Shown in pieces: positions 1 to 58,148 of a DNA stretch of 58,148 nucleotides; positions within the stretch are counted from its first letter, which is position 1; each line of letters opens with the position of its first letter. The notes beneath the pieces are model-generated. The model had not been told where the DNA came from. It saw only the letters and a list, made by a program, of their open reading frames with translations, and did not search any database. Position numbers and translations under genes: made by a program. Source of the stretch: an uncultured Lachnospiraceae bacterium (GTDB lineage Bacteria; Bacillota; Clostridia; Lachnospirales; Lachnospiraceae); contig CANRGP010000003.1 in NCBI GenBank assembly GCA_947630085.1, positions 1-58,148 on the forward strand. The letters are read 5' to 3'.

Positions 1-77
1 TTTATGGATGGATTAAACTCCATAAGCGTGTGCGCCAATCTGTCGATTGTTAATCCACCTTTATCGCTCAGTTTCAT
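1..77 (-). CDS. Partial phage protein, N-terminus only
   Basis: The minus-strand frame opens with ATG at 77, overlapping the TGA of the gene before it (ATGA), and stays open to the window edge. The visible N-terminus begins MKLSDKGGLTIDRLAHTL. A GGGGTG Shine-Dalgarno-like stretch lies about 8 nt upstream. It is the next gene of the leftward early operon. Only about 25 residues are visible, so no function can be given. Confidence 0.5.
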   Translation of the reverse strand, partial: MKLSDKGGLTIDRLAHTLMEFNPSI

Positions 78-337
78 TTCTGTTCACCCCGATTCCAGCT
101 AAACGGTCTCTTATGGTCTTTGCGCCGCCATGTATGATTGTTTTCAATACTGACCAATTCCCTATGTATCCTTTTTGCGCAATCGTCGCACAAATCATAT
201 GCGCACCTTATTTGTTCACGTTGTTCCGGTATCTCTTTCCATGTGGATATTCTCAACTCATTTGAAAATGTTTTTGGAAATTCCGGAAAGCAAGCGCCCA
301 ATTCTTTCCCACACAAATCGCAATAGTATTTCCTCAT
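74..337 (-). CDS. Small Cys-rich zinc-binding phage protein
   Basis: This 87-aa protein has a CDLCGKE pair near the N-terminus and a CDDCAKR pair near residue 50, a spacing that suggests one treble-clef or zinc-ribbon site. The ATG follows a strong GGAGG Shine-Dalgarno. It lies at the downstream end of the replication module, 123 nt after the 79-aa gene, and its stop overlaps the next start. Such small zinc proteins are common after phage primase genes. The role, perhaps DNA or protein binding, is inferred from the cysteines only. Confidence 0.7.
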   Translation of the reverse strand: MRKYYCDLCGKELGACFPEFPKTFSNELRISTWKEIPEQREQIRCAYDLCDDCAKRIHRELVSIENNHTWRRKDHKRPFSWNRGEQK

Positions 338-460
338 TTATCTATCCTCCAAACAACTGTGTACGTTACTCAAAATCAATTTCTAGCCGTTTTTCGCTCC
401 GCATGGTAACTTCATCGACAGCCACCATAAAAATCGTTTCTCGATAAAAATAGCCTTATT

Positions 461-700
461 CTACGTGTATTTCTGAGCAAGCCCGTCGCGCCACTTCCTA
501 TCTTGGCTCTCCACAAATCCAATTGCCAGTTGCTTGGCAAAATAGGTATCATACTTATTCATGAAATCGCCCGCATTATCCACCAGCGAATCCCAATAAT
601 CATCAGAATTTTCTACAATCCAGTATTTCTGACATAATTTCCAGAAATCTGTAAACATTTGCCATTCTTCGGAGCCTTTTGGAAACTTTACCTCTGCCAC
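461..700 (-). CDS. Conserved phage protein of unknown function
   Basis: This 79-aa acidic protein rich in Trp, Tyr and Asp begins at GTG 700, preceded by an AAGGCGGTG Shine-Dalgarno. It starts 13 nt after the stop of the primase-helicase and is probably co-translated. The C-terminal part (FAKQLAIGFVESQDRK) looks like an amphipathic helix. I do not recognise a domain. Position and ribosome-binding site make it a real member of the early operon. Confidence 0.65.
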   Translation of the reverse strand: MAEVKFPKGSEEWQMFTDFWKLCQKYWIVENSDDYWDSLVDNAGDFMNKYDTYFAKQLAIGFVESQDRKWRDGLAQKYT

Positions 701-712
701 TTTATCACCGCC

Positions 713-2548
713 TTATGTATCAAAAGGTGTTTCGCCGTTATCTGTTTGGAAATCTTCGATTTCCATCTGCTTCCCGCTCTTCTTGTCCCAGCCGAAATCA
801 AAATTCAGATTATCTCCTTGGCCGTAGATCCTCTTGGACTTCTCGTCATAGTTCAGAACAAATCCTCCCATCTCAACCTTCCCGAACAGTCTGTTTTTCG
901 ATACTTTCAGTAGTCTCTGGTCCGGCTCAATATCCTTACCACGCTCATATGCTATCGTGATAGTTGCCAGATTGGAGATATCTCCGCTACCGCTTATCTC
1001 ATCATTCTCGTTTTGTGAGAAGTTATTTTTCCGCTTATGCGCCACTAAAAGGATCCACACATTATGCTTCAGTGCCAATCTCGCAAGCTGTTTAACAAAC
1101 AAACTCTGCTTGTCATACTTATCGTATGCACTCGCATCGACCAAATCCAGCGCTGTCATCAGGTTATCCAACAGGATCACATTCGCTCCATACTGCATGA
1201 TAACATTCTCGGTCAATTTCAGTAGATCATCTTTCTCGTCCCCGGAAATGTCACTATTGTCATAGAGATAACACTTATCGCGGTACCAGTCATCTATCAT
1301 CTGCCGGTTCATCTTGGAAATGCTATATCCACGGTCTCCCCACTTGTTCTGGTATTCGACAATTCTATTTCGACCGGCAATCTGGAAATTCAACCATGCC
1401 TTAAACTGGTAATTCGGCAGCTCTCCAGAGTAAGCGAAACATATCTTGCCTTGGTGTATTGCATTCGCTAGTATTTGGCTTGCCAGAGTGGATTTTCCGT
1501 GTCCCGCTTTCCCGGATATCAGAATCACCCCTCCAGACGGAAGACCACCGTATAAGAGCCTGTCCAACTGATTGATTCCAGTCCGCAGTTTCGGGATCTC
1601 GTAAATATCCACATCTTCCACATCTGACAGTTCGATCACTCGTTTGATCGGAACCAGCACCGCATTGTTTACGGCATTTCTAACAGCTTCGACACCGTGC
1701 TTCTGGAGGATCTCATTGGCATCCTTGCATCCCAGGTAATCATCTTCCCGGACGTGTTTGACCACCGTCTTGAGCCTTGAAGATAACTCAGCCAGGAGAG
1801 TTATGTGGCCTTTCTCATGATCGCCAAAAACAATGATCTCGTGAAAACGGTTCATCCAGTTCCAACAGTACGGCAGCCAAGTAAACCCTTTCGCTCCATT
1901 CGGAACCGATACGGCATTTTCGACCCCTGCAGCTGCCACACTCAGACTATCCAGCTGACCCTCCGTGATAATCAGCCTGTCAAATTTATCATTACACTGG
2001 TACATTCCAAACAGGATCGGCCGGCAATCAGGTTCGCACCATTCTTTATTCTTGTCCTTCTCCCGGTCGAAATCCGTTTTCCTGTACTTGATGAACTGCA
2101 TCACGCCGTTTTCGTCGAAGAACGGAAATACCAGAATATTGGGTCTGTCAGCCTGCACTGTGATGGCATATCGCTCAGTGATTTCCTGCGGGATCCCCCG
2201 GCTCTCCAGATATTTCACGGCTTCTGACTTTGGCTTTATGGTTTCAATCTTTTTCCGAAATTTCCGATAGCTTTTCTTGGGCCGGTAATACTCATCTGCC
2301 ATGTTTCCAAGCGAGAAATCGAAATCCTTCGCCAGTGTGATAAAGTTACCACTCACCCCACATGAGGCCCGGAAGCATTTAAACTGTCCCGTTTTCAGGT
2401 TGATGGAGAATGTATTCAAGTTCCCTCGCTGCGGCTTCGGTTTACAGTATGGGCAAGTCTTGAAAAACAACTCATCATTGTGTGGCTTTACTGGAATGCC
2501 TACAAACCTGGCAAATTCATATGCGTCATCCTCTCGGAACTCATACAT
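713..2548 (-). CDS. Phage primase-helicase (T7 gp4/Twinkle type)
   Basis: This 611-aa fusion joins a primase to a DnaB-type replicative helicase. A zinc ribbon lies near the N-terminus (CPYC around residue 32-35, then Cys about 58 and 63). A TOPRIM domain follows, with IITEGQLDSL around 195 supplying the acidic residue and VFGDHEKGH around 242. A RecA-fold helicase has Walker A SGKAGHGKSTLA near 346 and Walker B VILLDNLM near 458. It should unwind the phage fork and lay primers. ATG 2548 is chosen because it overlaps the upstream TGA (TGATG) with GGGGA 9 nt before it; in-frame TTG 2554 and GTG 2551 are less well placed. Confidence 0.93.
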   Translation of the reverse strand: MYEFREDDAYEFARFVGIPVKPHNDELFFKTCPYCKPKPQRGNLNTFSINLKTGQFKCFRASCGVSGNFITLAKDFDFSLGNMADEYYRPKKSYRKFRKKIETIKPKSEAVKYLESRGIPQEITERYAITVQADRPNILVFPFFDENGVMQFIKYRKTDFDREKDKNKEWCEPDCRPILFGMYQCNDKFDRLIITEGQLDSLSVAAAGVENAVSVPNGAKGFTWLPYCWNWMNRFHEIIVFGDHEKGHITLLAELSSRLKTVVKHVREDDYLGCKDANEILQKHGVEAVRNAVNNAVLVPIKRVIELSDVEDVDIYEIPKLRTGINQLDRLLYGGLPSGGVILISGKAGHGKSTLASQILANAIHQGKICFAYSGELPNYQFKAWLNFQIAGRNRIVEYQNKWGDRGYSISKMNRQMIDDWYRDKCYLYDNSDISGDEKDDLLKLTENVIMQYGANVILLDNLMTALDLVDASAYDKYDKQSLFVKQLARLALKHNVWILLVAHKRKNNFSQNENDEISGSGDISNLATITIAYERGKDIEPDQRLLKVSKNRLFGKVEMGGFVLNYDEKSKRIYGQGDNLNFDFGWDKKSGKQMEIEDFQTDNGETPFDT

Positions 2549-2829
2549 CACCAATCATCCCCGACTTCTTCAGTTTCTTCCTCCATCCGGCGCTCAGCTT
2601 CTTTTTTTAGTTTCCAGTCCTTATCTTTGCACTTGTATACCAAATCCGAAATACTTGGCGCTTTTGGCTCGTGCAGAATATATTCGCTTACTACCGCCGC
2701 AAAGGCCTCTGCGCTAAAATTCCCTAAGTACTTGTACCATGTCTCCAGAACAGGTTTTTTATCTAAATCCGGTCGGTCATACGCATGGCAGATATCTTTC
2801 ATGGATATACAAAACTCAGTCTTGTCCAT
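2548..2829 (-). CDS. Helicase-loader-like protein (G39P type)
   Basis: This 93-aa helical protein lies directly upstream of the primase-helicase and is coupled to it by a TGATG overlap. The body (around residues 20-70) resembles the small loader/inhibitor proteins of phage helicases such as SPP1 G39P. The C-terminus is highly charged (RRMEEETEEVGDDW), like the flexible tail such loaders use to hold the helicase. It overlaps the DnaD-like gene by 14 nt. An initiator-loader-helicase order is typical of Gram-positive phage replication modules. The assignment rests on size, composition and context. Confidence 0.6.
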   Translation of the reverse strand: MDKTEFCISMKDICHAYDRPDLDKKPVLETWYKYLGNFSAEAFAAVVSEYILHEPKAPSISDLVYKCKDKDWKLKKEAERRMEEETEEVGDDW

Positions 2830-3688
2830 TTATGAATGCCTCCATTTCACTTGAAAACTCGTTGTCGGACTGTCCCGAATTATCATACTTACCTTCCAGA
2901 ACCTTTGGAAAATTACTTGGTAACACGAACCAGTCAAAAGTAATCATCCACCCGTGGTTATTCTTTCCCTGAAGGAAATCACTGGATTTCACCCGATCAA
3001 TAGCTGTAATAACATTTTCCAATCCATACTCCCGGATTCTAGCTTTAAGGTGGCCATATCGTTTAGCTGATGGAGCCAGTCTAATAATCGGCTTAATACC
3101 ATACTGCTTCAGTTCATTCCACCTTTCCAGGATTCGTCGGACGTCAGTCTGACAAACAGATTCTTTAGAATCTGTCAATATATCTTCTTCCCTTTTTACT
3201 TTCTTCCCTTCTTTTATTTCTTTCTTTTCTTTTTTATCAATACAGTTATTATATATAATAGTATTATTAGTGCCTGTGATTTGCTTGTTATCTGCTTGTG
3301 ACTTGCTTGTTATCTGTTCGTTAACAGGTTGTGAAGTGGAAGTAATATTGCCAGTGATTTCGGTGTAATTTTGCTCGTTATTCAGTTGATAAAAATCATA
3401 GTTTTTTATTGTAAATACGGTAAATTTTGAGTATGCTTTGCTTGTGATCTCTCCTGTGTTCTTTAAGTGCTTGATAGCCGTTCTAATTTCATTTTCTGTT
3501 AATCCTGTTTTATATGCCAAGTCCGATATAGACGATGGGAACGAACCTCTTTGTATTTCTTTACCTTTATAATTCCCATCTTTCCACCATGCAGTTAAAA
3601 GCATATACATGAATAATCGAAAAGTGTTTATATCCGGCCACCATTCCCAATCAAGTATTTTGCGACTGACTTTTATGTATCCAGGCAT
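2816..3688 (-). CDS. DnaD-like phage replication initiator
   Basis: This 290-aa protein starts with a winged-helix region typical of phage replisome organisers (PGYIKVSRKILDWEWW at residue 2, with a recognition-helix-like stretch LTENEIRTAIKHL around 65). A low-complexity Asn/Thr/Lys linker spans about 105-170. A C-terminal domain ends in DWFVLPSNFPKVLEGKYDN, a conserved tail of phage DnaD/replication proteins. It should bind the phage origin and recruit loader and helicase. ATG 3688 has a GGTGGTGA Shine-Dalgarno. The AT-rich, repeat-like linker region (about 3180-3370) could hold the origin, as in some phages, but I see no clear iterons. Confidence 0.8.
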   Translation of the reverse strand: MPGYIKVSRKILDWEWWPDINTFRLFMYMLLTAWWKDGNYKGKEIQRGSFPSSISDLAYKTGLTENEIRTAIKHLKNTGEITSKAYSKFTVFTIKNYDFYQLNNEQNYTEITGNITSTSQPVNEQITSKSQADNKQITGTNNTIIYNNCIDKKEKKEIKEGKKVKREEDILTDSKESVCQTDVRRILERWNELKQYGIKPIIRLAPSAKRYGHLKARIREYGLENVITAIDRVKSSDFLQGKNNHGWMITFDWFVLPSNFPKVLEGKYDNSGQSDNEFSSEMEAFINGQD

Positions 3689-3711
3689 TTCATCACCACC
3701 AATTCCAGGTA

Positions 3712-3990
3712 TTATTCAGCAAGCCGCACCACCTCAATTTCGTCATCTTCCGGGAACTGAAATGTAGTCTCACCTACTATCGTCATGTCATGATAATACA
3801 AGCACCTCATGAAGCGGTAGTACGCATCGTTCAGCTCGTCCATGACGATATCGGCCTTTTCCTGCGACGAATACTGTGCAAAAGTCTTTTCCTCGTCCCT
3901 GCATTTGACAAGAATAATATTCCCGGTCTGTATGACCATAGACTGATTGTAAGGGAAATTATATTCTCCGGTCTGACTAATGATCCGCAT
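3712..3990 (-). CDS. Conserved phage protein, unknown function
   Basis: This 92-aa protein opens with a beta-rich stretch (YNFPYNQSMVIQ, then GNIILVKC) followed by a helix around residues 40-62 and an acidic C-terminus. It lies 23 nt upstream of the DnaD-like gene and overlaps its own upstream neighbour by 14 nt. I recognise it only as a type of small protein common in clostridial prophage replication regions and give no function. Confidence 0.65.
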   Translation of the reverse strand: MRIISQTGEYNFPYNQSMVIQTGNIILVKCRDEEKTFAQYSSQEKADIVMDELNDAYYRFMRCLYYHDMTIVGETTFQFPEDDEIEVVRLAE

Positions 3991-4201
3991 GGGTTTTCCC
4001 CTCCTCAGAACTATTCTGTCTCAGAACGTTCACGCTAGAGCAGCCCTTCTCGTTCTCAAAGTTTATCTTTGCACCACTCGGACCGTCCACAAGCGTGACT
4101 TGCAGCCCATTCTTTTTAGCCGCTTTCAAAAGGCCGGAAATCGTGGACTTATAGTAAGCCGGGTTTGACGGGTCTAGTCTGGCATCTTTCACACTAATCA
4201 C
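3977..4201 (-). CDS. Small phage protein, unknown function
   Basis: This 74-aa basic-then-acidic protein has a helix-rich start (ISGLLKAAKKNGLQV, around residues 22-36), a GPSGAKINF segment and a His-ending tail. The ATG (4199-4201) lies 26 nt downstream of the 51-aa membrane protein, with a GGGGGAG ribosome-binding stretch. Its end overlaps the next gene by 14 nt, which supports translational coupling. There is no recognisable domain. Confidence 0.55.
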   Translation of the reverse strand: MISVKDARLDPSNPAYYKSTISGLLKAAKKNGLQVTLVDGPSGAKINFENEKGCSSVNVLRQNSSEEGKTHADH

Positions 4202-4227
4202 TCCCCCTTTGATAATATTTTCCAGGA

Positions 4228-4383
4228 TTACCCGTAAATTTTCATCCCCAAACTGGAAATCAGGATAAATTCTAGGGCAATAAACATATTGGTCAAACTA
4301 AATCCTTGCTTGCAACTTCGATATATCGTATATATCCATGCAACAAGAGATAAGCCGAACATAATCGTATATGCAGTTTCCAT
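4228..4383 (-). CDS. Short single-pass membrane protein
   Basis: This 51-aa frame begins METAYTIMFGLSLVAWIYTI. It has an excellent AAGGAGG Shine-Dalgarno 7 nt before the ATG. Residues 5-20 and about 32-46 (MFIALEFILISSLG) are hydrophobic, separated by a basic YRSCKQ turn, so it may cross the membrane twice. It sits in the leftward early operon between recT and the DnaD module. The function is unknown; small membrane proteins here often act in superinfection exclusion, but that is only a guess. Confidence 0.55.
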   Translation of the reverse strand: METAYTIMFGLSLVAWIYTIYRSCKQGFSLTNMFIALEFILISSLGMKIYG

Positions 4384-4732
4384 AAATTTCCCTCCTTTTT
4401 ATTCTGGCAGAACCATATCGGATTTCTCCAAGCACGTTCACTTATTGGCTACTCCGGATACTCGAAAGAAGTTCTCCACCTATGGAAGAATTATTTTTTG
4501 TCCAGCGCAAACGGAAACGTTTGGTTATCAAACCGCATTTTTATGGGAGTGAGTGCGATTTCTCGCTTTTTCCTCACGGCATTCTCCCGACATCATGGTG
4601 TCATTTAAGCCGTACCTACCGTTTGATTTTCGCGCTAAGAATGATACCTCAACTCATGTCTGCATTGCCCGCTGGAGATGCTTACTTTCTTTCCCCTTTA
4701 CGCCAAACTTTCAGCCGCCAGTTGATTTCAGC
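4384..4732. other. 349-bp gap with no confident gene
   Basis: This stretch lies between recT and the short membrane protein. The only leftward candidate is a 28-codon frame at 4491-4577 (GTG start, GGGAG 7 nt upstream, product beginning MRKKREIALTPIKMRF). It is plausible by its ribosome-binding site but too short to be sure. Rightward frames here have no ribosome-binding sites and oppose the operon. No strong hairpin or direct repeat was seen. Confidence 0.4.
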
Positions 4733-5653
4733 TTATGCCCAATCCGGCTTACCGACCGGAGCAGGTTCCTTCTGCTTCTTTCCGGCAGTCAGATCAGCCA
4801 TCGTGACCTGTTCTGGCTCCTGTGCGATCTGCGGAGCCTCATCCACTACAAACTCTTCCTTGTTGGCATTCTGTTCGATCTCATATGCCACATCCTCTGC
4901 AACCGCATCTAAGTCCTCAGCATCTTCCAGACGCTCATAAGTGTCAATCATGGCCCCATCTCCGTATGTATTGGTAATCATCTTGCAGAGCCGGTTGATA
5001 ACCGTTTTCTTCGCCATCTGGTCAGTAAATTTCTCGTGGGTGCCACCTTTTTCCTTGTACCCATAGCCCTGCTGCCACGACTGTCGAATCTGGCTAATGT
5101 TCATGACTTCCATCATCTTTTCGCCATCGGCCATAACCGCCACCGCATAGGCTCCCTTAATCTTGGTATTGTCGATGTTCATGAAATCCTGCTTATGCTC
5201 CACGAGACGCTTCTTTCCGTCCACAACCTCATAACTGAACGCATCGCCATCATAAATCACTTCGGCGCTGATGGATTTAAGCCCATATCGCCGGGCAATA
5301 GTAATGTTACCAAAATAGGACTTCTGGAACTGGCACTTGCCGCCGTAAGCGATAAAATATCCCTGCTTTTTCTGTACGCTCAAGCCGAGGACTGACATAT
5401 CCACTAGGCTATTAGCAATGCTATTCTGACTGCATACCTCCATCAGGGGGTTTCCATTTTTATCCGTGGTCTCTTTCAGTACGAGATACGCTCCCATCAG
5501 AGCATTCGCCACATTATAATCTGCCGGAAAGGAAAGACCGTACTTTTGCTTTTCGGCAAGCTGCTTCGTCAAGCCGTCTATAAAGGCATTATTGACAACC
5601 ATCTCCGCCTGCTGTTCTCCCTGTGTGGCTACCTGGTTTTTAACATTTGCCAT
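4733..5653 (-). CDS. recT: RecT single-strand annealing protein
   Basis: This 306-aa RecT-family recombinase would coat ssDNA and anneal complementary strands during phage recombination. Typical RecT features include NALMGAYLVLKE near residue 49, NSIANSLVDMSVLGLSV near 77, GYFIAYGGKCQFQKSYFG near 98 and FTDQMAKKTVINRLCK near 208. The last 60 residues are acidic and flexible, where RecT proteins often contact partners such as SSB. AGTGAGGG precedes the ATG. No RecE-type exonuclease is visible beside it; the SbcC-like ATPase upstream or an unrecognised small gene may fill that place. Confidence 0.93.
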   Translation of the reverse strand: MANVKNQVATQGEQQAEMVVNNAFIDGLTKQLAEKQKYGLSFPADYNVANALMGAYLVLKETTDKNGNPLMEVCSQNSIANSLVDMSVLGLSVQKKQGYFIAYGGKCQFQKSYFGNITIARRYGLKSISAEVIYDGDAFSYEVVDGKKRLVEHKQDFMNIDNTKIKGAYAVAVMADGEKMMEVMNISQIRQSWQQGYGYKEKGGTHEKFTDQMAKKTVINRLCKMITNTYGDGAMIDTYERLEDAEDLDAVAEDVAYEIEQNANKEEFVVDEAPQIAQEPEQVTMADLTAGKKQKEPAPVGKPDWA

Positions 5654-5788
5654 GATTAACCCTCACTTTCTCTTTTTATTGCCTTTTTAATTGTCCCATT
5701 GTTAAGAAGTCCTTAACGGCATGGATTCTGACGCATTTTTAATTCCTCACTTTCTGAAAGTGGAATTATAAGTCATTAGTCAAATCCC

Positions 5789-6013
5789 TCACTTTTCTGC
5801 AAAGTCATGCTCAGTTTTCTGAGCCTCTTTTTCCAAATCATCATTTGACATTCTTGACACCCTCAAACAGTAGCCTATTATTTCATCCGAATCAGTTTCA
5901 CTGAAATTATTTACTAATATTTCTCTTACGCCCCTAAGAATGTAGATCAAATCACTCATAAGAGATACGATGTTGCCCTGCATATTCGTAGTTCCATTGT
6001 TGCTATGAATCAT
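5789..6013 (-). CDS. Small helical phage protein
   Basis: This 74-aa mostly helical, acidic protein has an AAGGAG ribosome-binding site about 15 nt and a CGGAG about 1 nt upstream of the ATG. It belongs to a run of five short genes between the SMC-like ATPase and recT. No domain is recognised. The 135-nt spacer before recT contains a short palindrome (CACTTTCTGAAAGTG, about 5748-5762) that may be a processing or weak termination site. Confidence 0.55.
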   Translation of the reverse strand: MIHSNNGTTNMQGNIVSLMSDLIYILRGVREILVNNFSETDSDEIIGYCLRVSRMSNDDLEKEAQKTEHDFAEK

Positions 6014-6028
6014 CTCCGTTCTACTCCT

Positions 6029-6256
6029 TTAACATTTCAGGTTAATTATTACTTCTTCCGGCTCCCACTTCCCGTTAATTCCGTCATAATCCATGTCGTT
6101 ATTAACCGTCATTTTTACATATTCATCTTTTTTTACGCCAATTTGGTCAATCAAATCCGGCGCCCAAACGTCAAGAATCATATCGACATGAAATTTAACC
6201 TTTGTATCGGCATTGTATCGAGATAGTTCCTGAATGAGTTCATACACTGTCATCTG
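6029..6256 (-). CDS. Small phage protein, unknown function
   Basis: This 75-aa protein begins MTVYELIQELSRYNADTKV, a helix followed by beta strands and an acidic loop ending EPEEVIINLKC. ATG 6256 is chosen because AGGTGGGA lies 9 nt before it; an in-frame ATG at 6304 has no ribosome-binding site and would overlap the upstream gene. The fold suggested by 'xVxELIxELSxxxxDTKV' is seen in many small phage proteins of unknown role. Confidence 0.6.
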   Translation of the reverse strand, partial: QMTVYELIQELSRYNADTKVKFHVDMILDVWAPDLIDQIGVKKDEYVKMTVNNDMDYDGINGKWEPEEVIINLKC

Positions 6257-6275
6257 AGATTTCCCACCTACTTTC

Positions 6276-6566
6276 TTAATCAAACCGCATGCTGTAAGAA
6301 TCAAGAAGTGTTTTCACATCTTTCTCATTATCGCGGATTGCCTTCTGTATTGCACTAATGCAATCTAATAACTCGTCATAATCGCCGCTGTATTTTACCC
6401 AGTCGGGAGATTGCAAATCATACTTATTGATGTTAACGAAATTATCTCCAAAGCCCACCCGTAATGCACCTGTCAAGGCCATTGAACACTGGCAGATTTT
6501 TCCAGTTGCTTTCGAGAAGATATCGTCAATTTTGGCTTCTAATTCAAATGCCTCATGCTTCGTCAT
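6276..6566 (-). CDS. Helical phage protein, unknown function
   Basis: This 96-aa protein begins MTKHEAFELEAKIDDIFS. Start 6566 follows a GGAGG Shine-Dalgarno and overlaps the upstream stop by 14 nt; the longer in-frame extension is very basic and unlike a real N-terminus. The protein has helices at both ends and a Gly/Asn-rich centre (VGFGDNFVNIN). No domain is recognised. Confidence 0.55.
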   Translation of the reverse strand: MTKHEAFELEAKIDDIFSKATGKICQCSMALTGALRVGFGDNFVNINKYDLQSPDWVKYSGDYDELLDCISAIQKAIRDNEKDVKTLLDSYSMRFD

Positions 6567-6780
6567 TTCCCGTTTCCTCCACCTTTCCAGTAATGGCCTT
6601 GATTTTGTCCCGGAACGCCGCCACTTCTTCCTCCGGCACATCAACTGCCGTGACTATGCCTTTTCCATTCGGGAGCATAACTTTATCTCCCAACGCCACA
6701 TCAAACTGGCCGGAATCATATGTATAGGTGCGGCCACGTGGCTTATCATCTTTCAAAAACTGAACCTTAATCAGCGACAT
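6553..6780 (-). CDS. Small KOW-like phage protein
   Basis: This 75-aa protein begins MSLIKVQFLKDDKPRG. The centre (ALGDKVMLPNGKGIVTAVD, about residues 29-47) reads like a KOW/SH3-type barrel: a 'GD.V..P.G.G.V..V' pattern used for nucleic-acid or protein contact. ATG 6780 has a GGAGG Shine-Dalgarno. It overlaps both neighbours by 14 nt. The function is unknown; the barrel is inferred from the motif only. Confidence 0.6.
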   Translation of the reverse strand: MSLIKVQFLKDDKPRGRTYTYDSGQFDVALGDKVMLPNGKGIVTAVDVPEEEVAAFRDKIKAITGKVEETGNDEA

Positions 6781-6952
6781 AGGAAAACCTCCGAAAATCA
6801 ATATAATTAGGCATAGGTTTTACTGGGCTGTACTCTTTTGCAATGAGTTTGAATTTATCAATGCCGTATCTGGAATATACGTTTCTTACGTATAAACCGT
6901 AGATCGGGACATACTCCCAGTCATCAACCTCCAAAAAACGATAATCTCTCAT
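6767..6952 (-). CDS. Small Tyr-rich phage protein
   Basis: This 61-aa protein is rich in Tyr, Arg and Val (VPIYGLYVRNVYSRYG around residues 15-30). Its ATG overlaps the stop of the SMC-like ATPase and its end overlaps the next gene by 14 nt, so it is probably translationally coupled to both. No known domain was seen. Confidence 0.55.
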   Translation of the reverse strand: MRDYRFLEVDDWEYVPIYGLYVRNVYSRYGIDKFKLIAKEYSPVKPMPNYIDFRRFSYVAD

Positions 6953-8970
6953 TATTTTTCCTCCTTTTTTATTGTTTCTACTTTCAGTTCTTCTGAATCC
7001 GAAACCGCAAACACAATCATCTGGCAGTCAGCGCCGGACAGGATACGCTTCAAGTTTCCAGAGTCCAAAGCCTCGGCGTTGTCAAGAAGCACTGGCGCAT
7101 TGATTCCCACAATCTTCTGAATTGAAAGCGCCACATCCATCTGGGCCTCCAGAACACGGCCGTGGTTCGCCGTGCTCCGAATGTCGAAGCCATCAATCAT
7201 CGGGACGCAACAGGTCTGGTAGTTACCGTTTTTCGCGTACTCAAAAAGCCTCCATGTCACCCGCCCGAAGTGCTTGTTGATATCCTCCACCAGATACTCG
7301 TTTTTCTTCTTGTCCAGTTCGGCCAGCAGATCAAGGATTCTCTCGCAGTCAGCCTTAGCCTGTGACTTCTGAATCTGTTCCTGCCGAAGTTCTTCCAGAC
7401 GGTTTTCCAGAACCACATTGTTGTTGACCCTTGCCAGGCGCTCTTTAGCAGAATCCAGTTCACTCTGGATTTCGGCTTTCCTGCTCCTGAGTTTTGCTCT
7501 GGGGTAATCTTCCTTACTTATGCTGCGGATTGCTTCTTCTTTTGTCGAAATCTCAAAACAGATAGCCTCATACTCCTGGTTATCGCTGAGATCCGGCTGA
7601 GAAGGAATCTTGTCAATTTCAGCCAATATCTTGTTTGCCTGGCTTAACGCAGAATCATGCTCTACCTTCGCTTCAAAGATTTTCTTCTCCATATCTGGAA
7701 GTTCAATCGTTTCCAACTGTGCGATTTCATCCCGCAGTTTACGCCCCTGCTCTGAAATTTCAGCAAGTCTTTCCTCTTTCCCTTTTTCATAACCGGCAAG
7801 AAAAGTTTGATAATCGGCCAGACGATCTTTCTTCTTTTTTTCATGGTCGGCAATAATCTGTTCTCTCCGATCTAGCGGAAAAGCCTGTCCGCAGGTGGGA
7901 CATACCAAATCATTCTCATTCAAATCCGGCAGTTCAACAAACTCCGGCGGAGTATCAGCTGCGGTTTTACCATAATCGGCAAGCAGACTATCCTTCTCGG
8001 CCTTCTTTCTGGAAATATCGTTCTGGATTTTATCCTCTTTAATTTGCAGCTGGTTAATAGAAGTCTGGAATTTCATTGCCTCTTCGCAGTGGTGACTATA
8101 ATCAGCCTGTTTTTTCGCCTTTTCCACACGAAGAACATCGTAGGCCTTGGTCTCGATATCAGTCTTTTTGAACTGAAGTTCCAGAATATTATCCTGCATG
8201 GCCCTGATTTCATCCGACTGAGAAAGAGTATCGCTCTCCTGCCGCTCGATATCGGAGATCTGTTCTTTTAGCGCATTAATCTGGAGTTCCAGCTCCGCCA
8301 CGTCTATGTCCTCGACGATCTGACGGTTGACTTCATCAATCCGGCCCGGATATTCGGCTATTTCCTTGGTCAGCCGTGTAATACTGGCTTTGTTCATTGC
8401 CGTGATTTCTTCCACCGTATACTGGTCAAGTAATTCAGCCAATCCAGACAATTCCGGGAACCGCGCCACGATATCCTTGTCAGATACATCTTTCGGCAAC
8501 TTGAATAGGAATTTCCGCATTTCGACTGGCTTCTGCGCCAGAAACGCCGCCGGATTCATACACATCAGCAGATCGTCGAAACTGAAATCGAAATAGGCAT
8601 TGAAGTCACGCAGGGTTCGGTTCACGCCGTTCACAGAATAGAAGTTCGAATCTGCGATTTCCCCGTTCTTACTGATGCTCCGCTTCTGCGTCTTCTGAAC
8701 CGTAACCTCCTTGCCGTCATAATCCATGACGATTTCCACCGCCACAGGCACATCATTGACCGGCTCTCCATTAACCTCCCGGCGAACCTTGGGATTGTTG
8801 GTAAAGTCGTAATCCACGCCGAACAGCGTCCACATAATCGCCGTGGCAAGTGAGCTTTTACCTAAACCATTCTGACCGCAAATCCGCATTTTGTCGGAGA
8901 AATCAAAATCCACAAACTTGAAAGCTTTAAAATTTTCAAGATGAATCCTTTTGAGATTTAACTTGTGCAT
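6952..8970 (-). CDS. SbcC/SMC-like ATPase with zinc hook
   Basis: This 672-aa ABC-type ATPase has Walker A GQNGLGKSSLA at about 32-42 and long coiled coils at about 215-350 and 370-560. A CPTCGQAF zinc hook lies at the apex (Cys 357 and 360). The C-terminal lobe (INAPVLLDNAEALD) has a Walker B-like strand, though with Asn where SbcC and Rad50 usually carry Glu. The layout is that of Rad50/SbcC, shorter than host SbcC (about 1,000 aa). No SbcD/Mre11 nuclease gene is adjacent. ATG 8970 is chosen for its GGGAGG site; the longer frame runs into the upstream gene. It lies 13 nt after the RAMP-like gene, so the pair is probably co-translated. A role in DNA-end processing or recombination with RecT is inferred. 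Confidence 0.82.
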   Translation of the reverse strand: MHKLNLKRIHLENFKAFKFVDFDFSDKMRICGQNGLGKSSLATAIMWTLFGVDYDFTNNPKVRREVNGEPVNDVPVAVEIVMDYDGKEVTVQKTQKRSISKNGEIADSNFYSVNGVNRTLRDFNAYFDFSFDDLLMCMNPAAFLAQKPVEMRKFLFKLPKDVSDKDIVARFPELSGLAELLDQYTVEEITAMNKASITRLTKEIAEYPGRIDEVNRQIVEDIDVAELELQINALKEQISDIERQESDTLSQSDEIRAMQDNILELQFKKTDIETKAYDVLRVEKAKKQADYSHHCEEAMKFQTSINQLQIKEDKIQNDISRKKAEKDSLLADYGKTAADTPPEFVELPDLNENDLVCPTCGQAFPLDRREQIIADHEKKKKDRLADYQTFLAGYEKGKEERLAEISEQGRKLRDEIAQLETIELPDMEKKIFEAKVEHDSALSQANKILAEIDKIPSQPDLSDNQEYEAICFEISTKEEAIRSISKEDYPRAKLRSRKAEIQSELDSAKERLARVNNNVVLENRLEELRQEQIQKSQAKADCERILDLLAELDKKKNEYLVEDINKHFGRVTWRLFEYAKNGNYQTCCVPMIDGFDIRSTANHGRVLEAQMDVALSIQKIVGINAPVLLDNAEALDSGNLKRILSGADCQMIVFAVSDSEELKVETIKKEEK

Positions 8971-8983
8971 ACCATACCTCCCA

Positions 8984-9664
8984 TTAAATAATCTCAATGT
9001 TTCCAATGTGGTATCTGCCATATCCGTACTTACGATTCGTCCCCACGCCGATGTAGGTTCCAGTAGTCTGAATGATGGAAAGAACCGTCTTGTACGGGAA
9101 AACAATATCCGCACACGAAATATCGATATCGCATTTCCAGTTACTGAACACTAACTGATTGCAGACAACGTTGGTTTTTGCGATTCCAGTATTCGGAACA
9201 AGCTTCTGCTCAACATTGGCGATCTCGAAATCTACCGGGAAAACCGTTCTCCCCATGTTGATGGCTCTCTGCAAATCCGTACCGTTCTTCTTGATAGAAT
9301 CCTTGAAGAAGGTTCTGAAAGCCTCCGCAAAGGAGTTATAAAATGCCACGGATAAGATACACGGACGGTTATTCGCCAGATATTCTTTCAGTTCCTCTTC
9401 CGTATACAGTTCCACATTATCATCGTGGAAATTGATAGGCTTCTCCCACGTAACGGAAGTAATCAGCTGCTCCCATACCGGGATTTTGATTTTGTGAGAT
9501 GCAGGTGGCTCCGTTCCCTTTGCATTGTTCTGCTTCCAGACCTCCCGTCGCTCCCACTCTCTGGATTTCTTATGGAGAATCAAATCCGAATCCCCGATAA
9601 GCTGAACCTTCATTCTGGTTTCCTTGATAGGTTCGATAACGATACTTTTTTCTCTTGTTTCCAT
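8984..9664 (-). CDS. Phage protein with RAMP/Cas7-like Gly-rich end
   Basis: This 226-aa protein opens with a beta-strand pattern (MKVQLIGDSDLILHKKS, about residue 18). It has a central helix (SFAEAFRTFFKDSIKK, about 110-126) and ends in IGVGTNRKYGYGRYHIGNI (about 205-223). A Gly-rich GxGxxRxxGxG loop followed by a closing strand is the hallmark of RAMP/RRM-fold RNA-binding subunits such as Cas7, Csm3 or Cas6. That likeness is by eye only. No other cas-like gene is nearby. It sits between the hairpin array and the SMC-like ATPase. ATG 9664 has GGAGG 8 nt upstream. The alternative is an unrelated phage recombination or DNA-binding protein. Confidence 0.6.
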   Translation of the reverse strand: METREKSIVIEPIKETRMKVQLIGDSDLILHKKSREWERREVWKQNNAKGTEPPASHKIKIPVWEQLITSVTWEKPINFHDDNVELYTEEELKEYLANNRPCILSVAFYNSFAEAFRTFFKDSIKKNGTDLQRAINMGRTVFPVDFEIANVEQKLVPNTGIAKTNVVCNQLVFSNWKCDIDISCADIVFPYKTVLSIIQTTGTYIGVGTNRKYGYGRYHIGNIEII

Positions 9665-9703
9665 TTTGCTTTCCTCCACTTTTGATTTAGTTTTAATAGT
9701 TCC

Positions 9704-9715
9704 GTTTGCGCAAAC
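9704..9715. promoter_or_regulatory. Perfect 12-bp palindrome GTTTGCGCAAAC
   Basis: A perfect palindrome lies 39 bp upstream of the RAMP-like gene start and directly beside the outermost hairpin arm (9716). It could be an operator for a phage regulator (Cro-like or the 84-aa HTH protein) or the foot of the hairpin cluster. No second copy was noticed in the window. Confidence 0.4.
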
Positions 9716-9834
9716 AATTCGGCTACTAGTGATTTGTACTGTAGTGTTATGGCCTAAACTCGCATCCTATGAGATTATTCGGTAATCGGAGGTATGGAAT
9801 TATGATAAGCCTCTATGTAACTAGTAGCCCAATT
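9716..9834. repeat. Hairpin unit A
   Basis: Arms 9716-9730 and 9820-9834 pair over 15 bp with one mismatch (AATTCGGCTACTAGT against its complement). The array is short: TGT at 9735, 9740 and 9745, then TGG at 9750. A small local stem (GATTA / TAATC around loop TTCGG, 9773-9787) lies beyond it. This unit is nearest the RAMP-like gene and has the longest non-array interior. Confidence 0.65.
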
Positions 9835-9846
9835 CTTCACGCAAAA

Positions 9847-9971
9847 TTGAATACTTGGCAAGTGACGAAAACTATTAAGCCATTAGTGTATTGTCGTGTT
9901 CTGTTCTTTTGTGTTCTGTCGTGTAGTGAGAAATAATTTCCTGTAGCTTTCGCCACCAACCAAATATTCAA
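9847..9971. repeat. Hairpin unit B
   Basis: Arms 9847-9872 and 9946-9971 match at 20 of 26 positions. Five of the six differences become G-U pairs in minus-strand RNA, giving 25 of 26 pairs. TGT occurs at 9887, 9892, 9897, 9902, 9912, 9917, 9922 and 9942, all on the same residue modulo 5. Position 9907 is TTT and 9927 is TGA. A short local palindrome GAAATAATTTC lies just past the array. Confidence 0.7.
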
Positions 9972-9979
9972 ATCTTCCA

Positions 9980-10114
9980 GCCTGCCAGATAGTGAAAACC
10001 ATAGTATGCACTTATGTGCTATTCTGTAATGTTTTGTGCTGTTGTTCGTTGAATTTTACTGTACAATCCTTTAGATTCTTGATTTATAATGACGGTTCTC
10101 ACCATCTGGCAAAC
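9980..10114. repeat. Hairpin unit C
   Basis: Arms 9980-10002 and 10092-10114 match at 18 of 23 positions, built around TGCCAGAT. All five differences are transitions that become G-U in minus-strand RNA, so every position can pair. TGT occurs at 10015, 10025, 10030, 10035, 10040 and 10060, all in one 5-nt register. A local stem AATC-CTTTA-GATT follows near 10066-10078. Confidence 0.7.
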
Positions 10115-10127
10115 GGTCATGGATTCC

Positions 10128-10254
10128 AGATTGCACCCTTGGCAAGCGATATAAGCCAATGCTCTGCTGTATTGTCCTGCTTTGTTTTTTCCTGTTTTGG
10201 CCGCTTTTATAATTTGCGATTATCGGCTAATACCGCCGGCCAAAAGTGCAATCT
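10128..10254. repeat. Hairpin unit D
   Basis: This unit has the longest arms: 10128-10160 and 10222-10254, identical at 26 of 33 positions. Five differences become G-U in minus-strand RNA and two are transversions. TGT occurs at 10168, 10173, 10183 and 10193, with TGC at 10178, TTT at 10188 and TGG at 10198, again at exact 5-nt steps. Confidence 0.7.
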
Positions 10255-10256
10255 AC

Positions 10257-10312
10257 TGTCCTTTAATGTCCTGTCCTAAAATGTTTTGTAATATAATCAT
10301 GCGGTAGGCATG
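10257..10312. repeat. Orphan pentamer array between units D and E
   Basis: TGT occurs at 10257, 10267, 10272, 10282 and 10287, with TTT, TAA and TAT in the remaining register positions (10262, 10277, 10292). No long flanking arms of its own were found. It is followed by a perfect local stem CATGC-GGTAG-GCATG at 10298-10312. Confidence 0.6.
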
Positions 10313-10316
10313 GTGC

Positions 10317-10395
10317 AAGGCTTGTTGTTCTATACTGTTCTGTTTTATTCTGCCCTGTTCTGTGCGTATATGTAATATACTTGGCAACAAGCCCT
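10317..10395. repeat. Hairpin unit E
   Basis: Arms 10317-10327 and 10385-10395 pair over 11 bp (core GGCTTGTTG), with one G-U in minus-strand RNA. TGT occurs at 10326, 10336, 10341, 10356, 10361 and 10371, with TAT, TGC or GTA in the other register positions. A local stem GTATA-TGTAA-TATAC spans 10366-10380. It ends 24 bp from the stop of the 145-aa gene. Confidence 0.6.
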
Positions 10396-10419
10396 CAACT
10401 ACACCCACCGCTACGGAAC

Positions 10420-10857
10420 CTAATCAATCAAGTCCCAAATCTCTTGCAACTCACTCAAATTCGCATATTTCTTCTTGAAAGCCCTCAACTCCCTCATAGC
10501 CTCATCCAGAAGCATTTGATACTTGTCCATATCCTTCACATAAAGGCTTATCGGCTGATAGTTGGTTTCCGCAGTTTTGTGGAAAATGCGGATATACATA
10601 GGCTCACTTTCTTCGTTCTGATCCTTTACGATGACCAAATTCCCGATAATGCTACGTGCTTCATGGATTCGCCATTTCACGGCTGCCGCTGAATCATCCC
10701 ATGTAAAGCATTTATGTAACTCGCTGTCTTTGTGTTCTCTGGCGTATTTTACAATCTCGTCCGGCTTTACGTTATCGCCAATACCTAAAATTTCTTCTGA
10801 AACTGTCTGTGCGTCTGCATTAAACAAAGTGTTTATGCGCCATGTTGCCTTTAACAT
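10420..10857 (-). CDS. Conserved clostridial-phage protein, unknown function
   Basis: This 145-aa protein has a mixed N-terminal half (DAQTVSEEILGIGDNVKPDE, then ELHKCFTWDDSAAAVKWRIHEA around residues 47-68) and a helical C-terminal half ending ELQEIWDLID. The 'LHKCFxWDD...A..WR..EAR.II.NL' signature is one I associate with small proteins of clostridial prophages. I know no proven function. AAGGAGG lies 4 nt before the ATG. It is bracketed on both sides by hairpin/pentamer units (E and F), which makes it a candidate partner of those elements. Confidence 0.7.
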   Translation of the reverse strand: MLKATWRINTLFNADAQTVSEEILGIGDNVKPDEIVKYAREHKDSELHKCFTWDDSAAAVKWRIHEARSIIGNLVIVKDQNEESEPMYIRIFHKTAETNYQPISLYVKDMDKYQMLLDEAMRELRAFKKKYANLSELQEIWDLID

Positions 10858-10870
10858 AGATCCTCCTTAT

Positions 10871-10998
10871 GGTTGGCTATTCTTATAGAGATAATTGCTC
10901 TATAAGAAATATTGTAATGTCCAATTGTGTCGTGTCTTGTTTAATAGTGTCATATAATGTTCTGTGATCGGCAATTACCTCCGTAAAAATAGCCAACC
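10871..10998. repeat. Hairpin unit F
   Basis: This detached unit lies between the SSB-like gene and the 145-aa gene. Arms 10871-10898 and 10971-10998 match at 24 of 28 positions (GGTTGGCTATT core); three differences become G-U in minus-strand RNA and one becomes A-C. TGT occurs at 10913, 10918, 10928, 10933, 10938, 10948, 10958 and 10963, one register. The left arm can instead fold on itself as a perfect 9-bp stem (CTTATAGAG at 10882 with CTCTATAAG at 10898). The two folds exclude each other, which suggests a switch. Confidence 0.7.
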
Positions 10999-11007
10999 GT
11001 CAAAAAC

Positions 11008-11625
11008 TTAGTTTTCCATCGTTTCCAAACGAGAAATTGAAACCTCATACGCCGTTCTCGTCTCCGTCTCTGTCTCGGAGATGCGCTTCTGGTACTCCCG
11101 GCTCTGAATCCGCCCTTCTATCTGGAGATGATCCCCCACATTAAGGCTACTGGCGTATACAGCGTCCCGCCCCCATGCAATACAGGGAATATAGTCCGCC
11201 TTGCCGTAGAGGCGGTTCACCGCCAAAATGATATCGGCGATCTCTCTTCCCATGGGAGTTTTCCGGTAAATGGGCGTTTTGCAGATGTAACCGTCAAGAA
11301 ATATCTGGTTGGTCTGTGCAGGCAATTCCTCCACAAACCTGATTTTCTGGACAAAGAGGAACAGAATCACCTTATCTTTATCCCCGCCATGCTTATTAAA
11401 AGAACGGAACTGGCCAAATACCTTCGCGGTACAACCATTATAGGATTCTTCTACATTGATGAGGCGTTCCGAGATCATCAGCTGAATAATATCCGTCTGA
11501 TCGCTAAGTCGCTTTACCTCCAGACTCACCAAATAGAATTTCTCCTGGCGAATCGCATGACTGAAGGTGAAACCGCCCTTGATTGTTCCGATAAGATGTG
11601 CCTTGTTGTTATTGTTCTCTGTCAT
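11008..11625 (-). CDS. Tandem-OB single-strand DNA-binding protein
   Basis: This 205-aa protein has two OB-like halves. Residues about 8-98 form a first beta barrel (AHLIGTIKGGFTFSH, then QEKFYLVSLEV). Residues about 105-200 resemble SSB/PriB (NQIFLDGYI, then REIADIILAVNRLYG and DYIPCIAWGRDA, with LQIEGRIQSREYQKR). It should coat ssDNA during phage replication and RecT recombination. It lacks the usual acidic SSB tail, ending SISRLETMEN. GGAGG lies about 10 nt before the ATG. Confidence 0.78.
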   Translation of the reverse strand: MTENNNNKAHLIGTIKGGFTFSHAIRQEKFYLVSLEVKRLSDQTDIIQLMISERLINVEESYNGCTAKVFGQFRSFNKHGGDKDKVILFLFVQKIRFVEELPAQTNQIFLDGYICKTPIYRKTPMGREIADIILAVNRLYGKADYIPCIAWGRDAVYASSLNVGDHLQIEGRIQSREYQKRISETETETRTAYEVSISRLETMEN

Positions 11626-11643
11626 TTTTCTTTATCCTCCCAT

Positions 11644-11811
11644 TTAATCTGCTTCTTCCATCATCCAACGGCAGATATCATGGTACATCTCCATATACCT
11701 ATCCGTATTCGGCTGCAATCCCGCCTCTACTCCCAATGCAGTCAGGAACATCTTGATTGTTGCCTCTTCCAGAGTATCGTTTCCTTCCTTGTGTTTTTCG
11801 TAATTTGTCAT
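11644..11811 (-). CDS. Small acidic phage protein
   Basis: This 55-aa helical protein begins MTNYEKHKEGNDTLEEATI. Start 11811 follows AAGGACAAAGAGA; the in-frame extension to 11859 would overlap the 3D-protein gene. It lies 18 nt upstream of the SSB-like gene. The Trp/Met-rich C-terminus (MYHDICRWMMEEAD) suggests a helix with a hydrophobic face. The function is unknown. Confidence 0.55.
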   Translation of the reverse strand: MTNYEKHKEGNDTLEEATIKMFLTALGVEAGLQPNTDRYMEMYHDICRWMMEEAD

Positions 11812-11828
11812 TCTCTTTGTCCTTTCTT

Positions 11829-12422
11829 TTATTTGATAATCCACACTTCTCTTCTGCAACTTCCCTCACCACCCGCAAACCACCTGGCCGCCTCGTGGGA
11901 ATCCATGTAGATGTCGATTCGGTTTCCCTTGATCGCTGATCCGGTATCTTCGGCTATAAATTCTCCGAAACCGTCTATGTAAACTTTTGCCCCCAGGGGA
12001 ATCACCCGCTTATCTACAGCAATCGTCCGTCCCGCCTCCGGCATGGCGCCGGATGCCGTGGGGCCACCCGCCCATTTCCCGCAACATATCGCGCAATTAC
12101 AGTATGCAGTCAGGGTGAACGTGCCTGCATACTCCATATCCGGATCAGTCTCCGCAACAGATTCCGATTCAGATTCGCTCTCAATCTCAGTCTCAGATTC
12201 AAGGGCGATTTCAGCCGGATCATCCTGGTCTTTAACAGCATCTACCTGTGACTCTGATATGGTCTCAGCGATAGCCTCGCGCGGTTCTGTAATTATTAAA
12301 ACGACCCAAAGGGCTAAAATTCCCACGAGCAAAACCAGAACAGCCAAGGCGCAAATCCTGGAAATCAGACGCCTTATTCTTAATTGGCGTCTCAAATTTT
12401 TGATAGGTACATATTTATACAA
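11829..12422 (-). CDS. Membrane-anchored 3D-domain protein
   Basis: This 197-aa protein has a basic N-terminus, a membrane segment at about 22-45 and an acidic Glu/Ser-rich linker (about 70-95). The C-terminal 3D domain reads TLTAYCNCAICCGKWAGG (about 104), TASGAMPEAGRTIAVD and FIAEDTGSAIKGNRIDIY. The conserved Asp residues and barrel match the catalytic domain of MltA/YocH-type cell-wall hydrolases, so it would act outside the membrane on peptidoglycan. The TTG start at 12422 overlaps the upstream gene by 8 nt and has AAGGGGGA before it. A wall enzyme in the early replication operon is unusual. Confidence 0.82.
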   Translation of the reverse strand: MYKYVPIKNLRRQLRIRRLISRICALAVLVLLVGILALWVVLIITEPREAIAETISESQVDAVKDQDDPAEIALESETEIESESESESVAETDPDMEYAGTFTLTAYCNCAICCGKWAGGPTASGAMPEAGRTIAVDKRVIPLGAKVYIDGFGEFIAEDTGSAIKGNRIDIYMDSHEAARWFAGGEGSCRREVWIIK

Positions 12423-12669
12423 CCTCTTTCCCCCTTATAAAATTCAGTAATTCCCGGTCTGACCAGCCTAGCACCCGTGCAAGGTTGTTTACCTGTTCGA
12501 TGCTGAATGTCTCCGGCTCGTTCTTCTTCGCGTAGAATGTCGAGACCGGCATCTTGATATCCGCAGCCACCCGGCGGGCCGTAGTGCCGTTCATGGTAAT
12601 CTTCTGGTCGATAAGCGATTCAGAATATCGGCGTCGCATCAGAAAATCTGATGATTTTACTTTCGGCAC
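12415..12669 (-). CDS. Small HTH regulator
   Basis: This 84-aa protein begins MPKVKSSDFLMRRRYSES. A helix-turn-helix covers about 27-60 (TARRVAADIKMPVSTFYAKKN), followed by IEQVNNLARVLGWSDRELL as in phage Cro/CI-type regulators. A GTG start follows a GGAGG site. It probably acts on phage promoters as a DNA-binding repressor or activator. It overlaps the 3D-protein gene by 8 nt. Confidence 0.72.
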   Translation of the reverse strand: MPKVKSSDFLMRRRYSESLIDQKITMNGTTARRVAADIKMPVSTFYAKKNEPETFSIEQVNNLARVLGWSDRELLNFIRGKEVV

Positions 12670-12675
12670 TTCACA

Positions 12676-12807
12676 TTACCTCCGCTCCTTTTGTTCTTTT
12701 CCAGACTCAACATGTATACTGGTCACATTCCCATATTTCTTGACGGTAATATTACTTCCCTTCCGAACCGCCACTCCTTTGACCGTTTTGCGGTTCTTCT
12801 TTCTCAT
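12676..12807 (-). CDS. 43-aa basic protein overlapping its neighbour
   Basis: The frame begins MRKKNRKTVKGVAVRKG and is strongly basic, with a short beta-like middle (NITVKKYGNVTSIHVESG). It overlaps the end of the membrane-protein gene by 56 nt and stops 7 nt before the HTH gene, filling the space between them. The ribosome-binding site is weak (GGGGC). It is real if the compact operon holds no waste, but it could be chance. Confidence 0.4.
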   Translation of the reverse strand: MRKKNRKTVKGVAVRKGSNITVKKYGNVTSIHVESGKEQKERR

Positions 12808-13135
12808 AATCCGTTGCCCCATTTACCACATTGCCTCCAACATCAGCGTTGTAGTAGTTCTGACCCTCGCCGTCTTGTGTCACGAAATCGTAATCGGACA
12901 GGAATCCCACGAATTCCCGGACGTTCATGTGGTTAACCAGAAGCAGACCGACGATAGCAACCATTGCCACCACGGTGATGCAAACCATCCCAAGATTTTT
13001 TGCTCTGGAATGTTTCTGCTCCTCCAGAATCATCTCCGTGGCCGTATTCTGGTTCTGTGCCATTCCGGCCACCGTCCCGATAACCTCCTGCCATGTCGGG
13101 CCATGCTCACTACTCAACTGCTTGTCTTCATTCAT
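12752..13135 (-). CDS. Single-pass membrane phage protein
   Basis: This 127-aa protein has a soluble N-terminus (about residues 1-48) and one membrane segment at about 49-68 (GMVCITVVAMVAIVGLLLVN). An acidic then Gly/Asn-rich tail follows. ATG 13135 has an AAGGAGG site 8 nt upstream; the longer start at 13162 has none. The topology is probably N-terminus inside. The function is unknown. It may be a partner of the 3D-domain protein two genes later. Confidence 0.62.
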   Translation of the reverse strand: MNEDKQLSSEHGPTWQEVIGTVAGMAQNQNTATEMILEEQKHSRAKNLGMVCITVVAMVAIVGLLLVNHMNVREFVGFLSDYDFVTQDGEGQNYYNADVGGNVVNGATDYEKEEPQNGQRSGGSEGK

Positions 13136-13165
13136 AAAAATATCCTCCTTAAATTTTGTCATTTC

Positions 13166-13195
13166 TTGCCAAAACCAAGAGGATTGTGTTATAAT
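13166..13195 (+). promoter_or_regulatory. Candidate rightward promoter
   Basis: TTGCCA (13166) and TATAAT (13190) are 18 nt apart on the plus strand, against the direction of the operon. The downstream sequence TATAATTCCCTTGA closely resembles that after the second rightward promoter at 14280 (TATAATTGCCTTGA). No convincing coding frame follows, so an antisense RNA over the 40-aa gene is possible. Confidence 0.4.
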
Positions 13196-13237
13196 TCCCT
13201 TGATAGTTGGTAAGACTGGTTTACTACTATCGCGCCT

Positions 13238-13259
13238 CGGTGGTGTTCCTGCACCGCCG
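13238..13259. other. Stable stem-loop
   Basis: CGGTGGTG and CACCGCCG form an 8-bp stem (one T-G pair on the plus strand) around a 6-nt loop, about 45 nt downstream of the rightward promoter candidate. No T tract follows on either strand, so it is not a standard terminator. It could be the head of a small antisense RNA. Confidence 0.4.
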
Positions 13260-13267
13260 GGGCAAAC

Positions 13268-13390
13268 TTATTCGTTTAACAACATGTGGAATATCAAAAC
13301 TCCATCTTTTTCTTCAATCCTCAAGACCTGCCATCCGGCCTTAAGAAGTATGTTTACCAATTCCACACAGGATGTCTCTTTGTATCTCAT
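13268..13390 (-). CDS. 40-aa phage protein
   Basis: The frame begins MRYKETSCVELVNILLKAGW and continues with a basic-acidic stretch (EEKDGVLIFHMLLNE), an alpha then beta pattern. A GAGGT ribosome-binding site lies 4 nt before the ATG, 14 nt after the stop of the antirepressor-like gene. The composition resembles small HicA-like folds, but the protein is too short to claim that. It is a probable real gene of the operon. Confidence 0.5.
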   Translation of the reverse strand: MRYKETSCVELVNILLKAGWQVLRIEEKDGVLIFHMLLNE

Positions 13391-13404
13391 ATTGACCTCG
13401 CAAA

Positions 13405-14232
13405 TTAGGCTACATATTTGACTGCGTATCTCCTGACAATATCATCAAAAATCTGTTTCAGTTTCTTATCATCACCGATAATCGCAATCTTGGTCGTTTC
13501 CTTATCAATATCGGTCTTCCGGCATCCGCTGTTCCTCATGCGTTCCTGCTTGTTCCTCTGTCTAGTAGCCAAATCGCAACCAGCCTTATTTTCCAGTTCC
13601 CGGTACATCTCGCCGAAAAGATTCTGGTATGGGATTTTGGCCTTGAGTGCGATCTCCCGGACTTTGGAATTTACATCATCCCGCCAGTTATCAAACGGTG
13701 TGATAAATTCTTCCTTGATCCTCTCATTGGTCTCAACCGCCTTGTTGGCCGTCTCCTGCGCAAGTGCTATCAGCCGGTCTCGCTCTTTATCTTCCAGTTC
13801 CTTGCGCTCCATCTCGTTTACCAATCCTTTTAGCAACTGTAAGCCCGGGGACAAATCCCGATTAACCACTTCTTTCACTCTGAAATAGGAAGAAACCAAA
13901 TTTCTCTGTACCTTCCATGAAAGGTCATCCGTTAATGATTTAACCAACATGAGATATCCCGTTTCCGTAATAAGAACCGTGCCACGCTGACTTACAGCCT
14001 CAATTCCTATTGGACGTTCTGCGTCCAATTCAGTATTTTCAAGGGTTTTTGGAGTTATAACGAAATAGTCAACCCCTTCGATAAACCGTTCCTTATTACT
14101 CGCAAACCTATGTCTCGCTGTTCCTTCCGGCCGCTCATGAACAGTATCAATGTCCTTGAATGTCACCACACGCTGTCCCATATACATCTTCGCTGAAATC
14201 TCATGCTCTCCGATTTTTACCAGTTCGTTCAT
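13405..14232 (-). CDS. ORF6N/ORF6C antirepressor-like protein
   Basis: This 275-aa protein has an N-terminal ORF6N-like (KilA-N related) domain, about residues 1-115. Key motifs are MYMGQRVVTFKDIDTVHERP, SNKERFIEGVDYFVI and GTVLITETGYLMLVKSLTDD. An ORF6C-like C-terminal domain spans about 165-275 and ends KQIFDDIVRRYAVKYVA. Proteins of this build are phage antirepressors or regulators that respond to host state. ATG 14232 is chosen for the AGGAGGTGAGAGG just before it. It is expected to oppose the CI-type repressor during induction. Confidence 0.82.
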   Translation of the reverse strand: MNELVKIGEHEISAKMYMGQRVVTFKDIDTVHERPEGTARHRFASNKERFIEGVDYFVITPKTLENTELDAERPIGIEAVSQRGTVLITETGYLMLVKSLTDDLSWKVQRNLVSSYFRVKEVVNRDLSPGLQLLKGLVNEMERKELEDKERDRLIALAQETANKAVETNERIKEEFITPFDNWRDDVNSKVREIALKAKIPYQNLFGEMYRELENKAGCDLATRQRNKQERMRNSGCRKTDIDKETTKIAIIGDDKKLKQIFDDIVRRYAVKYVA

Positions 14233-14257
14233 CCTCTCACCTCCTCGCATTTATTTG

Positions 14258-14285
14258 TTGACCAGCCTCCGCTTCATGCTATAAT
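14258..14285 (+). promoter_or_regulatory. Rightward promoter for the 64-aa gene
   Basis: TTGACC (14258-14263) and a perfect TATAAT (14280-14285) are 16 nt apart on the plus strand. The GGGAGGTGA ribosome-binding site and TTG start of the 64-aa gene follow within 25 nt. It lies inside the leftward operon but reads against it. Confidence 0.55.
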
Positions 14286-14308
14286 TGCCTTGAAGGGAGG
14301 TGAATACA

Positions 14309-14503
14309 TTGAGACATTTATACCGCTTTGATTGTTCCAAATTGTCAGATGAAAAAACTGAAGAACAAATCAAAAAGTTTGTTGATTGTGGATGGGAATT
14401 TACTGGATACTCTGATTTCCCACCGCCACACAACTGGGCGTGTTTTACATGGCCCAAAGAAACTGAACCTGTATATCCTTCTACCCCAGAAGAACATACA
14501 TAG
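14309..14503 (+). CDS. Small counter-oriented phage protein
   Basis: This 64-aa protein begins MRHLYRFDCSKLSDEKTE. The middle is helical and acidic, followed by CGWEFTGYSDFPPPHNWACF, an aromatic, Pro-rich segment. A TTG start at 14309 is chosen because GGGAGGTGA lies 5 nt upstream; GTG 14300 would fall inside that site. Its own promoter (TATAAT at 14280) precedes it. It is the only rightward gene between the repressor and the left edge, and it converges on the next gene with 23 nt overlap. The function is unknown; a lysogenic-state or moron-type gene is possible. Confidence 0.6.
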   Translation: MRHLYRFDCSKLSDEKTEEQIKKFVDCGWEFTGYSDFPPPHNWACFTWPKETEPVYPSTPEEHT

Positions 14504-14666
14504 GAATTTCTTCGTCCCAGTTTGCCAGTTCAGATGGAAAGTAGACAGACAATCCGAGTTGCCGCTCCAATCTGTCTGCTTCTTCTTTTGTTCTGGCAAA
14601 CGCCACTTTACTGATGGATTTCTCTTTGAAATCTAGGACTATTGATGACGTGCCCATTTTCTTCAC
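14481..14666 (-). CDS. Small phage protein, unknown function
   Basis: This 61-aa protein begins with a GTG-initiated MKKMGTSSIVLDFKEKSIS and continues with a helical stretch (TKEEADRLERQLG). AAGGTG lies 6 nt before the GTG; in-frame TTG 14687 and ATG 14657 are worse placed. It ends in WDEEIPMYVLLG. No domain is recognised. Confidence 0.55.
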   Translation of the reverse strand: MKKMGTSSIVLDFKEKSISKVAFARTKEEADRLERQLGLSVYFPSELANWDEEIPMYVLLG

Positions 14667-14703
14667 CCGTTCACCTTCATTCTTCAATTAACAAAATCAA
14701 ATA

Positions 14704-15006
14704 TCATTTTAGATGCCATGTCCGTTCTTCTGCTGTACGTCCATCACCATCTTCACTAAACGTAATGGATTCGATGCCTTTATACCCAACCTGATTCATC
14801 TTGATTACTTTCAGGTCTGTCGAAAAATCAAAAGCATTCAAATCAACCGTAAGTGTCGGTACGCTATCGCCTACTCCCTGTTCCAGTCTGTAACTTCGTA
14901 CACCGTTCAGTTTATGACCATCAATCAGGATTTCTGTAAAGACACCCTTTTCTCCATCGACCTGTCGAATTTCAATTTTTGATGCCTTAATGCCTGAAGT
15001 TTCCAC
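14704..15006 (-). CDS. Beta-rich early phage protein
   Basis: This 100-aa protein has alternating strands (KIEIRQVDGEKG, TEILIDGHKLNGVRSYRLEQG, PTLTVDLNAFDF), resembling a small beta-sandwich. The GTG start at 15006 has GGAGGTG 6 nt upstream. It is the second gene of the early operon, after the Cro-like gene. Related sequences are common beside phage regulators, but I know no function. Confidence 0.6.
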   Translation of the reverse strand: METSGIKASKIEIRQVDGEKGVFTEILIDGHKLNGVRSYRLEQGVGDSVPTLTVDLNAFDFSTDLKVIKMNQVGYKGIESITFSEDGDGRTAEERTWHLK

Positions 15007-15042
15007 TTTTTCACCTCCATTTTCTCTTAGTATCTTTTAAGG

Positions 15043-15243
15043 TTACTCACTGGCAAAAAAAATGGAAACAGGATCTTCAATTCCAAGCCTATCAATCATA
15101 ATCTGGATTTCATTGCTTCCAAAAACGCCATTTTTCATCTTTTCGTAAAACGTTTTCGGTGTTATACCTATCATTGCCGCAACGTCAGATTGAGACAATC
15201 CATTTTTAGCAATGATTCCTCTCAATTCATTCGTTTTAATCAA
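15043..15243 (-). CDS. Cro-like HTH repressor
   Basis: This 66-aa protein has a helix-turn-helix at about 17-38 (SQSDVAAMIGITPKTFYEKM) and is the first gene of the leftward early operon, facing the CI-type repressor. By position it should act like Cro, binding the shared operators and shifting the element towards lytic growth. GGAGG of its ribosome-binding site lies just inside the operator region (15252-15256). Confidence 0.78.
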   Translation of the reverse strand: MIKTNELRGIIAKNGLSQSDVAAMIGITPKTFYEKMKNGVFGSNEIQIMIDRLGIEDPVSIFFASE

Positions 15244-15262
15244 CTTGATCTACCCTCCTTTC

Positions 15263-15279
15263 GTAACTTGTCAAGTTAC
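15263..15279. promoter_or_regulatory. Operator O1, 17-bp perfect palindrome
   Basis: GTAACTTG-T-CAAGTTAC is a perfect palindrome around a central base. It lies between the -10 box of the leftward promoter and the Cro-like start, so a bound repressor would block that promoter or its early transcription. Confidence 0.75.
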
Positions 15280-15283
15280 TACT

Positions 15284-15311
15284 ATAATACCACATTTTTG
15301 TAACTTGTCAA
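15284..15311 (-). promoter_or_regulatory. Leftward early promoter
   Basis: On the minus strand TTGACA (15311-15306) and TATTAT (15289-15284) are 16 nt apart, a near-consensus sigma-A promoter driving the whole early operon. The -35 box lies inside operator O2. Confidence 0.75.
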
Positions 15312-15316
15312 GATAT
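15300..15316. promoter_or_regulatory. Operator O2, imperfect copy of O1
   Basis: GTAACTTGTCAAGATAT shares the first 13 bases of O1 and covers the -35 box of the leftward promoter. Further half-sites (ATAACTT near 15331 and AAGTTAC near 15353) flank the repressor promoter, suggesting a third, weaker site for autoregulation. Confidence 0.7.
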
Positions 15317-15322
15317 TTTTTC

Positions 15323-15351
15323 TTGATTTTATAACTTTTTTGTGCTATCAT
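15323..15351 (+). promoter_or_regulatory. Repressor promoter
   Basis: TTGATT (15323) and TATCAT (15346) are 17 nt apart on the plus strand, with AAAGGAGG and the repressor ATG 15 to 29 nt further on. It overlaps the half-sites of the operator region. Confidence 0.6.
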
Positions 15352-15379
15352 AAAGTTACCATGACAAAGGAGGTTCGAT

Positions 15380-16015
15380 ATGACTATTGGTGAGCGAATA
15401 AAAGCAGTTCGAGACAAGGCAGGTATCAGCCAAGTTGAATTAGCTGACAAAATAGATGTCTCTAAACAGACCCTATACAAATACGAGAATAATATAATTA
15501 CAAACATTCCTTCTAATAAAATCGAAGCTATAGCAACAATAACTCATGTATCTCCTGCTTTTATTATGGGATGGACAGATTCAACAGAAACTAATTCAAT
15601 GAAGAATATCTTTCCAATAGAGTTAAAGCGCTTTCCCATGCTCGGAGAAATTGCCTGCGGTGAACCTCGATATGCTGATGAAGATCGGGAAAGCTATGTT
15701 CTGGCCGGAGCAGATATAAAAGCTGATTTCTGTCTCAGAGCCAAGGGTGACAGTATGATCAACGCAAGGATATGTGATGGAGACATTGTATTTATAAGGA
15801 AACAAGATATGGTGGAAGATGGAGAGATCGCAGCCGTGATTGTGAACAATGATAATGAAGCTACTCTAAAACGATTGTTTTATTACCGTGATCAGGCATT
15901 ACTTGTTTTACGCCCGGAAAATCCCGCATATGAAGAACAACGGTATTCGGGAGAACAATTAAATGAGGTTCATATTCTGGGAAAAGCGATTGCCTTCCAG
16001 AGTGATGTGAAATAA
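15380..16015 (+). CDS. CI/LexA-type phage repressor (XRE + S24 peptidase)
   Basis: This 211-aa protein has an N-terminal XRE helix-turn-helix (IGERIKAVRDKAGISQ at 3, SKQTLYKYENN at 30). The C-terminal S24 peptidase domain has catalytic Ser in LRAKGDSMINA (about 118) and catalytic Lys in NEATLKRLFYY (about 158). A putative self-cleavage site lies in LGEIACGEPR (about 87-96, Cys-Gly instead of the usual Ala-Gly). RecA-stimulated self-cleavage would induce the element. It should bind GTAACTTG-type operators just upstream. Nothing appears broken. Confidence 0.9.
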   Translation: MTIGERIKAVRDKAGISQVELADKIDVSKQTLYKYENNIITNIPSNKIEAIATITHVSPAFIMGWTDSTETNSMKNIFPIELKRFPMLGEIACGEPRYADEDRESYVLAGADIKADFCLRAKGDSMINARICDGDIVFIRKQDMVEDGEIAAVIVNNDNEATLKRLFYYRDQALLVLRPENPAYEEQRYSGEQLNEVHILGKAIAFQSDVK

Positions 16016-16019
16016 CTAA

Positions 16020-16053
16020 TAAAGCAAAAACCGCTCCTGCGCCAACAGGAACG
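16020..16053 (-). terminator. Leftward terminator between integrase and repressor
   Basis: CCGTTCCTG and CAGGAGCGG (minus strand) form a 9-bp stem with one mismatch around a 6-nt loop, followed by TTTTTGCTTT. It would stop leftward transcription arriving from the host side before it runs antisense into the repressor gene. Confidence 0.6.
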
Positions 16054-16124
16054 GCTTGCATAGATACTATTGCGGAATCGGGTTCCGAATAATACCAGAG
16101 ACAATGATATTATAGCATTGGACA

Positions 16125-16172
16125 CCTGATTCTGCAAGGGGTGTATTTTTATACCCAATTTTACGAATCAGG
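16125..16172 (+). promoter_or_regulatory. Nested hairpin over the integrase ribosome-binding site
   Basis: An outer perfect 8-bp pair (CCTGATTC at 16125, GAATCAGG at 16165) encloses an inner stem (GGGTGTA at 16139, TATACCC at 16150, one G-U). The outer right arm runs into the AGGAGG Shine-Dalgarno of the integrase (16170-16175). Folded mRNA would partly hide the ribosome-binding site. The same inverted pairs could instead be DNA sites for integrase or an excisionase. Confidence 0.5.
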
Positions 16173-16184
16173 AGGAAAAAAAGA

Positions 16185-17294
16185 ATGGCGACGGCAAGGA
16201 AACTTCCATCGGGTAGCTGGAACTGCAAGGTTTACTCACGCACCGAAAAGATCAAGCTGCCGGACGGAACCACGAAGGACAAGAGGATCTACAAATCATT
16301 TACCTGTGATATTCCAGGACCCAAAGGTAAACGTACTTGTGAAGCAATGGCAGCGGAATGGGCCGCGGATAAAGAGCGTCTTGTTAGCAATTCAGAAGAA
16401 GTCATGACGCTGGGAGAGGCAACAGATAAATATATAGAATCAAGAGTAGCACTCGGAAGATCGCCATCCACCATCCAGGGATACCGCTATATTCGACAAA
16501 CTGCTTTTCAAGATCTAATGGATAAGCAAGTATCACGCATTACGATCCGTGATATTCAAGCGGCATTGGAAGTTGAGATGCGCCGTAAACTCAGGAAAGG
16601 GACAATTCCATCTCCAAAACGCATAAAAAATGAATGGCTCCTTATTTCTTCTGTACTTCACCGTTACGGGAACAAAAATCTCGACCTGGACCAAATCGAA
16701 TTGCCACAGGTTAATGATCGTTTTGTAGCCCTTCCAACAGCAGAAACAGTTTTTCATCTAGTGAAAGGCACGGAAATAGAACTGCCAGTTCTGCTTGCGG
16801 CATGGCTGTCATTTTCTATGTCGGAGATTCTCGGTCTCACAAAATCAAAATCTATCAACGGAGACTATATCTCAATAAGGGAAGTTGTTGTAAATGTGAG
16901 CGGAAAACCGATCAGGAAGAGTATGGCGAAAAATCCTACACGAAACAGAACCCATAGGATTCCTCCATACATAAAGAATCTGATCGATCAGGTTTCTGGG
17001 GACGTAATCGTGCCGTTAAGTAGCCGGGCACTCTATGAAAAATGGATAGCCATCCAGCGCAATGCCGGAATGGAGCCTATCACGTTTCACGACCTAAGAC
17101 ATCTGAACGCGTCAGTAATGGCGATGCTTCGGATTCCAGACAAGTATGCCCAAGAGCGGGGAGGATGGAAAACGGACCAAATTATGAAACGTGTATATAC
17201 GCAGACGTTTCCGGAAGAAAGGGTGCGCGTGGATGATATCATAGATGGATACTTTGACAGCATCATGCAACATGAAATGCAACACAAAAAATAA
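16185..17294 (+). CDS. int: Tyrosine-recombinase integrase
   Basis: This 369-aa phage integrase has an N-terminal AP2-like arm-binding domain (about 1-60), a core-binding domain (about 75-170) and a catalytic domain (about 190-355). Seen are the HDLRH box (about 305), GGW in place of the second His (about 328) and the nucleophile in KRVYTQTF (about 339). The first catalytic Arg, normally in GLRxSE, is replaced: the matching stretch reads WLSFSMSEILGL. The gene ends about 30 bp from the host junction, where phage integrases usually lie. It is on the opposite strand to the early operon. Confidence 0.9.
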   Translation: MATARKLPSGSWNCKVYSRTEKIKLPDGTTKDKRIYKSFTCDIPGPKGKRTCEAMAAEWAADKERLVSNSEEVMTLGEATDKYIESRVALGRSPSTIQGYRYIRQTAFQDLMDKQVSRITIRDIQAALEVEMRRKLRKGTIPSPKRIKNEWLLISSVLHRYGNKNLDLDQIELPQVNDRFVALPTAETVFHLVKGTEIELPVLLAAWLSFSMSEILGLTKSKSINGDYISIREVVVNVSGKPIRKSMAKNPTRNRTHRIPPYIKNLIDQVSGDVIVPLSSRALYEKWIAIQRNAGMEPITFHDLRHLNASVMAMLRIPDKYAQERGGWKTDQIMKRVYTQTFPEERVRVDDIIDGYFDSIMQHEMQHKK

Positions 17295-17295
17295 A

Positions 17296-17318
17296 AAGCC
17301 TTGAAAAACAAGGCTTTT
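17296..17318. terminator. Bidirectional terminator after integrase
   Basis: AAGCCTTG and CAAGGCTT pair around AAAAA, with A and T runs on either side, so it can stop transcription from both the integrase and the interrupted host gene. Confidence 0.75.
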
Positions 17319-17345
17319 CAACCAGGGGAAGAGGGGCAGGAACCC
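17319..17345. other. Right attachment junction (approximate)
   Basis: Reading the UvrA-like frame leftwards, normal family sequence runs to about TAWVEGVPAPLP and then turns into terminator and integrase sequence. The crossover therefore lies within or very near these bases. The exact core cannot be fixed without the left junction, which is outside the window. Confidence 0.6.
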
Positions 17346-18461
17346 CCTCCACCCAGGCCGTCAGATCGGAAAGCGTCATCCCGCAGGCCTGGGCGAGCGA
17401 AATGCCGCGGAGCCGCGGAGCCCGGGCCGCATCGCTGAGCCTCGTTCCGCCGCAGTCCGGGCATACCTCCTGCCGCAGGAATTTCTCCACGCGCTTCATC
17501 CCTTTCTCGTCTTTCACCTTTGACAGAGCGTTTTCCACGGTATAGGTCGCGTTAAAATACGTAAAATCCATGTCTCCGGCCGCGCCGCTGGTCTTATTCT
17601 GATAGATGATATTCTTCTTGACCGCGGGACCGTGGAAAACGATATCGCGCTCCTCGGCGGTCAGCTCCCGAAACGGCGCATCGGTGCGGACCCCCATCTC
17701 CCGGGCAATGTCCTTCATCAGCGACCACATCAGCGTCTGCCAGGGCGCGACCGCTCCCTCGTCGATGGACAGCGACTCGTCCGGTACCAGCATCGCTTCG
17801 TCTACGGTGCGGACCACCCCTGTCCCGTCGCACTTTTTGCACGCTCCCTGACTGTTGAACGCAAGCTCCTCCGCGCCCGGCGCAAAAAAGCGCTCGCCGC
17901 AGACCGGACATAGAAGCGGCAGCCCGGCCGCCGTATTCAGGGAAGGCGCCGCATAGTGTCCGTTCGGGCAGCGGTGGCTGGCAAGCCTGGAAAACATCAG
18001 GCGCAGGCTGTTGAGAAGCTCCGTGCCTGTCCCGAATGTGCTTCGAATGCCGGGAACTCCCGGCCGCTGGCGGAGTGCCAGGGCGGCGGGAACATAGAGC
18101 ACCTCATCCACCTGTGCTTTTTCCGCCTGCGTCATCCGTCTGCGCGTATACGTTGACAGGGACTCCAGATAGCGCCGGGATCCCTCCGCGTACAGGATCC
18201 CCAGCGCCAGGGAGGACTTTCCCGACCCGGATACGCCGGCGATCCCCACAATCTCATTCAGCGGAATGTCCACGTCGATGTTTTTCAGATTATGCACCCG
18301 GCCGCCGCGTATCTTGATCTTTTCCGGGCTCTTCTTTTCCGATCTCACTTTGCCCCTCTCCTTTCCGTTTTCCCGGCCGCCCGAAAGCCCCGGCCGCCCT
18401 TTCCCGCGTTCCGCCGGCTCCCGGTACGCCCTCTCGGGCGCTCTCCGGTCCTTTTGAGAAA

Positions 18462-18493
18462 AGAAAAAGCGGATCCGGTCTACAGGGTCCGCT
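18462..18493 (-). terminator. Terminator of the thrH-like gene
   Basis: On the minus strand AGCGGACCC and GGATCCGCT form a 9-bp stem with one wobble, followed by TTTTTCTTTT. It separates the phosphatase gene from the UvrA-like gene. Confidence 0.75.
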
Positions 18494-18520
18494 GTAAAAA
18501 TCGTATTATTTCCCGCGGCT

Positions 18521-19132
18521 TTAATTGAACGGATCCAGCGCGCCCACGATCGCCGCGAGAAGATCGTCAAACTCCTCGAAAGCCTGAAGATCCGGATTAT
18601 CCGCAATGATCTTCTCCGTGCTCTTAAAAAGGAAACCGGCTTTGCTGGCCCGGATCATCCCCAGATCATTATAGCTGTCGCCTGCGGCGATCGTCTCGTA
18701 GCCGATGGACTGGAGGGCCCTCACGGTGGAGAGCTTGGACTGCTCCACGCGCATCCTGAATCCGGTCACCTCTCCGCTCTCCGCCACCTCCAGCGTATTG
18801 CAGAAAATGGTCGGCCAGCCGAGCTTCTTCATCAGCGGCTTGGCAAACTGGGTAAAGGTATCGCTCAGGATGATCACCTGGGTCTTCGTCCGCAGTTCAT
18901 CCAGAAACTCTTTCGCGCCGGGCATGGGGTCAATGGCAGCGATCACATCCTGGATCTCCTTAAGACCCAGTCCGTGTTCCTTCAGGATCCCCAGCCTCCA
19001 CCGCATCAGCTTGTTATAATCCGGCTCGTCCCGGGTGGTCCGTCTCAGCTCCGGGATCCCGCTGGCCTCCGAAAATGCGATCCAGATCTCCGGGACCAGC
19101 ACCCCTTCCATATCAAGACATACTACATTCAT
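18521..19132 (-). CDS. thrH: ThrH-type phosphoserine phosphatase / homoserine phosphotransferase
   Basis: This 203-aa HAD-superfamily protein has motif I near the N-terminus as CLDMEGVLVPEIWI, with Glu as second acidic residue, the form typical of ThrH rather than SerB. Motif II is IILSDTFTQF (about 88). Motif III/IV includes AAGDSYNDLGMI (about 150). ThrH removes phosphate from phosphoserine and can pass it to homoserine, linking Ser and Thr metabolism. The sequence is full length and undamaged. Its own terminator follows. Confidence 0.88.
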   Translation of the reverse strand: MNVVCLDMEGVLVPEIWIAFSEASGIPELRRTTRDEPDYNKLMRWRLGILKEHGLGLKEIQDVIAAIDPMPGAKEFLDELRTKTQVIILSDTFTQFAKPLMKKLGWPTIFCNTLEVAESGEVTGFRMRVEQSKLSTVRALQSIGYETIAAGDSYNDLGMIRASKAGFLFKSTEKIIADNPDLQAFEEFDDLLAAIVGALDPFN

Positions 19133-19215
19133 ATCAATTCCTCCTGATCCTTCTATACCGGAAACGCCCGTCCGCGCGGATCCGGAAAATGCCTGTTTTT
19201 CTGTGAAGGCGGCCG

Positions 19216-20511
19216 TTACTTTTCAGCTGTCTTCGGTACAAGTACGCTCTTTCCGCCCATATACGGCCGGAGCACCTCCGGGATCCTTACGGTCCCGTCC
19301 GCCTGAAGATTATTCTCCAGAAACGCGATCAGCATACGCGGCGGAGCCACCACGGTATTGTTCAGCGTGTGGGCGAAATATCTGCCGTTCTCGCCGTCCA
19401 CGCGGATGCGGAGCCTTCTCGCCTGGGCATCGCCCAGATTCGAGCAGGAGCCCACCTCAAAATACTTCTTCTGCCGCGGGGACCACGCCTCCACATCGCA
19501 GGATTTCACCTTCAGATCCGCCAGGTCGCCGGAGCAGCATTCCAGGGTCCGCACCGGAATGTCCATGGAGCGGAACAGATCCACCGTATTCTGCCAAAGC
19601 TTATCGTACCACATGGGGGAATCCTCGGGCCTGCAGACCACAATCATCTCCTGCTTCTCAAACTGATGGATCCGGTACACCCCCCTCTCCTCGATGCCGT
19701 GAGCGCCCTTCTCCTTGCGGAAGCACGGGGAATAGCTGGTCAGCGTCTTGGGAAGCTCGCTCTCCTTGGTGATGGTATCGATAAACTTTCCGATCATGGA
19801 GTGTTCGCTGGTGCCGATCAGGTACAGGTCCTCGCCCTCGATCTTATACATCATGGCATCCATCTCCGCAAAGGACATGACGCCGGTCACCACATTGCTC
19901 CGGATCATGAACGGGGGGACGCAGTAGGTAAAGCCCCTGTCAATCATAAAGTCGCGGGCGTAAGCGATCACCGCCGAGTGCAGTCTCGCGATGTCGCCCA
20001 TCAGATAGTAGAAGCCGTTGCCGGCCACACGCCCCGCCGCATCCAGGTCAATGCCGTCGAAGGTTTTCATGATGTCCGTATGGTACGGGATCTCAAAATC
20101 GGGAACCACCGGCTCCCCGAATCTCTCGATCTCCACGTTCTCGCTGTCGTCCCTGCCGATGGGCACACTGGGATCGATGATATTGGGGATCGTCATCATG
20201 ATCTTCGTGATGCGCTCCTCATAGCCGGATTCATCCGCCTCCAGCTGGGCCAGGCGCTCGGCGTTGGCGGTCACCTGGGCCTTCACGGCCTCGGCCTCTT
20301 CCTTCTTTCCCTGGGCCATCAGCTGGCCGATCTGCTTGGAAAGTCTGTTGCGGGAGGCGCGAAGCTCGTCCCCCTCGGCCTTCGCCGCACGGTTCCGGGC
20401 ATCCAGCCCGATCATTTCGTCCACCAGCGGAAGCTTCTCATCCTGGAATTTATTGCGGATATTCTGCTTTACGATCTCGGGATTTTCTCTGACAAATTTA
20501 AGGTCTAACAT
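19216..20511 (-). CDS. serS: Seryl-tRNA synthetase
   Basis: This 431-aa class II synthetase charges tRNA-Ser. The N-terminal antiparallel coiled coil (about 30-105) begins MLDLKFVRENPEIVKQNI. Later stretches include TSEHSMIGKF (about 230), SPCFRKEKGAHG (about 263, motif 2) and NNTVVAPPRMLIAFLENN (about 388, motif 3). Length is normal for the family. Ser-tRNA supply next to the phosphoserine phosphatase gene makes metabolic sense. No T-box element was seen upstream. Confidence 0.96.
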   Translation of the reverse strand: MLDLKFVRENPEIVKQNIRNKFQDEKLPLVDEMIGLDARNRAAKAEGDELRASRNRLSKQIGQLMAQGKKEEAEAVKAQVTANAERLAQLEADESGYEERITKIMMTIPNIIDPSVPIGRDDSENVEIERFGEPVVPDFEIPYHTDIMKTFDGIDLDAAGRVAGNGFYYLMGDIARLHSAVIAYARDFMIDRGFTYCVPPFMIRSNVVTGVMSFAEMDAMMYKIEGEDLYLIGTSEHSMIGKFIDTITKESELPKTLTSYSPCFRKEKGAHGIEERGVYRIHQFEKQEMIVVCRPEDSPMWYDKLWQNTVDLFRSMDIPVRTLECCSGDLADLKVKSCDVEAWSPRQKKYFEVGSCSNLGDAQARRLRIRVDGENGRYFAHTLNNTVVAPPRMLIAFLENNLQADGTVRIPEVLRPYMGGKSVLVPKTAEK

Positions 20512-20611
20512 AATCTTCCTCCTGAAAAATCTGCGTGTACAAATGCGTCCGACGCTGCATCTTACTTTGCACAGTATACCGCAATCTTCCGAAAAAGAAA
20601 ACCCCTATTAT

Positions 20612-20661
20612 TAAAAAAAGAAGCGAAAAGCCGGGCCCTTACGGGTATCAGCCTTCGCTTC
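20612..20661 (-). terminator. Terminator of the sensor-kinase operon
   Basis: On the minus strand GAAGCGAA and TTCGCTTC enclose a GC-rich inner stem, followed by TTTTTTT. It ends the kinase-regulator operon and isolates serS. Confidence 0.75.
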
Positions 20662-20684
20662 CGCCGGATGCATCCCGCGACGTA

Positions 20685-22055
20685 TTACACATCCGTATGC
20701 ATATTCAGACGAACCTGCGACGTGAATGTTTTCTTTTCGGAATTAAAACGGAACCGGGCGCTGCCGCCGTATTTCTGAGCGGTCGAAGCTATGCTGCGCA
20801 GACCGTATCCGCCGCCTGCCCGGTCGCTTAAAAAATCCTCCGCCGAAAAGAAGCCGTCTTTCGTCTGCGAATGGCGGCTAAGCCGCACCTCGCTGCAGGA
20901 ATTGGATATTTCGATCGCAAGCGAGCCGTGAACCGTGCCGATCTGCACATTGATCCACCGATCCCCCGTGCATTTTCTGCAGGCGTTGATGGCATTTTCT
21001 ATAATATTTCCGAACAGGACCGTCAGATCCACCGGCTCGATCTGGATCTCCCCGCACTCAGCGCGAACCTCGCACCGGATCTGCTCGTCCCTCGCAAGTC
21101 CCACATAATACTGCAGCAGGCCGTTGACCGTCATGTTCCGGCAGTAAGTCTCATTCATCCTCCTGGCGGCGGCATCGGACAGCTTGGAAAGGTAGTCCCG
21201 CATTTCATCCAGCTTGCCCTGCTCCAGCATATCGTTCAGGGAATTATAATGGAACCGAAGGTCATGGCGCATTCTCCGCGTGTTTTCCATATCGCCGACG
21301 ATCCTTTCATACTGGAGCTGCTGGATCTCCATCGCCTGCCGCCGTTCGCTGTCCTGTCTGCGCCGCACCGACTCCCGGAAGAGCATCCAGTAGATCAGGA
21401 TCTGATTCAGCGTCAGAAACAGCATCTGCGGCAGAAAAAACTGGAGAAGTCCCAATTTTCCGATGACCGTATCGCAGTAAATCGTCATGACAAAATACAT
21501 CATCGTGGAAAAAACCGCGATAAAAAACTCCACACGCATACTCTGCGGTTCGATCTTCTGGATATATTCTCTCAGCGGGCGGACCACAAACATCAGCATC
21601 AGCGGCATAGACAGCGCCGTTGTAAGAGCATACAGCATCAGGAATCTCCGCGTATAGGGATACATGGTAGTATCCGGACCGGGATAGATAAGCGCGTGTA
21701 TCTCATTCACGATGATATACTCCATCACCGCATAGAACAGCACAATGAAGAATACCAGGGTCTTCTTCATCAGGGATTCCCGCACCAGCCAGATATACGC
21801 CGCCAGTACGAGCAGAATCGCGGCGAGCATAAACGAATTGGACAGGATGATATGTCTGGAGTACCTGTCCGTGTCCCGCAGGCACACAACCGCCGAAAAC
21901 AGCACTGCCATAACCGCCGAAGCAAGCACAAGCCTGGTAAAGATCCGTTCTCGCCGAAAGCGGTACGTCTCAGAAGGAAACGGCAGAAAGAGCATCAGCG
22001 CGCACGGAAAAAGCTGCACAAGGAACCCCAGAGCATTACATAAAAAAACCGTCAT
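20685..22055 (-). CDS. AgrC/LytS-type sensor histidine kinase
   Basis: This 456-aa kinase has six or so membrane segments in residues 1-230 and a GHKL-type ATPase at the C-terminus. The phospho-acceptor is in RMRHDLRFHYNSL (about 262). The N box is NIIENAINAC (about 346) and the G box AGGGYGLRSIAS (about 417). This build is used by peptide-sensing quorum kinases and by LytS/NatK-type kinases. It overlaps its regulator gene by 20 nt. The signal is unknown; no AgrD-like peptide gene or AgrB was seen beside it. Confidence 0.85.
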   Translation of the reverse strand: MTVFLCNALGFLVQLFPCALMLFLPFPSETYRFRRERIFTRLVLASAVMAVLFSAVVCLRDTDRYSRHIILSNSFMLAAILLVLAAYIWLVRESLMKKTLVFFIVLFYAVMEYIIVNEIHALIYPGPDTTMYPYTRRFLMLYALTTALSMPLMLMFVVRPLREYIQKIEPQSMRVEFFIAVFSTMMYFVMTIYCDTVIGKLGLLQFFLPQMLFLTLNQILIYWMLFRESVRRRQDSERRQAMEIQQLQYERIVGDMENTRRMRHDLRFHYNSLNDMLEQGKLDEMRDYLSKLSDAAARRMNETYCRNMTVNGLLQYYVGLARDEQIRCEVRAECGEIQIEPVDLTVLFGNIIENAINACRKCTGDRWINVQIGTVHGSLAIEISNSCSEVRLSRHSQTKDGFFSAEDFLSDRAGGGYGLRSIASTAQKYGGSARFRFNSEKKTFTSQVRLNMHTDV

Positions 22056-22785
22056 GGTTTACCCCCCCATTAAGATCCTTTCGCTGGGAAAGCAGATCGA
22101 ACACATAATTGTCATAGGCCGCCCGTATGGCGGCGCTTCTCCGTATGGTGATCGGCAGCCGGCTCCCGTCCCGAAGGATGCAGGTATCGGTTCCCATCTG
22201 CACGATGTAGTCCATATTAACGATGATCCCTCTGTTGATCCTCAGAAAATTTCCTTCCAGCTTCCGTTCTATCTCGCCGAGGGGAACCCAGACCTTGAGC
22301 CGCCGCCCGTCAGCCAGCGAGATGATCACCGCGTGATTGTCGTTTTCAAGAAAACAGATCTGATCCTGAAACACGGTGTACCTGTCCGGCCCCACGACAA
22401 GCGATATCTTTTTTCTTTCTTTGGAACGGATCTCCGCCAGCCTCCGAAACGTCTCCGCCGCGCCCTCCGCCGTCACCGGCTTGACCAGATAGTGCAGCGC
22501 GTGCAGGGAAAATGCGTCCACCGCGTGCTCCTTGCTTGTGGTGACAAACGCTATCCCCGTCTCAGGGGAGCGCTCGCGCAGCTCTCTGGCAATATCGATG
22601 CCGCTCTCGCCCGGCATATAGATATCCAAAAACACAATGTCAAAATGAGGTACCCGGGAAGCCTCCTCCAGCAGGGAGGATCCGCTCGGATATTTCTCCG
22701 CGTGCTGCATCGGATCCCATTCCCTCAGCACTTCACAGAGCTGCTCCTGCTCTTTCGGGTCGTCGTCGCAAACTGCGATCCGCAT
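22036..22785 (-). CDS. LytTR-family response regulator
   Basis: This 249-aa regulator has an N-terminal receiver (CDDDPKEQEQL at 5, phospho-acceptor in DIVFLDIYMPG at about 57, Lys in YLVKPV about 105). The C-terminal LytTR DNA-binding domain (about 140-240) contains LRINRGIIVNMDYI. ATG 22785 is chosen over the longer frame because the receiver begins there (MRIAVCDDDP). It pairs with the downstream kinase and probably regulates its own operon or distant peptide or competence genes. Confidence 0.88.
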   Translation of the reverse strand: MRIAVCDDDPKEQEQLCEVLREWDPMQHAEKYPSGSSLLEEASRVPHFDIVFLDIYMPGESGIDIARELRERSPETGIAFVTTSKEHAVDAFSLHALHYLVKPVTAEGAAETFRRLAEIRSKERKKISLVVGPDRYTVFQDQICFLENDNHAVIISLADGRRLKVWVPLGEIERKLEGNFLRINRGIIVNMDYIVQMGTDTCILRDGSRLPITIRRSAAIRAAYDNYVFDLLSQRKDLNGGVNHDGFFM

Positions 22786-22911
22786 ATGGCATCCTCCTCT
22801 CACAGCGGGGTCCCGCAGAGTATTCGCCGATTTCGCCCATGTCATTCCGAAAAACCCGCCGGGATGCAAAACCGCTCTGCATATTGTCCGGCGCAGGCAA
22901 AAGTCCTTTTG

Positions 22912-22941
22912 ATTATATCATAACCTTTTTTTGTTTGTCGA
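22912..22941 (-). promoter_or_regulatory. Promoter of the LytTR operon
   Basis: On the minus strand TCGACA (22941-22936) and TATAAT (22917-22912) are 18 nt apart, in an A-rich stretch 127 nt upstream of the regulator start. Confidence 0.55.
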
Positions 22942-23018
22942 TATACCACAGTTGATTTTTTTGTAATTAAATATGTTTTTTACGTAATCGCAGGCCATCC
23001 TGTCAAAAGCTTCTTCCA

Positions 23019-23047
23019 TAAAAAAGAGAGAGGTTTTCACCTCTCTC
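23019..23047 (-). terminator. Terminator of the sugar operon
   Basis: On the minus strand GAGAGAGG and CCTCTCTC form a perfect 8-bp stem around TGAAAA, followed by TTTTTT. It lies 3 nt after the GH13 stop codon. Confidence 0.85.
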
Positions 23048-23050
23048 GGA

Positions 23051-24871
23051 TTACAGGAGCGCAAACACTCTCCCGCTCACAGCCTCCAGCCGGATCTCCT
23101 CTCCCGCCTCCCCGCCGGATATGATGTCCCGCGCACGTCCGCCAATGCCGCACAGCTCCGACAGGCACAGTCTCCTCTCCCTGTCGCTGTTGTTGACGCA
23201 GATCAGCAGCCGCTCCTCCCCGCAGGAGCGGGCAAACACATACAGCCCGTCCGCTCTCTCCGCGAGGATCGTCTCATAGCTGCCCTCCGTCAGCGCGGGG
23301 TGACTGCGGCGGGCGGCGATCCAGAGAGCGATATCGGACGCGCATCCGCTCTCCGCTTTTTTCCAGTCCATAGCCGCCCTGTACTGATCCTCGGTCGTTC
23401 CGTCCATAAAACATTCGTCTCCGTAAAATACCGACGGGATCCCATATCCCATAAAGAGATAAAAGAGCGCCAGTTTCAGCCGCCTCACATCCCCGCCGCA
23501 GCCGCTTAAAAATCTCGGCACATCATGCGTGTCCAGGAAATTCATCTGCGCCAGGGAAACGCTGCGGGGATAGCGCAGGATCATCCTCCGGATCTGACCG
23601 TCAAACTCCTCCGCGCTCAGTCTACGTCTGCCAAAAAAATCCCGGCACAGATAAGAAAACGTATAGTTCATGCTGGAATCAAACTGGTCGCCGAGCAGCC
23701 AGATCTGCGCGTCCTCCCAGATCTCCGCGATCAGAAAGCAGTCCGGCTTCACCGCCCGGACCGCTCGGCGGAATTTCCGCCAGAACTCATGGTCGATCTC
23801 GTTCGCCACATCCAGGCGCCATCCGTCAATATCCGCCCTTTCGATCCAGTATGTCCCAACGCGGCAGAGATAGTCCGCAACCTCCGGGTTGCCTGTATTC
23901 AGCTTCGGCATTTCCTTCACATAGGCAAACGCCTCATATCCGGGCGGATCCTGAAACCGCAGGGGAAATTCCATCCGATAAAACCAGTCCCGGTAGCGGG
24001 AGCTCTCTCCGTTTTTCAGCACGTCCCGAAACGCGAAAAAGTCGGGGCCGCAGTGGTTGAAGACGCCGTCAAGGATCACGCGGATACCGGCGGCATGGCA
24101 TTTGCCCACCAGGTCCCTCAGCTCCTTCTCCGTTCCGAAATCGGGATCCAGCGAAAAATAATCGGCGGTGTCGTACCGATGATAGGAGGCCGCCGCAAAA
24201 ACAGGATTCAGATAAATGCAGTTGATCCCAAGTCCCTCCAGATAATCCAGGTTTGCCGTAATGCCCGCGAGCGTCCCCCCAAGGCGCGACGGGCTTCCGG
24301 ACGCGCTCCCTCTTTCCAGCCTGCGCTTTCCCGACGCAAAGCTGTCGGGGAAAATATGGTACATGACCGTCTCTTTCGCCCAGTCCGGGATCTGCGGGAC
24401 GTCCTCCCTGCGGATATACGGAAACTGAAAATACTCCGTTCTCGGGCAGTCCATAAGTCCGCAGAATCCCCGGCTGTAATAATATGCCGTTTCCTTTCCG
24501 TCGTCCAGGAGAAAATAGTAACAGATCCGGGTAAACGGCGGGACAAAGCTGCATTCAAAATAGTCGAACAGCCCGTCGGATCCCGTCCTCTTCATCGGGA
24601 CCTCCGTCATGCGGACCGGTTCTTCCGGATCCACACGGTCTCCGTAAAAGAGAATACATTTTCCGATATCATTCTTTCCGGTCCGGATCCGGACCGTCAG
24701 AAGATACGCGTCGCTCTCCGATCCGGACCCCCGCCCGCGCTTCTCCGCATCCGCGCATCCAGGCGCCGTGTTCCCGTCCGCCTGTTCCGTCCTCCTCCGT
24801 TCTGCACGCCTCTCCGCGAAGGCATACTGTGACAGAGGAATATGCAGGACCGCCTCTCTTTTCATACTCAT
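23051..24871 (-). CDS. GH13 enzyme (cyclomaltodextrinase/neopullulanase type)
   Basis: This intracellular alpha-glucan hydrolase of 606 aa has an N-terminal beta-sandwich (about 1-165, carrying an extra charged insert at 30-60). The (beta/alpha)8 domain has HRYDTADYFSLDPDFG (about 228), VILDGVFNHCG (about 262), nucleophile in DGWRLDVANEI (about 348), acid/base in LIAEIWED (about 377) and FLDTHDVPRF (about 443). No signal peptide is seen. It would cut imported maltodextrins. ATG 24871 overlaps the permease stop (ATGA); ATG 24865 is also possible. The family member is uncertain. Confidence 0.87.
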   Translation of the reverse strand: MSMKREAVLHIPLSQYAFAERRAERRRTEQADGNTAPGCADAEKRGRGSGSESDAYLLTVRIRTGKNDIGKCILFYGDRVDPEEPVRMTEVPMKRTGSDGLFDYFECSFVPPFTRICYYFLLDDGKETAYYYSRGFCGLMDCPRTEYFQFPYIRREDVPQIPDWAKETVMYHIFPDSFASGKRRLERGSASGSPSRLGGTLAGITANLDYLEGLGINCIYLNPVFAAASYHRYDTADYFSLDPDFGTEKELRDLVGKCHAAGIRVILDGVFNHCGPDFFAFRDVLKNGESSRYRDWFYRMEFPLRFQDPPGYEAFAYVKEMPKLNTGNPEVADYLCRVGTYWIERADIDGWRLDVANEIDHEFWRKFRRAVRAVKPDCFLIAEIWEDAQIWLLGDQFDSSMNYTFSYLCRDFFGRRRLSAEEFDGQIRRMILRYPRSVSLAQMNFLDTHDVPRFLSGCGGDVRRLKLALFYLFMGYGIPSVFYGDECFMDGTTEDQYRAAMDWKKAESGCASDIALWIAARRSHPALTEGSYETILAERADGLYVFARSCGEERLLICVNNSDRERRLCLSELCGIGGRARDIISGGEAGEEIRLEAVSGRVFALL

Positions 24872-25710
24872 CCTTTCACCGCGCCGCCGGTGATCCCCTC
24901 CACGTAAAATTTCTGCATGATCACGAACAAAATCGAGATCGGTATCGCGACCATCACGCCTCCGGCGCAGAACACGGAGAAATAATTTCCCACCAGCGTT
25001 CTCTGCACCAGGTTGAAGAGTCCCATGGCCACAGTCCAGTCCGCCGGGTTCTTGGAACGGATCATCAGCTTCGCCATAACAAAATCCATCCACGGGGCCA
25101 AAAACGAATTTATCACCGTATATACGATGATCGGCCGCGAGAGCGGGATCACGATCCGGGTAAAGATCATCAGCTCCGACGCTCCCTCCAGCCTTGCCGA
25201 CTCCCGCAGAGATACGGGGATCGTATCAAAAAAGCCCTTGCATATCAGGTATCCCAGCCCCGAACCCGCAGAATAGATGATCACAAGCCCCGTCAGGCTG
25301 TTGGTCAGTCCCAGGAGCTTCATAACAAAATAGATTGCGATCATGGACAGCACGCCGGGAAACATCCCCAGGATGATGGCAAAGCTCATCAGCGGCTTTC
25401 GCGCCGGAAAACGCATACAGCTCATGGCATAGGCGACCATCAGCACGAACGCTGTGGAGATCAGGCAGCTGAACACGCCGATCAGCATGGAATTGCGGAA
25501 CCATGCCGGGAAATTGGCCACCGTATCGGGTCGGAAGAAAAGCTGCATATAATTGTCCAGGGACCACTTAACCGGAAAAAAGTGCATGGTATTGATCCCC
25601 TTGTAAGCGCTCAGGGATGTCACGAAAAGCCACAGGATCGGAAGCAGCCATATCATCGCCAGAACGGCCAGCACCATATGCCTTGCCGCCGTTCTCCATC
25701 TCTTCTTCAT
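24868..25710 (-). CDS. Maltodextrin-type ABC permease, MalG-like
   Basis: This 280-aa inner-membrane permease has six membrane segments and the EAA loop SLRESARLEGASELMIFTRI (about 186-205), which docks the ATPase. The last segment ends before VEGITGGAVKG, a conserved MalG-type tail. It overlaps MalF by 4 nt and the GH13 gene by 4 nt. No ATPase gene is in the operon, so a shared MsmX-type ATPase elsewhere is expected. Confidence 0.9.
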   Translation of the reverse strand: MKKRWRTAARHMVLAVLAMIWLLPILWLFVTSLSAYKGINTMHFFPVKWSLDNYMQLFFRPDTVANFPAWFRNSMLIGVFSCLISTAFVLMVAYAMSCMRFPARKPLMSFAIILGMFPGVLSMIAIYFVMKLLGLTNSLTGLVIIYSAGSGLGYLICKGFFDTIPVSLRESARLEGASELMIFTRIVIPLSRPIIVYTVINSFLAPWMDFVMAKLMIRSKNPADWTVAMGLFNLVQRTLVGNYFSVFCAGGVMVAIPISILFVIMQKFYVEGITGGAVKG

Positions 25711-27155
25711 TGGAACTCCTCCTCCCTGTTTCCCGCGACCATCCTGGAAAAGCTGATAAGCGTCAGCACCGCGCAGATCAGGAATACGCAGATGCCGATC
25801 ACGGAAGCCATTTTATAGTTGGAATAATCGTTGGTCAGTGTGAACAGCCAGGTGACCAGAAGATCCACTTCCTTGGCGTTGGAGCTGGCATAGTTCATAT
25901 TGGCCGTCACATAATCGCTGGTCAGCAGATAGATCACGTTAAAATTGTTGATGTTGGCGATCAGCGAAGTGATCAGGCTCGGACCGGTCACAAACAGCAT
26001 ATAGGGCATGGTGATCCTCCAGAAGATCTGGAATTCACTGGCGCCGTCGATCCGCGCGCTCTCCAGCTGGTCCTCCGGGATATTTAAGAGAATGCCGGTG
26101 GCGATCAGCATCTGATACGGCACGCCCACCCAGATATTGATCAGAATGATCATCACATGGGCCCAGCCGGGCTTTGTCAGAAACGGAATATAGGAAAGCC
26201 CTCTGGAGACGAGGCCCAGGTCCTGCAAAAGCCCGGTGAGCCCGATCTTCGAGCAGATACTGTTGACAATGCCGTAGTCCCCGAACATCTTGCCCACCAG
26301 AAGAAGCGTCACAAACTGCGGGATCGCAATGGTGATCACAAACAGGGTCCGCCACATCTTCTTCCAGCGTGTCTGCCGGTTATTGATAAATCTTGCCAGC
26401 ATGATACCGCCGAAATAGGTTGTCGCCGTGGCTGTCAGCGCCCAGACAAGCGTCCAGATCAGGATCCGGACAAATACATAGCCGAATGTGACCGTGGTCG
26501 AGGTGGTAAAAAGCGTCCTGAAGTTTTCCAGCCCCACCCAGGTAAAGAGAAAGCTCGGCGGCTGGTGATCCATATCATAATTTGTAAACGCGATACAGAT
26601 CATAAACAGGATCGGTATGATATTGATGAGCAGCACGCCCAGACCCGGCAGTGTCAGAAGCGTTACATAGAACCTTCCGTTGATCAGTTCCCTGCAGTCC
26701 TCGCGGAACGAGTTGATGTGTCCGCCCGACTCCTTCTGCCTCTGCAGACGGTAGACCGCCTTCATATTGCTGATATAGAGGGCCGCGAACGCCGCCAGGA
26801 AAAGAAGTCCGATCACCCCGGCCAGAAGGATCATCAGCGAATTGTCATACTGGTTGACCGTCTTCTGCAATGTCGTCAGATCCAGGATCTCCTTTCTCTG
26901 CACGGTTCCAAGCGTCGGAAGCTTCCGGATATACGGCAGGGAGAAGCATCCCGTAAAGAGGAAAAAACCGGCCTCTATGACCGTCATCAGGATCCCCTTT
27001 ATATGTTGACCTCTTCCGAAATATCCGGCCCCCATGACCACCAGGGACGCCCGCGTCCAGAAATCACCGTCCTTTACGGCTTTTCGGAAGGAGACCTTCT
27101 CCCCCGTTTCGTCGGGATCGCTGCGCCGGCGTGTTTTCATTAATTCCGTTTTCAT
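25707..27155 (-). CDS. Maltodextrin-type ABC permease, MalF-like
   Basis: This 482-aa permease has an extra N-terminal region (about 1-165, two or three added membrane segments) as found in MalF-type subunits of Gram-positives. The permease core follows, with EAA loop DQLESARIDGASEFQIFWRI (about 374-393). The tail SFSRMVAGNREEEFQ is cytoplasmic. It pairs with MalG-like and the upstream binding protein. The start ATG 27155 is followed closely by ATG 27140; either is possible. Confidence 0.88.
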   Translation of the reverse strand: MKTELMKTRRRSDPDETGEKVSFRKAVKDGDFWTRASLVVMGAGYFGRGQHIKGILMTVIEAGFFLFTGCFSLPYIRKLPTLGTVQRKEILDLTTLQKTVNQYDNSLMILLAGVIGLLFLAAFAALYISNMKAVYRLQRQKESGGHINSFREDCRELINGRFYVTLLTLPGLGVLLINIIPILFMICIAFTNYDMDHQPPSFLFTWVGLENFRTLFTTSTTVTFGYVFVRILIWTLVWALTATATTYFGGIMLARFINNRQTRWKKMWRTLFVITIAIPQFVTLLLVGKMFGDYGIVNSICSKIGLTGLLQDLGLVSRGLSYIPFLTKPGWAHVMIILINIWVGVPYQMLIATGILLNIPEDQLESARIDGASEFQIFWRITMPYMLFVTGPSLITSLIANINNFNVIYLLTSDYVTANMNYASSNAKEVDLLVTWLFTLTNDYSNYKMASVIGICVFLICAVLTLISFSRMVAGNREEEFQ

Positions 27156-27185
27156 GCGTTTTTCCTTTCAGGCTCTGCATTTCCC

Positions 27186-27331
27186 GGAGGCGCGGGAGCT
27201 TCCTTCTCCGGTTCCGGGCTCGGTCCTTAGTTTCCGGATTCGGTCTCCGGGTTCCGGGTTCCGGGTTCACTCTCCGGTTCCCGGATCGAACTCCGGTTCC
27301 CGGGTTCGCCCTCCGAAAATTCCGCGCCTCC
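27186..27331. repeat. REP-like GC-rich inverted repeat between binding protein and MalF
   Basis: A perfect 10-bp inverted pair (GGAGGCGCGG at 27186, CCGCGCCTCC at 27322) brackets about 125 bp built from variants of TCCGGGTTC in five blocks of roughly 20 bp, including a run of three consecutive CCGGGTT copies near 27257. As RNA it should fold strongly. Its place just after the binding-protein stop recalls the malE-malF spacer of E. coli, where REP hairpins protect upstream mRNA and give more MalE than MalF. Confidence 0.65.
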
Positions 27332-27343
27332 GTAAAATGTATA

Positions 27344-28717
27344 TCAGTTTCCGCCCGCAGCCTGGGTGATCCCCTCCACGGCATCGTCAAGAACCGCCTG
27401 GACGTCCGTGTAATTTCCTTCCACCAGGATCTCTCCCAGCGTAGCCGCCGGGCTCCAGTAATTGTCGCCGACGCGCTGGATATCCGCGTATTCCGACTGT
27501 TCGGAAAGAGCGGCAAGCGCCGGGGCCGACGCGATCTCCTCGGAGGCGGCCGCTTTCAGGTTCGCCGGGCCCTCTCCGGTAGCTACGCCTATCGCCTCCT
27601 GGCTCTCTTCATTGGTGATGAATTCCGCCAGAAGCATCGCCCACCCGGTATTTTTAGAATAGGCGTTGACGCCAACGAATTTGTAGCCCGCGAAGGAACC
27701 CATCTGTACCTGCTCGCCGTTTACCGTAAATGTGGGCAGCTTTGCCGCCGCATAACCGTCCCCATAGGCTTCCTGGAAAGCGGTTGTGGCCCAGGTCCCG
27801 TTCACGTCGGCGATCATCTCCCCGTTCAGGGCAAATGCCTGCGCGTCCTCATTGACGCAGTTGACCATTGCCGGGCTCTTGCAGATCTGTGAGACCGCCT
27901 CCGCCACGTCCGCGCCCTTATATGTCGTATCCGTCGCGTTCCAGTTGCAGAAATTGCTCCCGTCGTCCTTCCTGTACATCTCAAGCCCCGCTCCCGCGAA
28001 AAAGCCGTACAGATACCATGCCCCGGAAACTTCCATACCTACGGTCTTTCCCTGCTCCTCGCAGGCTTTCAGAAGATTATCCCAGGAAGCGACATCCTCC
28101 TCGGTCAGACTGTTTTTGTCGTAGAACAGGAAATATCCGTTCGATGCCGTCAGCGGATAGGCATACAGGGTTCCGTCCACAGAGGCCGCCTCGACCGTGG
28201 ATGCCGAATTTGTCTGCGCCGGGTCATAGGTGAACGTGGCGTCGATCCTCTGGAGCGCTCCCGCGTTTACCAGGTCCACAAGCTGATCGTCCGGGAAGAC
28301 GAATACGTCCGCCGCGGCTTCCACATCCGCCAGCACGTCGTCCTTGCAGTTGGCTTCCGACTCCGCACCGATCGTGATATGGAATTCCACGTCCGGATAA
28401 GCGGCCTGGAACCTGTCCACGATCTGTTTCATCACGGTCTGGTACTGCTCCGTCTCCGCGCACCAGAGCACCAGATCGACCGGCCCGTCGGTAGCGGCGA
28501 TCAGATTGTCGATGGCCCCTCCGGCCCCGGCCTGTGTCCCGCTTTCTTTTGCGCCGTCCTCCGCGGAGACCTCCTTCTCCTCCGGACCGGCCTCACTTCC
28601 CCCCGTTCCTTCCGCCGCCGTCCCTTCGGGCGCGGGTAAGCCCTGGGATCCGCATCCGGCAAGCAGGGACGCTCCCATGGCAGCAGCCAGCAGCAAAGAC
28701 ATGATCTTCTTTCTCAT
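27344..28717 (-). CDS. Maltodextrin-type solute-binding lipoprotein
   Basis: This 457-aa extracellular binding protein has a signal peptide and lipobox: a basic start MRKKIMSLLLAAAMGASLLAG then Cys at about 22, followed by a Glu/Gly/Ala-rich linker to about 65. The mature part is of the MalE family (VDLVLWCAETEQYQTV at about 79, PDVEFHITIG, LTASNGYFLFYDKNSLTEED). It would present maltodextrins or a similar oligosaccharide to the permease pair. It is transcribed from the divergent region shared with lacI. Confidence 0.9.
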   Translation of the reverse strand: MRKKIMSLLLAAAMGASLLAGCGSQGLPAPEGTAAEGTGGSEAGPEEKEVSAEDGAKESGTQAGAGGAIDNLIAATDGPVDLVLWCAETEQYQTVMKQIVDRFQAAYPDVEFHITIGAESEANCKDDVLADVEAAADVFVFPDDQLVDLVNAGALQRIDATFTYDPAQTNSASTVEAASVDGTLYAYPLTASNGYFLFYDKNSLTEEDVASWDNLLKACEEQGKTVGMEVSGAWYLYGFFAGAGLEMYRKDDGSNFCNWNATDTTYKGADVAEAVSQICKSPAMVNCVNEDAQAFALNGEMIADVNGTWATTAFQEAYGDGYAAAKLPTFTVNGEQVQMGSFAGYKFVGVNAYSKNTGWAMLLAEFITNEESQEAIGVATGEGPANLKAAASEEIASAPALAALSEQSEYADIQRVGDNYWSPAATLGEILVEGNYTDVQAVLDDAVEGITQAAGGN

Positions 28718-28733
28718 CTGTCTCCTCCTTTTT

Positions 28734-28749
28734 GAGAAACCGTTTTCTC
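28734..28749. promoter_or_regulatory. LacI-type operator
   Basis: GAGAAACCGTTTTCTC is a near-perfect palindrome around a central CG, the form recognised by LacI/GalR-family repressors. It lies downstream of the binding-protein promoter, where bound repressor would block elongation. A weaker copy (GGAAACCGCTAT, near 28844) overlaps the lacI promoter and suggests autoregulation. Confidence 0.7.
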
Positions 28750-28783
28750 GTTTTTTAGGGATTCTTTTGGAATCTGCGAAATC

Positions 28784-28812
28784 AGTGTATCACTTGATTC
28801 TTGGATATACAA
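28784..28812 (-). promoter_or_regulatory. Promoter of the sugar operon
   Basis: On the minus strand TTGTAT (28812-28807) and TACACT (28789-28784) are 17 nt apart, about 67 nt upstream of the binding-protein start, with the LacI-type operator in between. Confidence 0.5.
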
Positions 28813-28832
28813 TGAATTTTAGACATTTTGAC

Positions 28833-28859
28833 TTGACTTTGTTAGGAAACCGCTATACC
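28833..28859 (+). promoter_or_regulatory. Promoter of lacI-type gene
   Basis: TTGACT (28833) and TATACC (28854) are 15 nt apart on the plus strand, a short spacing; a second TTGACT at 28828 gives 20. The operator-like GGAAACCGCTAT lies between the boxes. Confidence 0.4.
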
Positions 28860-28898
28860 ATTATATCAGATTTATACAATTTTACGGGAGGAAAAACC

Positions 28899-29927
28899 AT
28901 GTCCGTTACCATTACCGACGTAGCCGACGCCGCCGGCGTGTCCAAATCCACCGTATCCAAGGTGCTGAACCATTGGACCTCCATCTCTCCCGAGACTGCC
29001 CGGAAGGTCCTGGACGCAGCGGAGCGCCTGAACTATATCCCCAATTCGCGCGCCGTCAGCTTCGCCAGGCAGGTCACGAAAAACATTGTCTATCTGACCG
29101 ACTTCGGACAAGGCACGGCCTATTCCAATCCCCATATGTTCGATATCATGTGCGGCGTCCATCATGAGCTGACCCGCAGCGGCTACACCATGACGCTTGT
29201 AGACACTTCGGAAGAAACCTTTCCGGGAGAACGGGCCATACAGGAAATCCGGCGCCGTTCGGCCGACGGCCTGATCATCCACGGCTCCGCCGTAAACGAA
29301 GAACTGGCCGCGATGATCCTGAAAGAAAATGTCCCTCATATCATCATCGGCCATCCGTCGTTCGACAACCGCCTCTGCTGGATCGATACAGACCACACCC
29401 TGGCCGGGGAATACGCGGCCGTACATATGGCAGACTGCGGATATCTGGATGTATTGTTTGTTGCGGGAAAACGAAGCGACACCATCTCCAACCAGAGACT
29501 TAAGGGCTTCCGAAAAAAGATGCTGAGTTTGAAACGATACGTCCCCCATCACCGCGTGGGGTACACGGACGCCACGCGGCTGGGGGCCTGTGAAACGGTG
29601 CTCACGCTTCTCGGCGAAGACGCCCTGCCCCGTCCCCAGGCCATCGTATGCGCCAACAGTGTGCTGGCCGCGGGTACGGTCAAAGCGCTGGGGGAGCTTG
29701 GCCTCTCCGTCCCGAAAGACATTGCGCTCCTCACATTCGACACCTATCCCTGCACCGGGATGCTCGATCCGGTCCTGACCGTCATCGACATCAATGTCTA
29801 CGATATGGGGGCGCAGGCCGGGAGCATGATGATCCGCAAGCTTGAAAATCCTGACCTGTTCGTGCAGAGCTTTACGACGCTCCCCATACTGATCCAGGGG
29901 GAAAGCACCGTACCTCCGGCACAATGA
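28899..29927 (+). CDS. LacI-family regulator of the sugar operon
   Basis: This 342-aa repressor has an N-terminal HTH (ITDVADAAGVSKSTVSKVLN at 4) and hinge helix region (ERLNYIPNSRAVSFARQ about 45), then a periplasmic-binding-protein-like sensor domain (from about 60). Conserved stretches include ADGLIIHGS (about 125) and PKDIALLTFD (about 275). ATG 28899 is chosen because GGGAGG lies 8 nt upstream and the HTH begins there. Divergent from the binding-protein operon, it should release the CG-centred operators on binding the imported sugar. Confidence 0.9.
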   Translation: MSVTITDVADAAGVSKSTVSKVLNHWTSISPETARKVLDAAERLNYIPNSRAVSFARQVTKNIVYLTDFGQGTAYSNPHMFDIMCGVHHELTRSGYTMTLVDTSEETFPGERAIQEIRRRSADGLIIHGSAVNEELAAMILKENVPHIIIGHPSFDNRLCWIDTDHTLAGEYAAVHMADCGYLDVLFVAGKRSDTISNQRLKGFRKKMLSLKRYVPHHRVGYTDATRLGACETVLTLLGEDALPRPQAIVCANSVLAAGTVKALGELGLSVPKDIALLTFDTYPCTGMLDPVLTVIDINVYDMGAQAGSMMIRKLENPDLFVQSFTTLPILIQGESTVPPAQ

Positions 29928-29946
29928 CGGAATGCGGCTGCCGGTA

Positions 29947-30786
29947 TCAGCCCCGGTTCACTCTCTGTACCAGTCCCGGCAGCGCCTTCTCGAACTTTAC
30001 GCCGTACCAGTGGCTCTCGTCGCCGGCGGTCTTCTTCATGCTCTCCACGGTGAAATCCGCCGCGATACCGGCCGCCTCGTAAACGCTGTACCCCTGCATC
30101 AGCGAACCGACAAAGGCGGAGGCGTAGACGTCGCCGGTTCCATGGGAATTCTTCTCCAGCCTCTCGTGGAAATAGTAATCGGTCCTGCCGTCCAGGCGCA
30201 CCGCCACGCCCAGCTTACCCGGCTCGAAGCTCACGCCCTTCAGCACCACGCATTTTGCCCCCAACGCGGTCATCCCGTCCAGAAGCGACTCGACATATGC
30301 CTTATCCGCCCGGTCTTCCTCATACGGGATCCCGGTCATGAAGCACGCCTCGGTAATGTTGGGAAGGGCGATATCGGCGATACCGCACAGGCCGCCCATC
30401 CTGCTGGCAAATTCCGCGGTAAATCCGTAGTACAGACTTCCGTGGTCCGCCATAGCCGGATCCACGATCCTGAGCCCCCCGGGAACCAGCGTCTCATCCA
30501 TGATCGCCTGCACATATTCGATCTGGTCGATGCTTCCCAGATAGCCGGTATAGACCGCGTCGAAACGGATCCCTTCCTTCTTCCAGTGTTCGGCGATCGC
30601 CGGCATATCACTGCTCAGATCCCGGAAGGTATACCCGGTAAATCCTCCCGTGTGGGTCGAAAGCACCGCCGACGGCAGGATCGCCGTCTCGATGCCGCAG
30701 GCCGAAATGATCGGAAGGGCCACTGTCAGGGAGCACTGTCCCACACAGGAAATATCCTGGATCGTCAAAACCTTTTTATCACTCAT
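29947..30786 (-). CDS. Pyridoxal/pyridoxamine kinase-like protein
   Basis: This 279-aa PfkB/ribokinase-superfamily protein begins VLTIQDISCVGQCSLTVALP, typical of PdxK/PdxY-type kinases. It continues with VLSTHTGGFTGYTF (about 43) and, near the C-terminus, the anion-hole/catalytic motif NSHGTGDVYASAFVG (about 220), with catalytic Asp in GTGD. It would phosphorylate B6 vitamers as a salvage route beside the PdxST synthesis genes 25 kb away. ATG 30786 has GGAGG 8 nt upstream. It converges on lacI with a 19-bp gap and no clear terminator. Confidence 0.85.
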   Translation of the reverse strand: MSDKKVLTIQDISCVGQCSLTVALPIISACGIETAILPSAVLSTHTGGFTGYTFRDLSSDMPAIAEHWKKEGIRFDAVYTGYLGSIDQIEYVQAIMDETLVPGGLRIVDPAMADHGSLYYGFTAEFASRMGGLCGIADIALPNITEACFMTGIPYEEDRADKAYVESLLDGMTALGAKCVVLKGVSFEPGKLGVAVRLDGRTDYYFHERLEKNSHGTGDVYASAFVGSLMQGYSVYEAAGIAADFTVESMKKTAGDESHWYGVKFEKALPGLVQRVNRG

Positions 30787-30798
30787 GTCTTCTGCCTC

Positions 30799-30887
30799 CA
30801 TTTTCTTCATGACGACAGCGTACCGCGCATCTCTTCCATGGCGGCAGCATATCCTTACATTTTCTTCATGGCGACAGCATATCACGC
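30799..30887. repeat. Three 29-30 bp direct repeats upstream of the kinase
   Basis: Copies start at 30799, 30828 and 30858. Each reads roughly CATTTTCTTCATGGCGACAG then CATATCACGC on the plus strand. Copies 1 and 3 are nearly identical; copy 2 is diverged. They lie immediately upstream of the kinase ribosome-binding site, so each carries an in-frame ATG-like codon on the minus strand. They could be regulator sites or a leader duplication. Confidence 0.6.
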
Positions 30888-30986
30888 TTGTGGAACGATT
30901 AAAATATCCAGTTTTGAATATTTTATCAATGCCAGTTTTTTCTTGATCCCTGCCGGTTTTCCTCCCCGAAAGGGATGTTTCCTCTG

Positions 30987-31679
30987 TCAATCCTTTGATT
31001 CTATGCAGATCAGGATCCCGTCATCGATGCGGATCACGGCCGTATCCTCAACGATCTCGTTGCTGACGCAGAGTCCCGCCTCCCGCCCGATGCTGATATC
31101 CCTTCCGGAAAGCGGATATTTAAAGCCGGTCAGGCGGATGCCGCGCACCTTCTCCGTCATCGGAATAAACGATATATATTTTCCGTAGATCCCGTCCCGG
31201 TGAAAAACACGTTCGCGCGTCAGGAGGCTCACCCGGTTCTGCGCGTCGTAGAGCGCGGCATCCACCCCGGCATCCAGACAGGATTTCAGCAGATGGATAT
31301 TGGACAGCTCATGGTCCAGACGGCCGCCGGTGGCGCCGAGGATAACCAGACGGCCGCATCCAAGCTTCATGGCCGTTCCGATCGCCAGCTCCGTATCCGT
31401 TTCGTCCTTTTCCGGCTTATGCACATCCCACAGGATGCGGGACGCGCTCCGGTACTTTTCCAGCACCTCCGGCTTCACCGAATCGAAATCCCCCACGACG
31501 GCCGTCGGCGTGAGGGCAAGCATCTCCGCAAGCTCCAGGCCGCCGTCCGCCACGATCACACAGTCAAAGCCGAAGTTTCCGGCCGCCGCATTTTCGCCCG
31601 GGCCGGCCCATTTTCGTAAAAAATCGCCGGCGAAAGCCGGATCCAGCTTTCCGCCGGTTACAATCAGTCCCGTTTTCAT
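30987..31679 (-). CDS. thiN: Thiamine diphosphokinase
   Basis: This 230-aa enzyme transfers pyrophosphate from ATP to thiamine. Motifs include VIVADGGLELAEML (about 42), AVVGDFDSVKPE (about 61), PEKDETDTELAI (about 89) and GATGGRLDHELSNIHLL (about 114). The C-terminal beta domain (GIRLTGFKYPLSGRD, about 178) helps bind thiamine. It overlaps rpe by 4 nt. It is the last gene of the long housekeeping block, as in many Clostridia and Bacilli. Confidence 0.93.
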   Translation of the reverse strand: MKTGLIVTGGKLDPAFAGDFLRKWAGPGENAAAGNFGFDCVIVADGGLELAEMLALTPTAVVGDFDSVKPEVLEKYRSASRILWDVHKPEKDETDTELAIGTAMKLGCGRLVILGATGGRLDHELSNIHLLKSCLDAGVDAALYDAQNRVSLLTRERVFHRDGIYGKYISFIPMTEKVRGIRLTGFKYPLSGRDISIGREAGLCVSNEIVEDTAVIRIDDGILICIESKD

Positions 31680-32341
31680 CTCTTTTCAAATTCCTCGAAA
31701 ATCTTCAGGAAACTCCTGGTGTTGGCCGCCGCGTCTCCCCGATATACCGCCGATCCGGCGACGATCACATTGGCCCCCGCCTCAAGAAAATCCGTTACGT
31801 TCTCCAGCGTCACGCCGCCGTCCACCTCGATATCCGTATCCAGTCCGTCCCGTGTGCAGATTCGGCGCAGGGCACGGACCTTGTCCAGCGTATAGGGGAG
31901 GAATTCCTGCCCTCCGAATCCGGGGTTCACTGACATGACGAGCACCGTATCCGCAATGGGGAGTACCTCGGAGACGGCTGCCGCCGGAGTGGCCGGATTC
32001 ATGGCGACTCCCGCTTTGAGCCCGAGGCTCCGGATCCGGCAGAGCGTATAATCCAGATGCCTGCACGCCTCCACATGGACGGTTATCATATCGGCCCCGC
32101 TTTTTTTCATATCTTCCACGTAGCGGACCGGTTCCTCTACCATCATATGGACATCAAAGAACTTCTCCGTATACCCCCGCAGGGAGGCGATGACCGGCAT
32201 TCCGAACGAAATGCTCGGCACGAACGCGCCGTCCATCACGTCAAGATGAATATATTGAGCCCCGGCAAGATCCACCTGCCGGATCTGTTCTCCCAGCTTT
32301 CCGAAATCCGCGCCCAAAATGGAAGGTGACAAGATGATCAT
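31676..32341 (-). CDS. rpe: Ribulose-phosphate 3-epimerase
   Basis: This 221-aa TIM barrel interconverts ribulose 5-phosphate and xylulose 5-phosphate. It has LSPSILGADFGKL at 4, the metal-binding HLDVMDGAFVP (about 33), FDVHMMVEEP (about 63), VLVMSVNPGFGGQEF (about 133) and DIEVDGGVTLEN (about 171). All are intact. It sits between rsgA and thiN, 3 nt after rsgA. Confidence 0.96.
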   Translation of the reverse strand: MIILSPSILGADFGKLGEQIRQVDLAGAQYIHLDVMDGAFVPSISFGMPVIASLRGYTEKFFDVHMMVEEPVRYVEDMKKSGADMITVHVEACRHLDYTLCRIRSLGLKAGVAMNPATPAAAVSEVLPIADTVLVMSVNPGFGGQEFLPYTLDKVRALRRICTRDGLDTDIEVDGGVTLENVTDFLEAGANVIVAGSAVYRGDAAANTRSFLKIFEEFEKR

Positions 32342-32344
32342 AGG

Positions 32345-33226
32345 TCAGTATCTCCTTTTCTCTTTCTGTTCGGAATAAAACATCCTGTAATTTTCATAGC
32401 GGCTTCGGCTTATCCTCCCCTCTTCCGCCGCGCGCTTCACCCCGCACTCCTTTTCCCCTATGTGGACGCACCCCGCGAACCGGCAGTTCTTCTCGTAGCG
32501 GGAGAACTCCGGGAAACAATCCTTGATCTGCCCGGCTTCCATCCCGTCCACATACATGGAGCTGAAGCCGGGAGTATCCATCAGATACGTCCCGTTCCCC
32601 ATCCCGAACAGCTCCGAATGGCGGGTGGTATGTTTTCCTCTGCGGATCTTTTCGCTTACGGAACCGGTTTCCATGTGGGCCCGGGGCATAAGAAGGTTGG
32701 TCAGGGAAGACTTTCCCACTCCGGAAGGCCCGGCGAGCACCGTAGTCTTTCCGGCAAGAGCCTCCGACAGCTTATTGATGCCCTCTCCGCTGCAGGTACT
32801 CACCGGGATCACCGGATATCCCGCCGGCTCATATATGACGCGAAGGCCCTCCATTTTCTCTCCGTCATCCAGGTCAGACTTGCTGAAGACGATGATCGCA
32901 GGAAGCCCCATCGAACACAGCGTCACGAGAAACCGGTCCAGCAGATTCAGGTTGGGAACGGGGTCCGCCACGGCAAAGACCACGGCGGCCTGGTCCACAT
33001 TGGCGACCGCCGGGCGGACCAGCTCGTTCCTGCGTTCCAGGATCCTTTCGATGTTCCCCACGAAGGGATCCTCCCCCAGGGACGATATTTCTACATCGTC
33101 TCCTACCAGCGGTTTGATCTTTTTGCTGCGAAAGACCCCCTTGGCCCTGCATTCATAGATGTGCTCTCCGCAGTCCACATAATAAAAGCCGGCGATTCCC
33201 TTTACGATTTTTCCGATCATTCCCAT
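32345..33226 (-). CDS. rsgA: Ribosome-assembly GTPase RsgA
   Basis: This 293-aa circularly permuted GTPase matures the 30S subunit. An N-terminal OB fold spans about 1-70. The permuted G domain has G4 VFSKSDLD (about 115), G1 GPSGVGKSSLTN (about 166) and G3 DTPGF (about 217). A C-terminal zinc site is formed by FPEFSRYEKNCRFAGCVHIGE (split here as Cys at about 247, 252 and nearby His). In this family the gene commonly follows the Ser/Thr kinase, as here. Confidence 0.95.
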   Translation of the reverse strand: MGMIGKIVKGIAGFYYVDCGEHIYECRAKGVFRSKKIKPLVGDDVEISSLGEDPFVGNIERILERRNELVRPAVANVDQAAVVFAVADPVPNLNLLDRFLVTLCSMGLPAIIVFSKSDLDDGEKMEGLRVIYEPAGYPVIPVSTCSGEGINKLSEALAGKTTVLAGPSGVGKSSLTNLLMPRAHMETGSVSEKIRRGKHTTRHSELFGMGNGTYLMDTPGFSSMYVDGMEAGQIKDCFPEFSRYEKNCRFAGCVHIGEKECGVKRAAEEGRISRSRYENYRMFYSEQKEKRRY

Positions 33227-33235
33227 ATCTTCATC

Positions 33236-35353
33236 CTATTCCGCGGGGAAGAAGCGGACCGGATAGCTTGCAAGAATATCCCCTCTCTGGACATCCACCA
33301 CTTCGACCTCTCCGTATTCCGTTCCCGGAAGGATCGCCTCGATCCGGGAATACTCGATGGGAAGCATCTCCGTGGCATTGATCTGACGCGCCTCCATCAG
33401 GGTTCTGTAGACCGGTCCCTCGTCTCCGTCCTGACGCAGGCGGATCTCGACGGTAAACATCACATCCATGGCTCCCGGTCCCACCTGGTTCTTCAGGCTG
33501 AAGGTCTCGCTGATGGCCGCAAAAGACTGTCCATACCGGGGCTCGGGTCCGAGGCTCAGCACAAACGAGACTCTTCCGCCCCCCTCAAGAGCGGAATTGG
33601 CGGGAATATCCTGCCGGATCACGCAGCCGACGGGGATCGTATCGTCATAATCCGAAGTGATCTCTCCAGGATTTAAGCCGGCGTCCGTCAGGCGCCGCCT
33701 CGCTTCCTCCTCCGTAATGTTATACAGATCGGGAACCGTTCTCATGATCGGGGCCGGTCCCTGGCTCACGTAGATGGTCACGGTCTGTCCTGCCGCCGCA
33801 GACGCCGGATCGTAGCGGGTGACCATCCCGTTGGATACCGTGTCGTTATACTCCTCCGCGACGCTGGGAACCAGTCCTTTTTCCGTCAGCAGGGCTTCCG
33901 CCGCTTCCCGGCTCAGCCCCGTCAGGCCCAGAGCGGACAGATCGATCGTTCCGTCCCCCTCGCTGACCACCGCTGTCACTTCCCCGTACCGCTTCACTTC
34001 CTCTCCGGGAAGCGGATCCTGGGAAATAATGACTCCCTTCGGCGCGGTGGACTGCTCCCTCGCCGTGATCTTCAGTGTCAGACGGTATTCTTCGCCTTCC
34101 AGAAGAAGCCGGGCCTCATCCTCCGGCATATCCGTGATCCTCGGCATCTGCACCGTCGTGCCCTCCGCCTCCTGCCCGGATCCCTCCGGAAGCGCTTCCG
34201 TCTGTATGCTTTCCTGTGCCTGCCAGAAGCCCGAACCGCTCCGGAAGAGTCCTCCCAGCCTGGAAAACAGGGCGATCAGAACGGAGACGATGACCACGGC
34301 AACGAAGACTCCGACAGCGGCCAGGATGCGGTCGACCCCTCTGCTCACCTCAAAGCGCTTGGTATCGCCCCCCGCCCCGTCGATCTCTCCGCTCATGGAA
34401 TCGATATGCACAGGCTCCGGCGTGGGCTCATACGATTTCTGCCCCTGACTGATGGCGTTGAGCTCCTCGGGTGTGATCTGCATGGTATCGCCCCCGCCTG
34501 CTTCCTCCGCCGCCATAGTCACAAAATTTTCATCCGGATACAGAAGAACCTTCCTCAGATCGGCGATCACCTCCGTAGCGGCACCGTAGCGGCGCTCCGG
34601 ACGCTTTTCGGTACATTTGAGAATAATATTTTCAAGACTTATAGGAATACCGGGATTGTAAAGGCTCGGTCTCGTAATGGGCTCTTCCACATGGGCGAGC
34701 GCCACGGCAACCGTATTCTCCCCCTCAAACGGAAGACGGCCCGTTACCATCTCGTACATGGTGATCCCCAGAGAATAAATGTCGCTCCTGGCGTCGCTGT
34801 AGCCGCCGCGTGCCTGCTCCGGGGAAATATAGTGAACCGACCCCACCGCAACGGATCCCTGCGTCTGGTCAGTGACCAGCCTGGCAATGCCAAAATCCGC
34901 CACCTTCACCTTTCCGTCTCTGGAAATGATGATGTTCTGCGGCTTGATATCCCGATGAATGATATTCTGCTCGTGGGCCGCGGCGATGCCCTGCGCCACC
35001 TGGATGGCGATCCCCACCGCTTCCTTCACATCCAGGAAGCCTTTTTTGGCGATATAACTCTTCAGCGTGATCCCCTCAATCAGTTCCATTACGATGTAAT
35101 GGAGATTCTGTTCGTCTACCACATCGTAGACGCTGACGATATTCGGGTGGGAGAGTCCTGCCGCCGCCTGGGCCTCCATCTTGAACTTGGCGACAAAGTT
35201 CTTGTCATTGCTGAATTCATCCTTCAGTACCTTGATCGCCACGAGACGGTCAAGCGTATGGCACCTTGCTTTATATACGTCAGACATCCCTCCGGAGCCT
35301 ATCAGCTCCAGGATCTCATACCGGTCCTGTAAATATACTCCTTCTCTCAGCAT
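33236..35353 (-). CDS. prkC: PASTA-domain Ser/Thr protein kinase (PrkC/PknB)
   Basis: This 705-aa membrane kinase senses muropeptides or lipid II. The Hanks-type kinase domain (about 10-270) has AIKVLKDEF (Lys about 40), IIHRDIKPQNIII (about 134) and KVADFGIARL (about 152). One membrane segment lies at about 345-367. Three PASTA repeats follow, near 395-465, 467-530 and 532-600. A further C-terminal domain of about 100 residues is not PASTA-like and may be a beta fold. It overlaps its phosphatase by 7 nt. It should control division, spore germination or wall synthesis genes such as those nearby. Confidence 0.94.
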   Translation of the reverse strand: MLREGVYLQDRYEILELIGSGGMSDVYKARCHTLDRLVAIKVLKDEFSNDKNFVAKFKMEAQAAAGLSHPNIVSVYDVVDEQNLHYIVMELIEGITLKSYIAKKGFLDVKEAVGIAIQVAQGIAAAHEQNIIHRDIKPQNIIISRDGKVKVADFGIARLVTDQTQGSVAVGSVHYISPEQARGGYSDARSDIYSLGITMYEMVTGRLPFEGENTVAVALAHVEEPITRPSLYNPGIPISLENIILKCTEKRPERRYGAATEVIADLRKVLLYPDENFVTMAAEEAGGGDTMQITPEELNAISQGQKSYEPTPEPVHIDSMSGEIDGAGGDTKRFEVSRGVDRILAAVGVFVAVVIVSVLIALFSRLGGLFRSGSGFWQAQESIQTEALPEGSGQEAEGTTVQMPRITDMPEDEARLLLEGEEYRLTLKITAREQSTAPKGVIISQDPLPGEEVKRYGEVTAVVSEGDGTIDLSALGLTGLSREAAEALLTEKGLVPSVAEEYNDTVSNGMVTRYDPASAAAGQTVTIYVSQGPAPIMRTVPDLYNITEEEARRRLTDAGLNPGEITSDYDDTIPVGCVIRQDIPANSALEGGGRVSFVLSLGPEPRYGQSFAAISETFSLKNQVGPGAMDVMFTVEIRLRQDGDEGPVYRTLMEARQINATEMLPIEYSRIEAILPGTEYGEVEVVDVQRGDILASYPVRFFPAE

Positions 35354-36102
35354 ACTTCCACCTCGCTTATCTGCGGATCTACCAATACGACTGAGATATT
35401 GTCCTTGCCGCCGTGGGCATTGGCTGCCGCGATGAGGCTCCCCACCTTTGATTTCAGACTTGCCTGGGAGCCCAGCAGGCGCTCGATCTGCCGTTCATCG
35501 ACCATATTGGTCAGGCCGTCTGAACACAGGAGCACCAGATCCTTCGGGGCCAGTTCTTCCTCAAAAAAATCGATATCCAGCGCGGGATCCGTTCCCACCG
35601 CCCTGGTAATGATATTCTTTTTTTCCAGGTATTCCCTGCTTCCCCGCTTCATCCTGCCCAGCGAAACCATCTCCTCCACATAGGAGTGATCGTGGGTAAT
35701 CTGGGACAATCTTTCATTTCTGAACAAATATAAGCGGCTGTCTCCCACATTTGCCGCAAAAATCGTCCGATTTCTTATAGTAGCCGCCACCAGTGTCGTC
35801 CCCATGCCCGAATGTTCCGAATTGACAACCGACTCCCGGTAGAGGGCTCTGTTGGCATCCGCAACGGCCTGGCGGATCCTCTCCACCGGCTCCATTTCCT
35901 CCCTGTGATTTTCAAAATAGCTGACAAGGCTCTCGACCAGGAAGCGCGATGCAAAATCCCCTGCCCTGTGGCCTCCCATACCGTCGGCTACCAGATAAAG
36001 GTTCTCCAGTTCCCCCACGGGAGCCGACGAGGAATAGATGCAATCCTGGTTGTGCTTTCTGACCCTTCCCGTATCCGTGATCGCATAATCCTGCATCCTC
36101 AT
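35347..36102 (-). CDS. prpC: PP2C-family Ser/Thr phosphatase
   Basis: This 251-aa metal-dependent phosphatase reverses PrkC phosphorylation. Motifs include VADGMGGHRAGDFASR (about 37), TTLVAATI and ANVGDSRLYL (about 113), LLCSDGLTNMVD (about 190) and GGKDNISVVLV (about 231), all with the expected Asp residues. It overlaps both rlmN and prkC, the standard gene pair order. Confidence 0.95.
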   Translation of the reverse strand: MRMQDYAITDTGRVRKHNQDCIYSSSAPVGELENLYLVADGMGGHRAGDFASRFLVESLVSYFENHREEMEPVERIRQAVADANRALYRESVVNSEHSGMGTTLVAATIRNRTIFAANVGDSRLYLFRNERLSQITHDHSYVEEMVSLGRMKRGSREYLEKKNIITRAVGTDPALDIDFFEEELAPKDLVLLCSDGLTNMVDERQIERLLGSQASLKSKVGSLIAAANAHGGKDNISVVLVDPQISEVEVC

Positions 36103-37145
36103 CCCTCCTTTTCTCTGATATAGCTTCTCCTGAGCTGGCCGCAGGCTCCGTCGATGTCGCTGCCCATCTCTCTTCTTATCGTAACATTTATTCCTCTTTT
36201 TTCAAGACAATTCTTAAACGCCTCGATATGTTTCCTGTCCGAGCGGGCAAAATCCCTCTCCCGTATGGGATTGACCGGTATCAGATTGACATGGCCGTGC
36301 TGGTCCCGCAAAAGGCGCGCCAGCGCGTCCGCGTGCTTCTCCGTATCGTTGATCCCCCGGACCAGGCTGTACTCAAAGGTCATCCTCCGCCCCGTCTTCT
36401 CATAATAGTTCCTGCAGGCATCAAGGACCTCCCCGAGAGGATACCGTTTGGCAATCGGCATCAGCTCCCTGCGCGTCTCATCGTCCGAGGCGTGAAGGGA
36501 CAGCGCCAGTGTGATCTGCAGCCTTTCGCCCGCCAGCCTCCGCATCTGGGGAACCAGGCCGCAGGTGGAAACGGTAATGTTCCTCTGGCTGATATTCATT
36601 CCCCTCTCATCGGAAGCCATTCTGAGGAAGCGGAGCAGATTGTCATAATTGTCCAGCGGCTCCCCGCTTCCCATGACCACCACATGGGAAATCCTCTCCC
36701 CGATATCCCTGCCGATCCGGTATATCTGGTCCAGCATTTCCGAGGCGCGCAGGTCCCGCGCAAGGCCGTCCAGGGTAGACGCGCAGAAACGGCAGCCCAT
36801 CCTGCAGCCAACCTGCGAAGAGATGCAGACCGAATTGCCGAATTTGTACCTCATCAGCACACTCTCGATCACATTGCCGTCCGCAAGGGCAAAGAGATAT
36901 TTTCGGGTCCCGTCCAGAGCGGACGCCCTCATATCCACAGCTTTAAGCGTCACTACCTCGTACCTCTCGGCGAGGCTCTGCCTGAGGGTACGCGGCAGAT
37001 TGGTCATCTCATCAAAAGAAGCCGCCGCTTTTTCATGGAGCCATCTGAAAATCTGCTCCGCCCGGTATCTCTCAAGGCCCATGCCGCCAAGCTCTTCCGA
37101 AAGCTCTTCATATGTAAGAGATCTGATATCCGTCTTTTCCATCAT
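36099..37145 (-). CDS. rlmN: Radical-SAM rRNA/tRNA adenine-C2 methyltransferase
   Basis: This 348-aa enzyme methylates C2 of A2503 in 23S rRNA and A37 in some tRNAs. The iron-sulphur motif is GCRMGCRFCAS (about 111), with the conserved Cys triad. MGSGEPLDNYDN (about 163) and STCGLVPQMRRL (about 200) follow. A C-terminal Cys in GACGQLRRS is the methyl-carrying residue. ATG 37145 (or 37142) is chosen because the family begins there; a longer frame overlaps rsmB. It lies 5 nt after rsmB. Confidence 0.95.
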   Translation of the reverse strand: MMEKTDIRSLTYEELSEELGGMGLERYRAEQIFRWLHEKAAASFDEMTNLPRTLRQSLAERYEVVTLKAVDMRASALDGTRKYLFALADGNVIESVLMRYKFGNSVCISSQVGCRMGCRFCASTLDGLARDLRASEMLDQIYRIGRDIGERISHVVVMGSGEPLDNYDNLLRFLRMASDERGMNISQRNITVSTCGLVPQMRRLAGERLQITLALSLHASDDETRRELMPIAKRYPLGEVLDACRNYYEKTGRRMTFEYSLVRGINDTEKHADALARLLRDQHGHVNLIPVNPIRERDFARSDRKHIEAFKNCLEKRGINVTIRREMGSDIDGACGQLRRSYIREKEG

Positions 37146-37150
37146 TCTAT

Positions 37151-38533
37151 TTATATTCTCCGCAGGACGCACAGAAAGAATCCGTCGCAGGAATCGCGTC
37201 CCGGAAGCAGCTGCAGGAATCCCTCCTTCAGGCTGTCTCTTTCGGATTTTTCCTTCAGTCTGTCTGATATGTCTACCGGCTGAAACGGCAGGTTCTCCAG
37301 GATCCACCGGTATTGGTCCTCGTTTTCTTCCTTCGATATGGTGCAGGTGCTGTACACCAGCGTCCCGCCCGGCCTCACATAGCGCCAGATCACGGAAAGG
37401 ATCTGCCTCTGAAGCTCCGCAAGAGACGGGATATCCTCCGGCTTCAGGCGGTAGCGGATATCCGGCTTCCTGCCCATAACGCCCAGACCCGAGCAGGGCA
37501 GATCAGCAAAAACCACATCCGCCTTATCCAGCATCTCCGCGTCCGGCACACGCGCGTCCCAGACCTGCGCCGTTATGCTGTCCCGGCCGCATCTGGCCGC
37601 GTTTTCCCGGATCATCTCCACCTTGCGCGGGCTGATGTCCCGGACAATGACCCGTCCGGGCCTCTCCTTCTCCTTCCGGCAAAGCCTCAGAAGCTCGGCC
37701 GCATGAAGGGCTTTTCCTCCCGGCGCGCCGCACACATCCAGGATAAGATCGCCGCCCTGTATTCCCGCCGCCCTCGCCACGCAGGCGGAGGAATAATCCT
37801 GCACGACGATCCGGCCTTCCCGGAACGCGTCCAGAAGCTCCAGCCGGTCGATCTGCCTCAGATCCATCATTGTGGGATCATCCGTCCTGCGGACGACTTC
37901 AACCCCCTGTGAAAGAAGGCTCGCGGCCACATCCTCCGGCCGCGCACGGTCCGTGCAGCACCGGACGGTGACCGGGCGCTCCCTGAGAAATCCGTCCAGT
38001 ATCTCCAGGACTGTACCGTGACCGTACATTTTCTCCCACATATCCAGGATCCACCGCGGCATCCCATAACGGATGCTGTCGTCGGGAAACGAGATCTCAT
38101 CCTTATGCCGGGAAAGGTTTCTCAGCACTCCGTTGACAAAGCCCTTCAGCCCCGAGAATCTCCGCTTTTCCGCGAGGCGCACGGCCTCGCTGCAGACGGC
38201 CCTGTCGGGGACGCGGTCCATATACAGGATCTGATAGGAGGATATCCGCAGAAGAGCGCGGATGAACGGTTTCATCTCCTTTACCGGCACCCGGGAAAAC
38301 AGATCGAGGATATAATCCAGGCGGATCATGGTTTCCAGGGTCCCTTCTACCGTTCTGGTGATAAATGCCCTGTCCTGTCTGCTCAGATAGCGGTATTTGT
38401 CAAGGGCCTGGCGAAGGACGATATGGCTCAGCTCTCCCCGTTCCGTGATCTCGATCAGAATATCCAGGGCGATCTCCCTGGGATCGGACGCGGAAGCGCC
38501 GCCTGACGGGCCCTGCGTCTTTTTCTCAGTCAC
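37151..38533 (-). CDS. rsmB: 16S rRNA m5C967 methyltransferase
   Basis: This 460-aa enzyme has an N-terminal NusB-like RNA-binding domain (about 20-140) and a Rossmann methyltransferase domain (about 230-455). The SAM loop is LDVCGAPGGKALHAAEL (about 260). The first catalytic Cys is in DLPCSGLGVMGRKPDIRYR (about 337), the second in YSTCTISKEEN (about 389). It overlaps the zinc-peptidase gene by 8 nt. Confidence 0.95.
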   Translation of the reverse strand: MTEKKTQGPSGGASASDPREIALDILIEITERGELSHIVLRQALDKYRYLSRQDRAFITRTVEGTLETMIRLDYILDLFSRVPVKEMKPFIRALLRISSYQILYMDRVPDRAVCSEAVRLAEKRRFSGLKGFVNGVLRNLSRHKDEISFPDDSIRYGMPRWILDMWEKMYGHGTVLEILDGFLRERPVTVRCCTDRARPEDVAASLLSQGVEVVRRTDDPTMMDLRQIDRLELLDAFREGRIVVQDYSSACVARAAGIQGGDLILDVCGAPGGKALHAAELLRLCRKEKERPGRVIVRDISPRKVEMIRENAARCGRDSITAQVWDARVPDAEMLDKADVVFADLPCSGLGVMGRKPDIRYRLKPEDIPSLAELQRQILSVIWRYVRPGGTLVYSTCTISKEENEDQYRWILENLPFQPVDISDRLKEKSERDSLKEGFLQLLPGRDSCDGFFLCVLRRI

Positions 38534-39224
38534 GCCGTCTTCCTCCGAACAGGATTATCAGGCGCAAAAGCTGAAGGATCGCCGACGCGGCGGCCGCCAC
38601 ATAGGTGAGAGCCGCGGAGCCAAGCACCTTTCTGGTCTGCTTGACTTCCTCGCCCTGGAGGATCCCCACGCTGTCTAAGAGCCGCACCGCACGGCCCGAA
38701 GCGTTAAACTCGACCGGAAGGGTGATCAGCTGGAACAGGACGACCAGCACAAACATCCAGATCCCGATATTCACGATGGTGCTCCCGGCTCCTCCGATCA
38801 AAAGTCCGATCAGAATGAGCGGCCAGGACAGGACGCTCCCGAAATTGACCACCGGCACAAAGGCCGCCCGCATCCGCAGCGGGACATAGCCCTCGTTGTC
38901 CTGCATGGCATGGCCGCACTCGTGGGCCGCCACCCCGATAGCGGCTACCGACGTGGAAGCGTAGACCGCGTCGGAAAGCTTCACGGTCTTTGTCCGTGGA
39001 TCGTAGTGGTCTGTCAGCTGTCCGTCTACGTGCTGAATGGACACGTCATAGATCCCCTGGGAATTGAGAAGGCGCTTCGCGGCCTCCGCTCCGGTCATTC
39101 CCGTCATGCTTCGCACCTGGGAGTATTTTTTGAAAGTCCCGTTGACTCTGGCGGACGCCCACATGGACAGCAGCGCTCCGATCAGAACCAGAATGTACGT
39201 GTAATCAAACCCATAATATCCCAT
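38526..39224 (-). CDS. Membrane zinc metallopeptidase, YugP family
   Basis: This 232-aa membrane protease-like protein has a hydrophobic N-terminus (about 8-25) and the zinc-binding HECGHAMQDNEG (about 101). Two or three further membrane segments follow (about 125-175) and an Ala-rich one near 205. The family is widespread in Firmicutes; its substrate is not established. It is regularly found between fmt and rsmB, as here, so it probably belongs to this operon. Confidence 0.88.
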   Translation of the reverse strand: MGYYGFDYTYILVLIGALLSMWASARVNGTFKKYSQVRSMTGMTGAEAAKRLLNSQGIYDVSIQHVDGQLTDHYDPRTKTVKLSDAVYASTSVAAIGVAAHECGHAMQDNEGYVPLRMRAAFVPVVNFGSVLSWPLILIGLLIGGAGSTIVNIGIWMFVLVVLFQLITLPVEFNASGRAVRLLDSVGILQGEEVKQTRKVLGSAALTYVAAAASAILQLLRLIILFGGRRRD

Positions 39225-39270
39225 GCCTCATATCTCCTCTCTGCATATTCGGACGGCTTTGCGCAGTCCG

Positions 39271-40251
39271 TTATTCCTCCGCATCTCCCCGCCCGTTTTT
39301 CGGCGCGGCGCTTTCTCCCCGTCTTAAAAACCTGTCGGCCGGCTTCACCGGATATCCTCTCAGGAACGCGTCTATGCTCATCCGCTTTTTGCCCTCCGGC
39401 TGGACCTCCTCGACGGACAGAATCCCGTCCCCGGTCCGGACGTACAGGCTTTTGGGATCCGCGTACACCACTTCTCCGCATTCCCCTTCCGCCGGGAAGG
39501 AAGCAACGGATGCCTTCAGGATCTTGAGCATCCTGCCGTTATATCCGGTATATGTGCCGGGCCACGGACTCAGTCCCCTGATCAGCCGCTCGATCCTTCG
39601 CGCGTCCATCGTCCAGTCAATGTCTCCCATCTCTTTGGAAAGCATCCCCGCATAACAGGCTTTATCCCCGTCCTGGGGCGTCCGCACCGCAGTATGGTTC
39701 CCGAGCTTCTCCAGGGTCGTTACGATCAGCCCGGCCCCGAGTGCGCTCAGCTTATCATGAAGGCTTCCCCCTGTCTCATCCGGCTCGATCGGGATCTCCT
39801 TCTGTTCCAGGATGTCTCCCGTATCCAGGCCCGTATCCATCATCATGGTCGTTACGCCCGTCCGGCTCTCCCCGTTTATAATAGCCCACTGGATGGGCGC
39901 CGCGCCCCGGTATTTCGGAAGCAGGGAAGAATGGACGTTGACGCATCCGAGCCGCGGGATCTCCAGGATCCCGCGGGGAAGGATCTGCCCGAAAGCCGCC
40001 ACCACGATCACATCCGGAGACAGCTTCCGGAGGGTCTCCGCAAAGCCCTCCTCCTTTACCCTTTCCGGCTGGTATACCGGAATCCCCAGGGACAGCGCCA
40101 TTTCCTTCACCGGCGTCATCAGGACGGCTTTTCCCCTGCCCTTTGGCCTGTCGGGCTGTGTGACGGCGCCGATGACCTCATGCCCTGCGCCGGCCACCGC
40201 CCGGAGGATCGGGACCGCGAAATCCGGGGTCCCCATAAACACGACTCTCAT
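39271..40251 (-). CDS. fmt: Methionyl-tRNA formyltransferase
   Basis: This 326-aa enzyme transfers a formyl group from 10-formyl-THF to Met-tRNAi. It begins MRVVFMGTPDFAVPILRAV and has the catalytic SLLPKYRGAAPIQWAIING (about 109), with GVTTMMMDTGLDTGDIL following. The C-terminal domain (about 210-305) binds tRNA. ATG 40251 overlaps the def stop by 4 nt. It depends on the fhs product upstream for its formyl donor. It ends 46 nt before the next gene, with a basic tail slightly longer than usual. Confidence 0.95.
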   Translation of the reverse strand: MRVVFMGTPDFAVPILRAVAGAGHEVIGAVTQPDRPKGRGKAVLMTPVKEMALSLGIPVYQPERVKEEGFAETLRKLSPDVIVVAAFGQILPRGILEIPRLGCVNVHSSLLPKYRGAAPIQWAIINGESRTGVTTMMMDTGLDTGDILEQKEIPIEPDETGGSLHDKLSALGAGLIVTTLEKLGNHTAVRTPQDGDKACYAGMLSKEMGDIDWTMDARRIERLIRGLSPWPGTYTGYNGRMLKILKASVASFPAEGECGEVVYADPKSLYVRTGDGILSVEEVQPEGKKRMSIDAFLRGYPVKPADRFLRRGESAAPKNGRGDAEE

Positions 40252-40745
40252 TTCTCTTCTTCTTCCCCTTCTTCGTCTTCCAGCTCCGAATTGTCTCTCA
40301 ACTCTCCCTCTACCAGGGATACGTACAGCCGGCCCTGCAGATGATCGACCTCGTGGCAGATGCATCTGGCCAGGAGGCCCTCCGCGTCGAGCGTAAACTC
40401 CTCCATCTTCTCATTCAGGGCCTGGACCGTGACCTTTTCCGGTCTGGTGACCACCCCGAATTTTCCCGGAACGCTTAAGCAGCCTTCATTTCCCGTCTGG
40501 CTGCCCTCCCGGGCGATGATCTGAGGATTGATCAGAATATACTGGTTCCCGTCGTCCACATCGATCACCACGATCTGCTTGAGGATCCCCACCTGCGGCG
40601 CGGCGAGTCCCGCCCCGTTCTGCCCGTACATGGTTTCAAACATATCGTCGATCAGCTGCGCGATCCGGGGCGTCATCTGTTTCACCGGTTTACAGTTCTT
40701 CGTTAAAATCTCGTCTCCAATGGTCCTTATGTTTCGGATTGCCAC
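40248..40745 (-). CDS. def: Peptide deformylase
   Basis: This 165-aa metalloenzyme removes the N-formyl group of new proteins. The three family motifs are seen: GAGLAAPQVGI (about 42), NEGCLSVPG (about 87) and CHEVDHLQGRLY (about 130), giving Cys, His, His and catalytic Glu. The acidic tail (ELEDEEGEEEEK) is longer than in many homologues. It is coupled to fmt by ATGA. Confidence 0.96.
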   Translation of the reverse strand: MAIRNIRTIGDEILTKNCKPVKQMTPRIAQLIDDMFETMYGQNGAGLAAPQVGILKQIVVIDVDDGNQYILINPQIIAREGSQTGNEGCLSVPGKFGVVTRPEKVTVQALNEKMEEFTLDAEGLLARCICHEVDHLQGRLYVSLVEGELRDNSELEDEEGEEEEK

Positions 40746-40761
40746 TGTTTCTCCTCCTCAT

Positions 40762-42984
40762 CTATGCAAGATCAAACTGCATCATCACACGCCCGGACCA
40801 GCGGGCCTGTCCGCCTCTCATTTCGATCCGGTTCCTTATTTTTATTAGTATATCATAGTTTTCCTGTTTCATATATAAAATTTTTCGATATATATCATTA
40901 ACTTTATAGATCTGCGCGTCTGCCGGCCCGATCGTCTCCACGCCTGTCGCGGAGGAATCCTCCTCCGCCCAGCGGCAGATGTCCGTCATGGCCTGCGCCA
41001 GCACCTTCTCGTCCGCGCCGGAAACCATGACCGACAGGAGCCGGCTCGCGGGAGGATATCTCATAAGGCTCCGGAACGCCGTCTCCTGCTCATAAAATGC
41101 CTCATAATCCTGACGGGCCGCGCAGACAATGCTGTAATGGTCCGGATTGTAGGTCTGGATGATCACTTCTCCCTTCGCGCCGTCCCTGCCAGCTCTTCCC
41201 GCCGCCTGTGTCAGAAGCTGAAAGGTCCTTTCCGCGCAGCGGAAGTCAGAAGAATTCAGGGACATATCCGCCGCAAGGATCCCTACCAGGGTCACGTTGG
41301 GAAAATCATGGCCTTTCACGATCATCTGGGTACCGACCAGAATATCCGCCTCCCCCCTGGCAAACGCGGACAGGATCTCCTGATGTCCTCCTTTTTTCGA
41401 GGTCGTATCCAGATCCATCCTGAGTACGCGGGCCTGCGGAAAGGCTTTTGCGGCCAGCTCCTCGATCTTCTGTGTCCCGGTCCCGAAGCCCGCGATATAC
41501 GGGGACCCGCAGGAAGGACAGCGTACCGGAGCCGGCGCCCGGTATCCGCAGTAATGGCAGACCAGTCTTTCTCCCCGGTGGAGGGTAAGCGCGACATCAC
41601 AGTGCGGACATTTCACCGCTTTCCCGCAGCTGCGGCAGGAAACAAATCCGGAATACCCCCTTCGGTTCAGGAACAGCATGATCTGGTGTCCGAGTCCCAG
41701 CTGCTCCTCCATGGCCTCCCTCAGAGGACGGCTGAAGACGGAACGGTTCCCGGCCTTCAGTTCTTCCCGCAGATCCGCCACTGTCACCCGCGCCACGCTG
41801 CTTCCCGGCTTTGCCCGGTTTCTCAGACGGTAAAGATGGTAATCTCCGGAGAGCGCGCGGGAATAGCTCTCCAGAGAGGGCGTCGCCGAGCCAAGGATCA
41901 GGGACGCGCCGCTCAGCCGGGCCCTCTCGGCCGCCACCTCCCTGGCATGGTAGCGCGGAGAAAGCTCGCTCTTATAAGCTCCCTCATGTTCCTCATCCAT
42001 TATAATCAGTCCCAAACGGGGAAAGGGAGTAAAGACGGCGGAGCGCGGACCGATCATCACCCCCGCCTCGCCTGTCCTCGCCCTCTCGAGCTGGTCGTAT
42101 CTCTCTCCGGCGGAAAGCCTGGAATTGATCACGGAGACCCGGTCGCCGAACCGTCTGTAGAACCGCAGAACCGTCTGGTAGGTCAGAGCGATCTCCGGAA
42201 CCAGCACGATCACCTGTCTGCACGCCTGAAGTACGTGGGCAATGATCTCCATATATACCTCTGTCTTTCCGCTTCCGGTGATTCCGTAAATGAGGGAGGT
42301 CCCCCGTTCCCCCCGGTCATATCTTTCCGTGAAGTCCCTGACAATGGCCTGCTGCTCGCCGTTGAGGACGGGACCTGAGTGCGAAACAGCCTGCTCTCTT
42401 AAAGAGTCCATGCCCCTCACGATCTGCCGGGTCTCCAGTCTCACGATCCCTTTCTCCTCCATGGCTCTCACGGCGGCGGCGCTCAGATTAAGCTGCCCCT
42501 CCGCAATGGCCCAGGGAATCCTCGGGCTCTGACAGAATGCCCTGAGAAGACGTTCTCTTGCCCGGTACTTCTTCCTCGCCGCCTCCTCTATGGCGGCATC
42601 GAGTTCCTTCGGCGCAAGCGGGCAGACCAGCCAGCGCATTTGTCTCTGCCTGACCTTCTGCCGGACGGGAAGGACCGTCTTAAGCGCCTGGTTCATCGTC
42701 GAACCGTAATACTCCTTCATCCATCTGGCCAGACCGATCAGCTGAGACTCCACCGTAACCGCGCCTTCCTCGATCTCCTGGATCTCCTTGATCTGCTCCT
42801 GCGCCAGAGATGTTTCCTCCGAGAGCTCTACCACGTATCCCTTCCGTATCCTGTTCCCCACGCCAAAGGGGATCCGAACCTGGACCCCCACATGGATTTT
42901 TTCCTCAAGGCGCTGCGGGATCCGGTACTGAAAGATCCTGTCCACACTCTCATGCGATATATCAACGATAATGTTGGCATACAT
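40762..42984 (-). CDS. priA: Primosomal helicase PriA
   Basis: This 740-aa replication-restart helicase has an N-terminal DNA 3'-end-binding domain (about 1-105) and a winged helix. Helicase lobes follow with Walker A GITGSGKTEVYMEI (about 233) and DEEH box IIMDEEHEGAYKSE (about 327). The zinc module has eight Cys (CRSCGKAVKCPHCD near 450 to CPSCGSPYI near 487). It has length and motifs as usual and overlaps murF by 23 nt. Confidence 0.96.
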   Translation of the reverse strand: MYANIIVDISHESVDRIFQYRIPQRLEEKIHVGVQVRIPFGVGNRIRKGYVVELSEETSLAQEQIKEIQEIEEGAVTVESQLIGLARWMKEYYGSTMNQALKTVLPVRQKVRQRQMRWLVCPLAPKELDAAIEEAARKKYRARERLLRAFCQSPRIPWAIAEGQLNLSAAAVRAMEEKGIVRLETRQIVRGMDSLREQAVSHSGPVLNGEQQAIVRDFTERYDRGERGTSLIYGITGSGKTEVYMEIIAHVLQACRQVIVLVPEIALTYQTVLRFYRRFGDRVSVINSRLSAGERYDQLERARTGEAGVMIGPRSAVFTPFPRLGLIIMDEEHEGAYKSELSPRYHAREVAAERARLSGASLILGSATPSLESYSRALSGDYHLYRLRNRAKPGSSVARVTVADLREELKAGNRSVFSRPLREAMEEQLGLGHQIMLFLNRRGYSGFVSCRSCGKAVKCPHCDVALTLHRGERLVCHYCGYRAPAPVRCPSCGSPYIAGFGTGTQKIEELAAKAFPQARVLRMDLDTTSKKGGHQEILSAFARGEADILVGTQMIVKGHDFPNVTLVGILAADMSLNSSDFRCAERTFQLLTQAAGRAGRDGAKGEVIIQTYNPDHYSIVCAARQDYEAFYEQETAFRSLMRYPPASRLLSVMVSGADEKVLAQAMTDICRWAEEDSSATGVETIGPADAQIYKVNDIYRKILYMKQENYDILIKIRNRIEMRGGQARWSGRVMMQFDLA

Positions 42985-44437
42985 ATTCTGCCGTTTCTCC
43001 TAACTTCATGCTGTTGGAGCCCTTGAGCAGGATACCGTCGCCGGGCCGCAGCATCTGCGTGATCCACTGCTGCATCTGCTCCTTCCCGGATTCCGGAAAA
43101 TGCCGGAGAAGAAGCGGAGCCTCCCGCTTTTCCTGCACGGCTTCCGCGCCCTCCCGGATGTGAAGAGCCAGATCGCCGAACGTAACCAGAACGTCCACTC
43201 CGCTTTCGGCCGCATATTGACCGATCTGCCGGTGGAACGCCGCGCTCTCCTCCCCCAGCTCCTTCATATCCGCGAGCACCGCGATCCTTCTGGTGCAGCC
43301 CTCCACCGACGCCAGTATGTCGAGGGCGCCCCTCATTGAGACCGGATTGGCATTGTAGGTATCGTCGATGACCGTCACACCGCCTATGCGGCGGATCTGC
43401 TGCCGTCCCTTCATTCCCTCATAGCCTTCCAGCGCCGCGGCCGCATCCTCAAGGGGAACCCCGTAAAGATCCGCGACAGCGATCGCCGCCGTCGCGTTCA
43501 ATATCTGATGAGCCCCCATCACCCGCAGACGCACATCCACCGTCCTCGGGCAGCTCCGATCGCCGCCGTCTGCCTCTCCGGGCTCTTCCACGGCCCCGCA
43601 GACCACGGTAAACGCGGGAAACCCGTTTTTCGTCCGGATATTCACCGCGCGGTACTGGCAGTTCTCCCCCGTGCCGTAATAGAGTGTGCGGCAGCCTTCC
43701 TTCGCCCTGGCATTCCGGAGGAGCGGGTCGTCTCCGTTCAGGAGCAGCGCCCCGCCGGGCCTCATTCCCTCCTGGATCGTCATTTTTTCCCGGAAAATGT
43801 TTTCCCGGGATCCCAGCTGCTCGATATGCGCCACGCCAATATTGGTGATCAGCGCCGTATCCACGGCGGCGATCCGGGCAATGACAGCCAGCTCTCCGGG
43901 CTCGCTCATGCCGAGCTCTATGACTCCGATCTGATCCGAATCCCGGATCTCCGTAAGAGTGACCGGTACGCCCACCTGGCTGTTCCGGCTCCCGAATGTC
44001 TTGAATACCCTTCGTCCGCCGGAAAGGGCCGCGGCCACCATTTCCTTTGTGGTGGTCTTTCCTACGCTCCCGGTGATTCCCACCAGGGGGATCGAAAGTC
44101 CCCTGCGGTAATCGCCCCCGATGGCCTGAAGGGCCTTTCGGGTGTCGGATACCGCGATCCACGCTTTTCCGTATCCGATCCTGCCCTGTCCGTCCGCAGG
44201 AACCGGCTGTCTGCCCGGTCCGTGCTCGGCGGTCAGTACGGCTGCCGCCCCGTTTTCCAGCGCCTGGACAATAAAGCGGTGGGCATCCACCTTCTCTCCG
44301 ATAATCGGCACGAACAGGTCGTTCCCCTGCATCGTTCTGGAATCCAGACTGATATTTTCCACCTTCCGGCTGCCGTCGCCGCACAGGAGCGTTCCTCCGC
44401 AGGCTTTTGCCAGATCATTTACCGTCCGATTCTGCAT
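42962..44437 (-). CDS. murF: UDP-MurNAc-tripeptide D-alanyl-D-alanine ligase
   Basis: This 491-aa Mur ligase adds D-Ala-D-Ala to the muropeptide precursor. Seen are LDSRTMQGNDLFVPI (about 29), ATP loop GITGSVGKTTTKEMV (about 122), NIGVAHIEQLGSREN (about 199), and VIDDTYNANPVSM (about 341) in the C-terminal domain. ATG 44437 is chosen as the family start (MQNRTVNDLAKACGG). It overlaps murE by 23 nt. Confidence 0.95.
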   Translation of the reverse strand: MQNRTVNDLAKACGGTLLCGDGSRKVENISLDSRTMQGNDLFVPIIGEKVDAHRFIVQALENGAAAVLTAEHGPGRQPVPADGQGRIGYGKAWIAVSDTRKALQAIGGDYRRGLSIPLVGITGSVGKTTTKEMVAAALSGGRRVFKTFGSRNSQVGVPVTLTEIRDSDQIGVIELGMSEPGELAVIARIAAVDTALITNIGVAHIEQLGSRENIFREKMTIQEGMRPGGALLLNGDDPLLRNARAKEGCRTLYYGTGENCQYRAVNIRTKNGFPAFTVVCGAVEEPGEADGGDRSCPRTVDVRLRVMGAHQILNATAAIAVADLYGVPLEDAAAALEGYEGMKGRQQIRRIGGVTVIDDTYNANPVSMRGALDILASVEGCTRRIAVLADMKELGEESAAFHRQIGQYAAESGVDVLVTFGDLALHIREGAEAVQEKREAPLLLRHFPESGKEQMQQWITQMLRPGDGILLKGSNSMKLGETAEYVCQHYR

Positions 44438-45983
44438 CTTCTCTCCCCTTTTCCAGCTTTTCGATGACCTCCTCGATGACTTTCCTGTCCAGGAAGGGGT
44501 AGCGCACTCCCTCGATCTCCTGGTAGTCCTCATGGCCTTTTCCGATCACGGCGATCATGTCTCCGGGCCGGGCGTTCACGATACTGTACGCAATGGCCTC
44601 TCTGCGGTCGGGGATCTCAATGAAATCCCCCCCTGTCTTTTCTATGCTGCTCCGGATATCCGCCAGGATATCCTCGACCTTCTCATACCGGGAATTGTCG
44701 GCAGTAAGAATACAGAAATCCGCAAGTTTCCCGCCGATCTCCCCCATGGCGTAGCGGCGGTCCTTCGAGCGGTTGCCTCCGCATCCGAAAACGCATACCA
44801 GGCGTTTGGGATGATACTCGCGAAGCGTCCGGAGCAGGCTCTCCATGCTGACCGCGTTGTGGGCATAATCCACAAGCACCGTACAGCGGGGAGAGGTATG
44901 CACGATCTCCATCCTGCCGTTGACGTACAGATGCTCCAGCGCATGGCAGATGCAGCTGTCCGGAATATCCAGGAGACTGCACAGCGACACGGCCGCCAGA
45001 GCGTTGTACACGTTAAATCTCCCGGGGATCCGCATACGGATCTCTCCCCGGTATCTGCCCGTCACACGGAAATCCATCCCCACAAATCCGGGCTCCGAGA
45101 CATAATGGATGCCGCCCGCCATAAAATCCGCTTCCGCATCCAGGGCGTAGGTGAAAAGGCGCTCCGGCATCCCCGGAAAGCCCGCGCCCGCATCCTCCTT
45201 ATCTCCTTCCCCGGAGCTGCCGGTGATCAGCCGGAGGACCCGGCCGTAATGTTCGTCATCCCGGTTGATCAGACCCACCCGGCTGTTTATGAGGAGCCTG
45301 GACTTATAATACATATATTCCTCAAAATCCGTATGTTCGCCCGGTCCGATATGATCCCGGGACAGGTTTGTGAAAATGCCGTAGTCAAACGTGATCCCGT
45401 CGGTCCTGTGCATCTTGATGCCCTGGGACGATACTTCCATGATCATATATTCACACCCCGCCTCCGCCATCATCGCAAAATAATGGTGGAGCTCATAGGA
45501 TTCCGGCGTGGTGTTGAGGGTGGGATATGTATGGCCGCCGATCACCGCGCCCGCGGTTCCGATCAGGCCCACCTTCTTTCCCGCGGCCTCCAGGATCGCC
45601 TTTATCATATATGTGGTAGTCGTCTTCCCCTTGGTCCCGGTGACGCCGATGCACTTCATCTTCCGGGCGGGATAACCGAAACGGGCGGCTGAGAGGTGCG
45701 CCAGGGCTTCCCGGGAATCGGCCACAGAAAAGACAGTTGCTCCGGGAGGAATGGCCGCCGCCTCCTCCGGTCTCAGCTCTCTTTCCGCGATGATCACGCG
45801 AACGCCCTTATCGATCACCTCCGGGATGAAATCGTGGGAATCCGTCCGTGTTCCCGTCATGCAGACAAACGCCGCGCCCGGAGCCGCTTTTCGGGAATCA
45901 TAGACGATCTCCTCCGCTTCCGCTTCCCCGTCACCCATGACGACGCGGTAATCCACATCGGCCAGTCCCTCTCGAATCTTCAT
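44415..45983 (-). CDS. murE: UDP-MurNAc-tripeptide synthetase MurE
   Basis: This 522-aa Mur ligase adds the third amino acid of the peptide stem. Seen are DSRKAAPGAAFVCM (about 29), ATP loop GVTGTKGKTTTTYMI (about 112) and EVSSQGIKMHRTDG (about 180). The substrate motif reads TADNSRYEKVED (about 417). Diaminopimelate enzymes usually have DNPR here and lysine enzymes have DNPA-like forms. The retained Arg favours diaminopimelate, but Pro is replaced by Ser. Confidence 0.94.
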   Translation of the reverse strand: MKIREGLADVDYRVVMGDGEAEAEEIVYDSRKAAPGAAFVCMTGTRTDSHDFIPEVIDKGVRVIIAERELRPEEAAAIPPGATVFSVADSREALAHLSAARFGYPARKMKCIGVTGTKGKTTTTYMIKAILEAAGKKVGLIGTAGAVIGGHTYPTLNTTPESYELHHYFAMMAEAGCEYMIMEVSSQGIKMHRTDGITFDYGIFTNLSRDHIGPGEHTDFEEYMYYKSRLLINSRVGLINRDDEHYGRVLRLITGSSGEGDKEDAGAGFPGMPERLFTYALDAEADFMAGGIHYVSEPGFVGMDFRVTGRYRGEIRMRIPGRFNVYNALAAVSLCSLLDIPDSCICHALEHLYVNGRMEIVHTSPRCTVLVDYAHNAVSMESLLRTLREYHPKRLVCVFGCGGNRSKDRRYAMGEIGGKLADFCILTADNSRYEKVEDILADIRSSIEKTGGDFIEIPDRREAIAYSIVNARPGDMIAVIGKGHEDYQEIEGVRYPFLDRKVIEEVIEKLEKGREDAESDGK

Positions 45984-46045
45984 GCTTACCCTCCGTGAGT
46001 TGTATTCTCTATTGTATTCCGAACCCCCCGGCTTCCATTCCGCCG

Positions 46046-47716
46046 TCAGAACAGTCCTACGATCTTTCCCTCTTCATTGACGTCGATCCCGTATGCCGCC
46101 GGTTTCTTGGGAAGTCCCGGCATAGTCATGATGGTTCCGGTGATGGCCACCACGAATCCCGCTCCCGCCGACACATACACGTCGCGGACATTGATCCGGA
46201 ATCCCGCGGGCCGTCCCAGGCTGTTCGGATCATCGGACAGGGAATACTGCGTCTTCGCCATACATACCGGCATACGCCCGAATCCCATGGCCTCGATCTG
46301 CTTCAGCGCCTTCGCCGCCGCAGGCGCGTAATCCACGCCGTCCGCCCCGTAGATCTCCTTTGCCACCGTCTCGATCTTTTCCGCGAGGCTCAGATCGTCG
46401 CCGTACAGCGGATGATAGTGGCTTTCCTTCGTCTCCAGCGTATCGATAACCTTGCGCGCCAGCGCCTCACCGCCTTCGCCGCCCTTTGCCCAGACCTCGG
46501 AGAGGGCAAATTCACAACCTCTCTCCTCACAGAAGTTCCGTATAAATTCATACTCCGCCTCCGTGTCGGTCAGGAAGGAATTCAGGGTCACAACCACGGG
46601 CACACCGTATTTCTGAATATTCTCGATATGCTTCTCCAGATTCACAATGCCTTTTTTCAGGGCCTCCAGGTTCTCGGCCGCAAGCTCCGCCTTCGGTACG
46701 CCGCCATTGTATTTGAGGGCGCGGACCGTGGCCACCAGGACCACCGCGTCCGGCTTCAGTCCCGCCATCCGGCATTTGATATCCAGGAATTTTTCAGCGC
46801 CCAGATCGGCGCCGAAGCCGGCCTCCGTCACCACAACATCCGCAAGTTTAAGCGCGGTCCTGGTCGCCCTTACACTGTTGCACCCATGGGCGATATTGGC
46901 AAACGGCCCGCCGTGTACAAGGGCCCCGTTGTGCTCCAGGGTCTGGATCAGATTGGGCTTGACGGCATCCTTTAAAAGCGCAGCCATAGCTCCGACCGCG
47001 TTCAGGTCCTTAGCCGTGACCGGTTCTCCCTCGTAATTATAGGCCACGATGATCCGGCCGAGTCTCTCCTTCAGATCCTCCATATTGTCGGCAAGGCACA
47101 GGATTGCCATGATCTCCGACGCCACGGTAATAATGAAATGGTCCTCCCGCACAAAACCGTCCGCCTTCGGGCCCAGGCCAATGACGATATTTCTCAGCGC
47201 CCGGTCGTTCATATCCATGCAGCGCTTCCAGAGGATCTGGCGGGTATCGATCCCCAGGGCATTCCCCTGATGAATGTGATTGTCGAGAAGCGCCGCCAGC
47301 AGATTGTTTGCGGAAGTGATCGCATGAAAATCTCCCGTAAAGTGAAGATTCAGGTCCTCCATCGGCACTACCTGGGCATATCCGCCTCCCGCGGCTCCTC
47401 CCTTGATGCCGAAGCACGGTCCCAGCGACGGCTCACGCAGAGCGAGCATGGTTTTCCTGCCCAGGCGGTTCAGGGCGTCCGCCAGTCCGATGCTGGTAGT
47501 GGTCTTTCCTTCTCCTGCGGGAGTCGGATTGATGGCCGTCACCAGCACCAGCTTCCCGTCAGGGCGGTTCTTCACCTGCTCCCAGAGTTCATCGGTCAGC
47601 TTTGCCTTGTACTTCCCGTAAAGCTCCAGGTCGTCCTCCGCGATCCCGTAATTTTCCGCTACCTGGCGGATCGGCAGCATCGCTGTTTCCTGTGCGATCT
47701 GAATGTCTGTCTTCAT
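46046..47716 (-). CDS. fhs: Formate-tetrahydrofolate ligase
   Basis: This 556-aa enzyme makes 10-formyl-THF from formate, THF and ATP, feeding purine synthesis and the fmt reaction nearby, and the acetyl-CoA route if present. Seen are ATP loop [19 protein letters not shown] (about 64-82), [20 protein letters not shown] (about 98) and [14 protein letters not shown] (about 287). ATG 47716 is chosen for its AAGGAGG site. Confidence 0.97.
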
Positions 47717-47789
47717 GATCTGTTTCCTCCTTAATTGGTTATGTATAGTCATGGAAATGGAGCCGGAGCATCCGGCAGATCCACTCCGT

Positions 47790-50618
47790 CTACTGCTTCA
47801 GCATCCCCTCAAACTCTTCGGCCGTCATGAGGATCTTCCTGGGCTTGGTGCCCTCCTCCTCTCCTACCACTCCCGCCTCGGCCAGCTGGTCCATAATGCG
47901 GGCGGCACGGTTGAATCCGATCTTGAACATCCGCTGCAGCATCCCGATGGAAGCCTTCTCCTTCTCAATGATGAATCTGCCCGCCTGGGCAAAATATTCA
48001 TCCCGGTCGCTGCGGCTCTCCTCGGCCGCCTGAGGCACGGCGATCTGGCTCTCGATATTCAGATCATAAGCCGGGGCCTCATCCTGCTGCTTCTTTAAGA
48101 AATCCACTACCTTGGAGACCTCTGAGTCCGAAACAAAGGCTCCCTGGACGCGGAGCGGCTTGGGAATCCCCGACGGGAAAAACAGCATATCGCCCTTTCC
48201 GAGAAGCTTCTCCGCCCCATACATATCCAGGATCGTCCGGGAATCGACGCCCGAGGATACGGCAAACGCGATGCGGGACGGTACATTGGCCTTGATCAGG
48301 CCGGTAATAACGTTAACGGAGGGCCGCTGAGTGGCAATGACGAGGTGAAGCCCCGCAGCCCTGGCCAGCTGGGCCAGACGGCAGATGGAGCCTTCCACCT
48401 CGCCGGGAGCCACCATCATCAGATCCGCCAGCTCGTCAATGATGATCACGATCTGGGGAAGCCTGGCGGGCCTCTCCTCCTCAGGTATGTCACGAAGCCC
48501 GTCGATCCTGGCGTTATAGCCCTTCAGGTCCCTGACCCCGCACTCGGCGAATTTCTTATAGCGGTCGTCCATCTCGGCCACGGCCCAGTTGAGGGCTCCG
48601 GACGCCTTTTTCGGATCCGTGACTACCGGGATGAGAAGATGCGGGATCCCGTTGTAGGCGCTGAGCTCCACCACCTTCGGATCCACCATGATCAGCTTCA
48701 CGTCATCCGGCCTGGACTTATAGATAATGCTCATGATCAGCGTGTTGATGCAGACCGATTTTCCGGAGCCTGTGGAACCCGCGATCAGCAGGTGGGGCAT
48801 CTTGGCGATATCCGTCACGATCACCTGGCCCCCGATATCCTTCCCCACCGCAAAGGACAGGCGGGAAGCGCTGTTTTTAAACTCCTCCGCTTCCAGAAGC
48901 TCCCGAAGATAGACCGTATTGTTCTCCTTGTTGGGGACTTCGATCCCTACGGCCGATTTGCCGGGGATCGGAGCCTCGATCCGGATATCGGCGGCCGCAA
49001 GGCTCAGCTTGATATCGTCGGCAAGCCCTACAATCTTGCTCACCTTGACGCCCTGTTCCGGGTGCAGCTCGTACCGGGTAACGGTAGGACCGCAGCTCAC
49101 ATTGGTCACGGTAACGCCCACACCGAAGTCACGCAGCGTCTGCTGAAGCTTGATGGCCGTCTCCCGGTACTCCTTGTCGGATCCCGTGCCGCTTCCCGAT
49201 TTGCCGACGGTCAAAAGGCTGAGCGGCGGAAAAACATACGGCTTTTTCACCGGCGGCTTCTTCTCCGCCGGGGCGGGAACCTGACCGAATTTTTCTTCGG
49301 CGGCCTCCTTTCTGCTGCTCTCCAGCTTCTTTTGGAGCGCCTCCGTATCGCTTTCTATGATCTTTCCGGTGGCGGTCACCACCCTCTTCTCGCCTTCCTC
49401 CATACGGATCTCTCCGTCCCGGACATCCATCTCTCCCAGAGTGCGGTAATCTCTCGGTGCGTAGAGCTCTTCTCCGGAGGGAATCTCTTCCCCCTCCTCT
49501 TCCCCGGAAGGCTCCGGCAGATACGGGAAGGGCCCCGGCTCGCCGTCCGCGTATCCGCCGTATTCCGCATCCGTTTCCTCCATGTCCGCATCCGCAAAGC
49601 CGTCCGCGTCAAAGGGTACGGTGTCTTCTTCGGTATCTATGTATACAGGCGGCATGGATATCCTTCCGGTAAACACATCCGCACTGTTCCATCCTTTCCC
49701 GCTGTTTTTGTAGGAATCCGGGAGCAGGTCATCCATGAAGCCCTGGTTGCCCACCTCGGGATCAAACTCCTCCTGCCGCTTCCGGGCATTCTGCCCATCC
49801 CCGGAAATGTCTGTCTCTTCCCTGAAATCGTCGTCACCGCCGGACGGCAGGATCCGGATATTTTCCACGGAATCCTTTTCGGGAGCCCGCCCGGGGTTCT
49901 CTTCTATGGTAGTAGAGCTCAGATCCACGCCTCTGACCCGCTGCTCCTCCCGCAGTCTCCGCTTTTCTTCTTTTTTCTCCTCATGGATGACCCGTCTCCT
50001 GTCCACATCCGCTTTCGCGTGCTGATAGGCTTTCCCTCCGCCTTTCTTCACCGCGCCGACCAGGGATTTCTCCGTAATGCAGACCACACAGATCACAAGG
50101 CCGACCAGGAGTACAAGAAACGCCCCGACGGACCCCAGAACCGAACCGATCCCCATAACGAGAACTCCGCCCAGAAAGCCGCCTCCCATACCGGTGGCCG
50201 CGCATTTCTGATAAATGTCGCCCAGAGCCTGTCCCTTCAGATACCCGGATCCGAAAAAGAACTCCGCAAAGCCGCAGAGGAACCAGACGCCCGCCACCAC
50301 GGCGGCCATCTTGACCTTTGCCAGCGCGCTGCCCTTATTGGCAAGAATGAAGCACGTCCCCACGAACAGCAGGATCGGCGCCGCAAAGCCGATCATCCCG
50401 AATATGCCGAGCTGCACGGAACGCAGCACCTCGCCGAACGCCCCGCACAGATGAAAATTGCTTAAAAACAGAAGCACCGCCGCGGCAAACGCCACGATGA
50501 TAAATACTTCTTCCGAAAGAAAGCTGCTCTCCTCCTGGACCTTTCTTCCCTTCGACGCGGAGGATGAGGATTTCTTCCTGCCCCCCGTGTTCTTTTTGTT
50601 GTTTGTCTTTCCAGCCAA
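47790..50618 (-). CDS. ftsK: FtsK/SpoIIIE DNA translocase
   Basis: This 942-aa translocase pumps DNA through the division or sporulation septum. The N-terminus is basic, followed by four membrane segments (about 35-195), a long acidic linker (about 200-440) and the motor domain (about 470-800). The Walker A is [15 protein letters not shown] (about 622), with [17 protein letters not shown] near 658. The C-terminal gamma winged helix (about 880-942) reads polarity sequences. The start is TTG 50618 behind AAGGAGG. In sporulating Clostridia this gene is usually the spoIIIE orthologue. Confidence 0.95.
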
Positions 50619-50734
50619 TGTATGCCAGCCTCCTTACCGTATCGCCCGTCCAAAGATAGTATACAAAAAAAGGAAGAAAAATGCAAGCCTGCTTCTCTTC
50701 CTCCCTTTTTCTCTTTTGCCGCTCTGTCCGCGGC

Positions 50735-51493
50735 CTATCTTCTCTCTCCCTGCCCGCCGATCATACTCCGAAGCTTGCGCAGGGCCTCCCGGATCCCGCC
50801 TACCTCGTCAATCAGGCCCTGCTCTACGGCCTCTTTTCCCACCAGGACCGTTCCCAGATCCCTTGTCAGCATCTTCGTGTTCAGCATCAGGCTTTTGACC
50901 TGTTCATAGCCGATATTCGCGTGTCCGGAGATGAAGCTGAGGATACGGTCCTGGATCATCTCAAAATATTCATACGTCTGGGATGCCCCTATGACCATTC
51001 CCGTCATGCGGACCGGATGGATCATCATGGTCCCTGTCGGTACAATAAACGAATAATCGGCGGAAACCGCCAGGGGTACGCCGATGGAATGGCTTCCTCC
51101 CAGCACGAGCGAGACGGTGGGCACGCTCAGCGAAGCGATCATCTCCGCAATGGCAAGGCCCGCGTCCACATCTCCTCCCGAAGTGTTCAGAAGGACCAGA
51201 AGCCCCTGCACCTCCTCGTTGTCCTCGATGGCGGCCAGGCTCGGCAGCACATGGTCGTACTTGGTGGTCTTACTGCTTCCCGGCGCATTTTCATGGCCTT
51301 CCACCTCTCCGATGATCGAGAGAAGATGGATCTTCTGCTTTTCCCTTCCCGCGTCCAGGGTCATCTGTCCGTATTCGTTCAGCTTCTCGTCCTGCTTCTC
51401 CTCGATCTCCTTTTCCGTTTTTTCTTCCTGTGTTTTTTCTTCCTCTTTCCCCTTCTCTTTCTCGTCTTCTTTTTCTTCTTTGTTCTCGCCCAT
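50735..51493 (-). CDS. tepA: TepA-type ClpP-like serine protease
   Basis: This 252-aa ClpP-fold protein has a highly charged Lys/Glu N-terminal extension (about 1-40) and then the ClpP core. The catalytic Ser is in LGGSHSIGVPLA (about 132), His in MMIHPVRMTG (about 157), and an Asp follows in TRDLGTVLVGKEA. TepA-type proteases remove signal peptides or spore proteins in Bacillus. It sits directly upstream of ftsK, as commonly in this lineage. Confidence 0.85.
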   Translation of the reverse strand: MGENKEEKEDEKEKGKEEEKTQEEKTEKEIEEKQDEKLNEYGQMTLDAGREKQKIHLLSIIGEVEGHENAPGSSKTTKYDHVLPSLAAIEDNEEVQGLLVLLNTSGGDVDAGLAIAEMIASLSVPTVSLVLGGSHSIGVPLAVSADYSFIVPTGTMMIHPVRMTGMVIGASQTYEYFEMIQDRILSFISGHANIGYEQVKSLMLNTKMLTRDLGTVLVGKEAVEQGLIDEVGGIREALRKLRSMIGGQGERR

Positions 51494-51583
51494 TGGACTC
51501 TCCTTTGCCGTTTTTGATACTTCTATTTTGCATGGAGTCCGCCGGATTTATTCAAAAACGGCACCTTTGCGTACCGCCTCTCT

Positions 51584-52153
51584 TCAGCCGGCCTTCCGCG
51601 AACCGTAATCTCCGCGTTTCAAAAGGCGCCTCATGTAGGCAAATGTTCTCTTCTCCCCCTTTTGGCTGAGCATCACAAGGATCTTCTCCAGCTGCCGGCT
51701 GGTATCCGGGTGCATCACCGGTTTCACGTAAGGTCTTTCCCAGCGGTAATATTCAAGCGGGCTGGCGTCTGTATACTGCTTCCCCCGGTATACCCGGCAG
51801 GCGGCTATGCGGTCCATGACCATCTCCACCAGATAGTTTACCGGCATCTTCTGGCCGATCAGCCCTTTCGGCTGTCCCAGGGAAAAATCCAGCCAGTATT
51901 CAAAATGATGCTTGTTTCTGCCCTTATGGTGGAGCCAGGCCAGGGAATATCCCTTCTCCTCCCTCTCCGCCGCGTTGGGGCTCCTGTCTCCCTGGTAATA
52001 GCGCACGCCTGTAAAAAATTCCTCGGGAGAATACTTGGACAGATCGTGAAGGAGTCCCTGGCGGTACAGCCCAACCCGGAAGCAATTCCTCATCACCAGC
52101 AGTTTATGTCGGGTTATTGTCAAAAAATGATGCAGAACTTTAGAGCAGAGCAC
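51584..52153 (-). CDS. DUF5662-family protein
   Basis: This 189-aa protein has an HD-like N-terminus (ITRHKLLVMRNCFRVGLYRQ about 13, LLHDLSKYSPEEF about 34) and a conserved LAWLHHKGRNKHHFEYW (about 72). These His and Asp residues could bind metal. The family is known in Firmicutes without proven function. The GTG start follows GGAAGG. It faces the cold-shock gene divergently across 169 bp. Confidence 0.8.
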   Translation of the reverse strand: MLCSKVLHHFLTITRHKLLVMRNCFRVGLYRQGLLHDLSKYSPEEFFTGVRYYQGDRSPNAAEREEKGYSLAWLHHKGRNKHHFEYWLDFSLGQPKGLIGQKMPVNYLVEMVMDRIAACRVYRGKQYTDASPLEYYRWERPYVKPVMHPDTSRQLEKILVMLSQKGEKRTFAYMRRLLKRGDYGSRKAG

Positions 52154-52236
52154 GATCCTTCCTCCCCGTAATTCATCCTTATTTTAAAAACTTTGTACTT
52201 TTTTCGATACTTCTTTTATAAATATATCGAAAATAT

Positions 52237-52265
52237 TTGACTATTTTCTACAATTATGCTATTCT
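52237..52265 (+). promoter_or_regulatory. Cold-shock gene promoter
   Basis: TTGACT (52237) and TATTCT (52260) are exactly 17 nt apart, followed by a leader of about 50 nt with a repeated TTGCGA (near 52274 and 52284) and TGGAGG before the ATG. Leader folding may give temperature control as in other csp genes. Confidence 0.7.
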
Positions 52266-52322
52266 TAATTTAGTTGCGATAATTGCGACAGAGACTCAAC
52301 TTTTCATTTTGGAGGTATCATC

Positions 52323-52523
52323 ATGAGCAAAGGTACAGTAAAGTGGTTTAACAACCAGAAGGGTTACGGCTTCATCTGTGACGAAAGCGGAAAGGATGTC
52401 TTCGTACATTACTCCGGTCTGAACATGGAAGGCTATAAGACCCTGGAAGAAGGCGCGGCAGTTGAATTTGACGTTGTAGAGGGCGCCAAGGGACCACAGG
52501 CTACCAATGTAACAAAACTTTAA
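52323..52523 (+). CDS. cspA: Cold-shock protein
   Basis: This 66-aa single OB fold has RNP1 KGYGFICDE (about 14-22) and RNP2 DVFVHYSGL (about 25-33). It binds single-stranded RNA or DNA and keeps mRNA open at low temperature. Length is standard. It stands alone between two leftward genes with its own promoter and terminator. The paralogue type cannot be resolved from the sequence. Confidence 0.94.
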
Positions 52524-52587
52524 TCAATCAGCAGTGTACCTTTATTTATGTAGCACCGATATAGACACACCAGCATGATTACGACCT

Positions 52588-52613
52588 GAGCCACCCTGAC
52601 GGATGGCTCTTTT
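52588..52613. terminator. Terminator between csp and Hsp33 genes
   Basis: GAGCCACC and GGATGGCTC pair around TGAC, followed by TTTT on the plus strand. It ends the cold-shock transcript; on the minus strand the T tract is missing. Confidence 0.75.
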
Positions 52614-52618
52614 CGTAT

Positions 52619-53500
52619 CTATCTCTCCGCTCTCCGCAGAAGCTCCTTAAGCTCCGGCACCGTAAACGTGTATTTCTTCCCGCAGAAATGGCACCCTGCC
52701 TCAACGGGCTTTCCGTCGTCGATCATCTCCTGCAGGTCCTTCCTTCCGATGCTGACGAGCGCTTTCTCCACCCGCGCCTTGTCGCAGCCGCAGAAAAACC
52801 GGGTTTCAAGCCGGTCCGTGACCGAAAGCTCCAGATCTCCCAGAAGGAGCTCCAGGATGTCCTCGGGGGTCCGCCCCTCGTCCAGAAGCGCGGTCACCGA
52901 GGTGATCTGCCGAAGCTTCTCCTCCAGCCTTTCCGCGATATCATCCGATGCGCCCGGCATCAGCTGAATGATAAAGCCCCCGGCCCGGCGCACCGTATTG
53001 TCCCTGTTCATAAGCACCCCGAGCGCTACGGACGACGGCGTCTGCTCGGATGTAGCATAATAGTAGGTCAGATCCTCGGCGATCTCCCCGCTGACCAGAG
53101 CGGTCTGCCCCACATAGGGCTCCTTCAGGCCGATGTCCATTATCACGCTGAGCACGCCCGTTCCCAGGGCGCCTCCCACGTCCAGCTTTCCCCTGGCATT
53201 CGGGGGAAGCATCACCTGGGGGTTCGCCGCATACCCTTTTACATTGCCCTTCGCGTCTGCCGTTACGGTGAGGCTTCCGATGGGGCCGTCTCCCTGGATC
53301 CTGACGGTCAGCAGATCATTTTCCCCCTTCATCATGCTTCCCATCATACCCGCCGCCGTCAGAAGGCGTCCCAGCGCCGCTGTCGCTACGGGGCTCATAT
53401 TGTGGCCTGCCCTGGCCTGTTCCACCAGATCCCTTGTAGTAGACGCAAACGCCCTCACCTGCCCGTTTGCCGCAGTAGCCCGGACCATATAATCCGACAT
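52619..53500 (-). CDS. hslO: Redox-regulated chaperone Hsp33
   Basis: This 293-aa chaperone is activated by oxidation. The N-terminal domain includes MSPVATAALGRLLTAAGMMG (about 35). The C-terminal zinc switch has FFCGCDKARVEK (about 233) and AGCHFCGKKYTF (about 265), giving the CxC and CxxC pairs. Length is normal. It starts 3 nt before the stop of the methyltransferase gene ends, so the two are co-transcribed. Confidence 0.96.
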   Translation of the reverse strand: MSDYMVRATAANGQVRAFASTTRDLVEQARAGHNMSPVATAALGRLLTAAGMMGSMMKGENDLLTVRIQGDGPIGSLTVTADAKGNVKGYAANPQVMLPPNARGKLDVGGALGTGVLSVIMDIGLKEPYVGQTALVSGEIAEDLTYYYATSEQTPSSVALGVLMNRDNTVRRAGGFIIQLMPGASDDIAERLEEKLRQITSVTALLDEGRTPEDILELLLGDLELSVTDRLETRFFCGCDKARVEKALVSIGRKDLQEMIDDGKPVEAGCHFCGKKYTFTVPELKELLRRAER

Positions 53501-53502
53501 GA

Positions 53503-54267
53503 TCAGTCCCTCCCTGTCTTTCCCTGTTCCCGCAGGACTACATACACTCTTCCGCTGTCCTCCCGCGGCTCTTTCCTCGTGAACGCTTCGTAAGCCGCGG
53601 CAAATTCCATCCCGGCCTCCTCCGCCGCCTTCCGGATCTCCTCTATCCCGTACGCGCGCTGATAGTGCGTCTCATCGTACCGCCTGTACAGGCCGCCGTC
53701 CTGCCGCACAAAAAGCGTCAGGCTGTACTCATTGATCCGGCTTTCCTCATCAAAATAATTCTCCCAGATGAATCCGGCGTCCTCCCTGCTCTCGGCGATC
53801 GTCGTATCCCCGATCTCCTCCCGGTACTTATATGCCGTATTCAGATCAAAGATAAAGACTCCCCCGGGATCCAGATACATATTGACCAGCCGGAACACCG
53901 CGACCAGATCCTCATATTCCGTTATATAGTTCATGCTGTCGCAGAGGCTCACCGCCGCCGCGACCGTGCCGTAAAGCTCAAATTCCCGCATATCCTGAAG
54001 AAGGTAAAGGATGTCAAGCCCGGATCGGTCCCGCTTCTCCATAGCCTCCTGAAGCATCTCCTCCGATCTGTCCACACCGATCATATCGAACCCCCGGCGG
54101 GCCAGGATCTCCGTCAGGCTTCCGGTCCCGCAGCCCAGGTCCAGCACGATCCCGTCCCTCACTCCGTATTCTCCCAGAAGTCCGCAAAGATATTCCGCCC
54201 ACTCGTCGTAGGGAACATTATCCATAAATGCGTCGTAAACCGCCGCCAGCCCGCTGTATGCTTCCAT
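53503..54267 (-). CDS. Class I SAM-dependent methyltransferase
   Basis: This 254-aa protein begins MEAYSGLAAVYDAFMDNVPY, a start shared by a group of Firmicute methyltransferases. The SAM loop is VLDLGCGTGSLTEIL (about 41) with Asp in MIGVDRSEEML (about 64). The core ends in VFIFDLNTAYKY (about 130), then a beta-rich C-terminal part (ESRINEYSLTLFV). The substrate is unknown. ATG 54267 is the family start; the longer frame overlaps the SEC-C gene. Confidence 0.85.
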   Translation of the reverse strand: MEAYSGLAAVYDAFMDNVPYDEWAEYLCGLLGEYGVRDGIVLDLGCGTGSLTEILARRGFDMIGVDRSEEMLQEAMEKRDRSGLDILYLLQDMREFELYGTVAAAVSLCDSMNYITEYEDLVAVFRLVNMYLDPGGVFIFDLNTAYKYREEIGDTTIAESREDAGFIWENYFDEESRINEYSLTLFVRQDGGLYRRYDETHYQRAYGIEEIRKAAEEAGMEFAAAYEAFTRKEPREDSGRVYVVLREQGKTGRD

Positions 54268-54347
54268 CCGATTTCCTCCGTCGCGCTCCGAAGCCCGCTG
54301 CAAATCAAAAGGCAGAGTCCGTCCGACGGATATCTCTGCCCCGTGAA

Positions 54348-54857
54348 TCACTGGTTTCTTCCGCAGCACTTTTTATATTTCTTCCCGCTTCCGCACGGAC
54401 ACGGGTCGTTGGGGAAGATCTTCTGCGCCTTGCGCACGGTTCCGGATGCTTTCTGCTGCTTATACAGTTCCCTGCGCCTCTCCTCCGTCAGGATCCGGTC
54501 CCACTGGGGCAGTCCGTAAAGCCAGTCCGCCTTGGCCGCAACCATATTGTAATAAAGCTTTTCGGGATCGATCAGGATCCGCACCTTTGTATCCTCCTCA
54601 AGGTTCTCGAGGGGGTTCTCATATCCCTTCAGGCTCTCGTTGATGCCGTCCAGAAAGCCGGTCATGATCAGCACTTCCGTATGGTATCTCTCGGCAAGCT
54701 CCTTTACGGTGCCCTCCACCTCCGTATCCGGCTGGGAAAGGATCTGTTCGTAAATGCCCTTCTCGATCTCAAAATACCCGGACCACAGCTGCTCTCTGCG
54801 CTTTGCGTCCAGCTCGTCTCCATATGCCATATTCCGCCATGTCTCAAGTAATGCCAT
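54348..54857 (-). CDS. SEC-C zinc-motif protein
   Basis: This 169-aa helical protein begins [19 protein letters not shown] and ends in a SEC-C zinc motif ([16 protein letters not shown], about 150-165), the same motif as the SecA tail, which binds SecB or ribosomes. The body is of the type 'xETWRxxAY' seen in small Clostridia proteins. ATG 54857 is chosen by the family start. A role at the ribosome or export site is inferred from the motif only. Confidence 0.8.
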
Positions 54858-54901
54858 GTCGCTGTCCTTCCTTTTCTCTTTCTTCCGGTATAATGGGCCG
54901 T

Positions 54902-55120
54902 TCATCCTGCGGCCATACTTAGTATATAACAAGTGCGGCCGTTTTGCAACGGGATTTTCCCGTCCGTGTGTGCCGTAAAGAAAATCGCTACTGCGAAGGC
55001 AATAAAACCGATCCGGACTGTCTGCCAGTCTTCTTTTTTCCACAGATCACCCCACTGGAACTTATCGGTTGTAACCAATTCTTCAGCAGATGCTGAGACA
55101 TTCACATTCTTCTCCATCAT
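54902..55120 (-). pseudogene. YeiH-like exporter, N-terminal remnant
   Basis: The frame begins MMEKNVNVSASAEELVTTDK behind GGGAGG and continues [20 protein letters not shown], the N-terminus of putative sulfate-exporter (YeiH/UPF0324) proteins. After the start of the first membrane segment it breaks off into unrelated sequence and stops at 54902. About 72 of an expected 350 to 450 residues remain. A promoter-like pair still lies upstream (55432-55460). It is a deletion remnant. Confidence 0.6.
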
Positions 55121-55610
55121 TTTCTTCCTCCCTTTTGTCTGCTCTATATAGCAGCTCTGTTTTATAATAGATGAAACTTGAATACAAAAAACAGGGACAC
55201 TGATCAGCTTCCGGGCAAATGTCATACATCGGTGCAGCACAAAAAAGGCAGATGCACCTGACCATTTTGACATACCCGGGGTGACAACATTCTGCAACAA
55301 CACACACCATCAACATAAAAATACTTCGTTTGATACATCTCATTCGTCTCATTTCATTCCATGCGTATTACATTTCACCTATTTCCCTACTATGTAAATG
55401 TGTGAATAAGTAAAACTTCAATTTTCTCGAGGTTATGCCCACATATCCTTTTGGTGTCAACCTGGAAATCATATTTCAACCACCACCAACTGTCCATCTT
55501 TCAAACTGGTATGATAAAAAATATCAATATTGCCTCTTTCTACCACGCCATTTTTCTGTATAATAAAGAGCACGCCGGCAACAAAATATTTTTGATAGGA
55601 GTAGTAGGAT
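55121..55610. other. 490-bp intergenic region upstream of pdxS
   Basis: No gene was recognised. On the minus strand TTGACA (55460-55455) and CATAAC (55437-55432), 17 nt apart, look like the old promoter of the YeiH-like remnant. On the plus strand TATAAT at 55559 is a -10 for pdxS, with only a weak -35. Several Cys-rich short frames read leftward at 55083-55352 but have no ribosome-binding site. A regulator site for pdxST is possible; no MocR-type direct repeats were seen. Confidence 0.5.
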
Positions 55611-56495
55611 ATGAATAATCAGCAGGAAAACAGATATGAATTGAACAAGCAGTTGGCTCAGATGTTAAAAGGCGGTGTCATTATGGATGTGACCACACCG
55701 GAACAGGCTAAAATCGCAGAAACTGCCGGGGCATGTGCCGTCATGGCGCTGGAACGTATCCCGGCGGACATCCGTGCCGCAGGCGGAGTATCCCGCATGA
55801 GTGATCCAAAAATGATTAAGGGAATCCAGGAGGCAGTCTCAATCCCCGTCATGGCCAAATGCCGCATTGGCCATTTTGTGGAGGCCCAGATACTGGAAGC
55901 CATTGAAATCGACTATATAGATGAAAGCGAAGTGCTTTCCCCAGCCGATGACAAATACCATATCGACAAAACACGCTTCCAGGTACCCTTTGTTTGCGGA
56001 GCCAGGGATCTGGGGGAAGCATTAAGGAGAATTGCCGAAGGTGCGTCCATGATCCGCACCAAGGGAGAACCGGGAACCGGGGATGTGGTACAGGCTGTCC
56101 GCCACATGAGAACTATGAACGCTGAAATCCGCAGAATACAAAATCTCAGAGATGACGAGCTGTTCGAGGCAGCCAAGCAGCTGGAAGTTCCCATTGATCT
56201 GCTCCGCTATGTTCATGAAAACGGAAAACTTCCTGTTGTCAACTTTGCAGCCGGCGGCGTGGCTACCCCGGCCGATGCGGCACTGATGATGCAGTTAGGG
56301 GCGGAAGGCGTCTTTGTGGGCTCAGGAATTTTCAAATCCGGTAATCCTGAAAAGCGTGCCGCTGCAATCGTTCAGGCAGTTACTAATTACACGGATGCAA
56401 AATTGATTGCTGAATTGTCCGAGGATCTGGGCGAAGCCATGGTGGGCATTAACGAGCAGGAAATCGCACTGATCATGGAAGAGAGAGGGAAATAG
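55611..56495 (+). CDS. pdxS: Pyridoxal 5'-phosphate synthase, PdxS subunit
   Basis: This 294-aa TIM barrel makes PLP from ribose 5-phosphate, glyceraldehyde 3-phosphate and ammonia. Seen are [18 protein letters not shown] (about 21), [20 protein letters not shown] (about 48), catalytic Lys in [10 protein letters not shown] (about 82) and the second Lys region in [13 protein letters not shown] (about 148), with [20 protein letters not shown] (about 207). AGGAG precedes the ATG. It is full length and intact. Confidence 0.97.
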
Positions 56496-56496
56496 A

Positions 56497-57087
56497 ATGA
56501 CAATAGCTGTTCTTGCACTGCAGGGTGCCTTTCTGGAACATGAACGGGCACTGAAAAAGCTGGGCGTGGATTTTTTTGAAATCCGGCAGGCCGCCGACCT
56601 TACAACTCCTTTCGACGGACTGATTCTTCCCGGTGGGGAAAGCACCGTTATGGGAAAGCTGCTGCATGAGCTTAATCTTTATGTTCCCTTGAAGAAAAAG
56701 CTTCAATCCGGCCTGCCCGTATTTGGAACCTGTGCCGGGCTGATTCTTCTGGCAGGAGAAGTAATTGGCGGCAGTATGCATTTTGGTACCATGGATATTT
56801 CTGTCAGGCGAAATGCTTATGGGAGACAATTGAGCAGCTTTTATACGGAGGCTCCCTTTGAAGGAATCGGCACAGTTCCCATGACCTTTATCCGGGCTCC
56901 CTATATTGCATCTGTCTCAGGAGATACTCGCATTTTGGCACGGGCAGGCGGGCATATCGTGGCCGCTATGCAGAAGAACCAGATCGTGACCGCCTTTCAT
57001 CCTGAATTAAATGATGACTTAAGGATTCATCAGTATTTTCTGGACAGCATCAGGGCACGCACCACCGTATCGAACTCCACTTTATAA
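56497..57087 (+). CDS. pdxT: Pyridoxal 5'-phosphate synthase, PdxT glutaminase
   Basis: This 196-aa class I glutamine amidotransferase passes ammonia to PdxS. Seen are VLALQGAFLEHERAL at 4, LPGGESTVMGKL (about 48), nucleophile in FGTCAGLILLA (about 77) and the His-Glu pair in VTAFHPELNDD (about 168). It starts 1 nt after the pdxS stop and is probably translated with it. Confidence 0.96.
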   Translation: MTIAVLALQGAFLEHERALKKLGVDFFEIRQAADLTTPFDGLILPGGESTVMGKLLHELNLYVPLKKKLQSGLPVFGTCAGLILLAGEVIGGSMHFGTMDISVRRNAYGRQLSSFYTEAPFEGIGTVPMTFIRAPYIASVSGDTRILARAGGHIVAAMQKNQIVTAFHPELNDDLRIHQYFLDSIRARTTVSNSTL

Positions 57088-57099
57088 GCTGCATTCACA

Positions 57100-57432
57100 T
57101 TGCATTGTAAATTTTATACCGTACGCCGATACTCATTCGATACGCCTGTTCCACTTGACAAAACTGCTGCAAGACAGGAAATTTCCAAAAAATATCTGGA
57201 AATCATTGTGAAAATTCTTGTGAAAGGCAAGCTTGTGAAAGGCACAAGTGGAAAAGGCGGCGGATACCTTTTGATGCGCAGACCGGAAGAATATACGATA
57301 GGAGAAATTCTGGAACTAACCGAAGGAACGCCGGCAGCCGTTGCCTGTCTGAGCGCAGATGCTGAAGCAAGCTCAAGAGAATCCTTCTGTAAGACACTCC
57401 CAATGTGGGAAAAATTTGATCGAAAATGCTGA
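57100..57432 (+). pseudogene. Rrf2-family regulator remnant
   Basis: The readable part ARQEISKKYLEIIVKILVKG then GGGYLLMRRPEEYTIGEILEL and AVACLSAD matches the wing and C-terminal half of Rrf2/IscR-type regulators. The normal N-terminus (YALRxMxDLA) is missing, the frame before it is nonsense, and after PMWEKFDRKC it stops early. No ribosome-binding site fits. It is probably a decayed copy left from an acquisition next to pdxST. Confidence 0.6.
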
Positions 57433-57436
57433 ACGG

Positions 57437-57643
57437 CTAACCACGCTGATATCGCGCATGATACTCTGCGTTAATCTGTTCGATTTCTTTTTTCCCATCT
57501 ATATAATCCTGATACATATCAAAAGGATTCCCTCCACCAAGCCAGCAGGAAGAACAGTTTTCACATCCCCCTCCGCAATCAAGTGACCGTCTGATAATTT
57601 GCTCCCGCTCTTCTCTCGTTGTATCCTTAATCAGTAAACTCAT
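57437..57643 (-). CDS. Small Cys-rich protein
   Basis: This 68-aa protein begins MSLLIKDTTREEREQII. It has a Cys cluster in CGGGCENCSSCW (about 24-35) and a GGNPFDMYQDYIDGKKE region after it. Four closely spaced Cys can bind a metal or iron-sulphur centre. GGAGAT lies 4 nt before the ATG. I recognise it only as a short conserved Lachnospiraceae-type protein of unknown role. It converges on the Rrf2 remnant. Confidence 0.68.
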   Translation of the reverse strand: MSLLIKDTTREEREQIIRRSLDCGGGCENCSSCWLGGGNPFDMYQDYIDGKKEIEQINAEYHARYQRG

Positions 57644-57881
57644 AAATAATCTCCTTCGGCTTTCCTTTTTCTGTTACAGATGAACCTATTTTCCGCACTG
57701 TACCCGGGATCCATGACAAGGAACTTTACCTCAAAGTCAAATTTATTATGTAACTTCAATTTCTGAAATGACTATGCCTCTGTTGCAGCAGATAATCAAT
57801 TTTTTGAAACATCTGTTTTTTCACTGTATTCAATCTCCTCTGGCTTTATTGCTTTTCATTTCTTCCACCGAGATACCCATA

Positions 57882-58148
57882 TCAATCCTGCCTCATTTCT
57901 TCGCTGCACAAATCTTTTACTACCTCGCCCGCAATGATCAATCCTGCCACAGACGGTACAAATGCTACGCTGCCCGGAATATCCCTTCGTTCTGTACACT
58001 TATGTTTTGCTCCGGGTGGACAAATACAGTTTGTCCTGCAGCTGATAGACATATTATCAAGCGGTCTTATAGGTTTTTCTTCCGAATACACAACCTTTAA
58101 CTTCCTTACACCTCGTTTTTTCAATTCTCTCCGCATGACTTTCGCCAA
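57882..58148 (-). CDS. tcdA: TcdA-like tRNA dehydratase, C-terminal end (partial)
   Basis: These are the last 88 residues of a ThiF/E1-like protein entering from the right edge. ELKKRGVRKLKVVYSEEKP and RRDIPGSVAFVPSVAGLIIA, followed by GEVVKDL, match the C-terminus of tRNA threonylcarbamoyladenosine dehydratase, which cyclises t6A37. The middle holds an extra Cys-rich stretch (CRTNCICPPGAKHKC) not usual in the family and perhaps a metal site. The catalytic and ATP-binding parts lie outside the window. Confidence 0.75.
   Translation of the reverse strand: MAKVMRRELKKRGVRKLKVVYSEEKPIRPLDNMSISCRTNCICPPGAKHKCTERRDIPGSVAFVPSVAGLIIAGEVVKDLCSEEMRQD

Follow-up and report, generated by a model that had tools for sequence, protein, structure and literature searches.

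Phased ACA-NN arrays in a Lachnospiraceae prophage: a probable VIPR-type locus with ACA in place of GGY

Phased arrays and their enclosing stems

The question raised by this locus is what purpose may be served by seven short stretches of a prophage in which TGT triplets recur in a 5-nt register, separated by two bases that seem free to change. The window in which they lie (the whole stretch of DNA analysed here, 58,148 nucleotides of contig CANRGP010000003.1, assembly GCA_947630085.1, from an uncultured Lachnospiraceae bacterium) had been the subject of a preliminary description, and every example position of TGT given there proved correct. Between 9690 and 11000, 99 of the 142 TGT pairs lying no more than 40 nt apart (70%) are spaced by multiples of 5 nt; 2,000 shuffles preserving the dinucleotide content of this region gave a mean of 11.8 such pairs (20%; standard deviation 3.8) and a maximum of 26, which bears out the phase that had been noticed by eye. 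The longest in-phase chain of TGT comprises 8 triplets, as against 6 or fewer in the shuffles. All seven stretches could be located, starting at positions 9735, 9887, 10015, 10168, 10257, 10326 and 10913, but the one at 9735 is weak, with only three TGTs. Read on the minus strand, which is that of the surrounding prophage genes, they become arrays of ACA-NN, as had been stated, and ACA units could be counted in all seven. With units one base off included, four of the seven arrays contain 10-12 units and the other three 7, 6 and 3.

Six of these arrays lie between the arms of long, imperfect inverted repeats; the arms measure 18-33 nt and are 74-89% complementary, and the six folded units have long stems (z-scores from -4.4 to -7.6). 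These repeats had been missed in the preliminary description. In the order of the minus strand, on which all the features lie, the SSB gene (11008-11625) is followed by guide unit W1, by the accessory gene (protein A, 10420..10857), by W2 to W7, by the vipr-like gene (protein B, 8984..9679) and by the gene of an SbcC-like ATPase (6952..8970; phrog_77, E 1.2e-59), directly downstream of vipr, with the RecT gene (4733-5653) beyond it. The segment from about 10375 to 10910 is mostly protein gene and carries no array.

Unit W1 (10871..10998) has arms at 10971-10998 and 10871-10898, a fold z of -7.62 and a flank duplex of -45.3 kcal/mol, and its array (10913-10965; 8 ACA in 11 units) bears the NN pairs GA TT TG CT AA AG CG CA GG TT AT. 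In W2 (10301..10411; arms 10385-10411 and 10301-10327; z -4.41; -33.8 kcal/mol) the array at 10326-10373 has 6 ACA in 10 units, with the pairs TA GC GA GG GA AA GA GT GA AC. Array W3 (10257..10289; 5 ACA in 7 units; AA TT GG GG TT GG GT) lacks a closing stem, and its flank duplex reaches only -14.3 kcal/mol. The strongest flank duplex, -56.1 kcal/mol, belongs to W4 (10128..10254; arms 10222-10254 and 10128-10160; z -6.11), which encloses a short array at 10168-10195 with 4 ACA in 6 units. W5 (9983..10111; arms 10094-10111 and 9983-10000; z -7.15; -37.2 kcal/mol) has an array at 10015-10062 with 6 ACA in 10 units (GT AT AC CA GC AA TT GA GC TA), and W6 (9847..9971; arms 9944-9971 and 9847-9874; z -6.97; -45.8 kcal/mol) one at 9887-9944 with 8 ACA in 12 units (GG TT TC CT CG GA CA GA GA CG AT CT). 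The weak unit W7 (9705..9845; arms 9820-9845 and 9705-9730; z -6.03) contains structure within its loop and an array of three ACA units at 9735-9747; perhaps it is decayed.

A repeat search of 9650-11010 found neither a long tail common to the units, each having its own closing stem instead, nor long near-identical direct repeats with spacers of the kind that form a CRISPR array. A scan of promoters and terminators gave no more candidates than in shuffles, and an Rfam search of the window and 12 related loci returned no family at the gathering score.

Proteins linked to the arrays

Protein B (231 aa) is predicted to be a Cas7-like RAMP with a glycine-rich loop, the corresponding motif GVGTNRKYGYGR being placed near its end. 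The model has a pLDDT of 85.5, the Foldseek and VIA-align rows shown for it are CRISPR RAMP chains, and the glycines of the loop together with an arginine are invariant in 8/8 aligned ACA-type proteins. In CRISPR complexes the Cas7-like RAMP fold is known to be arranged along the RNA and not in a closed ring. The earlier suggestion that phased triplets point to a protein repeating along an RNA can be accepted, but not the TRAP-like ring binder mentioned with it, to which the predicted fold gives no support. Protein A (145 aa) bears a weak winged-helix resemblance and gave no Foldseek match at E<=0.001. The best PHROG matches, phrog_15946 for A and phrog_4652 for B, are both families of unknown function; a Pfam scan found no family for either protein, nor any Cas or TRAP family among the 10 genes around the arrays, and PADLOC returned for the two proteins a single weak match, to Cmr5 (E 0.02).

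A system of similar composition, VIPR, was first described in 2026; in it a phage-encoded RAMP protein, Vipr, is combined with an accessory protein and with RNAs in which GGY and NN alternate, and these RNAs recognise DNA through their NN pairs, one target base being skipped between successive pairs (PMC13142463). RNA binding, DNA binding, repression and phage control were reported from experiments on the GGY type, with phage SUSP1 and a P. fulva prophage as models (PMC13142463). We read the window as a VIPR locus because phrog_4652 is common to protein B (E 4.4e-6) and Vipr of SUSP1 (E 1.4e-96), and because the ACA-type and GGY-type protein groups match each other as profiles (E 4.3e-10).

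Direct searches with protein B of viral contigs, 145 genomes (that of the window included) and phages found the window itself only, as did a search of viral contigs with protein A, and blastn of the array region against phages gave two chance-like matches in one phage. A scan of viral contigs for the pattern (ACANN)6 yielded at least 120 stretches, several contigs having multiple separate arrays, and comparison of open frames in 19 of these loci revealed that A and B flank arrays in unrelated phages. There the 5-nt spacing is kept and the spacers vary, in agreement with the preliminary description. From a distant relative of B the search reached Felix O1-like phages as well as Listonella, Mycobacterium, Gordonia and Pseudomonas phages, and most of the flanks inspected in them contain arrays of 5-nt period in which the triplet is a different one, GGT, GGC or GCA. 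A wider search brought in 18 loci from bacterial genomes and 318 viral relatives, 80 of which were kept; near-identical proteins were dropped. Among 397 genomes of the host's family there were three matches, one being the window itself, another (L124) a locus with vipr, protein A and a period-5 array, and the last (L126) a weak match with an internal stop and no vipr by profiles. ARAGORN, applied to five loci, three of which contain tRNA-like pieces by eye, reported one doubtful tRNA, in Trine.

The association was then measured without reference to any motif, by a period test around gene B in 122 loci (110 distinct proteins) that covered periods 4, 5, 7 and 8 only. In 121/122 loci the best period-5 window lay within 1.3 kb of B and above the other three periods, with a lead of at least 2 log units in 113 of the 121 and medians of 9.1 for period 5 and 3.6-3.7 for the others; in the one exception (L238) the contig ends about 290 nt past gene B. 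Two of the 122 loci had entered on weak tblastn matches (Medea1, E 0.05; UmaThurman, E 0.4), one (L028) contains part of the vipr gene only, and some contigs were counted twice and kept in the counts (L021/L129/L306, L033/L134/L244, L032/L276, L028/L283, L130/L298/L322 and L289/L334). Starting from protein A, we found vipr in 80/84 loci and ACA segments in 63/84, a shuffled control giving 1 segment. The 21 remaining loci had no ACA segment at the threshold, and 14 of them were inspected: eight have GGY-like arrays (L302, L308, L314, L315 and L317-L320), one a third triplet (L312), four a weak or moderate signal (L252, L263, L277 and L303) and one nothing near vipr (L248). The window itself contains the minimal pair, vipr and a vap-like accessory gene, both open frames, separated by a long intergenic stretch of 740 nt.

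In the reverse direction, from the ACA pattern alone to vipr, the association fails, as vipr was detectable in only 8 of the 120 (ACANN)6 stretches listed. Ten of the 120 have an in-phase array of at least nine ACA and no vipr; three of these (L050, L071 and L093) lie within related open frames, some resemble simple repeats, and some contigs are truncated.

Hairpins are substrates of SbcC-type proteins, and long inverted repeats inside a recombination module might accordingly suggest a role of the hairpins at the DNA level, such as that of single-stranded signals in recombination or replication, recognised by the nearby SbcC-like, SSB and RecT proteins. This appears to us extremely improbable, since the arrays adjoin vipr even among structural genes (phiHSIC, LittleE) and 217/218 ACA segments in the protein-A loci lie on the gene strand. 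Moreover, among 18 loci fetched by a RecT alignment and examined over their first 9 kb, the two with vipr have ACA arrays and in the 16 without it the best period-5 windows are not ACA arrays (that of L333 being a moderate signal of another kind), in a control whose two vipr loci are contigs already known and whose alignment was built from vipr-bearing phages. The SbcC-like gene has relatives at several ACA-type loci as well, where it is likewise a neighbour, and it might belong to the system.

Arrays with fewer than 6 units or fewer than 4 different NN pairs being excluded, 176 ACA arrays were available for analysis, with a median of 10 units (5-95 percentile 6-17). Their triplet positions are occupied by A (85%), C (78%) and A (95%), and the variable positions carry 1.94 bits each out of a possible 2, so that the free variation of the spacers holds well beyond the window. 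The triplet follows the tree of 136 Vipr proteins, with 7 changes when rows of undetermined label (10/149 loci) are left out; treating these rows as a separate state raises the count to 13, for which shuffling gives a mean of 51.8. This tree was made by a quick method, its branches are long, and how many switches occurred is unsure. Its main ACA clade (SH-aLRT 99) comprises 63 rows, of which 56 are ACA, five are undetermined and two bear other labels on weak counts; one ACA row (L027) falls outside.

Flanks of the ACA arrays pair with a median duplex of -34.9 kcal/mol, compared with -19.1 for flanks taken from other loci and -21.9 for those of other units in the same locus. Out of 175 arrays (one was dropped because its flanks are incomplete), 88 exceed the strongest 1% of the other-locus controls and 87, W3 included, fail this closure test. 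Since the flanks pair together, many ACA guides apparently form loops closed by a stem, in contrast to the SUSP1 guides with their 3' tail. Only 8/247 GGY arrays pass, in a test that is less sensitive for them because the higher G+C content of GGY flanks makes these pair strongly in any case.

The reading rule and its targets

Decoded ACA arrays were searched by gapped matching against about 2.9 Mb of DNA, later extended to ~3.2 Mb. At a skip of one nucleotide, 122 hits reached a score of at least 15, compared with 15 after shuffling the order of units, most of the 122 being due to two guides that match vipr in many loci. The corresponding numbers were 10 and 15 at skip 0, and 9 and 10 at skip 2; hits at skip 3 are trivial, because each array matches itself. 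When each array was counted once, 8/176 reached a score of at least 18 at skip 1, against 0/880 shuffles, and 0/176 did so at skip 0 or at skip 2. Permuting the order of NN pairs made the matches vanish, the true order being significant at skip 1 only. In a positive control, 120 of 240 GGY guides were sampled, and 10/120 reached strong targets against 0/120. Only the strongest hits are firm individually, because 18/880 shuffles reach scores of 16-17; as a group, ACA arrays follow the one-nucleotide-skip rule, with good computational support.

In four examples the skipped base is codon position 3: 29/30 NN bases of one guide (L259) in the vipr gene of another phage (score 27), 27/28 in the gene of an ERF protein, 21/22 in that of a RecT and 20/20 in another vipr. 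By an automatic longest-frame rule, 81 of the 122 skip-1 hits fell on a sense frame whose third codon position is the one skipped, 7 on a sense frame skipped elsewhere in the codon and 34 on an antisense frame, the same rule assigning the 15 shuffled-control hits as 4, 7 and 4; for the L294 and L283 hits called antisense, the identity of the gene favours the sense frame. In the 16 arrays listed with a score of at least 16, the frame in which the skipped base is third stays open through the target, which is a weak test on such short targets. Ten of these 16 target frames were scanned, and they correspond to ERF, RecT, two Sak4-like proteins, an SbcC-like protein, a Holliday junction resolvase, a primase, an integrase (L311, where the first four codons of the target precede the likely start codon), a protein with one weak RecE-like match, and one without family match that is vipr by homology to B. 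These gene kinds are a biased sample, because vipr and recombination loci formed the core of the DNA searched.

The L259 guide, with its score of 27 against the vipr of another phage, scores 11 against its own, and several of the mismatches are Leu, Ser or Arg codons of the other codon family, where the residue is the same and the NN match is broken; for the L271 guide the two scores are 20 (another vipr) and 12 (its own). The lower score for the own gene was seen in these two cases.

TRAP sites consist of triplets repeated with 2-nt spacers, a pattern that the phased arrays resemble, and one could imagine a TRAP-like or other repeat-binding protein coating the RNA for the sake of regulation, packaging or decoy, with NN pairs as spacers only. 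We regard this as highly improbable, since the spacers come close to the maximal entropy, the protein associated with the arrays resembles a RAMP, and permutation of NN pairs abolishes the skip-1 matches. A TRAP ring was rejected on the grounds of the protein fold, the triplet, which is ACA and not GAG/UAG, and the target information carried by the spacers, whose order matters. The view of the NN pairs as mere spacers is contradicted as well: in the target tests on ACA arrays as a group they behave as guide letters, read with a one-base skip. A microsatellite was likewise rejected, in the light of the entropy and the permutation result.

None of the seven arrays of the window has a target above chance in the ~3.2 Mb searched, the best score being 13. 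One explanation would be that the locus is a relic, descended from a working ACA-type system and no longer functional in this copy. The missing targets, the three short arrays, W3 without a stem and the array at 9735 reduced to three ACA units are all compatible with such decay. On the other hand, vipr and the accessory gene are open, four arrays keep 10-12 units and six folded units keep strong stems; absence of targets is also expected if the rival phage lies outside the searched DNA, and 168/176 ACA arrays likewise have no score of 18 or more. We consider a relic unlikely.

A proposed mechanism and its relation to known systems

In our opinion, it is very probable that this stretch is a VIPR-type prophage locus in which ACA/NN replaces GGY/NN, and whose guide RNAs, held on a small Cas7-like RAMP, read DNA as NNxNNxNN and block genes of competing phages. 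As many as seven guide RNAs would be carried by the minus-strand RNA, and most of them would be presented in the loop of a long stem. Vipr (8984-9679) may form a row along each array, in which every 5-nt unit is occupied by a single subunit bound to the constant ACA, so that its NN pair stays free; jointly, these pairs would then read the target, with x skipped, and binding would block transcription of the competitor's genes. Our computations cover the arrays, the fold predicted for the RAMP, its association with accessory gene and array, and the one-skip targets of ACA arrays as a group; protein-RNA binding, DNA binding and repression are proposed for the window by analogy with the experiments on the GGY type (PMC13142463).

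The likeness to VIPR extends over several features: a small phage RAMP of the same PHROG family, an accessory gene, more than one array built of 5-nt units in which the triplet is constant and NN hypervariable, a one-nucleotide skip falling mostly at the third codon position, and vipr genes of other phages among the targets. Against the VIPR reading we counted the lack of a target for the window, the three short arrays, the triplet, the stems that differ from the SUSP1 tail, and the frequent occurrence of the ACA pattern without vipr.

As to the differences, the comparison rests on the main text of the preprint, which names GGY and, with reference to fig. S17, a 'related consensus' (PMC13142463); the triplet in the window is ACA. 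Its guides (vrRNA) consist of 9-16 repeats, the repeat tract being followed by an invariable, structured 3' tail, and its targets are satellites and lysogeny regulators (PMC13142463). ACA guides, in contrast, often have long closing stems specific to each unit, and the targets named here, in biased DNA, are mainly recombination genes, integrase and vipr; the accessory protein is of phrog_15946 here and of phrog_5926 in SUSP1. With the backbones of class 1 CRISPR-Cas (Cas7, Csm3, Cmr4), protein B would share the predicted RAMP fold and glycine-rich loop and, as we infer, a repeated protein-RNA pitch with periodic unpaired positions. It differs from them as a single small RAMP, in the noncontiguous guide letters and in a pitch of 5 nt instead of 6 (PMC13142463).

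On the broader question of how the ACA form arose, we lean towards the view that the constant triplet is a scaffold which can be exchanged and which depends on the Vipr clade, and that one large clade has replaced GGY by ACA, encloses each guide in a long stem of its own, and directs the guides against recombination, integrase and vipr genes of other phages. Its own vipr would be spared partly by swaps between codon families of Leu, Ser and Arg, which a wobble-skipping code would not tolerate.

The VIPR code was known on GGY (PMC13142463); what is added here, relative to the main text of the preprint and with good computational support, is an ACA form with the same reading rule. A noncontiguous RNA-guided code is backed from sequence alone in a distant clade, and there are indications that it survives a change of the constant triplet from GGY to ACA; recognition of the triplet is therefore testable by swapping ACA and GGY proteins and guides. 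The ACA loci also offer a second guide architecture, that of stem-closed loops, and an accessory protein of another family; among them are phages with guides that match one another's recombination genes and vipr genes.

A shared word in the window units and the probable prophage edge

Three of the window guide units, each consisting of an ACA-NN array and its closing stem arms, have the word TTGCCAAG in common, read on the minus strand at 9847-9874 (W6), 10128-10160 (W4) and 10377-10387 (W2). It lies within the 3' arm in W4 and W6, and directly 5' of the array in W2.

On the plus strand, a repressor-like frame (15380-16015) is followed by a frame of 369 aa, judged by eye to be tyrosine-integrase-like (16185-17294). 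Both sit at a step in the G+C content of the window near 17 kb, where it rises from about 0.44 to 0.57, and the prophage edge is probably to be placed at 15380-17294.

Arrays in annotated phages and adjoining tRNA-like pieces

Two annotated Gordonia phage proteins, Trine gp40 (L138, 4585-5388) and UmaThurman gp40 (L142, 4208-4531), are, partly or wholly, translations of GGC-type arrays, and these open frames are probably spurious. In the record of phage wV8 (L141), the annotated repeat pair DR_4 (2657-2714 and 4050-4107), which flanks vipr, the small RAMP protein gene, and its neighbour, falls within the array region.

At three loci, short pieces resembling tRNA and bearing a T-arm-like GTTCGA were found between the arrays or next to them: L137 (5150-5440), L139 (2885-3160) and L027 (near 1040-1200, minus strand). 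ARAGORN called no tRNA at these loci; the pieces may possibly constitute processing signals.

Further triplets and arrays lacking a detected vipr

Period-5 arrays built on other triplets were also observed. On the minus strand of L116 (about 6130-7265), a CAC-NN array lies next to a diverged RAMP gene; Listonella phage phiHSIC (L136, 4640-4895) has a GCA-NN array, and L312 (681-740) an array of a GTA-like unit. Long in-phase ACA-NN arrays occur in contigs in which no vipr was detected; those of L050 (at 6998), L071 (7952) and L093 (6080) are located inside related open frames, and that of L101 (5582), a short contig, adjoins an SbcC-like gene.

Guide matches to vipr and the accessory protein

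Guides of L259 (5796-6470; array at 6521) and L271 (3679-4542; array at 3768) matched codons of the glycine-rich loop (G-loop) in many foreign vipr genes, but their own vipr only poorly, in part because of Leu, Ser and Arg codons from the other codon family.

The accessory protein of the family seen in the window (phrog_15946) was found with GGY-like arrays too, in L302, L308, L314, L315 and L317-L320, where its gene follows vipr rather than preceding it. Owing to this co-occurrence, the phrog_15946 protein is not tied to ACA alone.
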